NCBI GenBank assembly: GCA_021732085.1
Contig: JAKFVQ010000006.1
Coordinates: forward strand, 1-64,000
Source of the DNA: Candidatus Obscuribacterales bacterium
GTDB lineage: Bacteria > Cyanobacteriota > Vampirovibrionia > Obscuribacterales > Obscuribacteraceae
Reading direction: 5' to 3'
Length of the DNA stretch: 64,000 bases
Below the pieces are notes generated by a model. The model was not told where the DNA came from and did not search any database. It worked only from the letters and a program-made list of their open reading frames with translations. Shown piece after piece: positions 1 through 64,000 of the stretch. How positions within the stretch are numbered: position 1 is the first letter of the stretch; every line of letters starts with the position of its first letter. Position numbers and translations under genes: made by a program.

Positions 1-3000
1 GGAGGTGGCGGCGGTGGATTTTCACAAACCAGCTCCGGAGGTTCCGGACATTCAGTCGGCACCGGTATTGGTGGTACCTCAGGTAACGTGCAAAGCTTCG
101 GTGGCAACTCACAATTCGGCTTGGGCGGTGCCGGACAATTATCCTGAGGCAAGCATACCAAGTGATTATTGATATACAGATCAGTGTAATTATCTGGTCT
201 TCCATGTCGATCGAAAGTGCGAGCCTCGTTACCGAAACCAGGATAAATGCAGCGACCATCGATTGCGATGTAACCACCTACGGCGTTGACTTTGTTAAAC
301 AATCCGCCGTCAACAGATCCGTGTTTCGCACTTATTTTGACGTTGCCGCCTCTGAAGTGAACGTTCTTTGAATCAGTGAATGCGTTTATTTGGTTGAATG
401 CACCCAGGTGTACATCGCCTCTGTTAGAGACCAAGTTCACGTTGCCGCGTCCGGCTGCTATGGTTCCAAACGCTCCTAGTTTGACATCATTGAAGGCTTC
501 GAGGGAAACACTACCCTTATCTGCTTCAAAGCTATCAAACCAACCAAGTTGAATCTTGTCGCCTGCGTTGAGTTTAATATCCCCGTACAGCGAACATACT
601 TCATTGTATCCTTTGGTTGGCGTAAGCAGAGTACCGGTCTTTATGCTCCCACCGGCTGTGATATCAACATCTTTCTTCGCCATCAGGAAATTGTGGTTCA
701 GATTGATATCGTTGCAGTCGCCGGCCTTCAGCAGCATTGAACCACCGCGAGCGATAACATTGTTCTGGTTCATGTTGAGATCGCCGCCACGAGCGTAGAT
801 CTTTACTGAACCGTCAGCATCGATTTTGTTACCAGTCAGCGTGATTCCCTTGCCGGCATCGAACGTGATACCGGTAGCACAAGCGTCGCCGAATGTGCAG
901 AAGTCATTGCCGCTGGCAGAATTTATTGAACCTTGCTTGCTGAAAACGAGAATGCTTCCTCCGACAGCTCGGAATTCATTATCATGACCAAAGCTAATGT
1001 TCTTGTTTGCGACGAGATTGATGTCGCCGCCTACCGGACACAGACCTTTCGACCACGCATTGAGTTCGTTGCCTTGTTGGAAGGAAATTCCACCATGTGA
1101 GGCATTGAAGTTGATGTTGCCACCAACAGCATTGAGCTCGTTGTCGCAAGCGAGTGAGATCTGATCGCAAGCAGCGAAGTTGATGTTTCCACCACGCGCG
1201 AACCAACCTCGATCTGTGCTACGGAACGCGTTGAACACGTTGTTCGATCCAACAGCGATGTCATCGCCAGCTTTAACATTGATGTTGCCACCGACGGCTT
1301 GGAAGATGCTGCACGAACCGATAGTCACATCATCGCCAGCAGTCAGGTTGATGTTGCCGCCACCGAGACCATGTGAAGTTTGGAATGCTTCAAATGTGCT
1401 GTTGTTACCAACAATCACGTCACCCTTGCTGCTGCTGACGAGAATAGATCCGCCATGGGCTTCAAGAGTGTTGTTCGGTCCAATTACAACTGGTCCACTG
1501 CCTGCGGTCAGGCGAATGTTGCCCCCGGTCGTGGCAACCTGACATGGCTCGAAGCAATCGTTGCTGCCAGGATTGTACCAACCGCCCGGATGACCACCCT
1601 TGTTTCCAGGTCCATCAAAGTCGCAGTTGTCGTTGCCATGATTGAACCAACCATAGTGGTTACCTAAGAACCAGCCATAGTGATTGCCTTTGTTGCCATG
1701 GCTGTGACCATCGTTATCGCAATTATCATTTCCATGGTTGTGTCCATTATTGCCCCATCCATAGTGGTTACCGAGCCACCATCCATAATGGTTGCCCTTG
1801 TCGCCATGGTTGTGACCATCGTTATCGCATTTGTCGTTGGAGTGATTGCCCCATCCGTAGTGATTGCCGAGCCACCATCCATAATGGTTGCCCTTGTCCT
1901 GATGTTGCCACCACCAATTACCGCCGCTCGAGTTTGAGCCACAATCGGCACAGGCTAGGAATGAATCGCCAGCTCCAGTCTTCAAAGTTGTCTTGGCGTT
2001 GAGATTGATATCACCTCCCGAGGCGACAAAACTGTTGCCACCGAGGGAGGTGATCGATCCACCTGACACAAGGTTGACATTTCCGCCGCGGTAAGCTCCT
2101 TCGCGGAACGCACTGAGATCACTGTTTTCTAGCTTGATGAAGTTGGGGCTCTCAAAATCGATGTCTCCGCGAATTGCAGTGACAACGTTGTCTTTCAGAT
2201 TGATGTCGCCGCAGAAGTTAACATCGCCATTTCCAGCTTGGATGCTCGAGCCGGCAACTGGAGTGATTACACCCTTTGTGCTTCTGACAAAGATGCTGCC
2301 TGGCAATGTGAGCAGATTTTTGAAGCTAACGTTGCCATCTCCAGAGATATAGATATTTCCAGTAGGATATGGGGTCGGGCGATCGCATCCGGAGCAGATT
2401 TGAACATTGCCGATTGCGACCGATCCAGCGCTGGCGTGTCCGCCATGCGCGGTTACAGCGATATTATTGTTATCAGTAGCGAGACTCACATTCTGGAGCA
2501 TGACGCTGCCACCACAGGGTGTAGAACCTGTTATTTGATAATAAACAGGACCCGTGCAAGCGCAATCAGGAATGCGAAGGTCGTAGGTGACACCGGAGGA
2601 AAGAACGATCTCACCACCGTGCCCGTTACCTGCCGATGCATTGATCAGAGAGTTTTCAGGAGCACCGATGGCGGTGATATTTCCACCTGCTAAACCAATT
2701 AGGTTTCCGCCATTTGTGAAGTAGGTCGTTCCTGCTTTGAAGAGACCGCTAAGATCCAAGTCGCCACCGGTGGCTAATACATTGGATGAACCAGAATTGA
2801 TACTAGCGATGTTCAAATCACCAACTTTGGCATTGACATTCAACTCATCTCCAAAGAGGTTTACACCGCCATTAAGGTTATCGACGTTGACGTTGACCTG
2901 TCCATTGGGCGCTTGGAACATGATGTCGCGCGCGCTGAGATTGCCGCCGAACACACCTAAGCAAGTGGGTCCGTTCTGAACAAGATTATTCACAGCAGCC

Positions 3001-3785
3001 ATAGTGATCGAGTCACGCGCGGATATATTTCCGAGTACGTTGTTGACGGTGAGCGTGTTACCAATCAAATTGCGTACAGAAATGGAGCCGTTCAGCGCCT
3101 GCAACGTCCCCATGCTATTTGTGAGGTTGTTTGTGTAAGCGTTTATTGATCCAAGTAGAGCAGAGATGTTGCCAGTGTTGGTGAGATTTGCAGCCTGCAT
3201 CGTTAGATTCTGCATTGCTTGCATAACCGGAGACGGTCCAGTAATTCCAGAAGGCAAGGCATTGGTAATACTTCCACCGGCTTGCATTGCAAGGTTACCG
3301 GCACTACTTATGGTGCCAGAGTTGACAATATTTTGAACCGCTATCAGAGACAGATTGAGACTGGGAACCAGTGAACCCATATTAAATCCGGGAAGCCCGC
3401 CTGAGGGCAGAATGGTGGATATTAAACCTGAAATAGTGTTCGTAATATTGTTGGCTGAAATTGTGATGCCGGTCGTCGAGCTATTCGTGGATATACCATA
3501 AATAGTTCCAGCATTGAGCAAGTTACCAGTCAGAGAGAGAGAGGATTGTCCGCTAAAATCGATAACAAGAGTTTCTCCCGATTTGACATTCAAACTGGAG
3601 AGGTCAGTCGACCCAGCATTTATGATTGTCGGGGAGCTTGACTGGGTTTGCGATGATTGAGTTGTTGTCGTATTTGCAACTTCAGTACAGAGTCCTGAAG
3701 ACGGCAGATAGATCATCGCAACCAGTGAATAACACATGGTTCGAATAAAGCGACTACCCTTTTTACCGATCGTTCGGCGCTTCAT
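1..3785 (-). CDS. Giant secreted repeat protein (filamentous-adhesin-like), partial
   Basis: The frame is open from the ATG at 3785 to the left edge, 1261 codons without a stop, so the C-terminus lies outside the window. A very strong ribosome site (GGAGGTGA, 3798-3791) fixes the start. The basic N-terminus and hydrophobic stretch at about residues 17-31 look like a signal peptide. After a Ser/Thr/Gln-rich linker come hundreds of residues of short repeats of the type GGNI-x-hydrophobic-x-A and GDI-x-L, with many Gly, Asn and Asp. This is the pattern of right-handed beta-helix proteins such as filamentous haemagglutinin-type adhesins. A His/Gly/Asn/Trp-rich insert interrupts the helix at about residues 620-740. 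The last visible part is rich in Pro and Cys. Likely on or outside the cell surface; attachment is an inference. No named family can be assigned. Confidence 0.85.
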   Translation of the reverse strand, partial: MKRRTIGKKGSRFIRTMCYSLVAMIYLPSSGLCTEVANTTTTQSSQTQSSSPTIINAGSTDLSSLNVKSGETLVIDFSGQSSLSLTGNLLNAGTIYGISTNSSTTGITISANNITNTISGLISTILPSGGLPGFNMGSLVPSLNLSLIAVQNIVNSGTISSAGNLAMQAGGSITNALPSGITGPSPVMQAMQNLTMQAANLTNTGNISALLGSINAYTNNLTNSMGTLQALNGSISVRNLIGNTLTVNNVLGNISARDSITMAAVNNLVQNGPTCLGVFGGNLSARDIMFQAPNGQVNVNVDNLNGGVNLFGDELNVNAKVGDLNIASINSGSSNVLATGGDLDLSGLFKAGTTYFTNGGNLIGLAGGNITAIGAPENSLINASAGNGHGGEIVLSSGVTYDLRIPDCACTGPVYYQITGSTPCGGSVMLQNVSLATDNNNIAVTAHGGHASAGSVAIGNVQICSGCDRPTPYPTGNIYISGDGNVSFKNLLTLPGSIFVRSTKGVITPVAGSSIQAGNGDVNFCGDINLKDNVVTAIRGDIDFESPNFIKLENSDLSAFREGAYRGGNVNLVSGGSITSLGGNSFVASGGDINLNAKTTLKTGAGDSFLACADCGSNSSGGNWWWQHQDKGNHYGWWLGNHYGWGNHSNDKCDNDGHNHGDKGNHYGWWLGNHYGWGNNGHNHGNDNCDNDGHSHGNKGNHYGWFLGNHYGWFNHGNDNCDFDGPGNKGGHPGGWYNPGSNDCFEPCQVATTGGNIRLTAGSGPVVIGPNNTLEAHGGSILVSSSKGDVIVGNNSTFEAFQTSHGLGGGNINLTAGDDVTIGSCSIFQAVGGNINVKAGDDIAVGSNNVFNAFRSTDRGWFARGGNINFAACDQISLACDNELNAVGGNINFNASHGGISFQQGNELNAWSKGLCPVGGDINLVANKNISFGHDNEFRAVGGSILVFSKQGSINSASGNDFCTFGDACATGITFDAGKGITLTGNKIDADGSVKIYARGGDLNMNQNNVIARGGSMLLKAGDCNDINLNHNFLMAKKDVDITAGGSIKTGTLLTPTKGYNEVCSLYGDIKLNAGDKIQLGWFDSFEADKGSVSLEAFNDVKLGAFGTIAAGRGNVNLVSNRGDVHLGAFNQINAFTDSKNVHFRGGNVKISAKHGSVDGGLFNKVNAVGGYIAIDGRCIYPGFGNEARTFDRHGRPDNYTDLYINNHLVCLPQDNCPAPPKPNCELPPKLCTLPEVPPIPVPTECPEPPELVCENPPPPP
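1565..1925 (-). repeat. His/Gly/Asn/Trp-rich repeat block inside the giant protein
   Basis: Read on the minus strand, the motif GNHYGW occurs six times (about 1647-1892), in pairs separated by a WLGN or FLGN linker. The pairs alternate with blocks such as DNDGHNHG that carry DNDG and HGN elements. Three long units are recognisable, and the block ends in a Gly/Pro-rich tail. The surrounding protein has almost no His or Trp, so the composition is distinct. Clustered His and Asp suggest metal binding, but that is inference. Confidence 0.8.
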
Positions 3786-3803
3786 ATGGTGTCACCTCCA
3801 CAA

Positions 3804-3905
3804 GGATCAGAGAGAGAGTCCGATGATCCCTGCACAAAGCTACAGCATGCTCTAAAAAGAGCATGATGACACAAGCTTTAACAGTGCGGGGAGCGCCGGC
3901 TGTTA
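3804..3905 (-). promoter_or_regulatory. Structured 5' leader of the giant secreted protein
   Basis: Three inverted repeats lie just upstream of the start on the minus strand. They are 3804-3809 with 3824-3829 (6 bp), 3846-3853 with 3858-3865 (8 bp, 4-nt loop, perfect) and 3879-3884 with 3900-3905 (6 bp). The ribosome site at 3791-3798 lies outside them. If transcribed they would form consecutive hairpins in the 5' untranslated region. I recognise no known riboswitch consensus. Confidence 0.35.
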
Positions 3906-4988
3906 CAGTTGATCGGCCCAAAACACCAGCCCGTGGGATAGGGGTGCATGGGTCTTCATAATGTTTCCAGTTTTGTTGGTTCTATATTTGGTGGCAGCGT
4001 ATGCAGTCTTACTTAGTTCTCATTTTGTTTCCCATGAACTGCATCTCGTGTGCATCGACGAGGTAATGTATGTTTGGTTCCCTACCGAAATGGGCGTTTA
4101 AAGTTAGAAACAGTGAACGAAACGGAATCAACGTTCGCCGACAGCGCCCCGCAAGCGCTGAGTAGCAACACTTTCGAAGGACACGAAAAGCTCGCTCGTT
4201 TCTGCAGACCACAATCTATTACTAGCTTCCTCATATTCGTCCATATTCAGCACATCTTCGAGCATCCGCTACGACTGGCTTACAATGCACTTCTCCACGA
4301 GCGGTTATCATTCTTGTTGCCACCACTTCCAATACTGACTAGTGCAATCATATATTTTTGGACAATTATCCAATTCATCCGAAAGAAGGAAATTACGGGT
4401 TGGTATAAGGCTCCTCAGCCACGGGTCCAACATTTTCGTTACTCTTTACTTTCAAATTCAAGCAATGATGCAATAAAGGATGTGCACAGGTCAGCAGCCT
4501 AGTGAGGGGAATTCTACGAATGAACATTTAGTCAAACGCCGCGACATAAAAGAGATGGATATTGGTGTCGACTAAGCTGCTGCACCCGCTCTGACACGTT
4601 ATCGCAGCCCGAGCACATAGAACCAGTACACCGGATGTAGTGGCACTTAAAAGACTGCTTTTTGCCTTCCGGCTCTGTTTTTTTTGTGCTCAGTATTTGC
4701 AGGACAACTCATTTCCCTTTTGCTAAAGAGTCTTTTCTGTCGATCCTGATAAAACGGCGCCGGGGCGGCCCACAATCTGGGACGGGACCTACGAATTACA
4801 TCGACATTGACTTCATATTGCCCCGAAGTAACATGCTCTAGAAGTCAAACGTCGCTCATGAAGCGCGTCCTTCATCTATTTAGAGCTTCCATGGCGCTTC
4901 CTGAAGACCATAGTATTCCAATCGACATGTTTACCCGACACGAGCAGAATAATAGAACTTGCTCCCGCAACTCATAAGGATTCATCAG
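3906..4988. other. Gene-poor stretch
   Basis: No gene can be supported here. The longest open frame (4050-4502, plus, GTG start, 150 codons) has one hydrophobic segment near its middle but no ribosome site and no recognisable family, and its composition is not convincingly coding. A run of eight T follows a GC-rich segment near 4670-4686. The stretch probably holds the promoters of the two flanking divergent genes. Confidence 0.4.
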
Positions 4989-5516
4989 ATGCTGAATAAA
5001 GCGGCCATTGTTCTGGCAGTCTCATTGACCACATCCATTTCTTCTATGCCAGTCCCAGCGATTGCTGGAGGTTTCGAAGAGAATGCTCCCTGTTGGTCGC
5101 AAAAACAAGATTCCCAAAAGTGCCTGGATCAGCGAATGAATCGGACAGATGCCTGGTCGCAAAAGCATACAGGCACAATGACCGGTAATTCACCAGCAGG
5201 CACCAGCGGAAATGTCCAGAAAAACGAATGCGTAAAGAATGGAAGAGCTTCGTCAAACAACGTGCATCAAAATAATTCATGGTCGCCGAGCGCAGGGTCC
5301 TACCAAATGAAAGACGGCGGGCAGGTGATTGTAGATGCAGACGGCACAAAGCATTTCCATGGAGCAGATGGAAGTGAGAAAGTGATGCGCCCGGATGGCT
5401 CTGGGCTTTGGCGGCGAGCCGATGGATCACAAATAGAAAAATTTGCAGACGGTCACAAAATATTCCGTACTCCTGACGGGCAAGAGAAATTGCTCCCGGC
5501 AGGCACCTGTCAGTAA
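4989..5516 (+). CDS. Secreted protein with DG repeats
   Basis: The ATG at 4989 is preceded by AAGGA at 4976-4980 and opens a typical signal peptide (Lys, then a hydrophobic core ending near AIA-GG). An upstream in-frame start would put 10 extra residues in front of it and is less likely. The middle is Asn/Ser/Gln-rich. The last 60 residues hold about five short repeats of the type x-DG-x-x-x-x-F/W, with pairs such as ADGTK, PDGSG, ADGSQ and PDGQE. These DG repeats resemble the beta-strand G-box repeats of the TCP10/CPAP C-terminal family, but the match is by eye only. Function unknown; probably periplasmic or extracellular. Confidence 0.7.
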   Translation: MLNKAAIVLAVSLTTSISSMPVPAIAGGFEENAPCWSQKQDSQKCLDQRMNRTDAWSQKHTGTMTGNSPAGTSGNVQKNECVKNGRASSNNVHQNNSWSPSAGSYQMKDGGQVIVDADGTKHFHGADGSEKVMRPDGSGLWRRADGSQIEKFADGHKIFRTPDGQEKLLPAGTCQ

Positions 5517-5542
5517 GTCTTCCACCTGAAATGACCAGACCA

Positions 5543-5651
5543 AGCAACGAGGTTTTGAAGCTTGGGTGCGCGATTTGAATGCCCTTTCTCGCTCTTACGC
5601 CAAGTGATTTGGATCTTCACATTCGCACCCAGGCCTTTAGACCTCGTTGCT
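5543..5651 (+). ncRNA. Candidate structured RNA with two nested long stems
   Basis: An 11-bp perfect inverted repeat (5543-5553 with 5641-5651) encloses a second one of 10 bp with a single G-U pair (5561-5570 with 5624-5633). Two nested stems this long in about 110 bases are unlikely by chance. The element lies between the stop at 5516 and the response regulator that starts at 5743 or 5704. It could be a leader of that gene, a 3' structure of the upstream gene or a free small RNA. No known family is recognised and the transcribed strand is not certain. Confidence 0.45.
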
Positions 5652-5742
5652 ATGACTTAATATATTTTTCAAACACGACGGAAACAGCAGCGGCAAGGGC
5701 ATGATGTTAAAGCATGCGTACCAGCTGGCGGCGGAATCCCTG

Positions 5743-6126
5743 ATGAGCGTAAAACAAGTTCTTGTTGTTGACGACGATCCTGTGCAACGCTTCATTGCAC
5801 TAAAGCAACTAAAGATTCTGGGGATGGAGACACAAAGCGCCACTAACGGCAAAGAAGCAGTAGCACTCACAAGCCAGCACAAGTTCGACCTCATTTTGAT
5901 GGATGTGCAAATGCCAGTGATGGATGGCTTAGAGGCCACACATAAAATTCGAGAGCAGAATGGCGGCTCGGCAATTCCAATTGTCGCCTTTACAGCAAAC
6001 CCAAATAGGAATATGTGCTTTGAAGCAGGGATGAGCGATTACCTTTTCAAACCTGTGATGATCAGCGAGTTAAAACGTATATTGGGAAGGTGGATGCCTT
6101 CTTCTCCACCAACGTCTTCGTCCTGA
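5743..6126 (+). CDS. Single-domain response regulator (CheY-like)
   Basis: A receiver domain with no output domain, 127 residues from the ATG at 5743. The acidic pocket (VVDDD), phospho-acceptor Asp54 in LMDVQMP, the Thr of AFTAN and the Lys of FKPV are all present, so it should be phosphorylated normally. An upstream ATG at 5704 has a better-placed AAGGG and would add 13 residues; the choice is open. Receivers ending in LGRWMP-like helices are often partners of hybrid histidine kinases, but none is adjacent. The last residues are Ser/Pro-rich. The structured element at 5543-5651 lies just upstream and may regulate it. Confidence 0.85.
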   Translation: MSVKQVLVVDDDPVQRFIALKQLKILGMETQSATNGKEAVALTSQHKFDLILMDVQMPVMDGLEATHKIREQNGGSAIPIVAFTANPNRNMCFEAGMSDYLFKPVMISELKRILGRWMPSSPPTSSS

Positions 6127-6285
6127 CGAAATAGATACTCTGCTTATGCCGAGCACCATGGTTTAGCCAGTGGCGCAATTGTCCACTGCTTTCATCGCCA
6201 TCTTGTAATAAGCAGCGAGGCACGTTCCTTAGGAGGCGCCTCGCTATTGACTCTATGCTAGGTTGTTGTCGGGCAACGTGAGCGA

Positions 6286-6921
6286 TTAGGCTGCGTTATT
6301 GCTTAGATATGGTGCAATGCGCTTTTGAATTTTTAAGCGAGCGCGTGCAATGCGAGACTTGACAGTTCCCAACTCGGTGTTGGTGAGTTTAGCAATCTCT
6401 TCGTATGACAGTCCTTCGACATCTCGCAAAACTGCAACCGTTCTAAACTGATCGGATATGCCTGCCATTGCATCACTGAGAACCTCAGATAATTCGTTTG
6501 TGAGAATTACATCTTCTGGTTGGCGCGAGCTATCTTTGATGTCGCGTGTGCTTTGCTCGCTATCGCCGGCTTCACCAGGCATTGGTTCATCAAGAGAAAC
6601 AATTTGATAATCGCGTGGTCTCTTGCGTAGTTCGTCATAAAAGACATTTACGACGAGTTGATTTAGCCATGTTCTGAAGCTGTTCGGATTGCGAAGCTGA
6701 TTTATAAAGCGCCAGATTCGAATATTCACTTCTTGCACCAAATCCGACGTATCTGTCCAATCCGGGGCTAATTTGTACAGCTTGTTGATGATAGCTCTCT
6801 TATTGCGACGCAATAGGTGATTGAGTGCCATCTCGTCTTGACGCTGGGCTAAAACCACCAATTCAGCGTTAGACAGCTCATTGTAATCAACCTTGATAGA
6901 CTTCTTTGCTAAAGTGCTCAT
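6286..6921 (-). CDS. ECF-type RNA polymerase sigma factor
   Basis: Sigma-70 region 2 is visible as the DLVQEVNIRIWRFI segment followed by SFRTWLNQLVVNVF. Region 4 is visible near the C-terminus as LSYEEIAKLTN followed by GTVKSRIARAR, the DNA-recognition helix. There is a charged linker between them and no region 1 or 3, the two-domain plan of extracytoplasmic-function sigma factors. The ATG at 6921 is chosen because GGAG stands 8 bases before it; a start at 6969 would add 16 residues. No anti-sigma gene is adjacent, so its control is unclear. Downstream genes on the same side are stress-type genes (CsbD, BON), which could be part of its regulon, but that is inference. Confidence 0.9.
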   Translation of the reverse strand: MSTLAKKSIKVDYNELSNAELVVLAQRQDEMALNHLLRRNKRAIINKLYKLAPDWTDTSDLVQEVNIRIWRFINQLRNPNSFRTWLNQLVVNVFYDELRKRPRDYQIVSLDEPMPGEAGDSEQSTRDIKDSSRQPEDVILTNELSEVLSDAMAGISDQFRTVAVLRDVEGLSYEEIAKLTNTELGTVKSRIARARLKIQKRIAPYLSNNAA

Positions 6922-7349
6922 ATTTGACTCCGCTACTACAATACAGTTGTTGGACCAGCGCTTGGACATGCACCGCGCGTGGTACTAATGGGGATGAACA
7001 ATTTACGAACTAATTTCCTTTGGTGCTGAATATATTCTGGCACGGGTATAGGGGTTCGGCAATAAATGATACCCCTAACAATTCGGCAAAACGTATAGGT
7101 TTTCCACTAATGCGGTAGCTATTTATCTACAAAAAAGCGGGCCAACATTTTCCAACGTCGCGCCCGCAACGCCTTGTCAGAAGTCCATTCACAGCTCCCC
7201 ATCGAAACTCTTTTTATTTTTCCGAAACGGAAACTCTCTAATTTTGCACCGCAAAAATGGCTTTAATGTGGCTTGCGGTAAACCCCAGCTGCTTATATGG
7301 GGTTATCCCTAGCGAGGGAGCCGCGCTAGCTGTCTTTAGACTGCAATAA
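6922..7349. other. Intergenic region upstream of the sigma factor gene
   Basis: No gene is visible. It contains several short inverted repeats: an AGGGGT/ACCCCT pair near 7045-7075, a GCGGGC/GCCCGC pair near 7137-7172 and a 7-bp AACCCCA/TGGGGTT hairpin near 7283-7305. None is followed by a clear T-run. It probably carries the promoter of the sigma factor gene on the minus strand and that of the RNA candidate on the plus strand. Confidence 0.4.
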
Positions 7350-7525
7350 TCGGTCCCTGAGTGCGAACAGTAAGCCATAGTCTACAGCGCGATAAGAACA
7401 CCTATAACGGTGGTATAGCATGGGCTGAGCGGATATCACTATCGTTGAAGTCCAATGACGAAAAAAACACAGTCAAGAACAAGGGTTAAACGCCACCTGT
7501 TAGGTTAGGTTGGGTTGGGCCTCGC
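7350..7525 (+). ncRNA. ssrS: Candidate 6S-like RNA
   Basis: About 175 bases without an open frame whose ends can pair. GGTCC at 7352-7356 pairs with GGGCC at 7517-7521, and GAACAG at 7365-7370 pairs in large part with CTGTT at 7497-7501. The 5' part CCCTGAGTGCGAACAG and the 3' part AAGGGTTAAACGCC resemble the two sides of the central bubble of bacterial 6S RNA, and the length fits. An internal hairpin CTATA/TATAG is present near 7411-7427. I recall the consensus only approximately, so this is a candidate. The 3' arm contains repeated TTAGG/TTGGG units. Confidence 0.35.
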
Positions 7526-7576
7526 CAACGCATCCATATATGGAAGTATCCCGCGGAGTGTTACCACCTCACAACA

Positions 7577-7607
7577 AAGAGGAACGGATATAGATTCCGT
7601 TCCTCTT
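7577..7607. terminator. Intrinsic terminator hairpin, 12-bp stem
   Basis: A perfect 12-bp inverted repeat (7577-7588 with 7596-7607) with a 7-base loop. It is followed by GTCTTTATTT on the plus side and by TTGTTG on the minus side. It lies 70 bases past the stop of the CsbD gene on the minus strand and could also end the RNA candidate on the plus strand. Confidence 0.7.
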
Positions 7608-7676
7608 GTCTTTATTTACCTTATATAGAACAGCGACAGGTGCATGTCCTGCATGTCCCAATGGCGGAAAGCTTGC

Positions 7677-7883
7677 TTAGACTCCGTCGAACTTTTTGCA
7701 GAAATCATCTAGCTCTTGTTCAGCGCGCTCCTTTGCGTAACCGTATCTTTCCTGTATCTTCCCGGCGAGTTCTTCACGTTTTCCTTTGACGAGTTCAAGA
7801 TCATCGTCTGTGAGCTTGGCCCAATTTTGCTGAACTTGCCCCTTCATTTGTTTCCAATTTCCTTTAACCTGGTCCCAGTTCAT
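7677..7883 (-). CDS. CsbD-family stress protein
   Basis: A 68-residue, highly charged protein beginning MNWDQVKGNWKQMKGQVQ, the hallmark of the CsbD family. The family pattern of WxQxKGxxK and a later GK-x-EE-x-xG-K-x-Q-x-x-YG segment is complete. CsbD is a small, soluble protein of unknown biochemical function; in Bacillus it is controlled by the general stress sigma factor. An excellent ribosome site (AGGAGG) stands 6 bases before the ATG. The gene lies in a minus-strand row of stress-type genes with its own gap on each side, so it may be transcribed alone or with 7946-8461. Confidence 0.92.
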   Translation of the reverse strand: MNWDQVKGNWKQMKGQVQQNWAKLTDDDLELVKGKREELAGKIQERYGYAKERAEQELDDFCKKFDGV

Positions 7884-7945
7884 AGAAACCTCCTTGTTTA
7901 GACAGGTGCTGCATTGCTACACCTTGAAAGTACTGCTACGGCACA

Positions 7946-8461
7946 CTAATCAACCTTCTTCTCGCCGATACAATTGACTTCTCGAGCTCCGTCCGCTTTG
8001 AAGATCTCCTTGGCTCTGTCGGCCAACTCTTTATCCTCAGCATGCACCGAGACAAGCACATTTCCATCAACAAGATTTCCTTCGTATTGCTTGGCCTCGA
8101 TCTCAGGAATACCAAGACCGATCAAACCACCACTAACACCACCTACGGCTGAACCTACCGCCGCACCGCTCAGCAGCGCCATAATCGGGCCAGCCGCGAT
8201 AAAAGGACCAACGCCCGGTATCGCAATCGCGCCGATTCCGGCCAATAATCCTAGCGTGCCACCGATCACCCCGCCGGCTGCTGCACCAGTCGCGGTGCCC
8301 TCGGGCGCCTTGCTGTGTTTCTCATAAGCGAGTCGACTGCTTGGTGTGTCCGGCGCCAAAATTGATATTTCGCTATTAGCAAAACCAGACGAAGTCAAGT
8401 CTCTAACGAGCGCATCAGCGGCTGCGAAGTCCTGCACTATTCCAATTACTGCTTGTGACAT
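7946..8461 (-). CDS. General-stress protein with Gly/Ala-rich membrane-like core
   Basis: The N-terminal 50 residues (QAVIGIVQDFAAADALVRDL) match the general stress protein 17M-like fold found in YflT-type proteins. A long Gly/Ala-rich hydrophobic stretch at about residues 57-115 with many GxxxG motifs follows, as in glycine-zipper proteins that insert in or touch membranes. The C-terminal 50 residues form a soluble alpha/beta domain (VLVSVHAEDKELADRAKEIF). The ATG at 8461 has AAGGAG at the right distance (8470-8475); an ATG two codons upstream stands too close to it. Substrate or partner is unknown. Neighbours on the same strand are CsbD and a BON protein, which supports an envelope-stress role. 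Confidence 0.75.
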   Translation of the reverse strand: MSQAVIGIVQDFAAADALVRDLTSSGFANSEISILAPDTPSSRLAYEKHSKAPEGTATGAAAGGVIGGTLGLLAGIGAIAIPGVGPFIAAGPIMALLSGAAVGSAVGGVSGGLIGLGIPEIEAKQYEGNLVDGNVLVSVHAEDKELADRAKEIFKADGAREVNCIGEKKVD

Positions 8462-8488
8462 AATCATTCTCCTTGATCTTTATTAGCG

Positions 8489-9097
8489 TTATTTCTTCAG
8501 AACTTCCAATTCACTTTGAACTTTCGCGTTGCCTGCCACAGAGGACACAGCAGCCTCAACCTTCGCTTTCTCATCGGCAGTGTCGACCGGTCCTCTCAAA
8601 GTTATTTCGCCCTTGTTGGAGATCACTTTGACATTCTTGGCATTTGTGGAAAGACTCTTATCTCCCATCAACTTGCGTCGTATAGAGCCCAGCATTTTGA
8701 TATCATTCTTGTCCTGCGACTGCTTGTCCGGAGTTCGAGCCTCCTTCCGCTGATCGCCCACATTCCGTTGAGAGTTATCTGCCTTTGCAGTTCGGACCTT
8801 ATCGATTCTTTTCATGAGATCGTCTAGCTTCTTAGCCAAACCCTTCTCTTCATTACGGCTTAGTTTCCCGCCCTTTTTATCGCGATCCTTCTTTTCTTTA
8901 TCGGCAATTTTCTTTTCGTCCTCGCGAAACTGAGAGGCTTGCTCTTTCGTCAATGTGCCATCAGCCTCGGAGTCGGAAATCACTTTGCCTGGATCATACG
9001 TTTTACCGTTGAGCTCAAAAGTTTTCGCGTCAACGCCCCCGGTCACTAACACGCTCACAGTCAATACGGCTAGCGTGCTTGGAAATAGCCTTTTCAT
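8489..9097 (-). CDS. Secreted BON-domain protein
   Basis: The ATG at 9097 follows GGGGAG and opens a signal peptide (KRLFPSTLAVLTVSVLVTGGVDA). A Lys/Asp/Glu-rich, probably coiled segment occupies residues 40-130. A BON domain closes the protein, seen as IRRKLMGDKSLSTNAKNV, then the strand VISNKGEITLRGPV and a final VQSELEV. BON domains bind phospholipids and occur in periplasmic proteins such as OsmY. A start 26 residues earlier would destroy the signal peptide. A role in envelope or osmotic stress is inferred from the family. Confidence 0.85.
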   Translation of the reverse strand: MKRLFPSTLAVLTVSVLVTGGVDAKTFELNGKTYDPGKVISDSEADGTLTKEQASQFREDEKKIADKEKKDRDKKGGKLSRNEEKGLAKKLDDLMKRIDKVRTAKADNSQRNVGDQRKEARTPDKQSQDKNDIKMLGSIRRKLMGDKSLSTNAKNVKVISNKGEITLRGPVDTADEKAKVEAAVSSVAGNAKVQSELEVLKK

Positions 9098-9516
9098 CTT
9101 AGTATCTCCCCGATTAATTCCGACTTTGATCTTTTGGAAAGACGGGACAAAGGAATTACAGTTCCGTTTTTTCAACTCGGCATAAAGTCGAAACGCCTAT
9201 GGACTAAGCCTTTTCGAACCTTGCCTATTGAGGGATAAGCCGATTTACCATAAAATTCCTTGATATCGAAAAGAAACAAGTTTCACCTTTGGTTCATATT
9301 TGCCACAGCCTGCCTAATTTATACGCAAGAGGAAATCACGACGCCACTCATTCATACTTTGCATGCCGATTGCGCGTATGCTATTCATATGCTTAAAGAA
9401 AACTACCACCGATTAATAACGCCGATCAACTTCAGAACCAAAAGCAGACGTTCAATAATCATGTACACGCTAAGAAAGCATCGCGTGAAAGATTGCACTA
9501 CTGAGATTCCAATGAA
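9098..9516. other. Intergenic region
   Basis: Nothing convincing is seen. A plus-strand open frame at 9260-9520 has no good start or ribosome site and ordinary non-coding composition. The right part is the 3' flank of the PxP-repeat gene; the left part holds the promoter of the BON gene. Confidence 0.4.
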
Positions 9517-9801
9517 TTAATTGATTGGTTTCGGTTCCAGGTCAGGCTGCGGCGAAGGCGGCAATGGATCTGGAGTTGGGCGTGGGTGTGGATCGGGGAT
9601 AGGCGCCGGCTCTGACGGCAAGGGATTAGGCTCGGGGTTCGGGTTAGGCGTAGGAGGTGTGGGCTCAGGAATAGGGGGCACCGGATTTGGTTCCGGAATC
9701 GGCGTAGGCGGTTTAGGCTCAGGCTCCACACCGGAAGCGTAGAATCTATGGTAAGAACCTTCACCAATATTGGACCGCGGGCATGACGATTCTGCTTTCA
9801 T
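9517..9801 (-). CDS. Short proline-rich PxP-repeat protein
   Basis: A 94-residue frame with the strong ribosome site GGAGGAG just before its ATG. After about 25 ordinary residues the rest is an almost perfect alternation of Pro with Glu, Asn, Thr, Ile or Asp (units such as PEPNPVPPIPEPTPP). Such polyproline-type II tails span the periplasm or cell wall in other bacteria, as in TonB. No signal peptide is visible, so its location is unclear. The complementary strand reads as a Gly-rich frame, which is only a shadow. The start and ribosome site support a real gene; the function is unknown. Confidence 0.65.
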   Translation of the reverse strand: MKAESSCPRSNIGEGSYHRFYASGVEPEPKPPTPIPEPNPVPPIPEPTPPTPNPNPEPNPLPSEPAPIPDPHPRPTPDPLPPSPQPDLEPKPIN

Positions 9802-9868
9802 ATCTGCTCCTCCGTTTTTGCGTTTTAGACGGAGTGCGCCCGGCCAAAGTGCCTAGAAAAAGCAAGAA

Positions 9869-9920
9869 CCCCTACGTCTGCACAAGGCATTGTAGGGGAG
9901 AACATTCCTGTTCTTTTTTT
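9869..9920. terminator. Double hairpin terminator region
   Basis: CCCCTAC (9869-9875) pairs with GTAGGGG (9892-9898). Directly after it AGAACA (9899-9904) pairs with TGTTCT (9909-9914) and runs into a stretch of eight T (9913-9920), a textbook plus-strand terminator. No plus-strand gene ends here. On the minus strand the larger hairpin is followed by TTCTTGCTTTTT, so it can also end the gene at 10007-10288. Confidence 0.65.
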
Positions 9921-10006
9921 AACTCATGCCCGCCACTTCATGCGGGAAACAAATCCTTCGCTCTTCTGGATGTTTTGACGCGACCGATGCTTTGTTGTTC
10001 CCAGAG

Positions 10007-10288
10007 CTAGATACTTTTCTTGGATTTGCGATCTAGATAAGGGATGCTACTGCCCGGATGAAAATCAATTTGACCAAATCCATCTGGCTCGAAATTCAAT
10101 TCATTTTCGTGAGAAGACACAGTAGTATGCGTCAACTCATTTACGAGACTCGAGCGCAACGAAGAAATTACATCTAAAAATCGAGATCTACAATTCAAGT
10201 GCACAGGATTGCCTGCGAACTTTGAATCATGAATCAGCAACTCGCTTTCAATACAGTGAATAGTGTCTTCCAATTGCTTCTTGTCCAT
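10007..10288 (-). CDS. Hypothetical protein, 93 residues
   Basis: The ATG at 10288 follows a very strong AAAGGAGGAAG ribosome site, which makes this a real gene. The first 50 residues are helical and amphipathic with a Cys at 12 and another at 33. The second half is polar, ends in KSKKSI and contains the Gly/Pro-rich run FHPGSSIPYLD. No signal peptide, membrane segment or family is recognised. It is followed by the double hairpin at 9869-9920. Confidence 0.65.
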   Translation of the reverse strand: MDKKQLEDTIHCIESELLIHDSKFAGNPVHLNCRSRFLDVISSLRSSLVNELTHTTVSSHENELNFEPDGFGQIDFHPGSSIPYLDRKSKKSI

Positions 10289-10477
10289 AAAGCTTCCTCC
10301 TTTGAATAAGACAAGATCAGGTTTAAAACGTTCCTATAGAAATGTCTGCCGCATGATGGAGAGAGCAACAGCAGCTATCGCAGAACAACTGTCTATGCAC
10401 ACAAAGGTTGGGAACCGAATATTAGTTTGCGAGTCTACCTTCAGGTACAACACCACGGTTGAAAATGGAGAAGGTGT

Positions 10478-10918
10478 ATGTCTGATTCAAACCAACTGGA
10501 AAAGGCTCATGCTTTTTTCGATCAGTTGAAATGTGAGATCAAATCGCTATCACGCGAGATCAACGAGCATAACGATGGCACGCTACACGACGGTTTTTGC
10601 ACAAAAGACATCGAGGATGGTTGGGTGGCATACAAGGGATTGTCTTGCGGATTTGCCTTCCAGGCAGAACCCCTCTGCATAAATATGACTTATGGACCAG
10701 ACGGACCCTTTGTAGGTTACAGAGTCCAGCTAATGCCATATCAACTCGGAAGCCAACTGGCATGGGTGGATTCGAACCACGATTTGAGGTTCTACAGCCC
10801 AACGCACTTAGCTCGTTATTGCCTTGAAACGCTTGCAGCAAGAGCACACGACACGCTGCCTAATAGCAGACAAGGTAACGACAACATCAACTGGTCAGCT
10901 GCCGATTCATACAGATAA
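10478..10918 (+). CDS. Hypothetical protein, 146 residues
   Basis: The ATG at 10478 follows GGAGAAGG. The protein is soluble with a helical start (EKAHAFFDQLKCEIKSLSREI) and an aromatic-rich middle (GWVAYKGLSCGFAFQAEP, MTYGPDGPFVGYRVQL). The last third is helical. No family is recognised. A perfect terminator hairpin begins in its stop codon. The next gene, the histone-like protein, has its own start signals. Confidence 0.65.
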   Translation: MSDSNQLEKAHAFFDQLKCEIKSLSREINEHNDGTLHDGFCTKDIEDGWVAYKGLSCGFAFQAEPLCINMTYGPDGPFVGYRVQLMPYQLGSQLAWVDSNHDLRFYSPTHLARYCLETLAARAHDTLPNSRQGNDNINWSAADSYR

Positions 10919-10945
10919 ATACAAGAATTTTGAATTCTTGTATTT
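10917..10945 (+). terminator. Perfect 13-bp terminator hairpin
   Basis: Bases 10917-10929 pair without mismatch with 10933-10945 around a TTG loop, and the left arm overlaps the TAA stop of the preceding gene. The 3' arm ends in TATTT, so the T-run is short. The symmetry means it could act on both strands. Confidence 0.65.
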
Positions 10946-10996
10946 GGCAATCATACCCTCCCACGCTCCCGACAAAATTTATGAGGAGGCAGACTT

Positions 10997-11932
10997 ATGC
11001 CTAGAGGAAGCAAAGACAAGTACTCCGACAAACAAAAAAGAATGGCTCAACACATCGAAGAAGGATATGAGGAAAAAGGTGTTAGCGAAGACGAAGCTGA
11101 AAAAAGAGCCTGGGCAACTGTGAACAAACAGACCGGCGGCGCCGAAGGAGATGGCGAAAGTAAGCTCTCCGAAAATGAAAAGGAAGAACGCCGAAGCGAT
11201 TCAGCAAAACGAGCCGCAAAGACTAGAAAGCGCCGCAGCGCAAGCGCGAGTAACACTAAGAAGGCAAGCCCAAAGAAGTCCACAAGCAAACGAGGACGAA
11301 AGCCTGTAGCAACTAAAAAATCAAGTTCTGCAGGAGGCTCAAAGAAGACGTCCTCAACACGAGCCAAAAAGCGGACGAGCACAGGCGGTAGAACTGCAGC
11401 AAAGAAGAGTTCAGCTGCAACAAGGAGCAGCGGCGGAAAAAAGAAAACGACCGCAAAATCTACAACAAGGTCTAGCAGACGAAAATCCACGTCCAACTCG
11501 AGCAGCGGAGGGTCCAAGCGCGGCGGAGCTGGAAAGAGAGCTGCAAGCGGCTCTAGATCCCGCAAAACAAGCAGTGCTACTAAGAAAACTGCAGGAACGA
11601 AAAAATCGACCGGCAGGAAGTCGAGCGCTACGGCCAAAAAAACTAGTAGCGCAAAAAAATCAACTAGCACAAGCAAAACGAACTCAAGTCGTAGCACAAG
11701 CAGCAAGGCATCTAGTATAGCCTCTGGTAAAGCGGCGAGCACAAGAAAGAAATCAAGCTCGAAATCCACAAGTGGAAAATCGGAGCCTGCAAGTTCTGCA
11801 AAATCTCGCGCAAGCAAAAAGGCTAATGCCAAATCAAAAGGTGGAGCAAAACGTGGCCGCCCCAAGAAGTCAGCCGATTCAACAAATTCTGCTGCTTCCA
11901 ATGGCAAGTCCAGTCAGAACTCCGAAAGTTAA
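10997..11932 (+). CDS. Histone-H1-like basic protein with plasmid-stabilisation-type head
   Basis: The ATG follows GAGGAGG. Residues 1-50 (MPRGSKDKYSDKQKRMAQHI, later EKRAWATVNKQTGG) match a small helical domain widely annotated as plasmid stabilisation protein in bacteria. After an acidic patch (residues 50-72) about 235 residues are almost only Lys, Arg, Ser, Ala, Thr and Gly, with SPKK-like and KKxS/TS repeats. This tail resembles histone H1 and the AlgP-type or Hc1 bacterial DNA-binding tails. It should bind DNA non-specifically by charge and compact it, probably under stress, given the neighbours. Family membership of the head is firm; the DNA role of the tail is inference. The composition differs sharply from its neighbours. 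Confidence 0.8.
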   Translation: MPRGSKDKYSDKQKRMAQHIEEGYEEKGVSEDEAEKRAWATVNKQTGGAEGDGESKLSENEKEERRSDSAKRAAKTRKRRSASASNTKKASPKKSTSKRGRKPVATKKSSSAGGSKKTSSTRAKKRTSTGGRTAAKKSSAATRSSGGKKKTTAKSTTRSSRRKSTSNSSSGGSKRGGAGKRAASGSRSRKTSSATKKTAGTKKSTGRKSSATAKKTSSAKKSTSTSKTNSSRSTSSKASSIASGKAASTRKKSSSKSTSGKSEPASSAKSRASKKANAKSKGGAKRGRPKKSADSTNSAASNGKSSQNSES

Positions 11933-11972
11933 GGACAGAAATCCATATATCGCGATTGCGAGGGAACCTGAA

Positions 11973-12212
11973 ATGAGTAAGTTTGATTTGATCGAATACC
12001 AGCAAATGGCACGGAATAGCCATTCTTCCAAAGAGCTCTTTGAGCTTTGGGAAGATGTTTGTCGCAGCTACGACAAAGGATTAATCGGCAAATATCAACT
12101 GGAAGAAATGAAGGCCGTTATTTGGCCCGGGTTGAAAGCCATGCGCTCGCTTGAAGTATCAGTAGATACGGTGTTTCAGCATCACCGTCGAGCCTATAAA
12201 GCAGCTTCCTGA
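11973..12212 (+). CDS. Small hypothetical protein, 79 residues
   Basis: A frame starting MSKFDLIEYQQMARN with GAGGG upstream. A longer in-frame extension overlaps the histone-like gene and is rejected because of its composition. The protein is helical, with Trp and Tyr in WEDVCRSYDKGLIGKYQ and a central EMKAVIWPGLKAM. No family is recognised. It sits 40 bases after the histone-like gene and 67 before the hemerythrin gene on the same strand, so the three may be one transcript ending at 12903-12927. Confidence 0.65.
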   Translation: MSKFDLIEYQQMARNSHSSKELFELWEDVCRSYDKGLIGKYQLEEMKAVIWPGLKAMRSLEVSVDTVFQHHRRAYKAAS

Positions 12213-12279
12213 ACAACCAAATTTGTCCAGGCACACCTTCATTGTGCACTAGTTGAAATGACCAAATGAGGAAGAAAGA

Positions 12280-12801
12280 ATGAAAAACGAAACATCCGCT
12301 CATAAACTCTTAGTTCATGAGCACAAAAAGCTCAGTAATCTCTTACGGGAATATGAGAAGACAGATGATTCAATGGAAAAAGAAGATGTAGTACAAAATC
12401 TCGCCATGGAATTACACATTCACATGATGCTCGAAGAACAGGTCTTCTTCCCAGCTCTTGAAAGAGAAGGAAAAGGTAGAAAACTACTCGATGAATCCAT
12501 CAAACAAAACGATGAGATCAAAGTGCTAATTGATCAACTTCAACGTTTGATGGCAGATCAGGACAGGAAAGAATACCAAGAGAAGATGCATGAACTCAAA
12601 AAATGCGTGGAGCATCATATCGAGCAAACAGAAGGCAAGATTTTGCCAAAGGCCGAAGATGCAGGCATTGATATGAAGCAGCTAGGCAGTGATTTGTGCC
12701 AAGCCAGAGATGAAATGACTGGCAAAAAGATCTCCGAAGAGAACATGGCGATTCCGAGAAGCCGAATGCAGCCTGAAGTTCAACCGGATGCCGGCCCTTA
12801 G
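12280..12801 (+). CDS. Hemerythrin HHE-domain protein
   Basis: A four-helix HHE domain with candidate diiron ligands His13/His15 on helix 1, His45/His47 with Glu51 on helix 2 and His111/His112 with Glu117 on helix 4. The motif LHIHMMLEEQVFFP is typical. On helix 3, where family members usually have a His before the EIK segment, this one has Asn76-Asp77, so one ligand may be lost. The ribosome site is GAGGAAG. HHE proteins bind oxygen or nitric oxide or sense iron and redox stress in the cytoplasm. The last 30 residues are a polar tail. The gene is the third of a short plus-strand row. Confidence 0.88.
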   Translation: MKNETSAHKLLVHEHKKLSNLLREYEKTDDSMEKEDVVQNLAMELHIHMMLEEQVFFPALEREGKGRKLLDESIKQNDEIKVLIDQLQRLMADQDRKEYQEKMHELKKCVEHHIEQTEGKILPKAEDAGIDMKQLGSDLCQARDEMTGKKISEENMAIPRSRMQPEVQPDAGP

Positions 12802-12902
12802 CTTCAGAACAGCAATACCCGCGCATCCAGATCTCATCGCAGGATGCGGAGACGCACTATGCACGAGGAGCATCCGGAGCGCTTGAAACAAGTTCAACCC
12901 AA

Positions 12903-12927
12903 AGAGGCAAGCAGAATGCTTGCCTCT
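12903..12927 (+). terminator. Intrinsic terminator
   Basis: A perfect 11-bp stem, 12903-12913 with 12917-12927, around a GAA loop, followed by ACTTTTAA. It lies 100 bases past the hemerythrin stop and closes this plus-strand row of genes. Confidence 0.8.
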
Positions 12928-13301
12928 ACTTTTAATGGCTTTCGATGCCACAAGAATACTGATGGTTAGCGATTCGAAATAACGACCGTGCTTGCGATCT
13001 AAACCTACCAGGATCAATTGAACGGTAAGAATCAATATTCGAACAAACGAAATACTTACACTGCCCAACAAATTTGTTAGCCACATATGAAATCATGAGA
13101 TCGTGAATTGCTTTTTTAAGCCGAGCGCGTCTGGTAAGCTTTGAATGCAGGCGACAAATGACAATACTAGTCTATTGCGTCAATCTCATGCGCATCCAAT
13201 AATCGAAGAACAAATCGTACAAATATATCCATTAATTAGTCGCATCTGCAGATTTCAATTAAAATTTGAATTGGGCGCCCACCAATTAAAACAGTGAAAT
13301 T
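12928..13301. other. Intergenic region
   Basis: No coding frame is convincing. The right half is AT-rich (repeated AATTAAA and AATTTGAATT elements at about 13250-13290) and is the likely promoter region of the response regulator at 13302. A minus-strand frame of 134 codons (12682-13086) overlaps the hemerythrin end and has no ribosome site, so it is not called. Confidence 0.4.
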
Positions 13302-13883
13302 ATGACTACCAAATGTATGAACGTATACATAGTCGAGGACGAGCCAGTCACTAGAAAGGCTCTGCGCATATTCCTCGGCAAGCACAGCGCCGATATCGAA
13401 ATTATCGGTGAAGCAGAAACGGCAGAGTTAGGGATCCAGCAAATTCAAAAATTGCGGCCGTCCATAGCATTGCTTGACATCGGACTGCCTGGAATGAATG
13501 GCATCGATGCGGCGCACCGAATCAAGTCCACGTCTCCAGAAACAAAGGTGTTAATGCTTACCAATTATGAGGACGAGAGCAGCATCCTTGCAGCTTTTAA
13601 TGCGGGAGCAGACGGTTACGTTTTTAAAGCTGGCTTCAAAGACAGCCTCGATCTTGCAATGAGAACAGTGAAGATAGGAGCAGTTTGGTTAGACCCACGA
13701 ATTGCTCAACAGATACTCAATTTAGCCATAAAGAAAGGCGACAATGGGGGCTTAACAAATTTGTCAGCACAAGATCGGCACAAGCTTGAAGAAGTAGCAC
13801 ATGCTGCTTGTGAAGATGGTGTCTGCTTAGTCGAGCCAACATTTTTACAAAAGCTGCAAAGAATTAAACCGGTACGCACCTAA
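13302..13883 (+). CDS. NarL-type response regulator with degenerate output domain
   Basis: A full receiver with the VEDE acidic pocket, Asp59 in LLDIGLPG, Thr in MLTNY and Lys in VFKAG. It is followed by the typical NarL linker DLAMRTVKIGAVWLDPRIAQQIL. Where NarL proteins carry a LuxR-type helix-turn-helix, only about 45 residues remain (LSAQDRHKLEEVAHA, then FLQKLQRI). They lack the TVKVH-type recognition helix. The protein may therefore not bind DNA in the normal way. No kinase gene is adjacent. A start at Met6 (13317) is equally possible; neither has a clear ribosome site. Confidence 0.85.
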   Translation: MTTKCMNVYIVEDEPVTRKALRIFLGKHSADIEIIGEAETAELGIQQIQKLRPSIALLDIGLPGMNGIDAAHRIKSTSPETKVLMLTNYEDESSILAAFNAGADGYVFKAGFKDSLDLAMRTVKIGAVWLDPRIAQQILNLAIKKGDNGGLTNLSAQDRHKLEEVAHAACEDGVCLVEPTFLQKLQRIKPVRT

Positions 13884-14097
13884 GCTTAATTGATATCGGG
13901 TACGCGATGCGATGCCTTCAGGGCATGCGCTCGAAGAAAAGCGATATCACTAAAGAGCTGGGCGCCGATGGGAGCGCAGGTCTGCTTCGATTGCAGCCAC
14001 TGAATATGTGTTCTGAGCTTTACTGCCAAAAGTGAAAACTGACGGGACAAGAAATCCAGTGTATGATCTGCTTGGTCGGAAAAACACGGCAACAGCT

Positions 14098-14472
14098 ATG
14101 AATTACTTGATCGTATTTTTTGGTGCAGGACTTGGCGGCGTTTTCCGTTTTTTGATGAGCCAGTCGGTCCAGCGAATGTTCAGCGAAACATCTTTTCCGA
14201 TTGGCACATTTTCCGTCAATATGGCCGGCTGCTTTATCATAGGATTCCTTGCCCAGCTTAGTGAAGCAAAAGGACTTTTTGGACCTGAACTAAGAGCCTT
14301 TCTTTTCGTCGGTATTTTGGGCGGCTACACAACGTTCTCCAGTTTTGCCTTTGAAACGTTTCAACTCATTAGAGATGGTGAGTTTTTGTATGCGGCTGCC
14401 AATGCAGTTGTGCAAACATTCTTGGGTTTGCTTTGCGTATGGGCAGGTTGGGTGATTGCGCGTCTGTTTTGA
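14098..14472 (+). CDS. fluC: Fluoride channel FluC (CrcB)
   Basis: A 124-residue membrane protein with four hydrophobic segments and all the family signatures: GGVFRF near the start, GTFSVNMAGCFIIG in helix 2 and GGYTTFSSFAFET with the helix-3 break. Fluc works as an antiparallel dimer with a central sodium ion and lets toxic fluoride leave the cell. The ATG at 14098 is preferred over a GTG 22 codons upstream because the family begins right before the first helix. The DUF190 gene follows after 8 bases. No fluoride riboswitch was recognised upstream. Confidence 0.95.
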   Translation: MNYLIVFFGAGLGGVFRFLMSQSVQRMFSETSFPIGTFSVNMAGCFIIGFLAQLSEAKGLFGPELRAFLFVGILGGYTTFSSFAFETFQLIRDGEFLYAAANAVVQTFLGLLCVWAGWVIARLF

Positions 14473-14480
14473 GGTCCTCC

Positions 14481-14816
14481 ATGCTTGAAGAAAACGGTTA
14501 CCTTTTGCGCATTTATGTTGGCGAAAGATGCAAACATCAAGGAAAAGCGCTCTTTGAGTGGATTGTACGCAGGGCAAAAGAAGAAAAACTGCAGGGCGCT
14601 ACAGTTTTACGAGCAATGGAAGGATTCGGCAGCCACGGAGAAATTCACAGCGCAAAGATTTTGGATATGTCGACGGATCTGCCAATTGTGATTGAGATCG
14701 TCGACGAGCTGGAAAAGATTCAAAGTTTTCTAAGTCATATCGAGCCAGCAATCCAAGACGGTCTTGCCACTATAGAGAAGGTTCACATGCGCTTTTACCG
14801 CAAAGCAAAAGACTAG
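14481..14816 (+). CDS. DUF190-family protein
   Basis: About 111 residues with a ferredoxin-like alpha/beta pattern resembling PII proteins: LLRIYVGERCKHQGKALFEWI, then GATVLRAMEGFGSHGEIH and IVIEIVDELEKIQSF. DUF190 genes are often neighbours of, or fused to, crcB/fluC, and this one starts 8 bases after fluC, so the two are surely cotranscribed. A signalling or regulatory role in fluoride response is inferred from that linkage. Its end overlaps the convergent TPR gene by 4 bases. Confidence 0.9.
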   Translation: MLEENGYLLRIYVGERCKHQGKALFEWIVRRAKEEKLQGATVLRAMEGFGSHGEIHSAKILDMSTDLPIVIEIVDELEKIQSFLSHIEPAIQDGLATIEKVHMRFYRKAKD

Positions 14817-17359
14817 GTAACATCATCACCAGATTGTACATTCGGCTGCACTGGATTTAGCATCATCTCTCGTTTCTTCACAGCGTCTTTGGCAGCAACG
14901 CTGTCGGCGCCCTGAGATAGTTCAATGGCGGCTAAAGCTTGCTTAAAAGTCGCCTCCGACTTCTCTGACCATTCCTTGGCAACGGACTTCTTCCCTTGCA
15001 TCGATAACTGCCTTGCGTATTTGAAATACACCTCGCTTAGTTGCAGCCTCTGTTGCCCCGCCTCAAAACTATTGACGCCGAAGCTGCGTTCTCTAACATG
15101 CAATCTCAACTGTATGAACTCAGAAGCCTTTAAGAACTGGCCTGTGCTCAACAAATTTCGGACTATTCTATCTGTCTTGGCTCCCAGTTGATACTCATCT
15201 ACAAGAGCAGTCTCCAAAGCTTGCCGAGTATATTTCTCTGATTTCTCAATATTTCCAATAAGCAGATAGGCATCGGCAATTTGAATTATTTTCTGCACTA
15301 TCTCATTTATTTCGCTCACTTCTTCTGGGGTTCGCGCATTGCCTTTGCTCGAGAGCTGATGCAAGCGAAGCAAGACAGGTGCAAATGCTTTTTCGGCTAA
15401 TTCTGGCTTATTTTGACGCAGCAAAGAAACGGACAAAGTGGCTCGTTCTCTGATTGTACGAATATCATCGGCTCCATACTTGATCGTATAAAGCTTGACC
15501 AACTCCGCCATTAGATCAGTGAGTTTAGAGCTAGCTTGAAAATGCGCACCCATATAAACGATGCGCAATTGATTATTTGCTTCAATAATTGATTCAGTAT
15601 CCGTAGGTCGATAATGCTTTCGCAAATCGATCACATACTTGATGAATTCTTCCGCTTCAACCGGCTTTTGCTTGTCTAGAAAATATCTGACAATGGATGA
15701 AAGATCCATCGTCGAATAGCTGCTTCGCGATTGCGTGGCGCGTCGCTGTTCGTCTAATTCAGCGACAACATACACGACTTGTTCTTCTTCCTTATTCTGC
15801 GCATGCGCTAAGTAAGCTCGAGTAACAGTCCAAATTTGATTTAAAGCGTTATCTTGATAGCGTGAAGACGCTGAGATCTTTTTGACAATTCCAATTGCTT
15901 CATCCAAATAGCTTCGCGATTCCGCTCTCTTCTGAACATCGAGCGACGCAGCAGAGGCAAGAAGTAGCGCGTTCATCACTGCATCTTGATCGCCCCTGAC
16001 CCGGCTTTCAGACAAGCGCTCAATAGACTCTTTGTAAGTATCCTGATTTTTCTGCTCCTTGCGCTGCTTGAGTTTTTCCTCAAGCTGAACCTTCTCAGAA
16101 TGCCGATCGGTAGCGGACAACAACGAAAGCATGCGTTGCTGGAGTAATTCGGCACTCTGTTGGTCGCCCAGCTCTTCGGCCTTGGTAATAGATAGTCGGT
16201 AAAGACTGATTGCTTCAGCTGTTTTTCCAGACCTGGAAAGCATTTGACACAAACTGGCAAGGTCATACGCAACCCACTGTCCAAAACCACTTACCTTCAA
16301 CTTAAACTTGAAGGCACTCTTACTTAGCCGCTCATCATCTTCTAAGCCTGGCGAACGAAAGCCAAATGACAGCGCGCTACTCTTCATTTGATCAATAATC
16401 GAGTACGCTAACTTGCTATCGGTCGTATTCACAGGTTTGTATGCATATTCATCAACGATTGCAGTGATGCCACTTGCTGTTTGGCTGGCTTGCTTCAACT
16501 TGCCGGACTGCTTATACACTGTGTACAAGCGCAACATATACGGCACTTGACGCAGCTTGCTCTCATTCGATCGGTTCGCTTCTAATGATGAAATCAGTCC
16601 TTTCAACATAAGCTCTGCCTGATTATAATTTTGTTGAGCGTTATAAATAGCTGAAAGGGCATTGACACAGCTCAACAATTTCGAATCGTCGTCTACCTTG
16701 GTTTCCATTATCAGGGCCAGAGCACGTTTGTAAGCGTCAAGTGCTAGCTGATAGTTTTTCTCAAAGGCCCGAATAGACCCTAGCTCCATCAATATCTGAA
16801 TAAGTTGTTCATCTTGATCTTTAAGCTGATCCTTGATGTTCAATGCAAGCAGCAAAATGCTTTCCAGATCTTTATTTTGATCTCTAACTATTGTGAATCG
16901 TTTTCGATCAATGCTCAGATCAATCATTGCCTTGCAAACTGTCCTTTGCCCATCCTTGTCTAGTTTCTTAACAAGTCGGGAGACAGAATCTAATAGTGGA
17001 GTAATGGGCACCGAAGCTTTGGAGTTTACTAAGTCACGAATTTCTGCAAGGTAGTCGGCACAAGCAGCCAAATACCTGCCCTTAGCCTCTTCTTCACGCG
17101 CTGTTACTAGGGGCGACGTCGCTTGAGGCGGCTTCTTCGCCTGCCAGGGCTTGGAAAATTGAGCGAACTTGTTAATCCCATCGGAATCGCGATAAAGCCT
17201 GTTAATCTCGTTGATAAATTGATGGTCTTCAGCGTTAATTTCGCCTTTATCCTCCGTCTGAGAATTCGATTCTGAATCCTCGCTCTGGGCAAAGACGTTA
17301 CAAACGGACGTCAGAGCAAAAACAAACAGTCCCAGAAAAAGCTTTTGATTGAAATGCAT
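14813..17359 (-). CDS. Large secreted TPR protein
   Basis: 848 residues with a clear signal peptide (FNQKLFLGLFVFALTSVCNVFAQ), and GGGGAG before the ATG. The body is helical throughout with degenerate tetratricopeptide repeats, best seen around ALDAYKRALALI, AEAISLYRLSITKAEEL and KSEKYTRQALE. A stretch of Gln/Glu/Lys-rich helix separates the two halves. No enzymatic motif is visible. TPR arrays assemble protein complexes; with a signal peptide this one should act in the periplasm. It stands alone on its strand, convergent with the fluC operon. Confidence 0.8.
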   Translation of the reverse strand: MHFNQKLFLGLFVFALTSVCNVFAQSEDSESNSQTEDKGEINAEDHQFINEINRLYRDSDGINKFAQFSKPWQAKKPPQATSPLVTAREEEAKGRYLAACADYLAEIRDLVNSKASVPITPLLDSVSRLVKKLDKDGQRTVCKAMIDLSIDRKRFTIVRDQNKDLESILLLALNIKDQLKDQDEQLIQILMELGSIRAFEKNYQLALDAYKRALALIMETKVDDDSKLLSCVNALSAIYNAQQNYNQAELMLKGLISSLEANRSNESKLRQVPYMLRLYTVYKQSGKLKQASQTASGITAIVDEYAYKPVNTTDSKLAYSIIDQMKSSALSFGFRSPGLEDDERLSKSAFKFKLKVSGFGQWVAYDLASLCQMLSRSGKTAEAISLYRLSITKAEELGDQQSAELLQQRMLSLLSATDRHSEKVQLEEKLKQRKEQKNQDTYKESIERLSESRVRGDQDAVMNALLLASAASLDVQKRAESRSYLDEAIGIVKKISASSRYQDNALNQIWTVTRAYLAHAQNKEEEQVVYVVAELDEQRRATQSRSSYSTMDLSSIVRYFLDKQKPVEAEEFIKYVIDLRKHYRPTDTESIIEANNQLRIVYMGAHFQASSKLTDLMAELVKLYTIKYGADDIRTIRERATLSVSLLRQNKPELAEKAFAPVLLRLHQLSSKGNARTPEEVSEINEIVQKIIQIADAYLLIGNIEKSEKYTRQALETALVDEYQLGAKTDRIVRNLLSTGQFLKASEFIQLRLHVRERSFGVNSFEAGQQRLQLSEVYFKYARQLSMQGKKSVAKEWSEKSEATFKQALAAIELSQGADSVAAKDAVKKREMMLNPVQPNVQSGDDVT

Positions 17360-17461
17360 AGGCTTCTCCCCAACAATACTATTTTGCCTCGATTCGCGGT
17401 CTAATACACATGGGGAAAACGATGAGTTTTATGCCCCTCTTAATGTTATGATAGATGGTCT

Positions 17462-18190
17462 ATGGAGCAGGTATTAGTATTTCCCGAACACGAAGCCGCT
17501 GGACTGCTTTTCATTGCAGAAAAGCCTTATTCCCTCGATGACACACAGATAGAATGGCTGTGCGAGGCAAGCGGCGAGATCACCCTGCCAACTTGTGAGT
17601 ACATAGGAATTGTCTTCAATCACAATGTCATGGTTCGCAGAGAGGTTCTATCGAAGCTAGACCCATCAACTATTCAGCTAGTCTATTTTCACAATCCATT
17701 CGAGTTGGTTTTTGACGAACTGATTGAAGATCTTTTTGAAATGGGAAGAGACAGCGATGATAGCAGCGCCAATGATCAAGACTGCGAGCTTTTGGCATCA
17801 ATTCATGGTTTGCGCGGATTGAACGTTGCCAGGTCGCAAATCACAAGCAAGGGCTTGGCACATATCTGTGAGTTGCAGAGCTTAGAATCGCTTTCGCTTT
17901 CTCTGACACATACTAACGATGAAGACCTGGCTCTCCTCTTGAACCTGGTGGATCTGCACGAACTGGACTTATCCATGACGATGATTACTGACCGTGGTTT
18001 GAGCACTCTTTCAAAAATGCAAAAATTGCAAGATCTCTCGCTATCGGCTTGTTCAATCACAGACGATGCCCTGGACGAACTACTAAAACTTCCCAGCCTG
18101 CGCTTCCTGGACATTTCAGACACGGCAATTTCCGATGAAGGCTTAGCTATTTTGCAAGCAGGCTTGGCAAATTGTCAGATCCAATTCTAA
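17462..18190 (+). CDS. Leucine-rich-repeat protein
   Basis: Residues 1-105 form a non-repetitive, acidic domain. From about residue 110 there are five LRRs of 23-24 residues of the ribonuclease-inhibitor/AMN1 type, with the pattern L-x-x-LxLSxT-x-I/N-D-x-x-L: SLSLSLTHTNDEDL, ELDLSMTMITDRGL, DLSLSACSITDDAL and FLDISDTAISDEGL. No signal peptide or membrane segment is visible, so a cytoplasmic protein-binding role is likely. It is divergent from the TPR gene at 17359 and 20 bases from the DoxX gene downstream, probably in one transcript. The ribosome site is weak. Confidence 0.85.
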   Translation: MEQVLVFPEHEAAGLLFIAEKPYSLDDTQIEWLCEASGEITLPTCEYIGIVFNHNVMVRREVLSKLDPSTIQLVYFHNPFELVFDELIEDLFEMGRDSDDSSANDQDCELLASIHGLRGLNVARSQITSKGLAHICELQSLESLSLSLTHTNDEDLALLLNLVDLHELDLSMTMITDRGLSTLSKMQKLQDLSLSACSITDDALDELLKLPSLRFLDISDTAISDEGLAILQAGLANCQIQF

Positions 18191-18210
18191 ATTTGTGAAG
18201 CAGTGAAGCC

Positions 18211-18651
18211 GTGCTCATTCGAATTATAAGAATCACTCTTTTGATCTTGATGGCGTCATTGTTTGCATTCTCAGGAACTATGCATTTTTTGCATCCAGCT
18301 CCGTTTCTGAAAATCATGCCATCATATCTTCCATCCCATGAGCTTCTCGTTTGCTTGAGTGGTTGCTTAGAAATATTGGGTGCCATTTTACTTTTGATAC
18401 CACAAACACGAACATTTGCTGGCATCGGGCTGATCTTACTTTTAATTGCAGTCTTCCCCGCTAACATAAACATGGCTGTTAACAAAATAAATTTCGGTTG
18501 GATTCCAGAATATGCGCTTTGGCTGCGCTTACCGCTTCAGCTAGTAATGATATGGGCATGCTGGTGGACGGCTATCAGAGCAAATTCCAATTGCAAGACA
18601 CAACTCAGGCAAGGACAAGAAATCAATGATGTGGCGGACTGTTCCGATTAA
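18211..18651 (+). CDS. DoxX-family membrane protein
   Basis: 146 residues with four hydrophobic segments. The first contains SLFAFSGTMHFLHPAPFLKIMP, the conserved DoxX start with its His/Pro loop, and the second is LSGCLEILGAILLLIP. DoxX proteins are small inner-membrane proteins linked to quinone or thiosulfate oxidation and redox balance; the reaction here is unknown. The start is GTG with GAAG upstream. The C-terminal tail is soluble and polar. It follows the LRR gene closely and converges on the kinase gene. Confidence 0.85.
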   Translation: MLIRIIRITLLILMASLFAFSGTMHFLHPAPFLKIMPSYLPSHELLVCLSGCLEILGAILLLIPQTRTFAGIGLILLLIAVFPANINMAVNKINFGWIPEYALWLRLPLQLVMIWACWWTAIRANSNCKTQLRQGQEINDVADCSD

Positions 18652-18706
18652 TGAATCAGATCAAGCAGGATGATTTTGATCCGACAAGAAGTCACAACCC
18701 AAACAC

Positions 18707-19687
18707 TTACTCCATAACATCCTGCAAGGCTTTTGATAGCTGGGGAAGGTCTTCATATCGACCTTTCCGGTCCTTGCACATAGCCCGCATTATGACCTCT
18801 TCGATTTTCTTGTCTGCACTTGTTTTGGGACCGGATGCAAAAAGTGGGTCGGGTGATGAGTTAGCATGCTTATGGAGCGTCGCCATCCAATTTGGTGCTC
18901 GATACGGATACTTGCCGCTTACAGCAAAATACATAATGCATCCGATTGAGTAAATGTTAGTAAGCACATCGGGTGGATGCGATCCCTGGAAGATCTCAGG
19001 CGCCATGACAGCAGCACTGCCGAATATATCGCCATTCTCCGTTAGCTGCTGGTCACGATTTTCACCATGAAGAAGCGCTTTGCCCTTGCCAAAATCAATT
19101 ACAGCAACGTCCCATTTTTGATCCTTGCCTTCTTTTGCAATGATATCTGAGGCAGTTAAGTCCTGATGGAAGACATCACGATCGTGCGCATGTCGAAGCG
19201 CCGCGCAAACCTGAATCAGAATTTTGCAGACATCGCCAACCTTCATTTTTCCGCGTTCTTTAACAACAGAGTCGAGCGTCTGCCCCTCCTTAAACTCAAT
19301 CATTATGTAGGGTTGTTCATTGATCGAGCCCTGCCCAATTAGCTTCGGGATGCTCGGGTGATTAAGTTTTGACAGAGCGCTTGCGATCCGTTGAAAGCGT
19401 TCCTTTTCCCGCACGAGATCTACGCCGGTCCGAAGAACCTTAGCCACTACTTTGCGATTTAGTTCGCGATCGTTGAGGAGAAAGTTGATCGATTCGTGAG
19501 ATTCAATTCTGCCTTTAACCTCATAACGCTCCGACAATGCGCCAATAAGATCCTCAGGAGTGACAAGCCCGAGCTCCACCAGTAAAGTGCCATCATTAGG
19601 ACAATGAGTGAACTGCTCTGCAATGGTGCGATTGCATGCAAGGCAATATTTGTTTTTGTCGTTTCTCTTCATGGTAATGCGGCTCAT
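18707..19687 (-). CDS. Ser/Thr-kinase-like protein with zinc-ribbon head, atypical active site
   Basis: The ATG at 19687 overlaps the stop of the upstream TPR gene as ATGA, which indicates translational coupling. Residues 15-33 form a short zinc ribbon (CLAC, then HCPNDGT). The kinase domain spans residues 55-325. It has the ATP-lysine Lys83 in VVAKVL, the catalytic loop HQDLTASD (174-181), DFG at 198-200 and the APE motif MAPEIFQG. The glycine loop GxGxxG is missing. In the catalytic loop the usual HRDLKxxN reads H-Q-D-L-T-A-S-D, so Lys and Asn are both replaced while the catalytic Asp176 is kept. It may be a weak kinase or a pseudokinase. No membrane segment is seen. Confidence 0.85.
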   Translation of the reverse strand: MSRITMKRNDKNKYCLACNRTIAEQFTHCPNDGTLLVELGLVTPEDLIGALSERYEVKGRIESHESINFLLNDRELNRKVVAKVLRTGVDLVREKERFQRIASALSKLNHPSIPKLIGQGSINEQPYIMIEFKEGQTLDSVVKERGKMKVGDVCKILIQVCAALRHAHDRDVFHQDLTASDIIAKEGKDQKWDVAVIDFGKGKALLHGENRDQQLTENGDIFGSAAVMAPEIFQGSHPPDVLTNIYSIGCIMYFAVSGKYPYRAPNWMATLHKHANSSPDPLFASGPKTSADKKIEEVIMRAMCKDRKGRYEDLPQLSKALQDVME

Positions 19688-20289
19688 CGCTGCGCACTGC
19701 TTAGACGGGCAGCTTTGTCGTTGCAATCCTCGGCTTCGTCATTTTTGCCCTGTTTTTCTTTGACAAGAGCAATCGCTCGCCAAAATCTTGCTTGCGCAGA
19801 CTCATCGCTGGCCTTCTCCGCCGCTTGTAGCCCACGTCTCAAATATTCTTCCGACTGATCAAAGTCCTCACGCTTGAAGCATAAATCAGATAACTTCACA
19901 TAGACTGGTTGAGCTGATTCATATTCCATTCCATTTGTTTTTTCAAAAATTGCAATTGCATGCTTGTAATCAGCTTCGGCGTCCTTCTTTTCTCCCTGCC
20001 GAACGCGCAGCTCACCCCGCTTTGCTAATACCTTGCCGACTTCCGGTCCTTCCTGTCCAGCAATAGTTACAGCAATCTTCATCGCATCATTAACGGCTGA
20101 TTCAGCCTGAGCAGTCTGATTTATCGAAAGCGCATCGTCGATTTTGGATATGTACTCTTGAATTTTCTCGCTTGGGCTTGGTTGACTGACATCCATTTCT
20201 GCTTGCGGCCAGAAAAGGTTATAGGCAATTACACCAAGAAGAGAGCTTATGATCAGTCCTAGCCCGATATTTATCAGCCTGTCGAGCAA
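19684..20289 (-). CDS. Membrane-anchored TPR protein
   Basis: A single N-terminal membrane helix (INIGLGLIISSLLGVIAYNLF) is followed by about 165 residues. These contain three to four TPR units: VLAKRGELRVRQGEKKDAEADYKHA, VYVKLSDLCFKREDFDQSEEYLRRGL and RFWRAIALVKEKQGKNDEAED. The start is TTG at 20289 with GGGGA 7 bases before it; no better ATG exists. It overlaps the kinase gene by 4 bases, so the two products probably act together, perhaps with the TPR as a membrane scaffold for the kinase-like protein. Confidence 0.8.
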   Translation of the reverse strand: MLDRLINIGLGLIISSLLGVIAYNLFWPQAEMDVSQPSPSEKIQEYISKIDDALSINQTAQAESAVNDAMKIAVTIAGQEGPEVGKVLAKRGELRVRQGEKKDAEADYKHAIAIFEKTNGMEYESAQPVYVKLSDLCFKREDFDQSEEYLRRGLQAAEKASDESAQARFWRAIALVKEKQGKNDEAEDCNDKAARLSSAQR

Positions 20290-20627
20290 ATCGCATCCCC
20301 ACGCAGTCCTACACCATTATATGCGCCCAACAGGCTATGAGAATAGACTATGAAACTACCCTTTCGGTAGTAGATTTTCTCGCTACCTGGCTCATACAAA
20401 GTATGCGCTAAAGCAAGGCCAGTTTGATAAGGGATGAAATCATTAAGTCCGTCGGCAAATCATCGATCTGGCCTCAAGTAGGAAATTAGTCGCTCAGGAG
20501 GGTCATTCTCTCGCCTGTGCTGATACAACAAATTTGTTCTATCCAAGTGGAAGATCCGGAGCCCGAAACCGTGAACTGTCCTGGCATAGGCAGAAAAAAT
20601 AGCTCCCACAAATGTGCTTTATCAAGG
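20290..20627. other. Intergenic region
   Basis: No gene is seen. It has a short ACTACC/GGTAGT hairpin near 20354-20371. The left part must hold the promoter of the TPR/kinase pair; the right part is the 3' end of the PDZ gene. No clear terminator with a T-run is visible. Confidence 0.35.
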
Positions 20628-22805
20628 CTAAAACTGAATAGGTTGAATATTCCCGTTGCGAAAAATCAACATAGGGAAACGCTGCATCGAATTCAACTGC
20701 TGAAGTACCTGATTCAACTGAGATGGCTGCATCACCTCATTGCCGTCAGCCGTGCGAATCACGTCACCTATCTGCAAGCCAGATTGTTCCGCGCGGCTAC
20801 CACTTCTCAGACCAACAACCTGGCAGCCTTCATTGCCTGCTTTCACTTTTAGCCCATAGGTCGTGGCTAAATCCTGCGATGAGACTGGCTGTTGCTGTGA
20901 AAACTGCGGCTGACTCTGCATCGGGGATCCATATTGGCTATTCTGCATTCCCATTTGCTGCGGATTTCCTTGCATCCCCATCTGAGGATACTGCTGCTGC
21001 TGGTAAACAGGTCGCTGCTGTCCTTGATAGGGATTAGACTGCTGGGGCATTCCGCCCGGGTAAACAGCTGAACTGGGATTAGCGTATCCTTGATTGCCGT
21101 ATGGATTTTGAGAGTACGCATTGGCACTGCCTGATTGGGGATAGGTGCCGAAGCCGCCAGCCTGGTTAGGAGGATATCCGCCCTGAGCTCCATAAGATTG
21201 CTGATAGCCTCCTTGTTGACCGAAGTTCTGCTGCGGCATCTGTTGTTGCGGCATTTGCTGGTTGAATTGCCCAGTCAGCTGTCCTTGATTGCTTGAAACT
21301 GGCGTAGAGCCTTGATGCGGTCCCTTTGTCTTTGGCGGTGCTTGTTGGGAAGCAGGCTTGCCTAGCGCCGTAGTAGCTGCACCACCACCATACTCTTGTT
21401 GCACGGACTGCGTTGCTGCCTCATTCTTTCGTATCTCGGCAGAAAGCTCATTATAGGCTCGATTGAACTTCTCGTTTGTCGGCTCTAGTTCCTTTGCAAG
21501 CTTGAAATTCTCCAGCGCATTGAAATGATCCTTAAGCATCAAATAGCAGCTGCCGATGTTGTATTTCACAAGTGGTTGATTCGGCGTTTTTGCATCTGCC
21601 TGTTTGAAAAGATCTAGGGCGGAGAAAAATTCTCCACGTTTGAAAGCAGCGGTGGCTTGATCAAAGAGACCTTTGTTGGCTGCTGGAGGGGCATTACGTT
21701 GGGTCTGCAAGCGCTTGAGCACAGCATCGACAGCATCGTCGTAATCCTTATTGTCCGGATTTGCTTTCCGCGCACTCTGATAATGGGCCAGTGCTTCTGA
21801 ATACTTGCCGAGCGATTCCTGAATGACACCTATACTAAAATGCGCTTCCGCGTTGCTCGGATCTAAGCGCAGAACTTGCTCGAATCGTTCAACCGCTTCG
21901 ACCCCGTGCCGGTTCCGCCAGAGCCTCGCGCCTTCCTGCAAAAGATCCTGCATTTCTTGCTCGCGCGCCGCCTGCACAGCTATGCGCTGACGTTCAGCCT
22001 CATAGTTTGCGGATCCTTGCGCTTGTCCGCCGCTTCCAGAACCTTGCGGGCGTGACACTGCCTGTGGTGGCACAGCAGGATTCCCGCCATAGGGTCCGCC
22101 TTGTGATCCAGAATATCCATTTGGCGCGGCACTATTGAAGTTACCTGGCGATGAGCCATAGTTTCCCTGCGCAGCTCCATAGTTTCCTTGCGCAGATCCA
22201 GCTCCCTGGTAAGGCTGCAATCCGCCTGAGGCGGGTGGCACCGGCGTCATTCCTTTTGGAACAGATGCCTGTGCAAGCTTCTTAGAACCTTTCGAAGCGC
22301 TATTGGATGACTTGGCTCCCTTGCCCTTACCTTCATTCTTTTGGCCGGCAGCAGCGGGGAAATCTGGAATTTGATCCTCGCTCAATGGTCTGGGCGGACT
22401 GTTATTAGATTCAGGTAGAGTGTTGCCGGCAAAGTCAGGGGTCCCGCCGGAGCCGCTTCCGGCTGGTGCCGCACCGCCCGATCCACTTCCGGCGGCTCCA
22501 GCAGCGCCGGACGCCGCATCTTCCTTATCTTTTTGCCGTTGAGACAAGACTTGATCAAGCTTATTCAGCCTATCATCAAGGCTTCCTTCACCCTTTTCAC
22601 CAAAAACTTTATCCTCGAGGCGATCAATCCGCTTCTCTTCGGGCTCATCAGCAAATGTGGCAAAAAATAGCCACTTCTCCAGCTTGGTCAACACTTCTAT
22701 GTTGGCAGCAGCGGCATCTGATATGGAAATTGTATAAGCCAGCGTCAATGACGCAAAAATCAGAAATTTGCGAGAAAAGTATCTATTTATTGGGTTCCCG
22801 CCCAT
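20628..22805 (-). CDS. TPR-PDZ protein with Gln/Gly/Tyr-rich low-complexity region
   Basis: 725 residues. An N-terminal signal-like helix (KFLIFASLTLAYTISISDAAAA) is followed by a Gly/Ser/Ala/Pro-rich spacer (95-265). TPR repeats lie around residues 285-460 (LWRNRHGVEAVERFEQVLRL, AEAHFSIGVIQESLGKYSEA, FSALDLFKQADA). A long region of Gln, Gly, Tyr, Pro and Asn (about 475-640) follows, and a C-terminal PDZ domain (GCQVVGLRSGSRAEQSGLQI, GDVIRTADG) ends the protein. The low-complexity part has prion-like composition. It overlaps the end of the TonB-C-like gene by 19 bases and is probably translated from the same mRNA. No protease domain accompanies the PDZ. Exported; role unknown. Confidence 0.85.
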   Translation of the reverse strand: MGGNPINRYFSRKFLIFASLTLAYTISISDAAAANIEVLTKLEKWLFFATFADEPEEKRIDRLEDKVFGEKGEGSLDDRLNKLDQVLSQRQKDKEDAASGAAGAAGSGSGGAAPAGSGSGGTPDFAGNTLPESNNSPPRPLSEDQIPDFPAAAGQKNEGKGKGAKSSNSASKGSKKLAQASVPKGMTPVPPASGGLQPYQGAGSAQGNYGAAQGNYGSSPGNFNSAAPNGYSGSQGGPYGGNPAVPPQAVSRPQGSGSGGQAQGSANYEAERQRIAVQAAREQEMQDLLQEGARLWRNRHGVEAVERFEQVLRLDPSNAEAHFSIGVIQESLGKYSEALAHYQSARKANPDNKDYDDAVDAVLKRLQTQRNAPPAANKGLFDQATAAFKRGEFFSALDLFKQADAKTPNQPLVKYNIGSCYLMLKDHFNALENFKLAKELEPTNEKFNRAYNELSAEIRKNEAATQSVQQEYGGGAATTALGKPASQQAPPKTKGPHQGSTPVSSNQGQLTGQFNQQMPQQQMPQQNFGQQGGYQQSYGAQGGYPPNQAGGFGTYPQSGSANAYSQNPYGNQGYANPSSAVYPGGMPQQSNPYQGQQRPVYQQQQYPQMGMQGNPQQMGMQNSQYGSPMQSQPQFSQQQPVSSQDLATTYGLKVKAGNEGCQVVGLRSGSRAEQSGLQIGDVIRTADGNEVMQPSQLNQVLQQLNSMQRFPMLIFRNGNIQPIQF

Positions 22806-23521
22806 CTACTTACTTTCTCCATTGGATACTTTCCGGCGAATTGGAAAGCTTGGAAGTCAGCTTCTCCCGGACGCTTCTTGTGCGATTCCCAGCCTTGAAT
22901 CAGTGTGATGTTGCCCTTTGCTGTTCCATTCGGAAAGGGGGCAAGGGGCGCAACTTGCATCAAGGAAGCAATCTGCAATTCATCATACACAGGAATCCCG
23001 GAACTCTGTCTTAGAACGACATTCCCTATATGACCATCAGCATAGCAGGTGAATTGTATGAGCGCCGGTCTGAGAGTGTGGAACTGAATTCCGTAGCTAT
23101 GTTCGTGATAGCGCAGGTTTCCGTACCAGGTATTGGCCATGGCGGCTATCCAGGGCTGCCAATTGACGTTGTACTCTTCAAGATATGAGTTGGGCTTGTC
23201 GTTGCTGGCTTGCATAGCCTTCAGCTTTGCTTGCTCCAACGCTTGCCTTAAAGCCGGTGGCAGCCCAGGGGTCGCCGTCGGCATCGCGGCAGTCCGCTGC
23301 GCGGCAGCAGGCGTAACGTAAGCTGGGGCAGCATTTGCATCTTTCAACACGCCGAGCTCATCCTTGCTGACCTGCAAGGAAAATTTCGGTACGGGACTGC
23401 TCTGGGAGCCAAAGCCCATTTCTTGAGCTTCCACCTGAGCGGTTGGGATTCCAAGAAAGGCCAAAGAGGCGCCAACGGCAGCAAAGCAGGCGAACCTGCG
23501 AAAAGATGCATGTATTGACAT
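22787..23521 (-). CDS. Exported protein with TonB-C-like domain
   Basis: A signal peptide (RRFACFAAVGASLAFLGIPT, cleaved near VEA-Q) and an Ala/Pro-rich linker lead to a C-terminal domain at residues 110-220. That domain has the TonB C-terminal pattern of WQPWIAAMANTWYGN, then QFTCYADGHIGNVVLRQSSG and ASLMQVAPLAPFP. There is no membrane anchor beyond the signal peptide and no long Pro-rich spacer as in true TonB. A paralogue lies at 30265-31080. It forms an operon with the TPR-PDZ gene, which it overlaps. Confidence 0.75.
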   Translation of the reverse strand: MSIHASFRRFACFAAVGASLAFLGIPTAQVEAQEMGFGSQSSPVPKFSLQVSKDELGVLKDANAAPAYVTPAAAQRTAAMPTATPGLPPALRQALEQAKLKAMQASNDKPNSYLEEYNVNWQPWIAAMANTWYGNLRYHEHSYGIQFHTLRPALIQFTCYADGHIGNVVLRQSSGIPVYDELQIASLMQVAPLAPFPNGTAKGNITLIQGWESHKKRPGEADFQAFQFAGKYPMEKVSRWAGTQ

Positions 23522-23669
23522 TAGAAAACCTACTTTATAGGTTCGGCCTGAGATAATCTAGGCTGAATAAGTTGCAGCGAGGGCCGCTGGTGCGGCGATA
23601 TTGAGTATATGGATCTCTTATATGACTTCCATCGGTAAAAATACGAAAGACACCTAAAAAGTTCGAAAG

Positions 23670-24800
23670 ATGTTAACTGAAGACGAGAACAAGCTGACAG
23701 AAGAGGAATTGGCCCACTGGGTGGCGTTTAGCTTGCTCAATGGCATCGGTCCTAAGCGAATCCAGCTCTTAGACGAGCGCCTCGGCATCGTGACGGCATG
23801 GAACGCTTCGCCGGCAGTCCTGCAACGAATGCCCGGTTTTGGACCGGAATCTATCGCGGCGATGGAGCAGGGGCGCAAAGGGATCGACCCAGCCAAGCTA
23901 CTGCAGAAACTACGTGACGACAATATACAGGTCTGGACTTTAAAAGATTCGTTCTACCCCATTTACCTGCGCAACATAGCCGATCCACCACTTTGTTTGT
24001 TTGTAGTCGGAGAAATCAATTTTTCGGCATTCAATAATGTTGCGGCAGTAGTTGGAACCAGAAATCCGACTACTTATGGACAAAAGCTAGGCAAAGATAT
24101 TGCTCGCGGACTTTCTGAGAATGGAGTCACCGTCATTAGTGGCATGGCTATAGGCATCGATTCGCTCGCGCATTGGGGCGCCATCGAAGGCGGCTCGCCA
24201 ACTATCGCGGTGTTAGGATGCGGTCCGGATGTTTGTTATCCGTCATCAAATCGCAAACTATACAAAACGATTTTGGAACAGAACAAAGGCGCGATCATAT
24301 CTGAATATTTCCCGGGCACACAGCCCGAGAAGTTTAGGTTCCCAGCGCGAAATCGCATAGTCAGCGGTTTGAGCCAGGCTGTTGTGGTGATCGAAGGTGG
24401 TGTCACATCCGGTTCGCTGATCACAGCTCGCATCGCTTTTGATCAAAGCAGAGAGGTTTTTGCAGTTCCAGGAAGAGTGGACAGTCCGATGTCTGAAGGA
24501 CCGCATAAATTGATCAAAGACATAAAGGCGCATATTTGCACCGGCTATCAGGATGTTCTCCAAGAAATGAGCTGGCTGAAAGTACCCGGCAAGGTTGAAG
24601 GCGACAGACCGACTGCAGTTAAGTTATACGGACGAGAGAAAGAACTCTATGACCTTATAGAGTTGGAACCAATCCACTTCGACACACTATCTGATCGAAC
24701 CGCTATGCAGGCCGGAGAGCTTTCCGCATCACTTACCATGTTAGAGCTGGCAGGGCTGGTCAGCCGCTTGCCGGGCGACTGGTATGAACGCGCAAAATAG
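23670..24800 (+). CDS. dprA: DNA-processing protein DprA
   Basis: 376 residues with an N-terminal helix-hairpin-helix/SAM-like part (LLNGIGPKRIQLL, RMPGFGPESIAAM) and the Rossmann-like DprA core. The core has VVGTRNPTTYG, VISGMAIGIDSLAH, AVLGCGPDVCYP, FPARNRIVSGLS and EGGVTSGSLITAR. A C-terminal winged-helix-like part (ELYDLIELEPIHFDTLSDRT) follows. DprA loads RecA on incoming single-stranded DNA in natural transformation. GAAAG precedes the ATG. Other competence genes are not in the window. The gene is transcribed toward the aspS leader and has no obvious terminator before it. Confidence 0.96.
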   Translation: MLTEDENKLTEEELAHWVAFSLLNGIGPKRIQLLDERLGIVTAWNASPAVLQRMPGFGPESIAAMEQGRKGIDPAKLLQKLRDDNIQVWTLKDSFYPIYLRNIADPPLCLFVVGEINFSAFNNVAAVVGTRNPTTYGQKLGKDIARGLSENGVTVISGMAIGIDSLAHWGAIEGGSPTIAVLGCGPDVCYPSSNRKLYKTILEQNKGAIISEYFPGTQPEKFRFPARNRIVSGLSQAVVVIEGGVTSGSLITARIAFDQSREVFAVPGRVDSPMSEGPHKLIKDIKAHICTGYQDVLQEMSWLKVPGKVEGDRPTAVKLYGREKELYDLIELEPIHFDTLSDRTAMQAGELSASLTMLELAGLVSRLPGDWYERAK

Positions 24801-24827
24801 TGTTAACGAAATATTCTTTGCAATTGC

Positions 24828-24857
24828 TTGACGTGCTTACGGAACTGCTCATAAGAT
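24828..24857 (+). promoter_or_regulatory. Sigma-70-type promoter candidate for the aspS leader
   Basis: TTGACG at 24828-24833 and TAAGAT at 24852-24857 with an 18-base spacer. Transcription would begin near 24864, before the leader peptide. It starts 28 bases after the dprA stop. Confidence 0.5.
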
Positions 24858-24917
24858 TTGAGTATCCGCAACCGGTGAAATTTTGTGTCCACAGAAAGCA
24901 TGCACGCAATAGGTTTG

Positions 24918-25007
24918 ATGAGGAGCCTCTCAGAAGTGGCTCCATGTGCTGCTGCTAATAACAATAATAATAACGACGATAGCACTGCAATTTGCTGGTG
25001 GTCTTGA
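24918..25007 (+). CDS. Leader peptide with six Asn and two Asp codons (aspS attenuator)
   Basis: A 29-codon frame, ATG 24918 to TGA 25005-25007. After MRSLSEVAPCAAA come six consecutive Asn codons (24957-24974) and then two Asp codons (24975-24980), followed by STAICWWS and the stop. An in-frame ATG at 24900 would add six residues; neither start has a strong ribosome site. The run of codons for the amino acids handled by the downstream synthetase is what defines a leader peptide of the trp or his type. The last codons overlap the antiterminator segment 24994-25005, so a ribosome reaching the stop would cover it. Confidence 0.7.
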   Translation: MRSLSEVAPCAAANNNNNNDDSTAICWWS

Positions 25008-25080
25008 CGTTATCGAATAAGAGATAAGAAAAGAATCCAAAGAGCCCGCCAGCAAGCAAAACTGGCGGGCTCTTTCATTT
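24994..25080 (+). promoter_or_regulatory. Attenuator: antiterminator/terminator alternatives before aspS
   Basis: Segment A (24994-25005, GCTGGTGGTCTT) can pair with segment B (25040-25053), with eight contiguous pairs including one G-U, a 2-base bulge, then four more. Segment B also forms the 5' arm of the terminator with segment C (25062-25075). A resembles C in sequence, as expected for competing partners. A ribosome stalled on the Asn or Asp codons ends its footprint at about 24975-24993 and leaves A free, giving antitermination. One at the stop codon masks A, giving termination. A small GGAGCC/GGCTCC hairpin at 24922-24943 could serve as a pause site. Confidence 0.7.
25039..25080 (+). 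terminator. Intrinsic terminator directly before the aspS start
   Basis: A 14-bp perfect stem (25039-25052 with 25062-25075) with a 9-base loop, followed by TTTCATTT. Its 3' end lies only 13 bases before the ATG at 25094, with the ribosome site GGGAG between. A terminator in this place can only control the gene that follows. Confidence 0.9.
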
Positions 25081-25093
25081 CGGGAGAAAAATC

Positions 25094-26371
25094 ATGAAAG
25101 CTGAATCAAGATCGCAGGAGATCACACTTAAAGGACATATTTATGCCAAGCGTAAGCTGGGCAGCCTGATCTTTCTGGTCCTCCGCAACCGCGAAGGGCT
25201 GCAGCAAATTGTCTTTGATCGAGCCGATCTCGTTTCACAACTTGAAGAGCTGAGCCTGGAAACGGCTGTGCTCGTTGAGGCCGCATGGCGCGAGAATCCA
25301 GAGAAACCCGGCGAACTGGAGCTTGAAGGGCGTTCCATTGAGGCAGTCTCGGGAAACCGAAGCATCCTTCCAGTTGAAATCTCAAAAGAGAAAAGAATGG
25401 AATCATTGTCGCTCAACGCGCTTTTAGAATATCGCCCACTCACATTGAGAAACGAAAAGATTCGTTCGATATTCAGGATTGAAGCGGAGCTCTGCAAGGC
25501 TTTCAGGAACTTTCTGAACAGCCAGGGCTTCACTGAGATTCATTCGCCAAAAATCGTGTCAACGGGCACCGAAGGCGGTGCACAGGTGTTCACAATCAAT
25601 TATTTCGATCGGCAAGCATTCCTTGCCCAGAGCCCTCAATTCTACAAACAGATCATGGTTGGAGTTTTCGAGCGAGTCTTCGAAATCGGCCCTGTTTACA
25701 GGGCCGAGGAGCACAACACGGCAAGGCACTTGAACGAATACGTCAGCATGGACTTTGAGATGGGCTTCATCGAAAGCGAGCAATGCGTCATGAAGATGCA
25801 AATGCGATTGCTGAAGTACATGATGGAGCATTTGAAGGAGTATTGCGCAAAAGAGTTTGCACTCTTCGGCAAAGAGATCCCAACGTTCGAATCTGCCCCT
25901 CAGATGAAATTGATGGAGGCTATAGAGCTGCTGCAATCTAAACTGAACTGGAAGACTGAATCGGCCGATCTCGATCCCGAAGGCGAGCGCCTTCTCTGCC
26001 AGTATATGCAGGAGAAGGAGGGAACACAGTTTCTCTACCTGACTCATTATCCGCAAACGGTTCGACCGTTCTACGCAATGCCTGAAAGTGGCACGCCATA
26101 CACGCATAGTTTCGACTTGCTGTTTCGCGGATTAGAGATAACTACCGGCGGTCAGCGTATTCACCAATATGAGCAGCTCGTACATTCCATCGCAGGCCGC
26201 GGTATGAACCCCGAAAGTTTCACCGACTACTTGCAATGCTTCAAAGCAGGTATGCCTCCACATGGCGGACTGGCATTTGGCTTAGAACGCCTGGCCAAAC
26301 AACTGCTTGAGCTAAAGAATGTGCGTGAAGCCTCACTCTTTCCGCGCGACAACACTCGCATAAGTCCATAG
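25094..26371 (+). CDS. aspS: Aspartyl-tRNA synthetase, archaeal type (AspRS2, probably non-discriminating)
   Basis: 425 residues, the short archaeal-type AspRS without the bacterial GAD insertion. An N-terminal OB fold (about 10-100) binds the anticodon. The class II core has motif 1 near GFTEIHSPKI, the TEGGAQVF and FLAQSPQFYKQ segments of this family, motif 2 FEIGPVYRAEEHNTARHLNEY and motif 3 GLAFGLERL. RGLEITTGGQRIH is typical of AspRS, not AsnRS. Proteins of this class in bacteria often charge both tRNA-Asp and tRNA-Asn, the latter then amidated by GatCAB. The OB-fold specificity position carries Tyr in GHIYAKRK where discriminating enzymes have Trp. The upstream attenuator with Asn codons fits a role in Asn-tRNA formation. 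The tRNA specificity is inferred. Confidence 0.92.
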   Translation: MKAESRSQEITLKGHIYAKRKLGSLIFLVLRNREGLQQIVFDRADLVSQLEELSLETAVLVEAAWRENPEKPGELELEGRSIEAVSGNRSILPVEISKEKRMESLSLNALLEYRPLTLRNEKIRSIFRIEAELCKAFRNFLNSQGFTEIHSPKIVSTGTEGGAQVFTINYFDRQAFLAQSPQFYKQIMVGVFERVFEIGPVYRAEEHNTARHLNEYVSMDFEMGFIESEQCVMKMQMRLLKYMMEHLKEYCAKEFALFGKEIPTFESAPQMKLMEAIELLQSKLNWKTESADLDPEGERLLCQYMQEKEGTQFLYLTHYPQTVRPFYAMPESGTPYTHSFDLLFRGLEITTGGQRIHQYEQLVHSIAGRGMNPESFTDYLQCFKAGMPPHGGLAFGLERLAKQLLELKNVREASLFPRDNTRISP

Positions 26372-26466
26372 CTTTCGGAATGACGATCTGTTCTCAAAAG
26401 AGAGTGAGCAGGCAATACTCTGGCTTCCGAAAGTTCGACCGTTGGGTGTCTCGACTACTCCCCTGG

Positions 26467-26503
26467 GGTAATGGCCGGCGTGGCCGGCCATTACCGTTTT
26501 TTT
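26467..26503 (+). terminator. Strong intrinsic terminator of aspS
   Basis: A perfect 13-bp stem (26467-26479 with 26483-26495), GTG loop, then seven T at 26497-26503. It lies 95 bases after the aspS stop. Confidence 0.92.
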
Positions 26504-26572
26504 AAATCACAAGTCGATACCGAAACCGCCGATGAGTAAAGGGTTTCCAGCATTCGAGGCATAAGGTAGCCC

Positions 26573-26591
26573 TGGCCGGTGGGACCGGCCA
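26573..26591 (-). terminator. Second TGGCCGG hairpin, end of the kinase gene
   Basis: TGGCCGGT (26573-26580) pairs with ACCGGCCA (26584-26591) around GGG. It shares the TGGCCGG core with the aspS terminator 90 bases away. On the minus strand it follows the histidine-kinase stop, but no T-run is present, so termination is uncertain. Confidence 0.35.
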
Positions 26592-26653
26592 TTATCTAAG
26601 GGAGTGAAACTGGCAATCACCCAAAAGCGAAAACGCTCCTGTCGTGTTACCGA

Positions 26654-27910
26654 TCAATGTTTGCTGATAGCCACAGACACCTGCGCAATTGGGATCCGAA
26701 CTATAAATTTAGATCCCTTTCCAGGCGTACTTTGAACTTCGATCTCCGATTTGTGTCGCTCCAGAATCGCTTTCACAATAGCTAGTCCCAGCCCCGATCC
26801 GCCCTGGGCTCGTGAGCGGGATTCATCGACACGATAGAAGCGTTCAAAAATACTATCCAAACGATCGGCTGGGATGCCAATGCCGCTATCTTCCACACTG
26901 ATTACAATACGATTATTCTCTTGCCCGGCGTCCAATTTCACAGAGCCACCAGTTTCCGTGTACTTGATCGCATTGGTAAGAAGATTCGTAAGCATCACTT
27001 GTAACGAGTGCCTGTGTCCGTAAATTGGAAGCTCGGGCACTGATGAACAGCTGAGCGCTATCGACTTACCGCGGGCAAGTTCTGAAACATCCTCAATAGC
27101 TGGATCAACAACTTCATCCAAACTGATCAACTCTTCAGGAAGCTGAGCATCGGGGTTATCCAATTTTGCAAGAAAGATGAGGTCCGACGCCAAATCTTTC
27201 ATTCGTTGGCTGGCACGCGAGATCATACTTAACACGTCCAAGCCGATATTGTGTTCCTTCAATTGCTCTTCTAAAGTTTGCAGGGATGCTTCAACGACGG
27301 TCACTGGTGTGATGAATTCATGTCCGGCATCAGCAACGAACGTCTTAAGAACTTTGATGCTCTTCTCAACCGGTTTGATCGCCAATCCGGAGAAAAAGTA
27401 TCCCGCAAAGCTTACAGCTACGGCCAGGATCGGCAACATCAACAGCATCGTCAGCCCAAACTGCTGAGCTGCAGTATCGCGCGAGTTTGTTGGAATCTGT
27501 ACCTGCAAGTAGCCTAAGTGTTTGCCGTCTTCGTGCAATTCCTCAAAATTCGATTTAACTGAAATCGTATGGTTATCGCCTTGAACCTTTAACTCACCTT
27601 TCTTCAACCCGTCGCCTGACAAACCATATTTTTCCAATAGCCTACCTTTCTGGTCGAACAACTGAATTCCAGCAGGTGAAGTCAAATGTTCATGCTCAGC
27701 TGCGTCCGCCCACTTCTTGAGCGAGGGCTTGCCAGTGCTTAACTGAATCGCTGGCAAGATTTCCGAAGAAAGGTCCCGAAGTTCTTCGTCAAGTGCAAGG
27801 CTTAGCCCGTGATAGAAAACGCCCAGTGCAGCGGCTCCGCCCAGCACATAAATGAGAAGAAACAATCCCAGGAAAAGCAGCGTTAGTTTCTTTCTGAGCG
27901 ATTGAATCAT
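26654..27910 (-). CDS. Sensor histidine kinase
   Basis: 418 residues with two membrane helices (about 10-33 and 153-175) that enclose a periplasmic sensor part of roughly 120 residues. The phospho-acceptor His197 lies in FVADAGHEFITPV; the usual S-HE-L-R is G-HE-F-I here. The ATPase domain is complete: NLLTNAIKYT (N box), DSGIGIP (G1), FERFYRVD (F box) and GGSGLGLAI (G2). It should autophosphorylate and pass the phosphate to the OmpR-type regulator encoded just upstream (27978-28652), 67 bases away on the same strand. The signal is unknown. Confidence 0.93.
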   Translation of the reverse strand: MIQSLRKKLTLLFLGLFLLIYVLGGAAALGVFYHGLSLALDEELRDLSSEILPAIQLSTGKPSLKKWADAAEHEHLTSPAGIQLFDQKGRLLEKYGLSGDGLKKGELKVQGDNHTISVKSNFEELHEDGKHLGYLQVQIPTNSRDTAAQQFGLTMLLMLPILAVAVSFAGYFFSGLAIKPVEKSIKVLKTFVADAGHEFITPVTVVEASLQTLEEQLKEHNIGLDVLSMISRASQRMKDLASDLIFLAKLDNPDAQLPEELISLDEVVDPAIEDVSELARGKSIALSCSSVPELPIYGHRHSLQVMLTNLLTNAIKYTETGGSVKLDAGQENNRIVISVEDSGIGIPADRLDSIFERFYRVDESRSRAQGGSGLGLAIVKAILERHKSEIEVQSTPGKGSKFIVRIPIAQVSVAISKH

Positions 27911-27977
27911 TTAGAATGACACTTTTTGCAAGGGCATTGATAAAGCAGTGCGCACGTACATCGGCTCCAAGCTGCGC

Positions 27978-28652
27978 TTAGACTTCTAGCCGATATCCTA
28001 CTCCATAGACGTTGGTAATGATTGAACGCGAATCGGGATCGTCTAACTTTTTGCGAATTCGTTTTACATGGCCGCGCACCGTATCAAGCATCGCAGGCGT
28101 ATCGGATTCCCAAACACTAGATAACAGCTCATCAGCGCTAAATACCTGGTTTGGGTGCCGAGCCAGAAATTCAAGCAATCGGAATTCTTGAGGCAAAAGC
28201 TTTACCTCAGTACCAGCTTTGGTGACCTTAAAATCGGTAGGATCAATGACAATGTCGCGAATCTGCAGCTTATTGCTGGGAAGGCTCGGACCGCGCCTGA
28301 GTAACGCTCGAACACGAGCAGCAAGCTCCTTTAGCGCAAAGGGCTTGGTGATGTAGTCATCGGCACCAACATCAAGTCCAAGCTCCTTGTCTTCAATGGT
28401 GTTTTTCGCCGTCAGCAAAAGTATGGGCGTCATCCCCTTGCCTTTGCGATATTGGCGGCAAATCTCCAAGCCATTCATGCCGGGAAGCATAATGTCCAAA
28501 ATCACGACATCATACTTGTTCATTTGAAGGTTGCAGAGCGCATCGTTGCCATTATCCAGTCTTTCGACCAAATGGTGTTCGCGATGATGCAGCCAATCAC
28601 ATATCAAATGCGCAAGGTCGTTCTCGTCTTCAACTAAAAGTACTTTCGCCAT
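27978..28652 (-). CDS. OmpR/PhoB-type response regulator
   Basis: 224 residues. The receiver (1-118) has the VEDE pocket, Asp53 in ILDIMLPG, Thr in LLTAKN and Lys in ITKPFA. The winged-helix output domain (130-223) shows KLLPQEFRLLEFLARHPNQVFS, the recognition helix LDTVRGHVKRIRKKL and the closing wing NVYGVGYRLEV. It is the partner of the kinase encoded downstream. Both sit in one minus-strand unit that starts at 28652. No strong ribosome site is visible. Confidence 0.94.
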   Translation of the reverse strand: MAKVLLVEDENDLAHLICDWLHHREHHLVERLDNGNDALCNLQMNKYDVVILDIMLPGMNGLEICRQYRKGKGMTPILLLTAKNTIEDKELGLDVGADDYITKPFALKELAARVRALLRRGPSLPSNKLQIRDIVIDPTDFKVTKAGTEVKLLPQEFRLLEFLARHPNQVFSADELLSSVWESDTPAMLDTVRGHVKRIRKKLDDPDSRSIITNVYGVGYRLEV

Positions 28653-28826
28653 AAAAATACGTTCGGGGTTCAGTAATTTAGTTTATACGAGAACTGTGAC
28701 CAGAATCGGGCCAAGCAAAAAAGCTCGCCAAGTTCTTTGGCAATTTTACAGTACATGGACGAGCAGGACCTTAGACCCCGCGGGGTCCGGACCTACTCAA
28801 TAAAATTGAAGCGACTAACTAAGTTT

Positions 28827-29132
28827 CTAGTAGCGTCTTCCACCACCACCGGCGCCGGAGCGCGGGCGGTTATTGTTGTTTTCGCGGGGGCGCGACATGC
28901 TGACTGCCATTGCGCGTCCTTCCACTTCTTTTCCATTCAAAGCTTGAATGGCGGACTCAGCCTCTTCCTGTGTGCCCATCTCGACGAATGCAAATCCGCG
29001 CTTGCGACCGGTTTCTGCATCAGTTGGGATGGCAACAGAGACGACTTGCCCTGATTCCGCGAACAAACCTTCCAAATCAGCTTCGGTTAGTTTGAATGAT
29101 AGGTTTCCGACGAATATTTTTTTGTTAGTCAT
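28827..29132 (-). CDS. RRM RNA-binding protein, cyanobacterial Rbp type
   Basis: A single RNA-recognition motif with RNP2 (KIFVGNLSF, residues 5-13) and RNP1 (KRGFAFVEM, 44-52), followed by a short Arg/Asn/Gly-rich tail. This small RRM-plus-glycine-rich-tail layout is typical of the cold-inducible Rbp proteins of cyanobacteria and their relatives and rare in most other bacteria. It binds single-stranded RNA, probably as a chaperone in the cold or for mRNA localisation. Downstream on the minus strand a GC-rich inverted repeat (GACCCCG/CGGGGTC, 28774-28787) may end the transcript. Confidence 0.92.
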   Translation of the reverse strand: MTNKKIFVGNLSFKLTEADLEGLFAESGQVVSVAIPTDAETGRKRGFAFVEMGTQEEAESAIQALNGKEVEGRAMAVSMSRPRENNNNRPRSGAGGGGRRY

Positions 29133-29284
29133 AAATCAATACCAGAATGAACTAAATTCATCGGATTCAGACGAATCCGAGTGAGCCTCTTGAGAAGCTT
29201 CACAAGCCCATTATGGCAGGTTTCTGGAAATATGCCAACAATCGATGACATTTTCGACCCCAAAATATTCACTGATCGGCAGAA

Positions 29285-30073
29285 TTAGCTCGACGGAGCA
29301 GGCAGCGCAAATAACTCTCGTGCATTTTTAGATGTGCTGACTGCAATCTGATCAACTGAGCAAGAACGCAGTCCGGCAAGCTTTTCAGCAGTGATCCAAA
29401 TATAGGAGGGTTCATTGCGCTTGCCGCGCTTGCCTTCAGGAGCCAAGTAGGGCGAATCCGTTTCCACAAGAATCCGATCTGCATCCACCATGGGAGCGGC
29501 GCACTGGATGTCTTTAGCCGATTTGAAGGTCAAGATTCCAGAGAAGGAGACATAAAAGTCGAGCTCTTTAATCGTCGGAATCTGAGCCGGACCGCCGGTG
29601 AAACAATGAAAGACTCCACGCAACTCGCCCTTGCCTTCCTCCTTGAGAATGGCAAAAGTGTCCTCCCAGGCATCACGAGTGTGAATGATTAGCGGCTTGT
29701 TTAATTCCCGACAGAGGCGCACTTGTTCTCTGAAGACCTGCAGCTGCACTTCCCGTTCGCTGTGGTTGTAATAAAAATCCAGACCACACTCGCCGATTGC
29801 GACCATGGACTTATGACGAAAAGCATCGCGAACAATATCAGCCGAATCCGCATTCCAATGCTTCGCCTCATGCGGATGCAAACCGACTCCATTGAATATG
29901 TTTGGAAAATCGTCTGCTATTTTGAGACAGTCAGCAAGACTGACAAAGTCCACGCCGGCTTGCACGATCTGCGATATACCGGAGTCAAAAGCTCGATTGA
30001 TGACTTCGATGCGGTCTTCTTGAAAGGAATCCCAGCCCAGATGAGCATGGCTGTCTACGATTGTATTTGGCAT
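29285..30073 (-). CDS. tatD: TatD-family metal-dependent DNase
   Basis: 262 residues, the full family length. The first metal pair is DSHAHL (residues 7-12). Other ligands are the Glu of IGECGLDFY, the His of IIHTRDAW, the His of GVFHCFTG and the Asp of VETDSPYLAP. The fold is an amidohydrolase-like barrel. TatD enzymes hydrolyse DNA or cyclic substrates in repair or quality control. Alone on its strand and divergent from the TonB-C-like gene at 30265. Confidence 0.95.
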   Translation of the reverse strand: MPNTIVDSHAHLGWDSFQEDRIEVINRAFDSGISQIVQAGVDFVSLADCLKIADDFPNIFNGVGLHPHEAKHWNADSADIVRDAFRHKSMVAIGECGLDFYYNHSEREVQLQVFREQVRLCRELNKPLIIHTRDAWEDTFAILKEEGKGELRGVFHCFTGGPAQIPTIKELDFYVSFSGILTFKSAKDIQCAAPMVDADRILVETDSPYLAPEGKRGKRNEPSYIWITAEKLAGLRSCSVDQIAVSTSKNARELFALPAPSS

Positions 30074-30264
30074 CGGTACATTTTATCTCTATTTGCAAAT
30101 TGCATAGACCTTTCTCTGCTGGGGCAAAATACAACAGCCTGGATATTCAGGAGCACGTCGTTGCTCCGGCAAAGAATCGTGAATGAGCCTTCCTTATTGG
30201 TGGAAATCACATTTACTTTTGCTTATCTACGGTTTACATTAGAAGTGTCGCTTGAGATCCGTTC

Positions 30265-31080
30265 ATGACCAAATTTGTCACTTTGAAGCTCTGTATAGCC
30301 CTTACACTCCCTGTCATTTTGGGAGTTGTTTTCCAGCCACCAGTCTTTGCGCAGAACAAAGTTTTGCAAGGACGGGTTGATGCCCAGGGACAGCGAGATA
30401 CCAACAACGGCAATGGTTTGAGACGTGAGGACATTAATTCAAGCGGTCCAGATCCCTTCTCAGACGACAAGGACGAGCCACAGGAAATGCTCGAGCCTTC
30501 AAACGACTCTTTCAAAATGGACCCGGTGCGCAAACCCGACAAGAAGTTCGGTCTTAGCGCAAGCGAACACGGTCCGGCAGCAATGGCACCAATGAATCCC
30601 ATGGTGAGCCCTTATGATGGCGAAGCAGAACCAATGCTTCCCCCCCAACAGATTCCATCAAATCAACCGTTCAGACAGCAGGTTCAGCAGAATGACCCTG
30701 ACAATTCCCCGGACATGCAACTTGCCTGGGATATGTGGCACAAACGGGTAGCCGAAGCTATTTATACTCGATTCAATTTCCTGGCAAAGCTTGGTTTCAA
30801 GCATAGTCCTCCTTTGCTTTGCAAAGTGAGCTACGTAGTCAGCCGAGACGGACACATTCAAAATATACAGGTCACGCAAAAGAGCACTAACGTTCTGTTT
30901 AATGTCATCGTTTTCCAAACCGTTAAATCACTGGATGGCGATCTAAACCTCCTTCAATTCCCTCAAGGCTCCAGGCGGATGTTCGTGCCTAAAGTGGGCA
31001 CGTTCACACAGAACTATGGTGGAGATGGATTCCGCTATACTGTAGGCGACCGTGAAACAGTTCAAGGTCAGGGACGTTAA
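30265..31080 (+). CDS. Exported protein with TonB-C-like domain
   Basis: A signal peptide (FVTLKLCIALTLPVILGVVF, cleaved after VFA) is followed by 120 residues of low complexity (Pro, Asp, Asn, Gln). A C-terminal domain of about 110 residues has AWDMWHKRVAEAIYTRFN, then CKVSYVVSRDGHIQNIQVTQ and VFQTVKSL. The DGHI-x-N strand is shared with the protein at 22787-23521, so the two are paralogues. No transmembrane anchor is present and no TonB box system was found near it. Function unknown; periplasmic. Confidence 0.75.
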   Translation: MTKFVTLKLCIALTLPVILGVVFQPPVFAQNKVLQGRVDAQGQRDTNNGNGLRREDINSSGPDPFSDDKDEPQEMLEPSNDSFKMDPVRKPDKKFGLSASEHGPAAMAPMNPMVSPYDGEAEPMLPPQQIPSNQPFRQQVQQNDPDNSPDMQLAWDMWHKRVAEAIYTRFNFLAKLGFKHSPPLLCKVSYVVSRDGHIQNIQVTQKSTNVLFNVIVFQTVKSLDGDLNLLQFPQGSRRMFVPKVGTFTQNYGGDGFRYTVGDRETVQGQGR

Positions 31081-31124
31081 AGTCCGACAGCAGCAATTAG
31101 CTTGAGTATCCTGCAAGGCTCACA

Positions 31125-32567
31125 GTGGACCAACTAAAGCATCTGATCAAAGAACTCTCGCTGATCGTTGGCGACTATCACGTTCTGCACAAAGACGTAG
31201 ATCTTGCGCTGTACGACTGTGATGCAGAGACTCTAGATGTAGCTCGTCCAGACCTCGTTGTCCTGCCGGCTAACACCGAGGAGGTGGCTGCCGTCGTCAA
31301 ATTGGCCAACCAGCACAAAGTCCCATTCACTCCACGTGGCGCCGGTACAGGACTTTCTGGTGGAGCAACGACTGTAATGGGCGGAATCAGCCTTGTGCTC
31401 ACACGGATGAACAAAATAATTTCCATCGATGCCGATGAGCAAATGGCGCACGTGCAAATTGGCGTAACCAACAGCTCTGTATCGAAGGCAAGTGAAAAAT
31501 TCGGTCTCTATTTTGCACCAGATCCATCCAGTCAAGTCGCATCCACGATTGGCGGCAACATGGCAGAGAATGCCGGTGGAGCGCATACGCTCAAGTACGG
31601 AATGACCACCAGTAATGTTCTTGGTGCAAAGTTTGTTCTGCCAAACGGAGATATCACGACAATAGGTGGACCATTCCGCGATAGCCTGGCAATGGATGTT
31701 CTCGGACTGATCGTCGGATCAGAAGGAACGCTCGGCATTGCAACGGAGGCTTACCTGAGCCTGACGCCAAAAGCAAAAAGCGTCGAGACAATGTTGGCCT
31801 ATTTCAATTCGCTGGAAGATGGCGGTCAAGCGGTATCGGACATCATAGCCCATGGAATTATTCCAGCGGCAATGGAAATGATCGATCGCTTGTCTTTTGG
31901 TTGCGTGGAAGAATCATTGCATCTTGGATTGAATTTGAACGCGGGAGCGCTACTTATCGTCGAGCTCGATGGACCGCCTGAGGTCATACAGATGGAGCGA
32001 GCGAAGGTTGAATTGATTGCCAAAGAGAATCAGTCAATTGAGATCAAATGGGCTGCAGATTCGTACGAGCGCGCAATGATTTGGAAAGCTCGCAAATCGG
32101 CATTTGGAGCCCTCGGACGAATCGCGCCGCATGCATATGTTCTCGATGGTGTCATTCCCCGATCAAGATTGAAAGAAGCCATTATCGAAATCGACAAAAT
32201 AGCAAAGCAATTTCAATTGACCATCTCGAACATTTATCACGCTGGCGATGGGAACCTGCATCCGGCCCTGTTATACGATCGCAGCAAGGAACAAGAAGTC
32301 CGAGCTGTTTTATTAGCTGCCAAAGAGATCTTGGAGACATGCGTGCGATTGGGCGGCACCTTATCTGGAGAACATGGGATCGGTGTGGAAAAATTGCTGG
32401 AAATGTCTTACGCATTTGCGCCTGAGGATCTAGAAGCAATGATGAGGATCAAGCACAGTTTCAATCCCCAGGATTTGTGCAATCCAGGAAAGCTGATACC
32501 AAACCCAAAATCATGCGGCGAATCCGGAAAACGTCCGCTTCTACGCCATCAGCTATCCTCCTGCTAG
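31125..32567 (+). CDS. glcD: FAD-linked oxidase, glycolate oxidase subunit GlcD type
   Basis: 480 residues. The FAD-binding PCMH domain (about 40-215) carries PRGAGTGLSGG, DPSSQVASTIGGNMAENAGG and VGSEGTLGI. The C-terminal cap domain holds HAGDGNLHP and GTLSGEHGIGVEK, the substrate-site signatures of the GlcD/D-lactate dehydrogenase family. The protein oxidises a D-2-hydroxy acid; which one is not visible. GlcE and GlcF are not adjacent, so it may act alone like D-lactate dehydrogenases. The start is GTG at 31125, 44 bases after the TonB-C-like gene. Confidence 0.93.
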   Translation: MDQLKHLIKELSLIVGDYHVLHKDVDLALYDCDAETLDVARPDLVVLPANTEEVAAVVKLANQHKVPFTPRGAGTGLSGGATTVMGGISLVLTRMNKIISIDADEQMAHVQIGVTNSSVSKASEKFGLYFAPDPSSQVASTIGGNMAENAGGAHTLKYGMTTSNVLGAKFVLPNGDITTIGGPFRDSLAMDVLGLIVGSEGTLGIATEAYLSLTPKAKSVETMLAYFNSLEDGGQAVSDIIAHGIIPAAMEMIDRLSFGCVEESLHLGLNLNAGALLIVELDGPPEVIQMERAKVELIAKENQSIEIKWAADSYERAMIWKARKSAFGALGRIAPHAYVLDGVIPRSRLKEAIIEIDKIAKQFQLTISNIYHAGDGNLHPALLYDRSKEQEVRAVLLAAKEILETCVRLGGTLSGEHGIGVEKLLEMSYAFAPEDLEAMMRIKHSFNPQDLCNPGKLIPNPKSCGESGKRPLLRHQLSSC

Positions 32568-32663
32568 CCCCGACAAAAAGCCGTCTTCCAGTGTCCAAAA
32601 TATTAAATTCCTGTCTGATAAGAGAAAGCTAGGGGTATGATCGCAACATGTCCCTAAATCTAA

Positions 32664-34403
32664 ATGCCATGGAGCGAGCGCCGATTGCACGGTAAGGTAG
32701 ATTTATCAAAAGCCAAAGGTCTCAAGAAGTCTGAGATCAAGAAGTTACAAAGGCTTTTGCAAGAGAGAATTCCTGAAGGAAGTATTCTCACTATTGACCT
32801 GGCCGAAAGCATGGCGGTGTTTTCTCACGAGACCGGCGAAGTATTGAGCGTGACGGTAAACCGTCGCGGACAGGTCGTAAATATAACTGTCGGCAGCCCG
32901 AAAGACGTCGACATGCCTGAACTCAAAGGCTCTCGATCAGGTCCCGGTCGCCTCTGCGGACACCGAATTCTTTATACGCAGTTTCCGAATAACAACGGAC
33001 ATACAGGTCCAAACAAGGAAGACTTGCAGTGCTTGGCGCGAAATCGGCTTGATGTTCTTGCTCAAATCAAAGTAGACCCTCAAGGCACTTTCAGCCGAAG
33101 CAAAGGTGAATCCGGACTTTTTGCTGATATGGTGACGATTGCTCACTTACTTCCATCACGCGACGGCGAAGGCAAACTTTGGAAAACACTTGAACCTTGC
33201 ACTGTTCGTCGGGCCCAGGAAGAAGAGTTCGACAAATTAATCGCCGCTCTTGAAGATGAGTTCCGCCGAGTCGCACCGAATTTGCCGCGCGCTGAAGGCG
33301 AAGAGCGAGCTATTCTGGTTGGACTTATTTACGACGGACAGGACTCGTGGCAAATTGAAGATGAGCTAGACGAACTTGCTCAGTTAGCAAAAACTGCCGG
33401 TGCCACTGTCTGTGCTCGACTCACCCAGGCAAGGCTGCAGCCTGATCCACGCTTATTTTTGGGCTCAGGAAAAGTGCAGGAGCTGGCATTGCTTGTTCAG
33501 GAATATGGAGCAAATGTCGTGATCGTAGATCACGAACTCAATCCGAATCAACAACGGAATTTAGAAGAAACAGTTGGCGTCAAAGTGCTCGATCGAACAG
33601 AACTTATTCTGGACATTTTTGCTCAACGGGCAAACACGCGCGAAGGAAAACTTCAGGTAGAACTTGCTCAGCTTAAATACCTTTATCCACGCCTGGTCGG
33701 AAAAGGATTGACCTTAAGCCGATTGGGCGGCGGCATCGCGACCAGAGGTCCTGGTGAAACCAAGTTAGAAATCGATCGCCGACGCATTCGCGATCGCATT
33801 AATTTACTTGAGCGCGAAACTGAACGCATCCGCAGCAATCGTGGAACTCAAAGACGCAAGCGAATTAGCGAGAAACTGCCCGTAGTATCATTGACCGGTT
33901 ATACAAACTCAGGCAAATCGACGTTACTGAATTCACTGACTAAATCAGCTGCGATTGTCGAGGACAAGCTTTTTGCAACATTGGACCCGGCAACCAGGAG
34001 GACCGTCCTCCCGGACAACAGTCCTGTATTGATAACAGATACAGTTGGCTTCATCAAGAAACTTCCGACATCACTTGTTTCGGCATTCGGTGCCACACTG
34101 GAAGAAGTTGTGGTGGCAGATGTTCTTCTGCACGTCGTTGACGCCAGCCATCCGAACGTGATGGAGCAAATAATTAGCGTCCACGATGTTCTAAGTGAAT
34201 TGCAAGCCGTGGACAAGCCCATGATCACAGTTTTGAATAAGGCGGACAAAGCACGCCACGAAGATCTAGCCTGGCTGGCCAGTCAGCTTCCCAATCCGAT
34301 CATTGTCTCTGCAAAGGATAGAACAGGTCTTGGAAGACTTATGGAAAAAATCCAGGAACTCCTGCAAGACGTTTTTCCAGAACGTAATCGTTCGACTGCT
34401 TAG
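32664..34403 (+). CDS. hflX: GTPase HflX with long N-terminal domain
   Basis: 579 residues. An extra N-terminal domain of about 190 residues (GLKKSEIKKLQRLLQERIPE, GPGRLCGHRILYTQFP) is of the kind I know from cyanobacterial HflX. It is followed by the HflX subdomain (LFLGSGKVQEL, VIVDHELNPNQQRNLEE, LGGGIATRGPGETKLE) and a GTPase domain with G1 GYTNSGKST, G3 DTVGF and G4 NKAD. HflX splits stalled ribosomes under stress. The ATG at 32664 lies inside a short out-of-frame reading frame that begins at 32648; an internal TTG is also possible. Confidence 0.95.
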   Translation: MPWSERRLHGKVDLSKAKGLKKSEIKKLQRLLQERIPEGSILTIDLAESMAVFSHETGEVLSVTVNRRGQVVNITVGSPKDVDMPELKGSRSGPGRLCGHRILYTQFPNNNGHTGPNKEDLQCLARNRLDVLAQIKVDPQGTFSRSKGESGLFADMVTIAHLLPSRDGEGKLWKTLEPCTVRRAQEEEFDKLIAALEDEFRRVAPNLPRAEGEERAILVGLIYDGQDSWQIEDELDELAQLAKTAGATVCARLTQARLQPDPRLFLGSGKVQELALLVQEYGANVVIVDHELNPNQQRNLEETVGVKVLDRTELILDIFAQRANTREGKLQVELAQLKYLYPRLVGKGLTLSRLGGGIATRGPGETKLEIDRRRIRDRINLLERETERIRSNRGTQRRKRISEKLPVVSLTGYTNSGKSTLLNSLTKSAAIVEDKLFATLDPATRRTVLPDNSPVLITDTVGFIKKLPTSLVSAFGATLEEVVVADVLLHVVDASHPNVMEQIISVHDVLSELQAVDKPMITVLNKADKARHEDLAWLASQLPNPIIVSAKDRTGLGRLMEKIQELLQDVFPERNRSTA

Positions 34404-34481
34404 TTTGTTTGAAACATCAAAATTTTTTAGCTCAATTTCATAGCTCAAAAGGACGTGCTTAGAGGCTGCAGCACGAACGCG

Positions 34482-34503
34482 AGCACAAACCGAAGCTTGT
34501 GCT
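34482..34503. terminator. Hairpin between hflX and the XRE gene
   Basis: AGCACAA (34482-34488) pairs with TTGTGCT (34497-34503) and is followed by TTATG. It lies between two convergent stops and could end both transcripts, but it lacks a long T-run. Confidence 0.4.
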
Positions 34504-34541
34504 TTATGCGTTGAACGGCATAAGAATCCTCAACTTGGACA

Positions 34542-34817
34542 TCAAGCTGGCTTGCTGGTATCAAACCGTTCCTTCATGCAATCCTCGCAGTTCATTAGCA
34601 GCCTGGACACACGCGTCTCCAACCCAGCCGCGATGCTCATAAGCGCGCCGATGCTTGGGTTGCGTTTACCTTGTTCAACGTTGCTCAAAAATGGCCGATT
34701 GATCTCAGCCCTCTGAGATAGCTCTTCTTGAGATAATTTTAGCTGTCTGCGCCGCTTCTGTATTACCTCGCCTAGACAACTATAAAGATGTTCGTGTTCT
34801 TTTCTTTCTTTAGACAT
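34542..34817 (-). CDS. XRE-family transcription regulator
   Basis: 91 residues with a Cro/CI-type helix-turn-helix spanning residues 13-67: LGEVIQKRRRQLKLSQEELS, then RPFLSNVEQGKRNPSIGALM and SIAAGLE. A C-terminal Cys pair (CEDC) follows in the tail. Such short regulators bind operators as dimers. No target is adjacent on the same strand. The upstream region (34818-35063) is AT-rich and shared with the receiver gene on the other side. Confidence 0.88.
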   Translation of the reverse strand: MSKERKEHEHLYSCLGEVIQKRRRQLKLSQEELSQRAEINRPFLSNVEQGKRNPSIGALMSIAAGLETRVSRLLMNCEDCMKERFDTSKPA

Positions 34818-35063
34818 CGCATCTTTCCTCCGCCTGCCCAGACGGAAAAAAAATCAAGTTGGTTTCATCTTTAATGATTGTAAAAGCATACGTTTAATTA
34901 AAAGTGGCCGCATGAAATCTACACAAGTTGACTAGTTTTTCTCCGACCTCATGATACAAGCCTGTCAGAACAAGGCTTTCAGGATGCGTTTGGTCTTATG
35001 GATTTAAGGAACTCACACTGTTGCCTGCCAGTCTCAACTCTGAAAGGGAGAATTGGTGTATAT

Positions 35064-35471
35064 ATGCAAAAACCGTGCATTTTAGTAGTTGACGACAATC
35101 CACAGTATGCCAAGTTATTCGAACTAATTGCTGAGTCACTTGGTTACGCAGCCTATTTGGTCACAAGCTGTTTGGAAGCTGAGGCATTCCTAAAAACGCA
35201 TCAGGTGGATCTAGTTCTGATGGACTGGGTAATGCCTGAAATCGATGGACCAGCATGCACTTGCAGGATCAGGCATATTGAAAAAGAGCTGGGTAAACAT
35301 ATTCCTATTATCGGTGTGTCCGGCTATGTAAAAGCAAGCAAGGACGCATGCACCGAAGCTGGGATGGACGACTTTCTCTGCGTCCCGTTCACTTTAGATG
35401 ATTTGAGAGCGAAGCTGGAGACATGGCTCCCAAGCATGGAGCAAGTCACAAGCCCGGTGCAAGAATCCTAG
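35064..35471 (+). CDS. Single-domain receiver lacking the conserved lysine
   Basis: 135 residues from the ATG at 35064, which has GGGAG upstream; a GTG/ATG 22 codons earlier has none. The acidic pocket VVDDN, Asp54 in LMDWVMPEIDG and the Ser of GVSGY are present. The invariant Lys before the Pro at the end of strand 5 is replaced: FLCVPF has Val107 where KPF is expected. Phosphorylation signalling may be altered or the protein may act as a phosphate-independent module. The gene is followed closely by the SDR gene. Confidence 0.85.
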   Translation: MQKPCILVVDDNPQYAKLFELIAESLGYAAYLVTSCLEAEAFLKTHQVDLVLMDWVMPEIDGPACTCRIRHIEKELGKHIPIIGVSGYVKASKDACTEAGMDDFLCVPFTLDDLRAKLETWLPSMEQVTSPVQES

Positions 35472-35568
35472 CCTTGGGTAAAGAAAAACGTCATTATGAG
35501 AGACACAGCTTTGCATGAATAGCTCGGCCGGTGTTAATCTTGGTGCCCCCGCACTCAGGACTGTCGCC

Positions 35569-36429
35569 ATGTCTCTCAAAGCTAAGACTCTCTTTATTAC
35601 CGGAGCTTCTCGCGGAATCGGTCATGCGATTGCGTTGAGAGCTGCCAAAGATGGAGCCAACATCGTTATCGCTGCAAAAACTGAGCAAGAGCATCCGAAG
35701 CTGCCAGGCACGATTTACTCAGCAGCGAAAGACGTTGAGGCTGCAGGAGGCAAGGCATTACCGGTGGTTTGTGATATACGATCGGAAGAAGCCGTTGCCG
35801 CTGCGATTGAGCAAGCGGTACAAAAATTTGGTGGCATCGATATTTGCATAAACAATGCAAGCGCTATCAATTTGAGTAAGACCTCAGATATTGATATGAA
35901 GCGCTTTGATCTTATGCATCAAATAAATTCGCGCGGTACATTTCTCGTTTCAAAACTATGCTATGAGCATTTGAAGAAATCAGAGAATCCGCACATTCTC
36001 AACATCTCACCACCATTGAATATGAGCAAGCGTTGGTTTGCCGGCTTCGTCGCCTACACTATGGCTAAGTATGGAATGAGCATGTGCACTTTAGGCATGG
36101 CTGAAGAATTTCGCAAAGATGGAATAGCCGTCAATTCTCTTTGGCCGGAAACAGCGATCGCCACTGCCGCAGTAAAGAACCTGCTCGGAGGCGACGATTC
36201 AATTAAGGGATCCAGAACGCCAGAAATCATGGCAGATTCTGCATATATTGTGCTAAATCGAGAAGCGAAATCTTGTACAGGAAATTTCTTCATTGACGTT
36301 GACGTTCTGAAAGAAGAAGGAATTACGGACTACTCTAAATATGCCGTCCATCCCGGACATGAGCTTATGCGCGACTTCTTTTTAGATGAATGGTATTCGG
36401 CAGAATTGGTTAATTCGGGACGGAAATAA
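35569..36429 (+). CDS. Short-chain dehydrogenase, HSDL2-like
   Basis: 286 residues from the ATG at 35569; an upstream in-frame start adds 18 unlikely residues. The NAD-binding TGASRGIG lies at about residues 11-18, followed by NNAS and the catalytic YTMAK. A long insertion after strand 2 (KTEQEHPKLPGTIYSAAKDV) is characteristic of the HSDL2/SDR-C subgroup. The C-terminal extension FFIDVDVLKEEGI matches the same group. HSDL2-like enzymes are linked to fatty-acid metabolism. It overlaps the dienoyl-CoA isomerase gene by one base (TAATG), so the two are translated together. Confidence 0.9.
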   Translation: MSLKAKTLFITGASRGIGHAIALRAAKDGANIVIAAKTEQEHPKLPGTIYSAAKDVEAAGGKALPVVCDIRSEEAVAAAIEQAVQKFGGIDICINNASAINLSKTSDIDMKRFDLMHQINSRGTFLVSKLCYEHLKKSENPHILNISPPLNMSKRWFAGFVAYTMAKYGMSMCTLGMAEEFRKDGIAVNSLWPETAIATAAVKNLLGGDDSIKGSRTPEIMADSAYIVLNREAKSCTGNFFIDVDVLKEEGITDYSKYAVHPGHELMRDFFLDEWYSAELVNSGRK

Positions 36430-37274
36430 TGGATAGCACTGTTGCTGGTGGCAAGACATTCACACTGAACATTAAAGACGCTGTCGCGCACTTGCGTTTT
36501 TGCCGCCCGGATAAGGCGAATTCGATGAATAAGGACTTTTGGAGCGAATTCCCAAAATCTATCCAAGAGCTGAGCCAGAATAACGATGTCCGAGTTCTGC
36601 TGATCTCCGGTGAAGGTAAAAACTTTTCCTCTGGAATGGATCTTTCTGTTTTTGCCGATAGCCAGCTGCTAAGCAATGCGGATGCCCGTAGCAGAGAGAG
36701 TCTTCGCTGCCTGGTCTTGGAATTGCAAGCATGTTTCTCTTTGCTTGAGCAATTGCGCATACCTGTAATTGCTGCAATAAATGGAGCCTGCATTGGCGGA
36801 GCACTTGATCTAGTTGCCGCTTGTGATATTCGCTTCGCGACGAAAAGCGCCTATTTTTGTATCCATGAGACCAATCTGGCAATGATGGCAGACCTCGGGT
36901 CTCTTCAGCGGCTTCCATACCTGCTTCCTGAAGGAATCGTTCGAGAGCTGGCATACACAGGGGACAAGCTCGGCGCAGACGATGCTACGCGCCACGGGTT
37001 CTTGAATAAGGTCTTCGACAGCGATCAGGAAATGATGGATCACGCGCTTTTGCAAGCTCAAAAGATCGCCTCGAAATCTCCGCTAGCAATTTGCGCATCA
37101 AAACAATGTCTTAACTACAATCGCTCGCATTCAATTGCTGATTCGCTTGAGTACTGTGCAAATGTGCAAGCTGGTATTTTGGATTTGCAAGATCTGGCAG
37201 CGGCAGCGCAGGCGCAAGCCAGCAAGTCGGCAGCAGCATTTTCGGACCTGAAGAAAAGCGCGAGCCTGCGCTAA
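36429..37274 (+). CDS. Enoyl-CoA hydratase/isomerase family, dienoyl-CoA isomerase type
   Basis: 281 residues of the crotonase fold. The oxyanion-hole segments are FSSGMDLSVF and NGACIGGALDLVAACDIR. The segment HETNLAMMADLGSLQRLP is the signature of ECH1, the delta3,5-delta2,4-dienoyl-CoA isomerase, with acidic residues in the HETN and MAD positions and an Asp in ALDL. These match the three acidic active-site residues of that enzyme, so it should move double bonds in unsaturated fatty acyl-CoA. Coupled by one-base overlap to the SDR gene, which suggests a small lipid-degradation unit. Confidence 0.9.
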   Translation: MDSTVAGGKTFTLNIKDAVAHLRFCRPDKANSMNKDFWSEFPKSIQELSQNNDVRVLLISGEGKNFSSGMDLSVFADSQLLSNADARSRESLRCLVLELQACFSLLEQLRIPVIAAINGACIGGALDLVAACDIRFATKSAYFCIHETNLAMMADLGSLQRLPYLLPEGIVRELAYTGDKLGADDATRHGFLNKVFDSDQEMMDHALLQAQKIASKSPLAICASKQCLNYNRSHSIADSLEYCANVQAGILDLQDLAAAAQAQASKSAAAFSDLKKSASLR

Positions 37275-37336
37275 ACCGCGGCGCAGCAGTACATACGAAG
37301 ATAGATGCTCAGAGTCCGCGTGAATGCTCACTAGCC

Positions 37337-37353
37337 GCGTGAATTAGTCACGC
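37337..37353. terminator. Hairpin between convergent genes
   Basis: GCGTGA (37337-37342) pairs with TCACGC (37348-37353). It lies between the converging isomerase and outer-membrane genes and has no T-run, so it is a weak terminator candidate. Confidence 0.35.
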
Positions 37354-37370
37354 AAGAGCGCCGCAAATAT

Positions 37371-40322
37371 CTAGTGAACAACGACTGGAACCTTGATATC
37401 GAGCGAGTTATTCTTCAAGGACTGCTTAGTGCCCTGATCGACAGCTGGGAAAGGTGGGATCAGCTTCATTGCAGTCTTCTTCTTGGAAGAAGTGTCGGCC
37501 TTGCTATCAATCTTATTACCAGAGGCTAATTCAGCGGCATACCTTCCTTTTGGCGCCGGACGTTCAGGCTCGCCAATCAGAGGATCATCAATGACCGGGG
37601 ATTGCCAATTTTCATAAGACGCCATCGCAATCTTAGGACTGCTAATTTCTGTTTCGTCGAGCGATGAAACGGTGGCAGCGATGTCGTCCTGGAATGCCTT
37701 CGTTGCCGGAGGAAGAGCCGGTGTATCAAGCTTCAATTTAGCAGGTGCAGGCTCAACAGAAGCTAGAGTTGCCTTTTTATTCTCCACCTTCAAGGAAGTC
37801 TGCGAGGGCGCTATTACAGGGAGACTTGCCGAAACGCTAGGAATGCTGGCCGATGCGATCGTAGCCATCCGCTTCTCAATATCAGCGCTCTTGTCCGATT
37901 CTTTGAGCTTGGCGCGAGAAACAATAGGTTCTGTTTTTAGCGCCGTCGTCGGAATGCTGCCATCCTTGTTAGCCGCGACGCGGATCTTTATTGAAGAGTT
38001 ATCTTTCAGCGCAGCTTCATCAGAAACAATCGCTCCAGTCGGCTTCACATTGACGCTGGCGGGCAAATCAATTTTTGCTAAGATAGGCGCCGGTGGCGCG
38101 GACTGAGCGATTGAATTGATCTTTGATTTGATTGGAACTGGTTGAACAAGCTTCTTTTCCGAAGTCAAAACGGAATGCAATTGCACATCGGATCCAAACT
38201 TAGCTGAGGCAACTGGCAGAGGTTGTAATGTCTTATTTGTGTTGGCCAGCTCAACGCTCTTAATTGGTAGTTCTTTCAAATTGTCTTTTTGAATTGGTAG
38301 CACATGTGGTGCTGACGGTTGCACTGTCGATGGGTGCACTGCTGATGATGCATTCGACCGTGCAGGCAAAGCACTAGGTGCGGCGTTGACACTAGCTGAT
38401 TGCTGTACATCCAAAATTGGCAGCGGCTTGGATCTAACGACTGGCTTGATTGCTACAGGCTTCGGCAAGTATGAAGACGGCGTCGCCGCCAGCATTGCTA
38501 ACTTATGCTGTTCTTCAAGCTTAGCTGACATTTCTTTGATCTTTTCAGCTCTCTCTTTCAACGCATCGTTGCTAGATTGGCTTGCTGCCTGATTGAGCAA
38601 ATCATGAATTCCCGTAGAATCAGCTGCCACTGGAACGGATGCTATGGCTGCTGGATCTGCTTCAGTTGCACTCGAATCAACGTTCAACAGGTTGGAATTT
38701 TCATTGATCGGCTTATGTGATTCGGCAGGAGCTGTTGATTGAGCAATCATCTCCAAGGTTCTCTTCCCGCTATCGGCTACCGCCGACACAGTGGGGGCAG
38801 TGTTCGACGCCACTACTGGCGAAGCTGAACTTTCAGCTTGTGCTGTCGGTGCAGCAGATGCTTGAGCTGGAGAATCAGAAGCAATTTCAGCATTGGAATC
38901 TGTGTGTTCGGATTGCGAAATGCTAGAAGCAATTGCATTGGTAGCTGTTGGCTCAGCGCCCTCTGAACTGGGGCTTGTCTCTGCGTTATGAGTATCGTCG
39001 GCGATCAAAACGTTCTCACCGTCAGGATTCATGCACGTTTCAGCAAGCGAATCACGCTCTAAAAATCCGTGTATTGGCTGAGGATTATGCGCAACCAATT
39101 CAGCAGGTGTAAGCATCTGCTCATGCGCAGAAGGCTTAGGAGGTGTGGGAGCTGCGGGCTCGGTCTCCTTTAATTGTTCACGAATCTGATTAAGTGTTGC
39201 AGTCAAAGCTGGTTTAGCCATTGCAAAACGCATACCGGCGAACAGACGGAAGTCAACGCCAGCCAAACCAGGTGTTGCGTGCGAGTGACCGTTCCAAATT
39301 GGCTCTGCTCTGACGAATGCTTGCAAGCCTGGATATTCTTTCAATATACGTCTTGCGACTTCGAAGTCAGAAATCATCACGTAATTGTTGCGGCGAATGG
39401 TGGCATTGCCGCGAAATGGTTCTCTGAAGTTCTGCACAAAGGTGGTTGAAGCAGAAAATGTCCAACCATTCTTTTGATATAGCAAACCCCATGTATAGAA
39501 GGGATCGATTTCCTTCTTTGGAGCTTGAAATGGCGCTTTACCCCGCATCTGAACCAGGGCGTTGACGAAAGCAACCATACGAGGCGTGACAATATAAGAT
39601 AAGGTCAAACCAGGCAGGAAGTCGAAAACTGATTGTTGGTGAAGTTGCCAGAGTTCTCTTCCCTGGAACTCAAACTGCAAACTTCCCTTTGTACCAATCG
39701 GCATATCTTGCTGCAAGCCAACTGCATAAGAATGAATGACAGTATTCAAACGGTTGCTATGCGATAGTTGGTCGCGAATCATGAAATAGTTGGTGAACAG
39801 CCTTGTGTGCGGCGTCAATGTCCAACCGCCAGACACGTTAGGCAGTGCCCGGAAGACACCCTGGCTTCGTCCAGTCAATCCGATGATGTCATATATAGCG
39901 GCTTGCTGAGTCGTACTCAAGGTCCTAAAGATGTTAGGTTGAGGCAACTGAGAAAGCAGCTTTCTTTTGGTTGGAAACTGGAATGGATTGGATTCCCAAC
40001 GACCTGTGACTTCTATGCTTGAGCTGAAATACAGTTGTGAAGGGAGGCGCTGCAAAACACGCAACTGCAAATTTTCACCGAATGAATTGCGCTCCAAGTC
40101 ACCAGCCAAAGGAACAACGTCCGTCGGTAGGATAGTTGTTCCCTGGTTGGTGCGAACGTCAGCATTTATGCCAGCAGCACTCGGTGTTCCAGCCACCTGA
40201 GCCATACATGACAAGGGCAAGAGAGGAGAAATAGATAAGGCTATAGCCGGGCAAAGCAGTAGGCTTTGCTTCAACAAACCAGCCCCTGAGGAAGCAGTTT
40301 TGCTGTACCTATAATCCGTCAC
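37371..40322 (-). CDS. Outer-membrane beta-barrel protein with long Ala/Ser/Pro-rich tail
   Basis: 983 residues, GTG start at 40322 with GAAGG upstream. A signal peptide (LKQSLLLCPAIALSISPLLP) is followed by a beta-rich region of about 300 residues. Its alternating strands end in aromatic residues, for example SLQFEFQGRELWQL, RMVAFVNALVQM, WGLLYQKNGWTFSASTTF and AGVDFRLFAGMRFAM. This looks like a barrel of the outer membrane. From residue 400 on the protein is low-complexity (Ala, Ser, Pro, Val, Lys) with no recognisable domain. The gene comes right after skp on the same strand, and a chaperone for barrel proteins next to a barrel protein is a sensible pairing. Confidence 0.75.
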   Translation of the reverse strand: MTDYRYSKTASSGAGLLKQSLLLCPAIALSISPLLPLSCMAQVAGTPSAAGINADVRTNQGTTILPTDVVPLAGDLERNSFGENLQLRVLQRLPSQLYFSSSIEVTGRWESNPFQFPTKRKLLSQLPQPNIFRTLSTTQQAAIYDIIGLTGRSQGVFRALPNVSGGWTLTPHTRLFTNYFMIRDQLSHSNRLNTVIHSYAVGLQQDMPIGTKGSLQFEFQGRELWQLHQQSVFDFLPGLTLSYIVTPRMVAFVNALVQMRGKAPFQAPKKEIDPFYTWGLLYQKNGWTFSASTTFVQNFREPFRGNATIRRNNYVMISDFEVARRILKEYPGLQAFVRAEPIWNGHSHATPGLAGVDFRLFAGMRFAMAKPALTATLNQIREQLKETEPAAPTPPKPSAHEQMLTPAELVAHNPQPIHGFLERDSLAETCMNPDGENVLIADDTHNAETSPSSEGAEPTATNAIASSISQSEHTDSNAEIASDSPAQASAAPTAQAESSASPVVASNTAPTVSAVADSGKRTLEMIAQSTAPAESHKPINENSNLLNVDSSATEADPAAIASVPVAADSTGIHDLLNQAASQSSNDALKERAEKIKEMSAKLEEQHKLAMLAATPSSYLPKPVAIKPVVRSKPLPILDVQQSASVNAAPSALPARSNASSAVHPSTVQPSAPHVLPIQKDNLKELPIKSVELANTNKTLQPLPVASAKFGSDVQLHSVLTSEKKLVQPVPIKSKINSIAQSAPPAPILAKIDLPASVNVKPTGAIVSDEAALKDNSSIKIRVAANKDGSIPTTALKTEPIVSRAKLKESDKSADIEKRMATIASASIPSVSASLPVIAPSQTSLKVENKKATLASVEPAPAKLKLDTPALPPATKAFQDDIAATVSSLDETEISSPKIAMASYENWQSPVIDDPLIGEPERPAPKGRYAAELASGNKIDSKADTSSKKKTAMKLIPPFPAVDQGTKQSLKNNSLDIKVPVVVH

Positions 40323-40344
40323 TTGACCTTCTTTCTAGTAAAAA

Positions 40345-40368
40345 TTGAACCCTGAAATCAGGGTTCAA
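40345..40368 (-). terminator. Intrinsic terminator after skp
   Basis: TTGAACCCTGA (40345-40355) pairs perfectly with 40358-40368. Read on the minus strand it runs into TTTTTACTAG. It lies between skp and the barrel-protein gene, so the latter needs its own promoter or read-through. Confidence 0.75.
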
Positions 40369-40407
40369 CCTGTTGTAACCAACTTAACTCTGATGAAACA
40401 GAGCCAT

Positions 40408-40983
40408 TTACTTACCGCCGGTAGTTGCTGGCGGATTAGCTGGCTTCGTCTCAGGACCGCCACCACCTGGCTTAAGACCAGCTACTGGTGACAACTTCCT
40501 AACAATTGCATCAGTGATGTCTTCGCCGCTGTTGACAATTTTGTCTCCACCAGAGAAAACGCCCGATCCATCAACAACGACATCCAAACCTTTTTCTTTA
40601 GCAACTGCCGCCACGGTTTGTGCAATCGTTTGGTTTGCTAAAGCTTGTTGTGTTTGAACGAGTTCGATAAGAGCGCGTTGCTTTGCGTTGATTTCTGTTT
40701 GCAACTGTGAAGCACGCTTTTCAACTTCTTCTTTTGGCTTCTTATCTTCTTGCAACTTCTGAAGAGACTTGTTGCCTTCTTCAACGTCACGTCGGAGCTG
40801 ATTTTCAGCTTGGACTCGCAGTGCTTCAGATCCCGCAGCTTCGGGGAACGATGCTTTCACCAGTGCCAGGTTAAAGTAGCCAATTTTTACGGCCACAGAT
40901 TGCGCCGGCGCGGAAAATGCCGGAGTGGCTGAAATGGCTGCTAGCACCGCGAGTGCTGCGAACTGAGTTTTTCTTGACCTCAT
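40408..40983 (-). CDS. skp: Periplasmic chaperone Skp/OmpH family
   Basis: 191 residues from the ATG at 40983, with GCAGG before it. A signal peptide (KTQFAALAVLAAISATPAFS) comes first. The mature part begins with the short strand VKIGYFNLALVKASFPEA and then two long coiled helices (ENQLRRDVEEGNKSLQKLQE to QTVAAVAKEKGL), ending with strand LDVVVDGSGVFSGG, the OmpH pattern. A Gly/Pro-rich tail of about 25 residues is unusual. Skp trimers hold unfolded outer-membrane proteins in the periplasm. A start 28 residues earlier would spoil the signal peptide. Confidence 0.9.
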   Translation of the reverse strand: MRSRKTQFAALAVLAAISATPAFSAPAQSVAVKIGYFNLALVKASFPEAAGSEALRVQAENQLRRDVEEGNKSLQKLQEDKKPKEEVEKRASQLQTEINAKQRALIELVQTQQALANQTIAQTVAAVAKEKGLDVVVDGSGVFSGGDKIVNSGEDITDAIVRKLSPVAGLKPGGGGPETKPANPPATTGGK

Positions 40984-41109
40984 TATATTACCTGCCCATA
41001 TACCAACAGACGGCTTGATTATACACTGGCGGACCGACTTCAACCAGACTCTAAGTGCGCCGTACACCCCAAGTCTGACAATTTTTTTTGTTGAATCGAT
41101 CGCGTGATG

Positions 41110-41616
41110 TCAGTAGTATTCGCTAAGTGAGACCAGCGCGCGTCTTCCGATAAAACCATCGCTGAGCAAATGCCAGTGAGTGATATCGTCCTCGTCGGCC
41201 TTCCAACATAGATAATACTTGAAATCACCCCTGCACGCGGGAAAATCGAGAAGGCCCTCCTTCAACTTTCGCAAGATCACCCCGTGGCTTGAAATCTTGT
41301 CAACCCAGAATTCAAGTCGTCGAAGGAATTCAGTTTGTTCCCTTGTCAGCTCCTCGATACACGATTCGAAATCGGCTCTTGCTTTGCGATACAACTCGAG
41401 TGATGCCTGAGATTCGCTGTTTTCAACGCCAGATTTTGAGGGGAGCTGGCTATGATCTAGCTGTTTTTCTGCAAACTCATAGCGGTGATGTAACTGTTGA
41501 ATTTTTTCAGCAGAGCTTTCCAGCTCTTCGTTTGCCTCAGTAAGTATCGATCGCAATTCAGGCAAAAGGGCGCGGGCTTCCTCGATAGTAAAGAACCTTT
41601 CCTCTTCCATATCCAA
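41110..41616 (-). CDS. DUF2203-family protein
   Basis: 168 residues. The N-terminal FFTIEEARALLPELRSILTE, a long central helix, and the C-terminal ILRKLKEGLLDFPACRGDF, YYLCWKADEDDITHWH and DGFIGRRAL match the DUF2203 family, whose function is unknown. It is soluble. GGAAGG and GGAG precede the start. It is upstream of skp on the same strand with about 126 bases between them. Confidence 0.88.
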   Translation of the reverse strand: MDMEEERFFTIEEARALLPELRSILTEANEELESSAEKIQQLHHRYEFAEKQLDHSQLPSKSGVENSESQASLELYRKARADFESCIEELTREQTEFLRRLEFWVDKISSHGVILRKLKEGLLDFPACRGDFKYYLCWKADEDDITHWHLLSDGFIGRRALVSLSEYY

Positions 41617-41739
41617 GCGACTCCACCTTCCGACTTAATTGCCAAAAAAACTAATTTGCTGATGAATCCATCTGAACATCCATTGTTTAGCACCGGATAC
41701 ATTCCAAGAGCAAGCAGCAAAGATAATCAGAGGCTATAA

Positions 41740-41880
41740 ATGCACACTAACATGGAGATGTTAGCAGCTATCCTTTTCCCATTTCTGTACACATTTTTGA
41801 TTGGCGAATTTGAAACACCAGATTTGATACCAGCCGTACAGCCAGGAGCATCCTTGACTGCAGCTAGCAAAACGCAATAA
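41740..41880 (+). CDS. Candidate small protein, 46 residues
   Basis: A short frame with AGAGG seven bases before its ATG and a terminator-like hairpin at its stop. It opens MHTNMEMLAAILFPFLYTFL, a single hydrophobic helix, and ends in a polar Thr/Ala/Ser/Lys tail. It could be a small membrane peptide. The evidence is only the ribosome site, the helix and the hairpin, so it may be spurious. Confidence 0.35.
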   Translation: MHTNMEMLAAILFPFLYTFLIGEFETPDLIPAVQPGASLTAASKTQ

Positions 41881-41898
41881 CCAGGTGAGAACCTGGTT
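41879..41898 (+). terminator. Hairpin at the end of the small frame
   Basis: AACCAGGT (41879-41886) pairs with ACCTGGTT (41891-41898) around GAGA, followed by TCTAG. The T-run is weak. A separate 9-bp pair, AGCCGCCGG near 41923 with CCGGCGGCT near 41966, follows about 25 bases later. Confidence 0.4.
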
Positions 41899-42128
41899 TC
41901 TAGCGACGTTATAGAGTTATTGGAGCCGCCGGTTGGTTAATCTCTCGCACGGCCCATACGAAAATCCGGCGGCTTCTATTCAACACGATACAGATAATAT
42001 TGGAAACCGACCACAGTATTTACCCTAGATCCATCACAAGTTCAGGCAAGGTTTTCATTGTATCGACAACCCCGGATTATTTCGGCTACAAAATTGCACG
42101 AATTTTCAAGATGTCCAAGACCCAATAA

Positions 42129-42492
42129 ATTCAGTGCTTTCCCAGGGTAATCAAGTTACATTCCTTTGCCAAATCACTTGGACTATTCCACTGCTATTTA
42201 CTGAAGACCAAGGTCGTAAAGAGCGAGTGCAAACGCAATCTGGCATTCGACGGATTCTTTGCAAGCTCATCCGATACCAACTACTGTAACGTTGCTTCGC
42301 ATCAAAGTTTGATTAACAGCTGGCTTGGTAGCACAGGCAGTGGTTGCTACGTGTCGCAGCTAACAGCTAATTAGACTAGACCCTAATCATGGTATCAAAT
42401 ACGGAGCTGCACGCAGTGACTCCATATCTGGTACTGGTACCGCCCGCAGTTTATCAGGCGCTCAGCAAGGCAGCACCAAACCCGGTAGCTGA
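42129..42492 (+). pseudogene. Possible remnant of a secreted-protein gene
   Basis: Two adjoining frames read like one Ser/Gly/Asn-rich protein broken by a frameshift. The first (to the stop at 42372-42374) has FFASSSDTNYCNVASHQSLI, then SWLGSTGSGCYVSQLTAN. The second (to the stop at 42490-42492) has GIKYGAARSDSISGTG, then SLSGAQQGSTKPGS. No start or ribosome site is seen. A perfect 20-base palindrome follows at 42495-42514. The rest of 41899-42842 shows nothing else. This may be chance. Confidence 0.2.
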
Positions 42493-42514
42493 TACCATCC
42501 TTATATAAGGATGG

Positions 42515-42842
42515 AGTCGACATCATAGAAAGAGAAAGGAGCCATCATCTGTGGCTCAAGTTCGATGCTGGGCGCTCGACTCGACCCTTGAAGTCGATTG
42601 GGATGAACTTCGATCAATCAATATCATCTCCAACTATTGATTGAAAAAACAGCATCCTTCACAAGGCCGGCTCGGTACAAACTTCGAACATAAAAACTCA
42701 AATTCTCTTCAAAATATAGTGAGGCGGCATTCAAACTTTTGTCCAACAAGCCAGATGATTTCTCCATTTCTTCAAGGCTTTTAGGATAGTCTCTGTTTAG
42801 AGCCTTTAGATAGAATGGCAGTTGCCAATGCCGATGCCTTCA
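42515..42842. other. Intergenic region
   Basis: No gene or clear signal is seen between the palindrome at 42495-42514 and the end of the SUKH gene. Confidence 0.35.
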
Positions 42843-43583
42843 TTAGCCGCCGCCAAATAGCTTCTGCCAGAAACCCCCAGCTTTCTTCTTATATGCAAAT
42901 ATCCGAAGCTCTCCTGCGCGCTTAATTTCAGTATCAGGACCATAACGTCCCCACGAGAATCCCTCTCCGACGCGCGCTTTTCTCATATCAATAAACTGAT
43001 AACTCTTATCCAACGATGAGGCAAAGGAACTCAGCTGCCCATCACCAAGCAACTGTTTGGCATCCTCATAAGATTGAACATTTGGATTTTCGTGATAAAT
43101 TCGATGAGCCAACTTTTGGGTCACTCTTTCGATTGGAGAGTCTTCTTCTTTTCGAGCAAGTGCAATCAATTGAGCAACAAAGTCCTCGAAGCTCTGTGCT
43201 TGCAAAACCATTACCGGCGGGTCATGGCACACAAAATAAATCGGCCCCCAGTCTTTTGAATTCGGCAAAAGGTCCACGACCCAAAAGTTTCCAAATTCAT
43301 CACCGGCAATTGGCCAACCAAATGGACACAGATCGCTGGTCTCAATCAAATCTTTCAAGCTTAGCCCGGTGAAATCCACAATGTGCAAACTCGGAAGCAA
43401 CCCACGAGTTGTATCAAGCACGTCCTTCATATGGGGCGGAATAGGACATGGAATCAGTTCGGCAATCTCGATAAGATCCGCTCGGCTAGCCCCCGGAAGC
43501 AACTTGCCGTGAATTGGATTTCCGTTCCGGTCCTCGCCAATTTCCTTTCCATCGAACTCTTGAATGAGAGCTAGTAGACTCAT
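42843..43583 (-). CDS. SMI1/KNR4 (SUKH) domain protein
   Basis: 246 residues with the SUKH fold signs: ELIPCPIPPHMKDVLDTTRG near the start, then a GWPIAGDEFGNFWVVDL strand-turn and GPIYFVCHDPP, and finally SFEDFVAQLI. About 100 residues with no known domain follow. SUKH proteins are often immunity proteins of polymorphic toxin systems, but no toxin gene is adjacent. Its start codon touches the stop of the IctB-like gene (43584), so it belongs to that operon. Confidence 0.8.
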   Translation of the reverse strand: MSLLALIQEFDGKEIGEDRNGNPIHGKLLPGASRADLIEIAELIPCPIPPHMKDVLDTTRGLLPSLHIVDFTGLSLKDLIETSDLCPFGWPIAGDEFGNFWVVDLLPNSKDWGPIYFVCHDPPVMVLQAQSFEDFVAQLIALARKEEDSPIERVTQKLAHRIYHENPNVQSYEDAKQLLGDGQLSSFASSLDKSYQFIDMRKARVGEGFSWGRYGPDTEIKRAGELRIFAYKKKAGGFWQKLFGGG

Positions 43584-45101
43584 TTAACTAGAAGCCTCTC
43601 CAGGTGTTGTAGTGGTAGATTGGTCAGATATAGGTTTCATATCCACGCCCGCAGAAGAGGCGTTAGGAGGAAGCGTCGGACTGGCAGCTTGCGGTCTTAT
43701 GTAGGCGCAGATCGCCAACAACAACCAGAAGATAAACTGCACCTGCGGGCGGTAATAAACAGTATCAACCAATCCGTGGACCATCATACCTAAAAGACCC
43801 GCAGCTGCTCCAGCACAGAGCCATCGTTCAGAGCCGGCAAAACTATTCCAGAAATTAAGATGCGCCCTGGTCATTGCAGCAAGAATCATCCACGCGAAGG
43901 AAAACAAGCCGATAATGCCGGTCTCAACGGCAACTTCCAATGGCACGCAGTATGTTCCAAGCGCGTCGAAGCCTGTTCGCATGTATAAGCCGTATGCCAG
44001 CTTGAATGTGGAATTACCAGGACCAATACCGAGCCACCAATTGTCCAGGAACATGCGCAGAGAAGACTTATAGACATTCAGCCGGTAAGCATTCGAGCTG
44101 TGTCCCCAGCCGGCCCCAATTGAAAGAATTCGTTGTTCATATTTAGGAAACATGTGTAATACGCCAAGCAAAAGTACTGGTAAGACAACTAAAACAGCAA
44201 TCAATAGAGGGCGTACTTTCGGTCTTGTTGACCAGAGCAAATGCGCAACAACAAATCCCAACGCACCTATACCAGCAGCAATGCCCATATAGCCGCCCCG
44301 ACTTCCCGTCAAGACGGTAGCCACAGTAATAAGTGCTGATACGCCAAGCAATGGAACGCTGAGCAAACGCTTCCATCCTCCCTCGACAAACGCCATGATT
44401 GCTGCAGCCAAACTTACTGGTATCAAGGGAACAAGATAGCCAGCTAAAAGATTTGGATTGCGAAGAAAGGAATAGATTCGGGTTGTTTTATCCTCGACAC
44501 TGGGATCTTCCCATGTCGCAAGCGGTGCAACTCCAATCTTGTATTGCCAGAGCCCATGAAGCGACACCACGAGTCCAGCAATGAGCAAGCTAGCAATTAT
44601 CGCAACTCCACGCTTCTTGGGAGATTCCTGGATAGTCCAAGCAAAAAGAAAGTAGCTGATGAAATAAACCGCCATTTTCATCAGTCCTTTAACACTAGCG
44701 GACAAATAGTGTGAGCCGAGGGTTGCAATGATGTTCATACCGGCGAAAGCCAGCACAAGTAAGTCCAGCGTAGTCGGCGAATATTTTTCCTTCCCGGACA
44801 GCAGACTGCCCAGCACTCGTAATCCAAATGCCGCAATCACAAGCGCGGCAAGGTAGTATTTGTCCTCAGCGAACATGGGCGCAGGTAAGATCAGAAACAG
44901 AACTGCGACCATTACATAAGAAATAAACTGCAAGAAATTACCGATAGCCGGAAGCTTAAAGGCACCAGTGACGAATCTCTTGACCGCCAGCCAGATCCCG
45001 AAGATCTTGGACTGATTCAGAGAATCAGCCCAGCCCAAGTCGAAATTGCTCAGGGCAATCGCCGGGTTTAATTTCTCGTCGATGAATTTTCCCAAAGACA
45101 T
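43584..45101 (-). CDS. O-antigen ligase/IctB-family membrane protein
   Basis: 505 residues with about a dozen hydrophobic segments. The family signature of a large periplasmic loop near the end is present (SIGAGWGHSSNAYRL, NWWLGIGPGNSTFKLAYG). FLRNPNLLAGYLVPLIPVSL and TGSRGGYMG are the segments shared by cyanobacterial IctB and O-antigen ligase (WaaL) proteins. IctB was once thought to transport bicarbonate; WaaL joins glycan to lipid A. In an organism with an outer membrane the glycan-ligase role is the more likely. Operon with the DUF4330 gene (20 bases upstream) and the SUKH gene (adjacent). Confidence 0.85.
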   Translation of the reverse strand: MSLGKFIDEKLNPAIALSNFDLGWADSLNQSKIFGIWLAVKRFVTGAFKLPAIGNFLQFISYVMVAVLFLILPAPMFAEDKYYLAALVIAAFGLRVLGSLLSGKEKYSPTTLDLLVLAFAGMNIIATLGSHYLSASVKGLMKMAVYFISYFLFAWTIQESPKKRGVAIIASLLIAGLVVSLHGLWQYKIGVAPLATWEDPSVEDKTTRIYSFLRNPNLLAGYLVPLIPVSLAAAIMAFVEGGWKRLLSVPLLGVSALITVATVLTGSRGGYMGIAAGIGALGFVVAHLLWSTRPKVRPLLIAVLVVLPVLLLGVLHMFPKYEQRILSIGAGWGHSSNAYRLNVYKSSLRMFLDNWWLGIGPGNSTFKLAYGLYMRTGFDALGTYCVPLEVAVETGIIGLFSFAWMILAAMTRAHLNFWNSFAGSERWLCAGAAAGLLGMMVHGLVDTVYYRPQVQFIFWLLLAICAYIRPQAASPTLPPNASSAGVDMKPISDQSTTTTPGEASS

Positions 45102-45120
45102 AATGCTGACTTACTTTTGA

Positions 45121-45615
45121 TTAGCGACCGGTGATGTTTACAACAACACCTTGTACGCGGTAATTGAAACTTTCCAACTCAACCTGATTTCCAACTTTGA
45201 TTTTTTGACCGCGAACAACATAGCCATCCTTTGTTCGCTCGGCATCATCGCTAATGGTTACGACGTAATCGTGAGCAAATGGATTAGTTGGATCGTCAAA
45301 AGCGACAGCCTTCTTTCCATCGGGAGCTGGAAAAGCGACGCGCTTAGGCCAATGTTCTACTTTCGTAATCGTCATTGGCGGCTCCACCGGCTGATTTCTG
45401 ATGGTTAGCGCGCTCTTTTCGCCTTCCTTAAACAGGTTGGGATCCCTTGTCTTTAGACCGACAAAGTAAATTTCAATGTTCACTTTTGCTGGTCCGAGAA
45501 TGGCCTGGTCGACGCCGGCGTAACCGGCTTTTGCCAGAGCAAAACCCAGCAGTCCCACTAACACAACCAGCAGACAGAGGAAATCGAATGGATTAAACCT
45601 GCCAAAAACTTTCAT
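45121..45615 (-). CDS. DUF4330-family protein
   Basis: 164 residues: a membrane helix near the start (FDFLCLLVVLVGLLGFALAKAG) and a soluble beta-rich part of 130 residues, with GKKAVAFDDPTNPFAHDYVV and VRGQKIKVGNQVELE. The start MKVFGRFNPFDFLCL matches DUF4330, a family I know mainly from cyanobacteria, of unknown function. It is the first gene of the three-gene minus-strand operon with the IctB-like and SUKH genes. Confidence 0.78.
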   Translation of the reverse strand: MKVFGRFNPFDFLCLLVVLVGLLGFALAKAGYAGVDQAILGPAKVNIEIYFVGLKTRDPNLFKEGEKSALTIRNQPVEPPMTITKVEHWPKRVAFPAPDGKKAVAFDDPTNPFAHDYVVTISDDAERTKDGYVVRGQKIKVGNQVELESFNYRVQGVVVNITGR

Positions 45616-46016
45616 TTATTGCACCTTAAAGACAGTCAGGACGCGGCCAGTCTATCATCTTGGCCGCTTGCGACGCGACAGCAAATAGGCTTGCAGAGCC
45701 GCCCTGCTAAATAATTGGCATGTATTCACTCGGGTGTCCACCATAAATACGCAGCAAAACCTATCAATATGGAAAAGCTATCCTTTCGATGTAGATTAAG
45801 TCAGTCATTTCCATTGCCGTTCCTCCTCCTTATTAGACTAAGCCATCGCCCCGAAACGTCCCATTTATAGACATTGGACCCTTAGACAGATTAATTGGGA
45901 TATTTTTTGCACTTTAGCGTGGTGGAACTACGTATGAGAGCTGTCTAAGAAACTTTCTGGACCGGTAGAACTAATCACAGGGAGCGATACTAGTTCAAAT
46001 TTAAGGGGTCAAAACA
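45616..46016. other. Intergenic region with divergent promoters
   Basis: No frame is convincing. It separates two divergent units. A C/T-rich segment near 45826-45834 (complement AAGGAGGAGG) has ribosome-site character but no good start follows it. AAGGGG before 46017 is the ribosome site of the next gene. Confidence 0.4.
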
Positions 46017-46319
46017 ATGCCAGACAATATCAATGACAAAGTAAACAAAGCAGCCGAGCCGGCAGCATCAGAGCACGAAGGTCTCAACCTCCTTTCAGCT
46101 ATGCGCGATGGAGTAGGCGACAAGAAAGATGTCCGTAGCACCGAAGACATCCAAATAGAAATGGATGAATTGGCTCCGAAGATTGAAGCAGCTCGCAAGG
46201 CCGTTGAAGAAAAAATGGCGCAAATCGCTGCATACATGAAAGACCACGTTCCAGCTGACCTTCACCAAAGCATGGCAGAGTGGATGGGGTATCACGCAGA
46301 AAAGACCAGCAAGAACTAG
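46017..46319 (+). CDS. Small hypothetical protein, 100 residues
   Basis: AAGGGG stands ten bases before the ATG. The protein is highly charged and mostly helical (EDIQIEMDELAPKIEAARKA, EEKMAQIAAYM). It has no membrane segment and no recognised family. Composition and ribosome site support a real gene; function unknown. It stands alone between two minus-strand units. Confidence 0.65.
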   Translation: MPDNINDKVNKAAEPAASEHEGLNLLSAMRDGVGDKKDVRSTEDIQIEMDELAPKIEAARKAVEEKMAQIAAYMKDHVPADLHQSMAEWMGYHAEKTSKN

Positions 46320-46396
46320 GTTCAAAGCTTAGGATTATCGGGTCGCAAAAGCGTCCGCGAATCTACCGCTAGTCCGCCGCTGATCGGCGCGCGCCA

Positions 46397-48136
46397 CTAC
46401 TCAGGAATCTTCAACTGATCAAGTGCGCTCAAGAGTTCTACCTGGTTAGTTACGGCGGTACCGGGCTTTCTGACCACAATACCCGCTGCTAAATTTCCGA
46501 GAGCCATTGCCTCGAACATCGAGGCACCCGTCACCATCGCAAGCGTCATCGTAGCTACGACGGTATCACCGGCTCCGGTAACATCGAAAACATCACTCTT
46601 GTTAAACGCAGGCAACTCATAGACAGGATGATCAGCCTGGCAAAGAATCATTCCTTCGCCACCTCTAGTTAGAAGTACGGCCTTAGAGCCGCTGATCTCC
46701 AACATTTTTCTGCCGGCTTTCTCGGCGCTCTCTTTAGAATCGACTTTGAATCCGACGGCAGCCTCAGTGTCGGGCTGGTTTGGGGTGATCAAAGCTGCTC
46801 CCTTGAAGCGGGAGAAATCATTCTGTGCATCAACCACGACCTGTACTTTATTTTCAGCGGCAATGGACATGCATCCGTAAACGATCTGATCGGTGATCAG
46901 GCCGCCTCGATAATCGGACAAGATCAGCGCGCTATAAGAACCAGCCGCTGCTTTCAACTTTTCTAAAATGCGGGCGCCGATCTCGGCGTTGACTTTCTCG
47001 TGGGATATGCGATCCATGCGAAGAAGCTGCTGACGGAGAGCATGAGCACTGGACAGGATTCTTGTTTTTACGGTTGTCGGTCTTGCAGGATCCTCAACAA
47101 GTCCGTATGAGATTCCAGACTTTTCAAAAAGACGGGCAAGCTTCTGAGCATATTCATCTCGTCCCGTCACTCCGATCGCGTGACAAATGCCACCAAGAGC
47201 AGAGAGATTTGATGCCGTATTTGATGCCCCACCCAGGATTAATTCGGTCAATACGTGCTCCAGAATTAAAACGGGTGCTTCTCTGGATATTCGCTCTGGA
47301 CGTCCTTCCAGGAGTTCATCGATGAGCAGATCGCCCAGAACGATCACTCGTCCACCTGTGAGAGCATTAATCCGCGAACGCAGTTTCGATTTGGTCAAAT
47401 TACAATTTTCCGGCATTGGCACCTGCACACTTCGCGCTGCCAGATCTTGTGGATTCATTCTTTCCAATTCCTTGAACACTTGCTTGTTTACCTGATTATT
47501 TGGATCGAGCCCGAATATGAGACCGCGCGCTTTCTTTTCTTCCTCAAGTTGATTCATTTCTTTGTAGAGGCTTCGTAGTTGGAGCGCTTTCTGAACGGCT
47601 TCAGGAACGTTCGCCGCGCTTGATAACTCATCCCTACTTTTATGAAGCTCCTTGAGTTCTCGATGGGATAGTTTATGCTCATCAAGCAGCTTTGTCTCAT
47701 TCAAAAAATTACTAATTAGATTTTTCAACTCATGCACTTGCTTGTCATGGTCAGGCTTGAGGAACTCTGATTTCTTCAGAATGAATGGCCCTTTTTGACC
47801 CAATGGATATGTGAGGGATGTATTTGAGCGCGTTGTTGAGAACTGCAAATCAATCTTTCCCAAGCTTTTCTCTTCTTCAGTTTTTTCGTTGGGATTCCTT
47901 TTGGCAATCTCCTTATGAGACGCCAAATCCTCACCAGCAGTAGGTTTACCTGTCTTGTCATTTTGATCACTGCGGGTGTCCGAATTGCCAAAAAGATTTT
48001 TTGAATCTGACGAATTTGAGAATCGGCGACTTAGTTCGTCGGCACTTTGATTCTGCTTGGACTCGGATGAAGACGGCTTGTCACCAGACTTTTCCGGACC
48101 CGAGGAAGAGTTTGATTGATTGAATGGATCATTCAT
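46397..48136 (-). CDS. Heptose-7-phosphate-kinase-like protein (HldA/RfaE1 type) with long disordered head
   Basis: About 250 N-terminal residues are Ser/Asn/Lys/Glu-rich, without hydrophobic core, partly coiled (KELHKSRDELSSAA). The rest is a PfkB-family kinase with the RfaE1 pattern: VIVLGDLLIDELLEG, ERISREAPV, LGGASNTASNLSALG and the active-site FDVTGAGDTVVA with its catalytic Asp. RfaE1/HldA phosphorylates D-glycero-D-manno-heptose 7-phosphate at C1 in lipopolysaccharide-core synthesis. The nucleotidyltransferase half of HldE is absent. A GTG 4 codons upstream is an alternative start; GGAG is 11 bases from the ATG at 48136. Confidence 0.8.
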   Translation of the reverse strand: MNDPFNQSNSSSGPEKSGDKPSSSESKQNQSADELSRRFSNSSDSKNLFGNSDTRSDQNDKTGKPTAGEDLASHKEIAKRNPNEKTEEEKSLGKIDLQFSTTRSNTSLTYPLGQKGPFILKKSEFLKPDHDKQVHELKNLISNFLNETKLLDEHKLSHRELKELHKSRDELSSAANVPEAVQKALQLRSLYKEMNQLEEEKKARGLIFGLDPNNQVNKQVFKELERMNPQDLAARSVQVPMPENCNLTKSKLRSRINALTGGRVIVLGDLLIDELLEGRPERISREAPVLILEHVLTELILGGASNTASNLSALGGICHAIGVTGRDEYAQKLARLFEKSGISYGLVEDPARPTTVKTRILSSAHALRQQLLRMDRISHEKVNAEIGARILEKLKAAAGSYSALILSDYRGGLITDQIVYGCMSIAAENKVQVVVDAQNDFSRFKGAALITPNQPDTEAAVGFKVDSKESAEKAGRKMLEISGSKAVLLTRGGEGMILCQADHPVYELPAFNKSDVFDVTGAGDTVVATMTLAMVTGASMFEAMALGNLAAGIVVRKPGTAVTNQVELLSALDQLKIPE

Positions 48137-48272
48137 CTTGGCGACCACTCCGACTAATCACTACTATTTTATCTTGTCGCCCTTAACATCGACTTATGTT
48201 AAAATCGGAAAGGTCTCAAAAGGCACCACATTTGGTTGGGCATCTTGTGATTGGCGGGAAAGGGGAGTTCTA

Positions 48273-48812
48273 ATGACATTTGCAAGAAAGACTTTGGTTC
48301 TGGCAGGCGTTGCCTCAATGCTGGTGCTGGGTTTTAGCCAGTCCTCAAGAGCAGCAGATGAGCCGGCACTGCGAAATTCTTTGCCAGCGTCAGCAGCAGG
48401 CTCATTGATGGCACCGACGCCTGAAAGAATTAAAAGAGATTGGTGGCTGGCTTACCGGCTTGCAAAAATGCCGTGGCTAGACAAAGTTGTAGAAGCTGAC
48501 CCTCGTATAGTAGCCGCTATTTGTTCGCATGCCGGTCCAGCTAAACAGCTCGCACAGCACCAGCATTTGGACAAAATCGCCGAGTCTGACCATTACACAT
48601 GTCGCAGACTCACCCAGTGGAATGGTGCAACCGAAAAGTTAATCCGCAGCAAATGGGCTGATAAAGTTATCGCACTTGATCCCCAGGGAATGGTTTTTGC
48701 TCTCAACCGCAATCCCAAATATGGTCGCCTTCTCGTGAGAAATCCAAACTTCTCAAATCTCACCGATATCGATCGCGATTGGACTCGCGATATGGCTAAA
48801 CGCATCAAGTAA
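48273..48812 (+). CDS. Exported protein with three internal repeats
   Basis: The ATG at 48273 follows GGGGAG and opens a signal peptide (ARKTLVLAGVASMLVLGFSQ). The mature part holds three divergent repeats of about 30 residues, each beginning L/W-x-DK-V/I (WLDKVVEADPRIVAAICSHA, HLDKIAESDHYTCRRLTQW, WADKVIALDPQGMVFALNRN). No known family is recognised. The TauE gene follows after 7 bases, so the two share an operon. A longer frame from 48120 lacks a signal peptide and ribosome site. Confidence 0.75.
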   Translation: MTFARKTLVLAGVASMLVLGFSQSSRAADEPALRNSLPASAAGSLMAPTPERIKRDWWLAYRLAKMPWLDKVVEADPRIVAAICSHAGPAKQLAQHQHLDKIAESDHYTCRRLTQWNGATEKLIRSKWADKVIALDPQGMVFALNRNPKYGRLLVRNPNFSNLTDIDRDWTRDMAKRIK

Positions 48813-48819
48813 GGAATAG

Positions 48820-49617
48820 ATGTCGGCCGATATAATCGCCCGATTAGCGCTCATCCTTCCTATTGGCCTTTTGTCCGGTTTACTAGCCGGTGCCTTCGGA
48901 ATAGGCGGCGGTATCGTTTCGGTGCCGCTGGTCAAGCATCTGGTAGGCGTCACTGCTCATGTAGCCATCGGAACAACCCTGGCGGTCATTTTACCTACCT
49001 CGCTGATCGGTGCATATACTTATCTCAAGAGCGGAAAGCTAATTCCGTCTTTGGCTATAATTTGCGGAATACCGGCAGTTCTCGGCACCATATTCGGTTC
49101 TCATCACAGCCATTTCATCGAAGGCAAGAATCTTATGGTGGCATTAGCGGTGCTAATGTTGCTGGTTGGACTGGACTTCGTTTCCGGACTGGGAAACAAG
49201 CTCAAAGCCAAAGCGAGCCCGGAAGGAGAGGACTCGAGCTTCAGTCTTACTAGCAAAGCAATCATCACTGCAATAATAATTGGAATCATCGTGGGTTTAC
49301 TCTCAGGATTGCTTGGTATCGGCGGTGGTTTCATTATGGTTCCCGCCTTTTGTTACCTGCTACACTTGCCTCTGAAAGTAGCGTTCGGTACGTCGCTGGT
49401 AGTGATCGCAATTGTCGCCTTGCCTGGAACGATAGTACACGCAATGCACCAGCACGTGGATATAGCCATAGCAGCTCAAATGCTAGCGGGATCCGTGCCC
49501 GGAGCTTGGCTTGGAAGTAAGTTTTCGCTGCGAACAAAAGATCAAACACTTCGTACAGTTTTTGGATCCATTCTGATCGTTTTAGCCATTATCTTTGCCT
49601 GGCGAGAGATGGGATAG
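48820..49617 (+). CDS. TauE/SafE-family anion exporter
   Basis: 265 residues, eight hydrophobic segments in two similar halves. Both halves carry the family signature: GLLAGAFGIGGGIVSVPLV near the start and GLLSGLLGIGGGFIMVPAF in the second. TauE/SafE proteins export sulfite, sulfonates or related anions across the inner membrane. The ribosome site is AAGGAA 7 bases before the ATG. Cotranscribed with the exported repeat protein. Confidence 0.93.
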   Translation: MSADIIARLALILPIGLLSGLLAGAFGIGGGIVSVPLVKHLVGVTAHVAIGTTLAVILPTSLIGAYTYLKSGKLIPSLAIICGIPAVLGTIFGSHHSHFIEGKNLMVALAVLMLLVGLDFVSGLGNKLKAKASPEGEDSSFSLTSKAIITAIIIGIIVGLLSGLLGIGGGFIMVPAFCYLLHLPLKVAFGTSLVVIAIVALPGTIVHAMHQHVDIAIAAQMLAGSVPGAWLGSKFSLRTKDQTLRTVFGSILIVLAIIFAWREMG

Positions 49618-49720
49618 AGTTACCGGATCAACGGTGACAGTCTTCGCTTGGCCGGAGGATCCCAATCCCTTCTCTTGTTTCTGCTCAGGTTGGGATGTTC
49701 AACCATTTCCGGCGTTCTCC

Positions 49721-49900
49721 CTAGTCGAAATTGAATGATACGACTCCGAATAAGTCGCTCACTCCATCTTCACCACCATCTTTCAGGTAAGACATATAGT
49801 ACTGATAACCTTCGGCAAGTGCTTGCAAACCGCTCAAATGCTCAGGAGCAGTATCTGTGTTCAGGTCTTTGATTTCGTTCTTAGTAAGCTCTTCTTTCAT
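49721..49900 (-). CDS. Small acidic peptide, 59 residues
   Basis: The ATG at 49900 has GGGGAG at the right distance; another ATG eight codons earlier has no ribosome site. The first half is helical and charged (EELTKNEIKDLNTDT), then LQALAEGYQYYMSYLKDGG and an acidic, hydrophobic C-terminal end (SDLFGVVSFNFD). It lies 172 bases downstream of the ABC exporter gene on the same strand. The Gly-Gly followed by a short tail could suit an exported peptide, but no modification enzyme is adjacent. No family recognised. Confidence 0.6.
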   Translation of the reverse strand: MKEELTKNEIKDLNTDTAPEHLSGLQALAEGYQYYMSYLKDGGEDGVSDLFGVVSFNFD

Positions 49901-50072
49901 AATCCCGCTCCCCAGCGATTTCATACCTTAAGGATATGGGGGGCGCGTCACAACCCAGGGTCGGTTCTGTCATATTATTGGGTCAGCGCATAAATTCAGC
50001 CGTATTAAAGCACCCAGGCTCCCAAAGCCTGAATGGGCAATATTCGGCACGAACCAGCCTAAAAGCAGTCGT

Positions 50073-52025
50073 TTACAAGTATTTGTCGGCCTGCATTTTG
50101 AAGAGCTTGGCATAATGACCATTGAGCGCCATTAATTCGTCATGGCTTCCATCTTCGACAATTTGCCCTTGCTCCAACAGCAAAATGCGATCCGCCATCT
50201 TCACAGTGGAGAATCGATGCGAAATCAGAATCGTCGTTTTTCCACGAGTAAGTTCTTTAAAACGCACATAGATATCGTGTTCTGATTGCACATCGAGTGA
50301 GGCAGTCGGTTCATCAAGAATAAGGATTTGCGCAGCTCTATCCGCTCCAGCCTCATCTTTGTCCGGCGAACGCATGAACGATCTTCCCAATGCAACCTTC
50401 TGCCATTCTCCGCCAGAAAGGTTAGCGCCCTCATCTTCTCGATAGTAGTATCCCAACATATTATCGTAACCATGCGGAAGCTTCTCGATGACGGCGTGCG
50501 CTCCACTCTTTTCGGCAGCTCTTTTTACTCGCATTTCATCGCGCAAGAAGTTGACCTGTCCAAGCCCGATGTTCTCGGCGGCTGTCATGTAATATTGGTT
50601 GTAGTCTTGAAAAATAATCGCGATGTCCTGGCGCCAACTATCAAGATCGAGTGCATTCAAATTCATGTCGTCAACAAGGACGGCACCAGATGTGGGGTCA
50701 TATAGCCGGCCAATTAATTTCACAATCGTTGTCTTACCTGCGCCATTCTCACCGACAAGAGCCACGCACTGACCGGCTTTGATGGTAAAACTCAGATCTT
50801 CAAAGACCTTCTTATCATTGCCCGGATAAGTGAAAGAGACATTTCTGAATTCTATTCCCTTTACGATAGGGCGCGGTGCCTCCATGGCCCAAACGGGATC
50901 AGGAAGCTTCATGGTCGGCTCCATCTCCATGAATTCGAAAAGATTATTCAGATAGAGATTGCTTTCATATAAAGAAGAGAACGCCCAAATGATACTCATC
51001 AGCTGACCTTCAAGCTGCGCCAGGGCGGACGTGTAGAAGGTAAACGCGCCAAGACTTATGGAACCCATCGCGGCTTGGAAGGCAATCAAAGCATAAGAAA
51101 CGGCTTGCACAACGCTTGCTAGCGTCGATAAAAAGAAATTCTGGAGAGCTTGCTTCTGTCGAACTTTAGTGCGTCGATGAAAATGCTCCTTGCTCTTCTC
51201 AATGTATGCATTTAAGAAGAAGTCGGCAAGCCCAAAGAGCCTGATTTCCTTTGCATTATAATCCTGAGTAAGAATTCGCTGGTAGTAATAGAGCTGCCTG
51301 ACTTCGGCTGTTTGCCACGACTCCTGTTTGTAATTATCGTGATCCTGTTTTATGCGCACGTACATGTGCGGCAACGTAAACAAAATGACGAGAATTGCAA
51401 GGACTGGCTGAAACACGAAGAAGCTGGCCGTCATCGCTATAAACTGGACGACAGCCCGAATTACCGACATGCCATGCCGAACAATTGCCATAGGCCGATA
51501 GTGCGCTTCACGCTCCGCCTTTTGCAGAGCATCATAGTATTTAGGTGACTCAAACAAAGACAGATCGGCGAAACTGTTTGTCTTTCGCAAAATCTTTTCA
51601 TTCATCATCAAACTCAAATGCTCACCGAGCTGGTACTCAACGTAGCCGGATACTTGGGATGTGACACCTTCTAGAATATGAATGACACAAATCCAAATCA
51701 ACAGATGGTAGAAATGAAGGTTCATCAGGTTCTGAAAGATGCCTGACAGGTTGGACCAATTTCCTAATGAGTCGGGCAGATGGACACCGGCTGCGGAGGT
51801 AATATCATCGGTCAACATTTTGATCAACCAAAGATTTGCAAGCGGGTAAATTCCCATCAAGAGATTTGTGAAAAGCATTAGACTTGCATGAACGGCATGC
51901 GCTTCCCAAACTAATTTCACAGCTTTGGGGGTTCCCGCGATCACTTTCAAAACATCTTTTGCTTGCTGCCGGAGTTTCTTCAACTTCTCTCGAAAAGATT
52001 CCAATTGCTTGCTGAAAAAAACCAT
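50073..52025 (-). CDS. ABC transporter, fused permease and ATPase
   Basis: 650 residues: six membrane helices (about residues 50-330) and an ATPase domain with Walker A GENGAGKTT, a signature NLSGGEWQKVALGRS, Walker B ILILDEP and the switch His in LISHRFSTV. The long N-terminal extension (about 35 residues) and the helix-rich permease part are those of exporters related to MsbA/lantibiotic-type transporters. It should act as a homodimer and export a lipid, drug or peptide. The ATPase part contains an insert of about ten residues, acidic (PDKDEAGADRA), between the signature and Walker B. The small peptide gene follows it. Confidence 0.92.
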   Translation of the reverse strand: MVFFSKQLESFREKLKKLRQQAKDVLKVIAGTPKAVKLVWEAHAVHASLMLFTNLLMGIYPLANLWLIKMLTDDITSAAGVHLPDSLGNWSNLSGIFQNLMNLHFYHLLIWICVIHILEGVTSQVSGYVEYQLGEHLSLMMNEKILRKTNSFADLSLFESPKYYDALQKAEREAHYRPMAIVRHGMSVIRAVVQFIAMTASFFVFQPVLAILVILFTLPHMYVRIKQDHDNYKQESWQTAEVRQLYYYQRILTQDYNAKEIRLFGLADFFLNAYIEKSKEHFHRRTKVRQKQALQNFFLSTLASVVQAVSYALIAFQAAMGSISLGAFTFYTSALAQLEGQLMSIIWAFSSLYESNLYLNNLFEFMEMEPTMKLPDPVWAMEAPRPIVKGIEFRNVSFTYPGNDKKVFEDLSFTIKAGQCVALVGENGAGKTTIVKLIGRLYDPTSGAVLVDDMNLNALDLDSWRQDIAIIFQDYNQYYMTAAENIGLGQVNFLRDEMRVKRAAEKSGAHAVIEKLPHGYDNMLGYYYREDEGANLSGGEWQKVALGRSFMRSPDKDEAGADRAAQILILDEPTASLDVQSEHDIYVRFKELTRGKTTILISHRFSTVKMADRILLLEQGQIVEDGSHDELMALNGHYAKLFKMQADKYL

Positions 52026-52255
52026 TATTGCTTTCTCTACTTCACAACCAATACGAAAGAGCCTAAGACACTAATACCCACAAGCTTGATATTGACATCA
52101 GGTGGCGCGCGCGCAGGCTGAATGCTAATGCCGAAATCGGAAATTTGCAGGGAAATTGACCCCAATGCTGAATCTAAGCAGATAAAGGCAGATTGTCCTG
52201 AATTCGTGCATAATGTGATCAATCCAAAGCACCAATTTTCCTCAAATCGAACGCT

Positions 52256-52810
52256 GTGTTTAACCATCGACTACTTGAAATCGAAGCCGAAATAAAAGCG
52301 AAGGAGCAGGCAAAGAAAAAGCCTGATCAGATTTCGCCCGAGTGTTTTGGCCTGCTGCAATTCGTCGAGAAACAAATCGAAGTGAGGCTAGCAGATAAGG
52401 TTCCAAAAGATTGGACAGGCTGGATCTCGTATCTGCGAAATAAGCAAGCAATGGTAATTTTGCGCGGTCGGTCATTTAAAGACGGAGGCATGTTCGGCAC
52501 TTTCAAGGCTGGTGCGGACGTCCCCTTTGGTCTTGACACAGTAACGGAATATCAGCGAGGCTTTGATGTATCGCCCCCGCAAGATCTTGATCACCTTCTG
52601 ATCAATTTCGGTTTAGACGATGATCGCTTTCGAATTTTCCTCTGGTACGGCGAGAACATCTCTCCATACAAGCTCATCTTCGCCGCCGACGTTGATGACG
52701 ATCCGCACAAAGAATTGAGCGATGCGGTGGTGGAAGCATGCATCTGGATACTTAAGCGACCCAAGCATCAGACCCTACCCGCATTTTTGAAGTCGCAAGA
52801 AAAGCAGTAG
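52256..52810 (+). CDS. Hypothetical protein, 184 residues
   Basis: The start is GTG at 52256 without a strong ribosome site. The helical start (LLEIEAEIKAKEQAKKKPDQ) precedes a soluble alpha/beta protein with MVILRGRSFKDGGMF, FGLDTVTEYQRGF and FRIFLWYGENISPYKLIFAA. The first methionine-like GTG and composition support coding, but no family is known to me. It is divergent from the ABC exporter and convergent with the lipoprotein gene. Confidence 0.65.
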   Translation: MFNHRLLEIEAEIKAKEQAKKKPDQISPECFGLLQFVEKQIEVRLADKVPKDWTGWISYLRNKQAMVILRGRSFKDGGMFGTFKAGADVPFGLDTVTEYQRGFDVSPPQDLDHLLINFGLDDDRFRIFLWYGENISPYKLIFAADVDDDPHKELSDAVVEACIWILKRPKHQTLPAFLKSQEKQ

Positions 52811-52884
52811 CAATCTCCAAGCCGATTTTGTCAAAATCGAATTCGATATCTAGCAATCTGCAGCTGAGTCAGGTCGAAACAGCG

Positions 52885-53328
52885 TTAGTTACCGAAACCG
52901 TAAGACTCACTTTGGATAAACCAAGCTTTCTTTTTTGGTTCTCGCTTAAGCATCCAATAAACGTTCGTGTGTTTATCACCAAGCGTTGCCTTGAATCTGG
53001 CTTCTGCTGAAGCCGGACCGGTGATCTCAATGCTTATGGGATCATATTCAGTTTGCTTGTTTACATCTCCAGCTTCTTTGTATGCTGCCTCGACTACCTT
53101 GCTGTACTGCTCTTTTGTAAGCGCAGCACCGCTCAAGGCTACGCTACAATCGTCCGCATAAAGGTCCATGATTTTTGGATCGTTGTCAATGTCTCGTGCT
53201 TTGTATTGGCTGCACAGTTTTTCAATTTCCAGCTTTGCAGTATCCGGCGTCGGCGGAGCGTTTCCGCAAGCGGAGCCAAGAAAGACGCTAATTACTGGCA
53301 CCAATAAGAATCTAATCGAATTATTCAA
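52885..53328 (-). CDS. Lipoprotein with a possible NTF2-like domain
   Basis: A TTG start at 53328 gives a signal peptide with lipobox SVFLGSAC, so it should be a lipid-anchored periplasmic protein. The 120-residue domain (LCSQYKARDIDNDPKIMDLY, ADDCSVALSGAAL, FKATLGDKHTNVYWML) has the helix-helix-strand order of NTF2/SnoaL-like folds, judged only by eye. It follows the slipin gene by 60 bases on the same strand. Confidence 0.65.
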   Translation of the reverse strand: MNNSIRFLLVPVISVFLGSACGNAPPTPDTAKLEIEKLCSQYKARDIDNDPKIMDLYADDCSVALSGAALTKEQYSKVVEAAYKEAGDVNKQTEYDPISIEITGPASAEARFKATLGDKHTNVYWMLKREPKKKAWFIQSESYGFGN

Positions 53329-53388
53329 TTTTATGACCCATCGAACTTAACACAATAACTGAACGGGCAAAATGATGCCGGTTCTAGA

Positions 53389-54258
53389 TCAAACTGTCTT
53401 CTCTTCGACCTTGGTTTCAAGAGGAATCGCTTGTGCATTGCTTGTGTTGGCGGAGTTTCCGGGCGTCTGCACGATACCTTGAATCTTCTCAACAGCTTTC
53501 TGAACATTTGCTTGATTGTTTCCAGCACCGCCAATAAAATTCATCAACTCAATCGGAATCGGGAAAATCAAAGTACTGTTCTTCTCAGCAGATACTTCCA
53601 CCATTGTCTGAAGTTGCCTCAGTTGCATCGCTCCAGGAGCGGTCGCAATCAGCCTTGCTGCAGATGCCAAACTTTCTGCGGCTTGCAATTCGCCTTCTGC
53701 TGCAACAATTTTAGCGCGTCGTTCCCGCTCAGCCTCTGCTTGCCTGGCCATCGCACGCTGCATCGATTCAGGAATTTCAACATCCTTAACTTCGATAGCA
53801 TTTACTTTGATGCCCCAGCCTTCAGTTTGGCGATCAATAATAGCTTGCAGCTGGACGTTGATTTTATCTCTTTCGGTAAGCAAATCATCAAGCTCATGCT
53901 GACCAAGAATACTGCGCAAAGTTGTTTGCGCGATTTGGCTGGTCGCCGTGTATGGATCCTCGATTTTGGTCACGACCTTAAAAGGATCCACGACCTGGAA
54001 GAAGCACACCGCAGCTGTTTTTGCTGAGATATTGTCCTTTGTAATTACTTCCTGCATAGGAATGGACATGGTGACCATACGCATGTCGACCTTTTTGAAA
54101 TTCTCGAAGATCGGCATGATAAGAACTGGGCCTGGTCCTCGTACGCCGCTAACCCGACCGAATCGAAATACAACCAATCGATCGTATTCATTTACGAACT
54201 TCAAACTGGATGCCAAAATCGCCAATGCGAAAAAGAAGAGTCCAAGAATAATTTCCAT
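53389..54258 (-). CDS. SPFH/stomatin-family protein (slipin)
   Basis: 289 residues. A single N-terminal membrane segment (LGLFFFALAILASSLKFV) precedes the SPFH domain, with EYDRLVVFRFGR, GPGPVLIMPIFENFKKVDMR, FQVVDPFKVVTKIEDP, SILGQHELDDLLTERDKIN and WGIKVNAIEVKDVEIPESM. A coiled Ala/Glu-rich C-terminal region follows. Slipins form large cage-like membrane assemblies and often act with a NfeD protease, not found here. The polar tail of the last 50 residues is typical. The lipoprotein gene follows downstream. Confidence 0.93.
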   Translation of the reverse strand: MEIILGLFFFALAILASSLKFVNEYDRLVVFRFGRVSGVRGPGPVLIMPIFENFKKVDMRMVTMSIPMQEVITKDNISAKTAAVCFFQVVDPFKVVTKIEDPYTATSQIAQTTLRSILGQHELDDLLTERDKINVQLQAIIDRQTEGWGIKVNAIEVKDVEIPESMQRAMARQAEAERERRAKIVAAEGELQAAESLASAARLIATAPGAMQLRQLQTMVEVSAEKNSTLIFPIPIELMNFIGGAGNNQANVQKAVEKIQGIVQTPGNSANTSNAQAIPLETKVEEKTV

Positions 54259-54310
54259 TTCGGCTCCATCTTGATATGAGCTATCACTACAGCTCCATAA
54301 TACCCAAATC

Positions 54311-55663
54311 TTAGCTATCGCGCCTGAGTCGGGAAATGAAAAAGCCTGAGCTTGAATGACGAGAAGGCAAGAGCTGTAACATGCCTGATTCTATCTGTTC
54401 AGAGGTTTCTTGCCAGTGTGGCTCCTCTTTCCAGAGACTGATAATTCCAGAATTCAAGTAGTCCCAAAGGGGTTCGGCGCGGTACTCGTGGTGTGTGCGC
54501 AAGAATTCCTCTATATTCTGGCGATTTTCCTCCGGCTCCATCGAACAAGTCGAATAAACCAAAACTCCCCCAGGTTTGAGAAATCTAGCTGCGTTATTTA
54601 GTAACTCTCTCTGGATTTCAATTAACTCGTCGAGATCTTCCTTTTTTCGCCGCTGACTGAGATCCGTGCGCCGATTTATAACACCCGTGCCTGTGCACGG
54701 TGCGTCAATGAGAATTGAATCAAAAGTAGTTTGGGGGATAAAGTAACGCCCGTCCGCCTGAACAGTCTCGACATTTGTAAGTCCAAGCCGGCGCCTTTCT
54801 GGAGCTATAAGATTCAAGCGCTTCTGATTAACATCGGCAGCCAGCACACGTCCCTTATTCTCCATAAGCTCACCCATGTGAAGAGCCTTTCCACCGGGAG
54901 CCGAGCAGAGATCCAGAATGGTTTGCCCGGGAGAAGGAGCAACGACAAGCGCTACCAGCGCGGAAGCCTCGTCCTGCACCGCAAAGAGTCCTTCGGAGTA
55001 GCCAGGCATTTTACTGACAGGTCCGCTTACAGGTCCTTTGTCCAGAATGTTCAAGCAAGAAGGCACAAGTTTGGATTGCTCAACCTTCATTCCTTTCTCC
55101 GTAAAAATGCGCATCATTCCTTCAGGAGTAATTGCTGATTCGTTAACGCGCAAGGTGAGTGTAGGAATTTCTTGCGAATGCTTGAGCAATGCTTCGGTTT
55201 CCTCCTCACCAAAATTCATCCTCCAGCGTTCAACGAGCCACTCAGGCACGGAATAATCGGGCTTGCTATCTGCCTTGCTTTTGAAGGATCGCAAAACGCC
55301 ATTGGTAAATCGAGCTGACCCCTCATGACCTGTCTTGCGCGCAATTTGCACGGCTGTATTTACTACAGCGGAAACTGGGATGTCATCCATATAGATAAGC
55401 TGGAAAAAAGCGCAGCGCAAAAGTGCCCGCAGTGCTGGAGTCATCTTCGCTAAAGGACGCGTGGAATGTTGCTCAATAACACGGTCAAGCTCAACAATAT
55501 GGCGCGTAGCTCCCTGAACCAGCGCGGTGACGAAAGCACGATCGCGCTCACTGAGAGAATGTTGCTTGAAAGCACTCTGCAAAGCTAGATTAGCGAAGGC
55601 GCCTTCTAGCTCCACCTTCATCAAAACTTCAACAGCAATTTTTCGCGAGGCTAATCCTTGCAT
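54311..55663 (-). CDS. rsmB: 16S rRNA cytosine-5 methyltransferase RsmB
   Basis: 450 residues. The N-terminal NusB-like helical domain (ASRKIAVEVLMKVELEGAFA, MDDIPVSAVVNTAVQIA) is fused to a SAM-dependent methyltransferase with LDLCSAPGGK, ADVNQKRL, DAPCTGTGV and the nucleophile Cys in STCSMEPEEN. It methylates C967 of 16S rRNA. The gene starts 13 bases inside the end of fmt, the usual fmt-rsmB order. Confidence 0.95.
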   Translation of the reverse strand: MQGLASRKIAVEVLMKVELEGAFANLALQSAFKQHSLSERDRAFVTALVQGATRHIVELDRVIEQHSTRPLAKMTPALRALLRCAFFQLIYMDDIPVSAVVNTAVQIARKTGHEGSARFTNGVLRSFKSKADSKPDYSVPEWLVERWRMNFGEEETEALLKHSQEIPTLTLRVNESAITPEGMMRIFTEKGMKVEQSKLVPSCLNILDKGPVSGPVSKMPGYSEGLFAVQDEASALVALVVAPSPGQTILDLCSAPGGKALHMGELMENKGRVLAADVNQKRLNLIAPERRRLGLTNVETVQADGRYFIPQTTFDSILIDAPCTGTGVINRRTDLSQRRKKEDLDELIEIQRELLNNAARFLKPGGVLVYSTCSMEPEENRQNIEEFLRTHHEYRAEPLWDYLNSGIISLWKEEPHWQETSEQIESGMLQLLPSRHSSSGFFISRLRRDS

Positions 55664-56667
55664 GGGACTGGTGCCGGGTTACTGAAGCGGGCGCCGGACT
55701 GCAAGCGAATTCCATTTGCCCAAGCTAGTGCGTCCATCTTTCCTTTGTTTGCAGGTTTTACACTGTTAAGGATGAGTCGGTCACTTCCATTTGGACCGCA
55801 AGCGACCATCAAAGCGCCTTTCTGGGTAGCATGCGGACCGATCGCTGTCATACCTGTTTCGCGAATAATGGTACCGGGATCATGCGGAGCCCTGTCCGCG
55901 TGCTCGGGCGAAACCAGTATGGTGCTTTCGATTTTTAGCTGCTGTCCATCATAAAATGTATAGGTACCGGGCCACGGATACAAACCGCGCACTAGATTGT
56001 GGATTTCAGTTGCGGTCTTGGTCCAATCAATCTGGCCCATTTCCTTTGTCAACCTTGGTGCAAAGGTAGCTTCCTCGTCGTTCTGAGGAATTGCTTCAAG
56101 CCCACCGGCCATCAACTTTCCTAACGTTTCGACAAGAAGATCTGCGCCTACGAAAGACATTGCTTCGGCAAGCATTTCTGAAGTCATATCAGGATAGATT
56201 TCCATCTCCCGCTTCAGAAGCATCTTGCCGGTGTCCACACCTTTATCAGAATACATCGTCGTGACGCCAGTTACTGTTTCACCATTGATGATTGCCCAAT
56301 TAATCGGTGCGGCACCACGGTACTTCGGCAGCAAGGAACCGTGCACATTCATGACACCATGTGGTGCCATAGTCAGCACTTCCTTTTTCAAAATTTGGCC
56401 GAATGCAACAGTTACAAGAATGTCCGGGTTGAGATCACGCATGGCTTGCACCACATCTGGTGCCTTCGATAGCTTCTCCGGCTGCAAAACAGGGATGTCA
56501 TATCGGCTGGCAACCATTTTTGTAGGCGGGGAAAAGATGTTGTTGCCACGCCCAGCGGGTCTGTCGGGCTGAGTGACAACACCGACAACTTGCACAGCCC
56601 TCCATTGAAGAAGTTTTTCCAAGGATGGAACGGCAAATTCCGGTGTCCCTAAAAATAGAATCCGCAT
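55651..56667 (-). CDS. fmt: Methionyl-tRNA formyltransferase
   Basis: 338 residues with the formyltransferase fold: MRILFLGTPEFAVPSLEKL at the start, GVVTQPDRPAGRGN, the catalytic loop HGSLLPKYRGAAPINWA and the C-terminal OB part beginning near FAPRLTKEMGQIDW. It adds the formyl group to initiator Met-tRNA. Start at 56667. It overlaps rsmB by 13 bases, so the two are coupled. The promoter region is shared with the divergent permease gene at 56804. Confidence 0.96.
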   Translation of the reverse strand: MRILFLGTPEFAVPSLEKLLQWRAVQVVGVVTQPDRPAGRGNNIFSPPTKMVASRYDIPVLQPEKLSKAPDVVQAMRDLNPDILVTVAFGQILKKEVLTMAPHGVMNVHGSLLPKYRGAAPINWAIINGETVTGVTTMYSDKGVDTGKMLLKREMEIYPDMTSEMLAEAMSFVGADLLVETLGKLMAGGLEAIPQNDEEATFAPRLTKEMGQIDWTKTATEIHNLVRGLYPWPGTYTFYDGQQLKIESTILVSPEHADRAPHDPGTIIRETGMTAIGPHATQKGALMVACGPNGSDRLILNSVKPANKGKMDALAWANGIRLQSGARFSNPAPVPCKD

Positions 56668-56803
56668 CTGTTCTCCGATGAACTTAGTCTACCGAGCTTT
56701 TCCGGCCAAGCCTGCTTATAGGGCATAGTTCCATTTTCTCATCCTGACAGCCCATTAGTAGTATATTGTTCCAGACTTATGGGCGCTTAGGGCAAAAACT
56801 GAA

Positions 56804-57655
56804 GTGAACCAGGCGAAGCCGATTCCGAAGGCAATGATTACGCTAGTGCCAGCTGGCATCTGGCTGATAGTATTCATGATTTTGCCCCTAATTATCATCG
56901 CAGTATTTTCGGTAGGTTACCGCACTGAATTGGGCACTTTTGCCCCAGGATTCAGCCTTCACAACTATGTGCGGTTCTTCGAGGGTCCCTACCTGAATTG
57001 CCTCTGGCGCTCACTAACACTGTCAGCATCGACAACGGCGCTTTGCCTCTTACTTGGCTTTCCAGTAGCTATGTGGTTGGCTTTTAATGTGCCCCAGCAG
57101 AAACAGAACCTGGTAATGCTCTTGTTGACTTTGCCGATATCGATTTCTTTTTTGTTGCGCCTGTATGCCTGGATTACAATCCTTCGCCCAACAGGATTGG
57201 CTAGCAACATTATGATGAGCATGGGGATAGCTCATCCACCGGTCTTGCTGTACACGCAATGGGCAGTATTGCTAGGCATGGTTTACAACTACATACCTTA
57301 TATGATTCTGCCCCTCTATGCTGCCTTGGAGAAATTGGATCTGCGCCTGGTTGAAGCAGCGTATGACCTTGGAGCCGGGTGGTGGCAGGCATTTACCAAA
57401 GTAATCGCACCACTCAGCCTGCGTGGCATTGTCGCAGGGGTGATCATGGTTTTCGTTCCTGCGCTTGGGGATTATGTAACACCTGATTTGATGGGTGGCG
57501 CCAAAAACATGTACATCGGCAGCCTGGTTCAAAATCAATACCTGGTGGTACGCGACTGGGCATTCGGCTCCGCTGTTTCGAGCATTCTATTGGTTATTGT
57601 TGGTGTTGCGGTATGGCTCTACATTAAGTACGCCGACAAATCGTCAATGGCGTAA
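56804..57655 (+). CDS. PotB-like ABC transporter permease, orphan
   Basis: 283 residues with six membrane helices and the EAA loop EAAYDLGAGWWQAFTKVIAPLS typical of binding-protein-dependent permeases, here of the spermidine/putrescine (PotB) type. The C-terminal MGGAKNMYIGSLVQNQYL is also characteristic of PotB. The partner permease PotC, ATPase PotA and binding protein PotD are not next to it; the following gene is a serine hydrolase. A GTG start at 56804 is used. It may work with subunits encoded elsewhere. Confidence 0.88.
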   Translation: MNQAKPIPKAMITLVPAGIWLIVFMILPLIIIAVFSVGYRTELGTFAPGFSLHNYVRFFEGPYLNCLWRSLTLSASTTALCLLLGFPVAMWLAFNVPQQKQNLVMLLLTLPISISFLLRLYAWITILRPTGLASNIMMSMGIAHPPVLLYTQWAVLLGMVYNYIPYMILPLYAALEKLDLRLVEAAYDLGAGWWQAFTKVIAPLSLRGIVAGVIMVFVPALGDYVTPDLMGGAKNMYIGSLVQNQYLVVRDWAFGSAVSSILLVIVGVAVWLYIKYADKSSMA

Positions 57656-57882
57656 TCCCGATTAATGCCTGCGTCAAGTTCCGAACACGAAATTAGGACC
57701 TGCAGAGAACGCGGACTCTGCCTGAGCAGCCCCACGACGACAACTTGATAAAAGGGACTTTTTAATCACCCTGTGAAATGCCGTGCCAAGTAGCATACTT
57801 CTTGGTTATTGCCAGCAAGTTTAGAAGGCACCGGAAGAAGCGCTAGGTTAATCGCCTTCTCTGGATGGCATAAGTATGATCG

Positions 57883-59232
57883 ATGCGGTTATTCAGGAGC
57901 TTGGACATCGTGCAGGGTTCTTCAAAGATTTTGTTCTCGGTCACTCTGGCCTTGGCAGCGATCCAATCAATCTCACCTGTGCAAGTATTCGCGGCCGATA
58001 CTTCCAAGCCTCATGCGCAAGCGAACTCTATCTCCGCAAAGGGCGGCTCGACCAGTAAGACAGCACCGGCAATAGAGGGATCGATTAGCGCTGAGAATTG
58101 CAAGAAGGCTGCTGCCTATAGCGACAGATTCGGCGGCGTATCCGTCCTTGTAATTCAGAACGGCAAAGTAGTTTTTGAAAAATACTCCAATGGTGGCAGT
58201 GCAAAAACGCCTCAAGAGCTAGCAAGTGGCACCAAGAGTTTCAGTGGAATCGCAGCAATAGCCGCCAAAGAAGACGGCATTATCGACCTGGATGAAAAGA
58301 TCTCGGACACAATTACGGAGTGGAAAGAGAAAAGCGATCGCAAGGACATAACGGTAAGACAACTATTAAATCTGGTTGCCGGTGTTAAGACCAGCGTACT
58401 CAATGTGCCTACATATGCAGATTCAATCAATTGCGAAATAAACGCCGCACCGGGCTCCGTGTTCCAGTATGGTCCTGCACCATTTCAAATCTTCGGCGAA
58501 TTTATGAAACGCAAATTGAAAGGAAAAACAGTAGAGCAATATCTGACTACTCGAGTTTTAGATCCAGCCGGAATTAAAATAGGCGTTTGGCGTAAAGGCA
58601 AAGATGGAATGCCATTGCTCCCTCAAGGCGTGCAAATCACAGCTCAGAACTGGTCACGACTCGGCGAACTTGTTTTGAATAAGGGCACAATCGGCGGAAA
58701 GAAGATTCTTGATGCGGCAGATGTAGAGATTTTGTTCAAAGGAACAAGTGCAAATCCAATGTATGGATTGACTTGGTGGCTTAATAGACCAATCGATGAA
58801 TCGTTGAAGAAGAGTATCAAGCAATTAACAATGGCCACTGACCTTCAAAGCGGCGTTGCAGGCGTCCCTGATGATTTGGTGCTTGCAGCCGGTGCCGGAA
58901 AGCAACGACTCTATGTCAGCCGCAAGTTGAATTTGATTGTTGTAAGGCAATCTTCAAAGATAATGAAAGCAATGATGGAGCATGATCAAACTGGTTTCTC
59001 AGACATGGCATTCTTGCAACTGGTCACAACAGGAAAGGCAGATCCAAAATTCACCCAATCGGCAGAGAAACTGCATAACGAAGAGGAGAAAAGCGGTAAG
59101 AGTGAACGCTCCAAGCGCTTTATGAATGCCTTCGATAAAGATAAGAACGGAAAGATCGATCAGAATGAAAGACAAGCGGTGCGCGAAATGCTACGCGAAA
59201 AGTTCATGCGCCGCCGGCAACAAAATCAATAA
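57883..59232 (+). CDS. Exported serine hydrolase (beta-lactamase family) with EF-hand tail
   Basis: 449 residues. A signal sequence (SSKILFSVTLALAAIQSISP) leads to a class C beta-lactamase/D-Ala-D-Ala-peptidase-like domain. The nucleophile motif SxxK is SGTK in LASGTKSFSG, and the second motif is QYGP, where a YxN is usual. The third (KTG-type) motif is degraded to AGAGK. Near the C-terminus DKDKNGKIDQNE fits a calcium-binding EF-hand. The combination of hydrolase and EF-hand is unusual. Start chosen at 57883; an out-of-frame ATG lies just before. It overlaps the end of the HAS-barrel gene by 7 bases. Confidence 0.85.
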   Translation: MRLFRSLDIVQGSSKILFSVTLALAAIQSISPVQVFAADTSKPHAQANSISAKGGSTSKTAPAIEGSISAENCKKAAAYSDRFGGVSVLVIQNGKVVFEKYSNGGSAKTPQELASGTKSFSGIAAIAAKEDGIIDLDEKISDTITEWKEKSDRKDITVRQLLNLVAGVKTSVLNVPTYADSINCEINAAPGSVFQYGPAPFQIFGEFMKRKLKGKTVEQYLTTRVLDPAGIKIGVWRKGKDGMPLLPQGVQITAQNWSRLGELVLNKGTIGGKKILDAADVEILFKGTSANPMYGLTWWLNRPIDESLKKSIKQLTMATDLQSGVAGVPDDLVLAAGAGKQRLYVSRKLNLIVVRQSSKIMKAMMEHDQTGFSDMAFLQLVTTGKADPKFTQSAEKLHNEEEKSGKSERSKRFMNAFDKDKNGKIDQNERQAVREMLREKFMRRRQQNQ

Positions 59233-59834
59233 GTGTTCGGATGAATCTTTCTCAGCACTGCACCGAGGCGATCGTAATCTTCGCGGAATAGTTTGCTTAA
59301 GTGCTGTCCGGCTTCAACCAGATATTGGTACTCTTCGTGGCGAGCTTTGGCAGCGCTTCTGATCGCAGCGGCAACCAGTTCATCCGGCATAGAGCCGGGC
59401 GCGACTGAAACCAGGCGCAAGAATTCCAAGCTCTCTGTAATTTCAACAACTTCCTCTTTCTCTAACGGAAAAACAAAGTCGTGAACGAGCGGTGGATGTG
59501 GTGGCAGTCCAGCAAGCGCAGCACGTTCGTGCTTAAAACCAATGCAGGCAACGTGCCATTCTGTTTTTAAGAGTGAAAAGATCTGGGGCTGCTCGCGCTT
59601 GAGTTCGTCGCGTGTCATTTGCAAAGCCACGGGCTTATGATGTTGATCACGCGGTCCAGTCACGATATCGTAGACAACACCATATACGGTGACACCGGTT
59701 TCCTCCGAATAGCTTTTAAGAAAGCTTCCAAAATAAGGCGCCGCGCCAGAGCCCTTGAAGTCGTCGTTGCTCTTCCAAGCCTCGGCGATAAAGCCTTTGA
59801 TACTAGCTGACAAAACCTCGCCGATTGCAGCCAT
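59226..59834 (-). CDS. HAS-barrel-like protein
   Basis: 202 residues. The start AAIGEVLSASIKGFIAEAWK and the strand TGVTVYGVVYDIVTGP resemble the HAS barrel, the N-terminal beta domain of HerA-type ATPases, here without the ATPase. A short RDQHHKP and the long helices at the end (ELVAAAIRSAAKARHEEYQY) follow. A cyanobacterial-type conserved protein is likely; function unknown. It starts 14 bases after the lipoprotein gene on the same strand. Confidence 0.65.
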   Translation of the reverse strand: MAAIGEVLSASIKGFIAEAWKSNDDFKGSGAAPYFGSFLKSYSEETGVTVYGVVYDIVTGPRDQHHKPVALQMTRDELKREQPQIFSLLKTEWHVACIGFKHERAALAGLPPHPPLVHDFVFPLEKEEVVEITESLEFLRLVSVAPGSMPDELVAAAIRSAAKARHEEYQYLVEAGQHLSKLFREDYDRLGAVLRKIHPNTY

Positions 59835-59848
59835 CCGAACGCTCGCTC

Positions 59849-60343
59849 CTAATCGGTTGGAGGATTGAGTGTATCTGGAGTGTAATTCTGATCGGTAACC
59901 TTCGGCACGCCTTCTGGCTCATCGCTTAGAGCCAAGGTGATTGAAGTTTGATTCTTTTCGTCGAGTGAAACCATAATACCGGCCTGTTGACCTTGTTTTA
60001 CGGCCGTCATATTCACAGAGTTCGGAGCCTCTAGCGTCGTGACTTTCCATCCTTGCTTGGCTAGTTCTTCGGAATAGAACTGAACAACCTTCTTTACTGG
60101 ATCAGCCGAGTTGAGAATCATAAATTCTGAGCTATCACCATCGCCTGACGCCTTCAATGCAGATGAAGACTTTGAATTTGGATAAATCGGAAGCGGGAAG
60201 GTCTTTGCTGCGTCCTTGCTATCTTCCCAAGTGTGAGTCATGCCCCCTGATTGATAAGACACTTGCTGACCTGATGTGCATCCTGACATAGCAATGCAGC
60301 AGGCAAAAGCCAATATAATCAATCTAGGTTTTCCGTGGGTCAT
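59849..60343 (-). CDS. Lipoprotein of unknown function
   Basis: The N-terminus RLIILAFACCIAMSGC is a lipoprotein signal with lipobox AMSGC; Cys22 is the acylated residue. The mature part (SEFMILNSADPVKKVVQFYSEELAKQG, WKVTTLEAPNSVNMTAV) has a helix-strand pattern reminiscent of the small domains found in envelope stress or pilus-related lipoproteins. The end is Pro/Thr-rich. It forms an operon with the HAS-barrel-like gene and is divergent from htrA. Confidence 0.75.
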   Translation of the reverse strand: MTHGKPRLIILAFACCIAMSGCTSGQQVSYQSGGMTHTWEDSKDAAKTFPLPIYPNSKSSSALKASGDGDSSEFMILNSADPVKKVVQFYSEELAKQGWKVTTLEAPNSVNMTAVKQGQQAGIMVSLDEKNQTSITLALSDEPEGVPKVTDQNYTPDTLNPPTD

Positions 60344-60454
60344 TTCCTTTTCTCCTCAGAACAGAATATATTTTATCCTTGAAGAGGTTGAAGATTATGA
60401 GCCTTACCACATCGAGTTCTTGACGTTACCTGCAGGCAACACTATTCGGTCGAT

Positions 60455-61717
60455 ATGAAAATACGTTCAATTTCCAGAAGCTTGGGCAGTTCATACCTCA
60501 GTGCACACCGTTACGGCTTGTTGAAGCTGAGTTTAGTGATTTCAATTGCACTTACGCTCTTCTGTCCAGTGCTTGCTGATGAAAAGACCGAAAGCCAAAC
60601 AAACACTGGAACGCCGGTCAACAAGATTAGTCAGAGCGATCCAACAGCTACTTCAACGCAGGCCTCAGTCACATCGGCAACTCCACACATGGTGCAGTTT
60701 CTTGGTCCCAACACAATTCCGGACCTTGTAGAAGCTGTGTCACCATCAGTAGTGAATATCGTCTCGACCATGCCGATGAGCCGGGATCAGGCAGCACGGC
60801 TGCGCGACCAGCGAAACGCGGATAATGCTCGCCGAATTCGCCGCTATTTCGGTATGGATGGTGACGAACCTGGAAATCAAGTCAGGACAACAGGTGCTGG
60901 CGTTATCATTCGCAATGACGGATTCATCCTCACGAGCCTGCACGTAGTTAGAGGGGCTGATGCCATCAGGGTTACGCTCAAAGACGGGCGCAGCTACGAT
61001 GCAACCGTAATAGGTCGCGATACTTTCAGCGACCTGGCAACAATCAAAATCAGTGCTTCAGGACTTCCCACCGTCAGATTTGGCAACGCCGACAAGCTCC
61101 GCCTCGGACAATGGGTTATGGCTATTGGTAATCCATATGCTTACGAAAACTCTGTATCGGCTGGCTTAGTAAGCGGGCTTGGAAGAGAAGCTAAGGCTTT
61201 TACCCAGGCATTTGGAGCAAGAACCGGTGCCCTGCGCTTTATTCAGACAGATGTGCCTCTTAATCCCGGAAGCTCAGGAGGTCCACTCTTCAACCTTCAA
61301 GGCGAGGTGGTCGGGATAAACAGCTTCATTAGGGACGAAGCACAAAACATCGGTTTTGCAATCCCTTCTAATGTCGCAAGAGATGTTGGCGAGAAGCTCA
61401 TCAAACAAGGGACCGTTCAACATCCTTACCTCGGAATTGAAATGCGCGATCCGGCAGAAACGCCTTCTGGAGCAGGATTAACGCCCGGAGTCGAGGTCAC
61501 CAAAGTCAAAATACCTAGCCCGGCAAGCACTGGCGGCATTCAAGTAGGGGACATAATAATGTCCATCGAATCGAATCAAATTCGAGAACCGTCGGATGTA
61601 AGTAACATGGTGGCGACTCGTTCCGTTGGTGAGAAACTGAATATAGTGATTAAACGGAATGGGGCTGAAAAGAGCATGGTCATCAAAATCGAGAATCTGC
61701 CAGAAGAGCTTGAATAA
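60455..61717 (+). CDS. HtrA/DegP-type serine protease with PDZ domain
   Basis: 420 residues. An N-terminal membrane segment (LLKLSLVISIALTLFCPVLA) anchors or exports it. The protease domain has the catalytic His in ILTSLHVVRGA, Asp in FSDLATIKIS and Ser in NPGSSGGPLF. One PDZ domain closes the protein (GVEVTKVKIPSPASTGGIQV, GDIIMSIESNQI). It degrades misfolded proteins in the periplasm. No partner gene is adjacent; the two tRNA genes follow. Confidence 0.94.
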   Translation: MKIRSISRSLGSSYLSAHRYGLLKLSLVISIALTLFCPVLADEKTESQTNTGTPVNKISQSDPTATSTQASVTSATPHMVQFLGPNTIPDLVEAVSPSVVNIVSTMPMSRDQAARLRDQRNADNARRIRRYFGMDGDEPGNQVRTTGAGVIIRNDGFILTSLHVVRGADAIRVTLKDGRSYDATVIGRDTFSDLATIKISASGLPTVRFGNADKLRLGQWVMAIGNPYAYENSVSAGLVSGLGREAKAFTQAFGARTGALRFIQTDVPLNPGSSGGPLFNLQGEVVGINSFIRDEAQNIGFAIPSNVARDVGEKLIKQGTVQHPYLGIEMRDPAETPSGAGLTPGVEVTKVKIPSPASTGGIQVGDIIMSIESNQIREPSDVSNMVATRSVGEKLNIVIKRNGAEKSMVIKIENLPEELE

Positions 61718-61879
61718 GCACCCGGGCTTCACTCCCGATGTCAGTAGCCGGTCGCTCCAGAATCCGAACGCATGGTCCTGCAGTCCAAATTCAGACATTA
61801 AAACTGGAATGATAACGGGCTGTAACCTTCGTTTGCTCCTGTCATCCATTCACGCTAAAATAATAGGTCAAACCCCAAT

Positions 61880-61952
61880 GGACGGTTGGCGCAGTTGGTA
61901 GCGCATCACTTTGACATAGTGGGGGTCAGAGGTTCAAATCCTCTACCGTCCA
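61880..61952 (+). tRNA. tRNA-Val (GAC)
   Basis: A complete 73-nt cloverleaf without encoded CCA: acceptor GGACGGT/ACCGTCC, D arm GCGC/GCGC, anticodon stem TCACT/AGTGG (one T-G pair) with loop TTGACAT, so anticodon GAC, T arm AGAGG/CCTCT with TTCAAAT. Discriminator A. Confidence 0.95.
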
Positions 61953-61969
61953 AATCTTTTTTACATAAC

Positions 61970-62041
61970 GGCGGCATAGCCAAGCGGTAAGGCAGTGGTT
62001 TGCAAAACCTCCATTCCCCAGTTCAAATCTGGGTGCCGCCT
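61970..62041 (+). tRNA. tRNA-Cys (GCA)
   Basis: Acceptor GGCGGCA/TGCCGCC with the U discriminator typical of tRNA-Cys, D arm GCC/GGC with AGCGGTAA, anticodon loop TTGCAAA giving anticodon GCA, T arm CCCAG/CTGGG with TTCAAAT. The anticodon stem has one T-T mismatch. Only 17 bases from tRNA-Val, so cotranscribed. Confidence 0.92.
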
Positions 62042-62295
62042 TCTTTTAAAAAACTGAATACATCGCCTGAAAGTCTGCCCTAAGTTGTGTCACGGGTCAG
62101 CCCATCTGTTTTCGGTAATCGTCTGGCCAGGACAGTAAATTTCAGTGGGCGGGAGTCCAGCAGTGTCAATCGGGCAGTGAAACCACGTATTTACTCAAAC
62201 CGGTATCCAACTATATTAGTGTTGGGTAAAAACATCGGTGCTAGCCGATTAGCTTGTGGAAATCCATTTTCCTGCGCAAAGGAAAGGATAACCCT

Positions 62296-63678
62296 ATGCC
62301 AGATTTGCCCGTTGAAAGTTTTGCTCCATCACATCCTTCAATGTGCCCCTGTTGCAGTGGCGCAGCTCTTTTTTTGGCTGACGGTACGCGCAGCAATTCT
62401 GGACCAAAGATCGAAGAAAGCGAATCATTCACCGACGCAGAAAAGACAGCGACTTCAGCACAGAGCGCCAAAGAGCATTTTCTACTGGAATGGCTGCGTC
62501 CAACTGAGAAAAAACAAGTTTCATCAACACGCCAGAGTGTAGAAGCGCAGTACGAAATCAAAATAGAAGAGCAAGACCAGAAGTACAAATATTCCTATCA
62601 GGCAGATGGAAAAAAGTATACTGTTCTTGAGTCCGAAGCATCGGACAAAGGCCTGGCAATCGCCAAGTCCGAACTAGATCGCTTGGCGCAGGAAAAAGCC
62701 AAATCTATAGAACAGCAATACAAAGTGTCGTTTGCTACTTCGGGCGAACCTGTGATGAGAGAACAACTTCTCAACGATGATTGCTCTTCCACTAAGGGTG
62801 CAATGATTTACGCGAAGACTCCGACCCTGAGACAGTTACAGGCAACTGAATTGGCCCTGCAGCAGTCGCAACCGAGTCAAATGCTTAGCGATGGAAAGGA
62901 AGGCGTAAAAATCTATTTCGCCGAAGGACGTCCATTCTCGCAAGTTTACGGAGGCAGATGGCCACTAGGTGTGATGATGTCCGGAGAGGAAGGAAAGAAA
63001 CCGCGCGTCATAGTAACTATGGATGGTGCAAAGTTGCCCGCCACCGACAAAGATGCTGAACCAAATGGCAGAAATCTCAAGTGGGTACTGGGCCATGAAT
63101 TGACTCACAACAGTCAAGGAAACATGTGGGGCGAACGGCACATTGTTCCTCAAAAGATAATGGATCAGCTGGGTTGGAGTTCCGAAAATATTGAGAAAGA
63201 TGGTCAGATTCTGTTGCGATATCAATTCGCCCTTCACGGCAAGAACGGTGAATTTTATCGACACCAGAGAGACGACTGCAAAAGTCCCAGTGTGTGGTTT
63301 CGAGCGAAAGAAGATTTCACGCCGTTGAACGCTGCTGGTCAGGAAGTCAAAACCATCAAGGAATCGCAAACGTTTTCCAATGAGGAAATAATGGAGCGTG
63401 CCAAAGTTCGGCCGAACACCTATTATTTTATGAACGCGCAAGAGATGCATTCGGAAGGACTTACGGGATTTCGATATAGCAAAGAATCACGCGAAAAGCT
63501 ATTGAGTGAATCGCCGAAGGTTTATGAATCTGCAAAGGAATATGATCAGGAGGAGCTGGATCGCTTTTACGGAAAGGATTCCTCTGGAAATGCAAAGGTC
63601 GTACGAATGCCGGACGGGACCATCGTTCCACGAAGTGAAGTTTCCATACGCGCTATAGACGAATTCGAAAAACGCTAA
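62296..63678 (+). CDS. HExxH protein, probable zinc metalloprotease
   Basis: 460 residues from the ATG at 62296 (AAAGGAT before it). A Cys cluster CPCC lies near residue 16. Two long helical segments (EQDQKYKYSYQADGKKY, ELDRLAQEKAKSIEQQYKVS) precede a domain with the zinc-binding motif LGHELTHN, in which His-Glu-x-x-His is complete. The third ligand may be in NAQEMHSEGLTGF about 120 residues later. No signal peptide is visible. The pattern resembles the ATLF/anthrax-lethal-factor-like group of effector metalloproteases, but this is only by eye. It could be a secreted or injected protease. Confidence 0.7.
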   Translation: MPDLPVESFAPSHPSMCPCCSGAALFLADGTRSNSGPKIEESESFTDAEKTATSAQSAKEHFLLEWLRPTEKKQVSSTRQSVEAQYEIKIEEQDQKYKYSYQADGKKYTVLESEASDKGLAIAKSELDRLAQEKAKSIEQQYKVSFATSGEPVMREQLLNDDCSSTKGAMIYAKTPTLRQLQATELALQQSQPSQMLSDGKEGVKIYFAEGRPFSQVYGGRWPLGVMMSGEEGKKPRVIVTMDGAKLPATDKDAEPNGRNLKWVLGHELTHNSQGNMWGERHIVPQKIMDQLGWSSENIEKDGQILLRYQFALHGKNGEFYRHQRDDCKSPSVWFRAKEDFTPLNAAGQEVKTIKESQTFSNEEIMERAKVRPNTYYFMNAQEMHSEGLTGFRYSKESREKLLSESPKVYESAKEYDQEELDRFYGKDSSGNAKVVRMPDGTIVPRSEVSIRAIDEFEKR

Positions 63679-63691
63679 CCCCAATGAGAGC

Positions 63692-63708
63692 GCGGACATC
63701 CTGTCCGC
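63692..63708. terminator. Hairpin after the HExxH gene
   Basis: GCGGACA (63692-63698) pairs perfectly with TGTCCGC (63702-63708). It lies 14 bases after the stop at 63678, followed by TTATAATG without a T-run. It could act as terminator or as a processing signal. Confidence 0.4.
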
Positions 63709-63735
63709 TTATAATGCAGCTAACTCGATCTTTAA

Positions 63736-63812
63736 GCAGCCTGGAAGGCTGCGCGCCCATTTCGGAGCAGCCTGGAAGGCTGCGCCCCCACTTCGGAGCA
63801 GGCTGGAAGTCC
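63736..63812. repeat. Tandem 31-base repeat of hairpin units
   Basis: The unit contains GCAGCCTGGAAGGCTGC, a 6-bp hairpin, at 63736-63752 and 63767-63783. A third, degenerate unit (GCAGGCTGGAAG) is at 63798-63809. The spacing is 31 bases, with GGAG and CCC elements between. It is an intergenic repeat of the REP type. Confidence 0.7.
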
Positions 63813-63946
63813 GTTCTATATTCCTGCGGCTGCCACTTTTTACGCGAATGTGTTGATGCAAATCTGGACAGATGTGTAATAACATGGCTATAAATTACTA
63901 TTGTCCTGAATTACGGTTCCTAATCTACTCGGTTTGAGAATTTTCG

Positions 63947-64000
63947 ATGATCAAGAGTTCCAGGTTATCCACCATCTTTCTCTGTTCGTTAGCTCTAACA
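63947..64000 (+). CDS. Start of an exported protein, truncated by the window end
   Basis: An ATG at 63947 opens MIKSSRLSTIFLCSLALT, a signal-peptide-like sequence with Lys/Arg followed by a hydrophobic core. The frame runs to the last base of the window. The ribosome site is weak. Only the first 18 residues are visible, so no function can be given. Confidence 0.45.
   Translation, partial: MIKSSRLSTIFLCSLALT

Follow-up and report, generated by a model that had tools for sequence, protein, structure and literature searches.

The window analysed here, a 64,000-nucleotide stretch of DNA, comes from Candidatus Obscuribacterales, that is, from the Melainabacteria, non-photosynthetic relatives of cyanobacteria. 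Along its + strand, dprA (end at 24800) is followed by a promoter-like pair of hexamers, a leader frame, a hairpin and, from 25094, aspS2, a gene for an archaeal-type aspartyl-tRNA synthetase (AspRS2). The elements of this locus are the following.

24828..24857, + strand: predicted promoter, TTGACG-18-TAAGAT (chance level in the window alone; TTGAC-N16-19-TAnnnT in 40 of 42 loci)
24874..24878, + strand: Shine-Dalgarno-like GGTGA of the leader frame (same or similar motif in 4 of 4 same-genus loci)
24885..25007, + strand: leader frame, 40 aa, GTG start, TGA stop at 25005-25007 (frame-keeping indels)
ATG 24900 and ATG 24918, + strand: alternative in-frame starts of the leader frame
24957..24980, + strand: control codons, six for Asn (24957-24974), then two for Asp (24975-24980) (mixed Asn/Asp run in 42 of 42 complete leaders)
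24992..25005, + strand: segment 2, 5' arm of the predicted antiterminator, in the last codons of the leader frame (duplex against shuffles; covariation)
25039..25055, + strand: segment 3, the shared arm, pairing with segment 2 or segment 4 (duplex, covariation, blocked-base folding)
25062..25080, + strand: segment 4 and T tract, 3' arm of the predicted intrinsic terminator (stem -25.9 kcal/mol; covariation)
25094..26371, + strand: aspS2, archaeal-type aspartyl-tRNA synthetase (PRK05159 and TIGR00458 over cut-off; best solved relative 1n9w)

An earlier reading of this DNA, made from the sequence only, had taken the region upstream of aspS2 for an Asn/Asp leader-peptide attenuator. The features it listed, namely a short frame with six Asn and two Asp codons, a segment in its last codons, a 14-bp stem, a promoter-like pair and the ATG of aspS2, were found as described when the sequence was re-read. 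The distance between terminator and ATG needs a qualification: the stem ends 18 bases before the ATG, and the 13 bases given earlier are obtained only by measuring from the end of the T tract at 25080.

The leader in the family and its reading frame

A protein search (E 1e-70 or better) found aspS2 in 44 of 50 genomes of the family. The loci were gathered as a first 30, all 30 of which carry the run, and 14 further ones; L035, which lies at a contig end with 68 nt upstream, was then left out, reducing the 44 loci to 43. Protein matches of L035 and L037 began at residue 73-75, and their gene starts were moved upstream; for L034 and L037, the terminator and the pairing were searched with a shifted limit. 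A frame with an Asn/Asp run, together with a terminator, precedes aspS2 in 42 of the 43 loci, and these 42 represent 20 genera. Lack of the Asn run in relatives had been named as a finding that would speak against an attenuator, and its conservation argues the other way. The sole exception, L044 (G027:C4:64001-65254), has neither the run nor such a terminator, and its AspRS2 is just 42% identical to that of the window, so this locus may be a separate acquisition.

Among the best 80 aspS2 loci of a wider genome set, 26 belong to the same family, mostly to the same contigs, and are not independent; 25 of them have the frame, and L057 has too little upstream DNA. Outside the family (54 loci among the best 80 listed), one similar frame was found, in a MAG labelled Proteobacteria (L126:371-412). 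This frame, MDDNDDDVRRRLL, has GGAGG before its ATG and lies about 106 nt upstream of aspS2; no clear T-tract terminator was seen at L126, and the frame is possibly an independent Asp/Asn leader. In one more of these 54 loci, L091, Asn/Asp codons take 6 of 10 positions inside an 82-residue frame, and the rest reach at most 5 of 10.

The promoter-like sequence is a case in which the window by itself says little, with one site found versus 0.8 in shuffles, whereas the set of loci is informative: TTGAC-N16-19-TAnnnT occurs in the 220 nt that precede the run in 40 of 42 loci, with 0.5 expected from shuffles, and is missing upstream of the run only in L022 and L023. The start of the leader frame, previously placed at ATG 24918, is probably GTG 24885, because an in-frame GTG situated 69-72 nt before the run is kept in all four same-genus loci and is closely preceded there by GGTGA, GGTGA, GGAG or AGAGG. 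As a side observation, only 9 nt separate the end of the -10 hexamer from the leader ATG in two loci of genus g12 (L020 and L037), so that a 5' untranslated region is nearly absent; translation of such leaders may therefore be possible without a ribosome-binding site.

Comparison among the loci indicates that the run is read as codons and that its frame is maintained, from which we predict translation. The run spans of the 42 leaders hold 326 RAY (Asn/Asp) versus 2 RAR (Lys/Glu) codons, the synonymous codons being intermingled. Indels were compared between pairs of loci within the eight genera represented by at least two (30 loci). Inside the frame, 67 of 79 have a length divisible by three, compared with 31 of 87 between the stop and the terminator, these pairs not being independent of one another. 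The best ten-codon window of each leader contains 5-10 Asn/Asp codons, and the second-best frame of the same region 2-5; the least distinct cases are L030, whose best frame (5 of 10) ties with another upstream frame, and L007 and L013, with 5 of 10 only.

Both amino acids are present in each of the 42 runs, Asn with one to eight codons and Asp with two to five. When the labels were shuffled, the mean number of loci with at least two Asp codons was 32.2, and none of 20,000 trials reached the observed 42; with one locus per genus, 20 of 20 stand against 15.3 expected, and 6 of 20,000 shuffles were as good. Since the shuffles fail to reach 42 of 42, the Asp codons appear to be conserved for their own sake, and we regard them as seemingly selected and not incidental. 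Asn nevertheless exceeds Asp in the runs (219 versus 107 codons) and comes first in 34 of 42 leaders, while Asp occurs later than Asn in 36 of 42.

The choice among synonymous codons has to be weighed here as well. AAT outnumbers AAC by 161 to 58 in the leader runs (L001-L043), whereas the aspS2 genes have 179 AAT and 244 AAC; the runs may favour the codon that is slower or less structured. Such a bias would also fit a general translation sensor, in which the leader responds to slow translation of whatever cause and the Asn/Asp run serves as a spacer that lacks structure and is read slowly; folding agrees with this to the extent that stalls at other places close to the run would expose segment 2 too. 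A spacer, however, needs no Asn/Asp identity, which makes the near absence of RAR codons hard to account for, and the two amino acids retained throughout the leaders both fit the enzyme encoded downstream. We therefore consider a general sensor very unlikely.

Searches for further leaders gave little beyond aspS2. Six-codon RAY runs, sought in four genomes, gave 44 matches in G000, the genome of the window, versus 40 for the reversed control pattern. The four genomes held 37 distinct stretches, two of which are the aspS2 leaders of G000 and G001. No second leader, and hence no wider Asn/Asp leader regulon, was found among the seven of the 35 other stretches that were inspected: in L129, L133, L137, L147 and L132, the runs lie inside frames of 977, 898, 1006, 524 and 264 aa, respectively, and these candidates were rejected; in L148 (104 aa) and L131 (26 aa), they lie in short frames. 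By eye, the 450 bases before asnS of G000 have no Asn/Asp run. A scan of the window for run-bearing leaders returned the aspS2 locus, an overlapping out-of-frame one and three weak matches resembling chance.

Two exclusive pairings and the position of the ribosome

In the window, TTGCTGGTGG (24992-25001) is complementary, with one G-T pair, to CCGCCAGCAA (25046-25055), and the terminator is a 14-bp stem (25039-25052/25062-25075). Segments 2, 3 and 4 of the window read GCTGGTGGTCTT, GAGCCCGCCAGC and GCTGGCGGGCTC; in many loci, segments 2 and 4 are CTTGCGGTC-like and segment 3 is GACCGCAAG-like. The 2:3 duplex of the window is worth -20.4 kcal/mol versus -12.1 +/- 2.6 for shuffles (0 of 300 as good), and the fold of 24880-25093 has a z of -3.44. 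The arrangement also recurs in relatives, and it does exceed chance. Across the family, the 2:3 duplex is matched by at most 15 of 300 shuffles in 39 of 42 loci and by at most 3 of 300 in 33 of 42; in L013, L017 and L019 it is no better than shuffles.

Covariation was assessed on a MAFFT alignment (A1) of all 42 loci that was not fitted to structure and in which L030 is visibly misaligned in segment 3. For the 2:3 helix, 85.1% of cells are paired and covariation is 0.273, versus 0.158 +/- 0.013 in shuffles (0 of 500) and 0.025-0.070 for slid versions; for the 3:4 helix, the corresponding values are 95.5% and 0.429, versus 0.180 +/- 0.018 (0 of 500) and 0.015-0.099. The slid versions are to be read with the origin of both ten-pair helices in mind, for these come from a single row of the 42, L011, and a structure of such origin favours itself over slid versions; the shuffles, for their part, ignore relatedness, and related sequences can exceed every shuffle. 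The double changes, seen across several genera in seven of ten pairs of the 2:3 helix and in six of ten pairs of the 3:4 helix, are a stronger point than the shuffle scores. Hence, the 2:3 pairing, whose loss in relatives had been put forward as a second finding contrary to attenuation, is both conserved and covarying, and one arm that covaries with two partners is the pattern that a switch predicts.

The leader frame might be incidental and control might be exerted elsewhere, by a repeat-binding protein acting on RNA or DNA or by translational coupling, and the three segments do form repeats that a protein could bind. This would leave it unexplained why the leader keeps a reading frame and the identity of its codons; moreover, a binding site needs neither an arm that covaries with two partners nor the T tract that follows in relatives. 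We find this explanation barely plausible.

A predicted intrinsic terminator lies between leader and gene in all 42 leaders. The + strand T tract of the window is interrupted (TTTCATTT), which is why a standard terminator scan reports the hairpin for the - strand alone. A T-rich tail is also present on the - strand of the window hairpin (25039-25075), which could thus act in both directions.

The comparison drawn earlier with the logic of trp and his attenuation holds in one respect and fails in another: the mutually exclusive antiterminator and terminator covary, whereas a segment 1 pairing with segment 2 is conserved in 0 of 42 loci (at 10 or fewer of 200 shuffles). The hand-anchored table made for the segment 1 work omits L013, L023, L027, L029 and L043, in which the anchor is absent. 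With no conserved segment 1, untranslated leaders should read through, unlike those of trp and his.

The consequences of ribosome position were modelled with a footprint that extends from 15 nt ahead of the first P-site base to 16 nt beyond it. In 42 of 42 leaders, the run contains at least one codon at which a stall would free the core of segment 2, and in the window all eight codons have this effect. With the ribosome at the stop, the core would be covered completely in the window; among the 42 leaders, half of it or more would be covered in 21 and some of it in 37, and, under the assumed footprint, none of it in five (L009, L019, L026, L039 and L041). Folding of the window leader under alternative pairing constraints, as had been recommended, agreed with the proposal: in blocked-base folding with the RNA ending at 25055 or 25060, the antiterminator had a probability of 1.00 with a stalled ribosome or none and of 0.00 with a ribosome at the stop. 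In the whole leader, the terminator dominates in every ribosome state (by 9.3 kcal/mol without a ribosome). Since the complete leader favours the terminator whatever the ribosome does, the switch must be kinetic. The switch of the trp attenuator is likewise kinetic.

Taken together, we think it likely, and hold with good confidence, that the aspS2 leader is a ribosome-mediated transcription attenuator that switches AspRS2 on when charged tRNA-Asn or tRNA-Asp is short. Sequence comparison establishes the leader frame with its codon run, both pairings and the promoter motif; from these we infer stalling, read-through and a metabolic bypass in the following way. Transcription would begin just downstream of 24857, and a ribosome would enter at GTG 24885. 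With charged tRNA-Asn and tRNA-Asp in ample supply, it would run to the stop at 25005 and cover segment 2 (24992-25005), so that segment 3 (25039-25055) would pair with segment 4 and transcription would terminate near 25080. With charged tRNA-Asn (or tRNA-Asp) scarce, the ribosome would stall within 24957-24980. Segment 2 would stay exposed and would form its duplex with segment 3 ahead of the synthesis of segment 4, so that RNA polymerase would continue into aspS2. The resulting AspRS2 would charge tRNA-Asn with Asp, and GatCAB would convert this Asp-tRNA-Asn to Asn-tRNA-Asn, giving an inducible bypass of AsnRS and free asparagine.

AspRS2 and a probable second route to Asn-tRNA

The protein encoded by aspS2 passes both NCBIfam models of aspartate--tRNA(Asn) ligase, PRK05159 with 540 bits (cut-off 353) and TIGR00458 with 414 bits (cut-off 368), and stays below the cut-offs of AsnRS models. 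Its best solved relative is 1n9w, named a non-discriminating archaeal-type AspRS, which we take to come from the Thermus/Deinococcus group of archaeal-type AspRS2. Two residues of the anticodon-binding domain distinguish discriminating AspRS (Trp/Lys) from non-discriminating AspRS (His/Pro). At the first position, the family AspRS2 proteins have Gln (23), His (10), Tyr (6), Glu (2), Leu (1) or a gap (2) and never Trp; the second position is mixed. The AspRS2 of the window has Tyr and Pro.

The sequence-only reading had advised looking for gatCAB and for the absence of asnS. The outcome is divided. In G000, which is 70% complete, asnS, asnB, glnS and gatB are all over their cut-offs, and a 606-residue frame on contig C18 resembles bacterial-type AspRS (a weak match). 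The presence of asnS, and of asnB too, thus counts against that part of the proposal. On the other side stand the ligase models, gatB beside GlnRS and the tRNA-Asn genes. Two clearly different tRNA-Asn(GUU) genes occur in G000, L163:1498-1572 (C28) and L166:1501-1573 (C8), and both have U1-A72, a pair that is needed by bacterial GatCAB according to PMC4206432. One of these genes encodes CCA and the other does not. The same paper states that no bacterium is known with both routes to Gln-tRNA, and GatB kept beside GlnRS therefore points to Asn-tRNA. Because of GatB beside GlnRS, the U1-A72 tRNA-Asn and the two ligase models, a role of AspRS2 in Asn-tRNA formation is still likely, and the enzyme probably provides a second, inducible path to Asn-tRNA rather than the only one.

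AsnA was found in 0 of 60 relatives. In the family, gatB is over the cut-off in 37 of 50 genomes. It is below the cut-off in the other 13, 11 of which are among the 44 with aspS2. Four aspS2 genomes have no gatB over the cut-off despite completeness of 89-93%: G004, G008 (90%), G025 (93%) and G034 (90%). Since four of eight genomes in the genus of G025 and G034 have gatB, the gaps may in part be assembly gaps. Two genomes, G018 (96% complete) and G012 (90%), have aspS2 and gatB and no asnS over the cut-off.

It might be supposed that the leader mainly reads Asp, with AspRS2 serving as a discriminating reserve AspRS for tRNA-Asp and the Asn codons being one-base neighbours of Asp codons. The Asp codons found in every leader, the asnS and asnB genes of G000 and the aspS2 genomes with gatB below the cut-off would all suit such a leader. 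What it does not explain is the excess and the leading position of Asn in the runs, the match of the protein to aspartate--tRNA(Asn) ligase models, the retention of GatB beside GlnRS in G000, or the gene content of G018 and G012; we give this alternative very little credence. The attenuator proposed here would offer an answer to the question of why AspRS2 and GatB are retained in a cell already equipped with AsnRS, asparagine synthetase and GlnRS: the second route would be a regulated bypass, called up when Asn-tRNA falls.

Comparison with known systems

Leader-peptide attenuators have been described for trp, ilv, trpS and leuS in Actinobacteria, where Cys candidates are reported too (PMC1262725), and for hisS/hisZ in Firmicutes (PMC2965389). 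The specificities named in PMC3766115 are His, Leu, Thr, Trp, Ile/Val and Phe, and in a Shewanella screen aspS is listed with a 'tRNA synthetase leader' of unspecified kind (PMC2659441). No Asn/Asp leader peptide at aspS or asnS was found in the literature searched, which covered few subscription papers and some sources in part, and no leader-peptide attenuator in Melainabacteria was found there in print. If our reading is true, asparagine and aspartate join the amino acids read by leader-peptide attenuators. The aspS2 leader shares with these systems a cognate codon run, a terminator before the gene and an exclusive antiterminator, as well as, in some of them, a tRNA synthetase as the target. 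It differs from them in its Asn/Asp specificity, in the two amino acids combined in one run, in having no conserved segment 1 and in its Melainabacterial host.

The absence of a T-box, remarked on before, was borne out: Rfam RF00230 matched neither the window nor any of the four family loci to which it was applied (L001, L002, L008 and L030), and we rejected a T-box reading of the leader. T-boxes do lie directly upstream of aspS2 in 3 of the 54 outside-family loci among the best 80 listed (L086:2674-2940, L105:2663-2887 and L111:1438-1669), which come from two Chloroflexi/Chloroflexota MAGs and one Firmicutes MAG. T-box versus leader peptide at aspS2 is a sensor swap of the kind described for hisS in PMC2965389.

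As regards gene content, G000 resembles the genomes with the non-discriminating AspRS2 of Thermus/Deinococcus (PMC4206432), where an extra archaeal-type AspRS likewise accompanies AsnRS, GlnRS and GatB; unlike them, G000 also has asnB. As regards purpose, the nearest case is the T-box of Clostridium acetobutylicum (Saad 2012, 2013, as cited in PMC4206432), where an extra AspRS making Asp-tRNA-Asn for GatCAB is under a tRNA-Asn-related sensor. That T-box binds uncharged tRNA directly, whereas aspS2 has a leader predicted to be translated instead. It is tempting to see in the aspS2 leader a minimal three-segment attenuator whose single leader peptide reads Asp-tRNA and Asn-tRNA, the substrate and product sides of tRNA-dependent asparagine synthesis, and which switches on a starvation bypass in at least 20 genera of one Melainabacterial family. 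This full picture, for which we see the chances as evenly balanced, would make the leader a ribosome-based counterpart of the Clostridium two-tRNA T-box.
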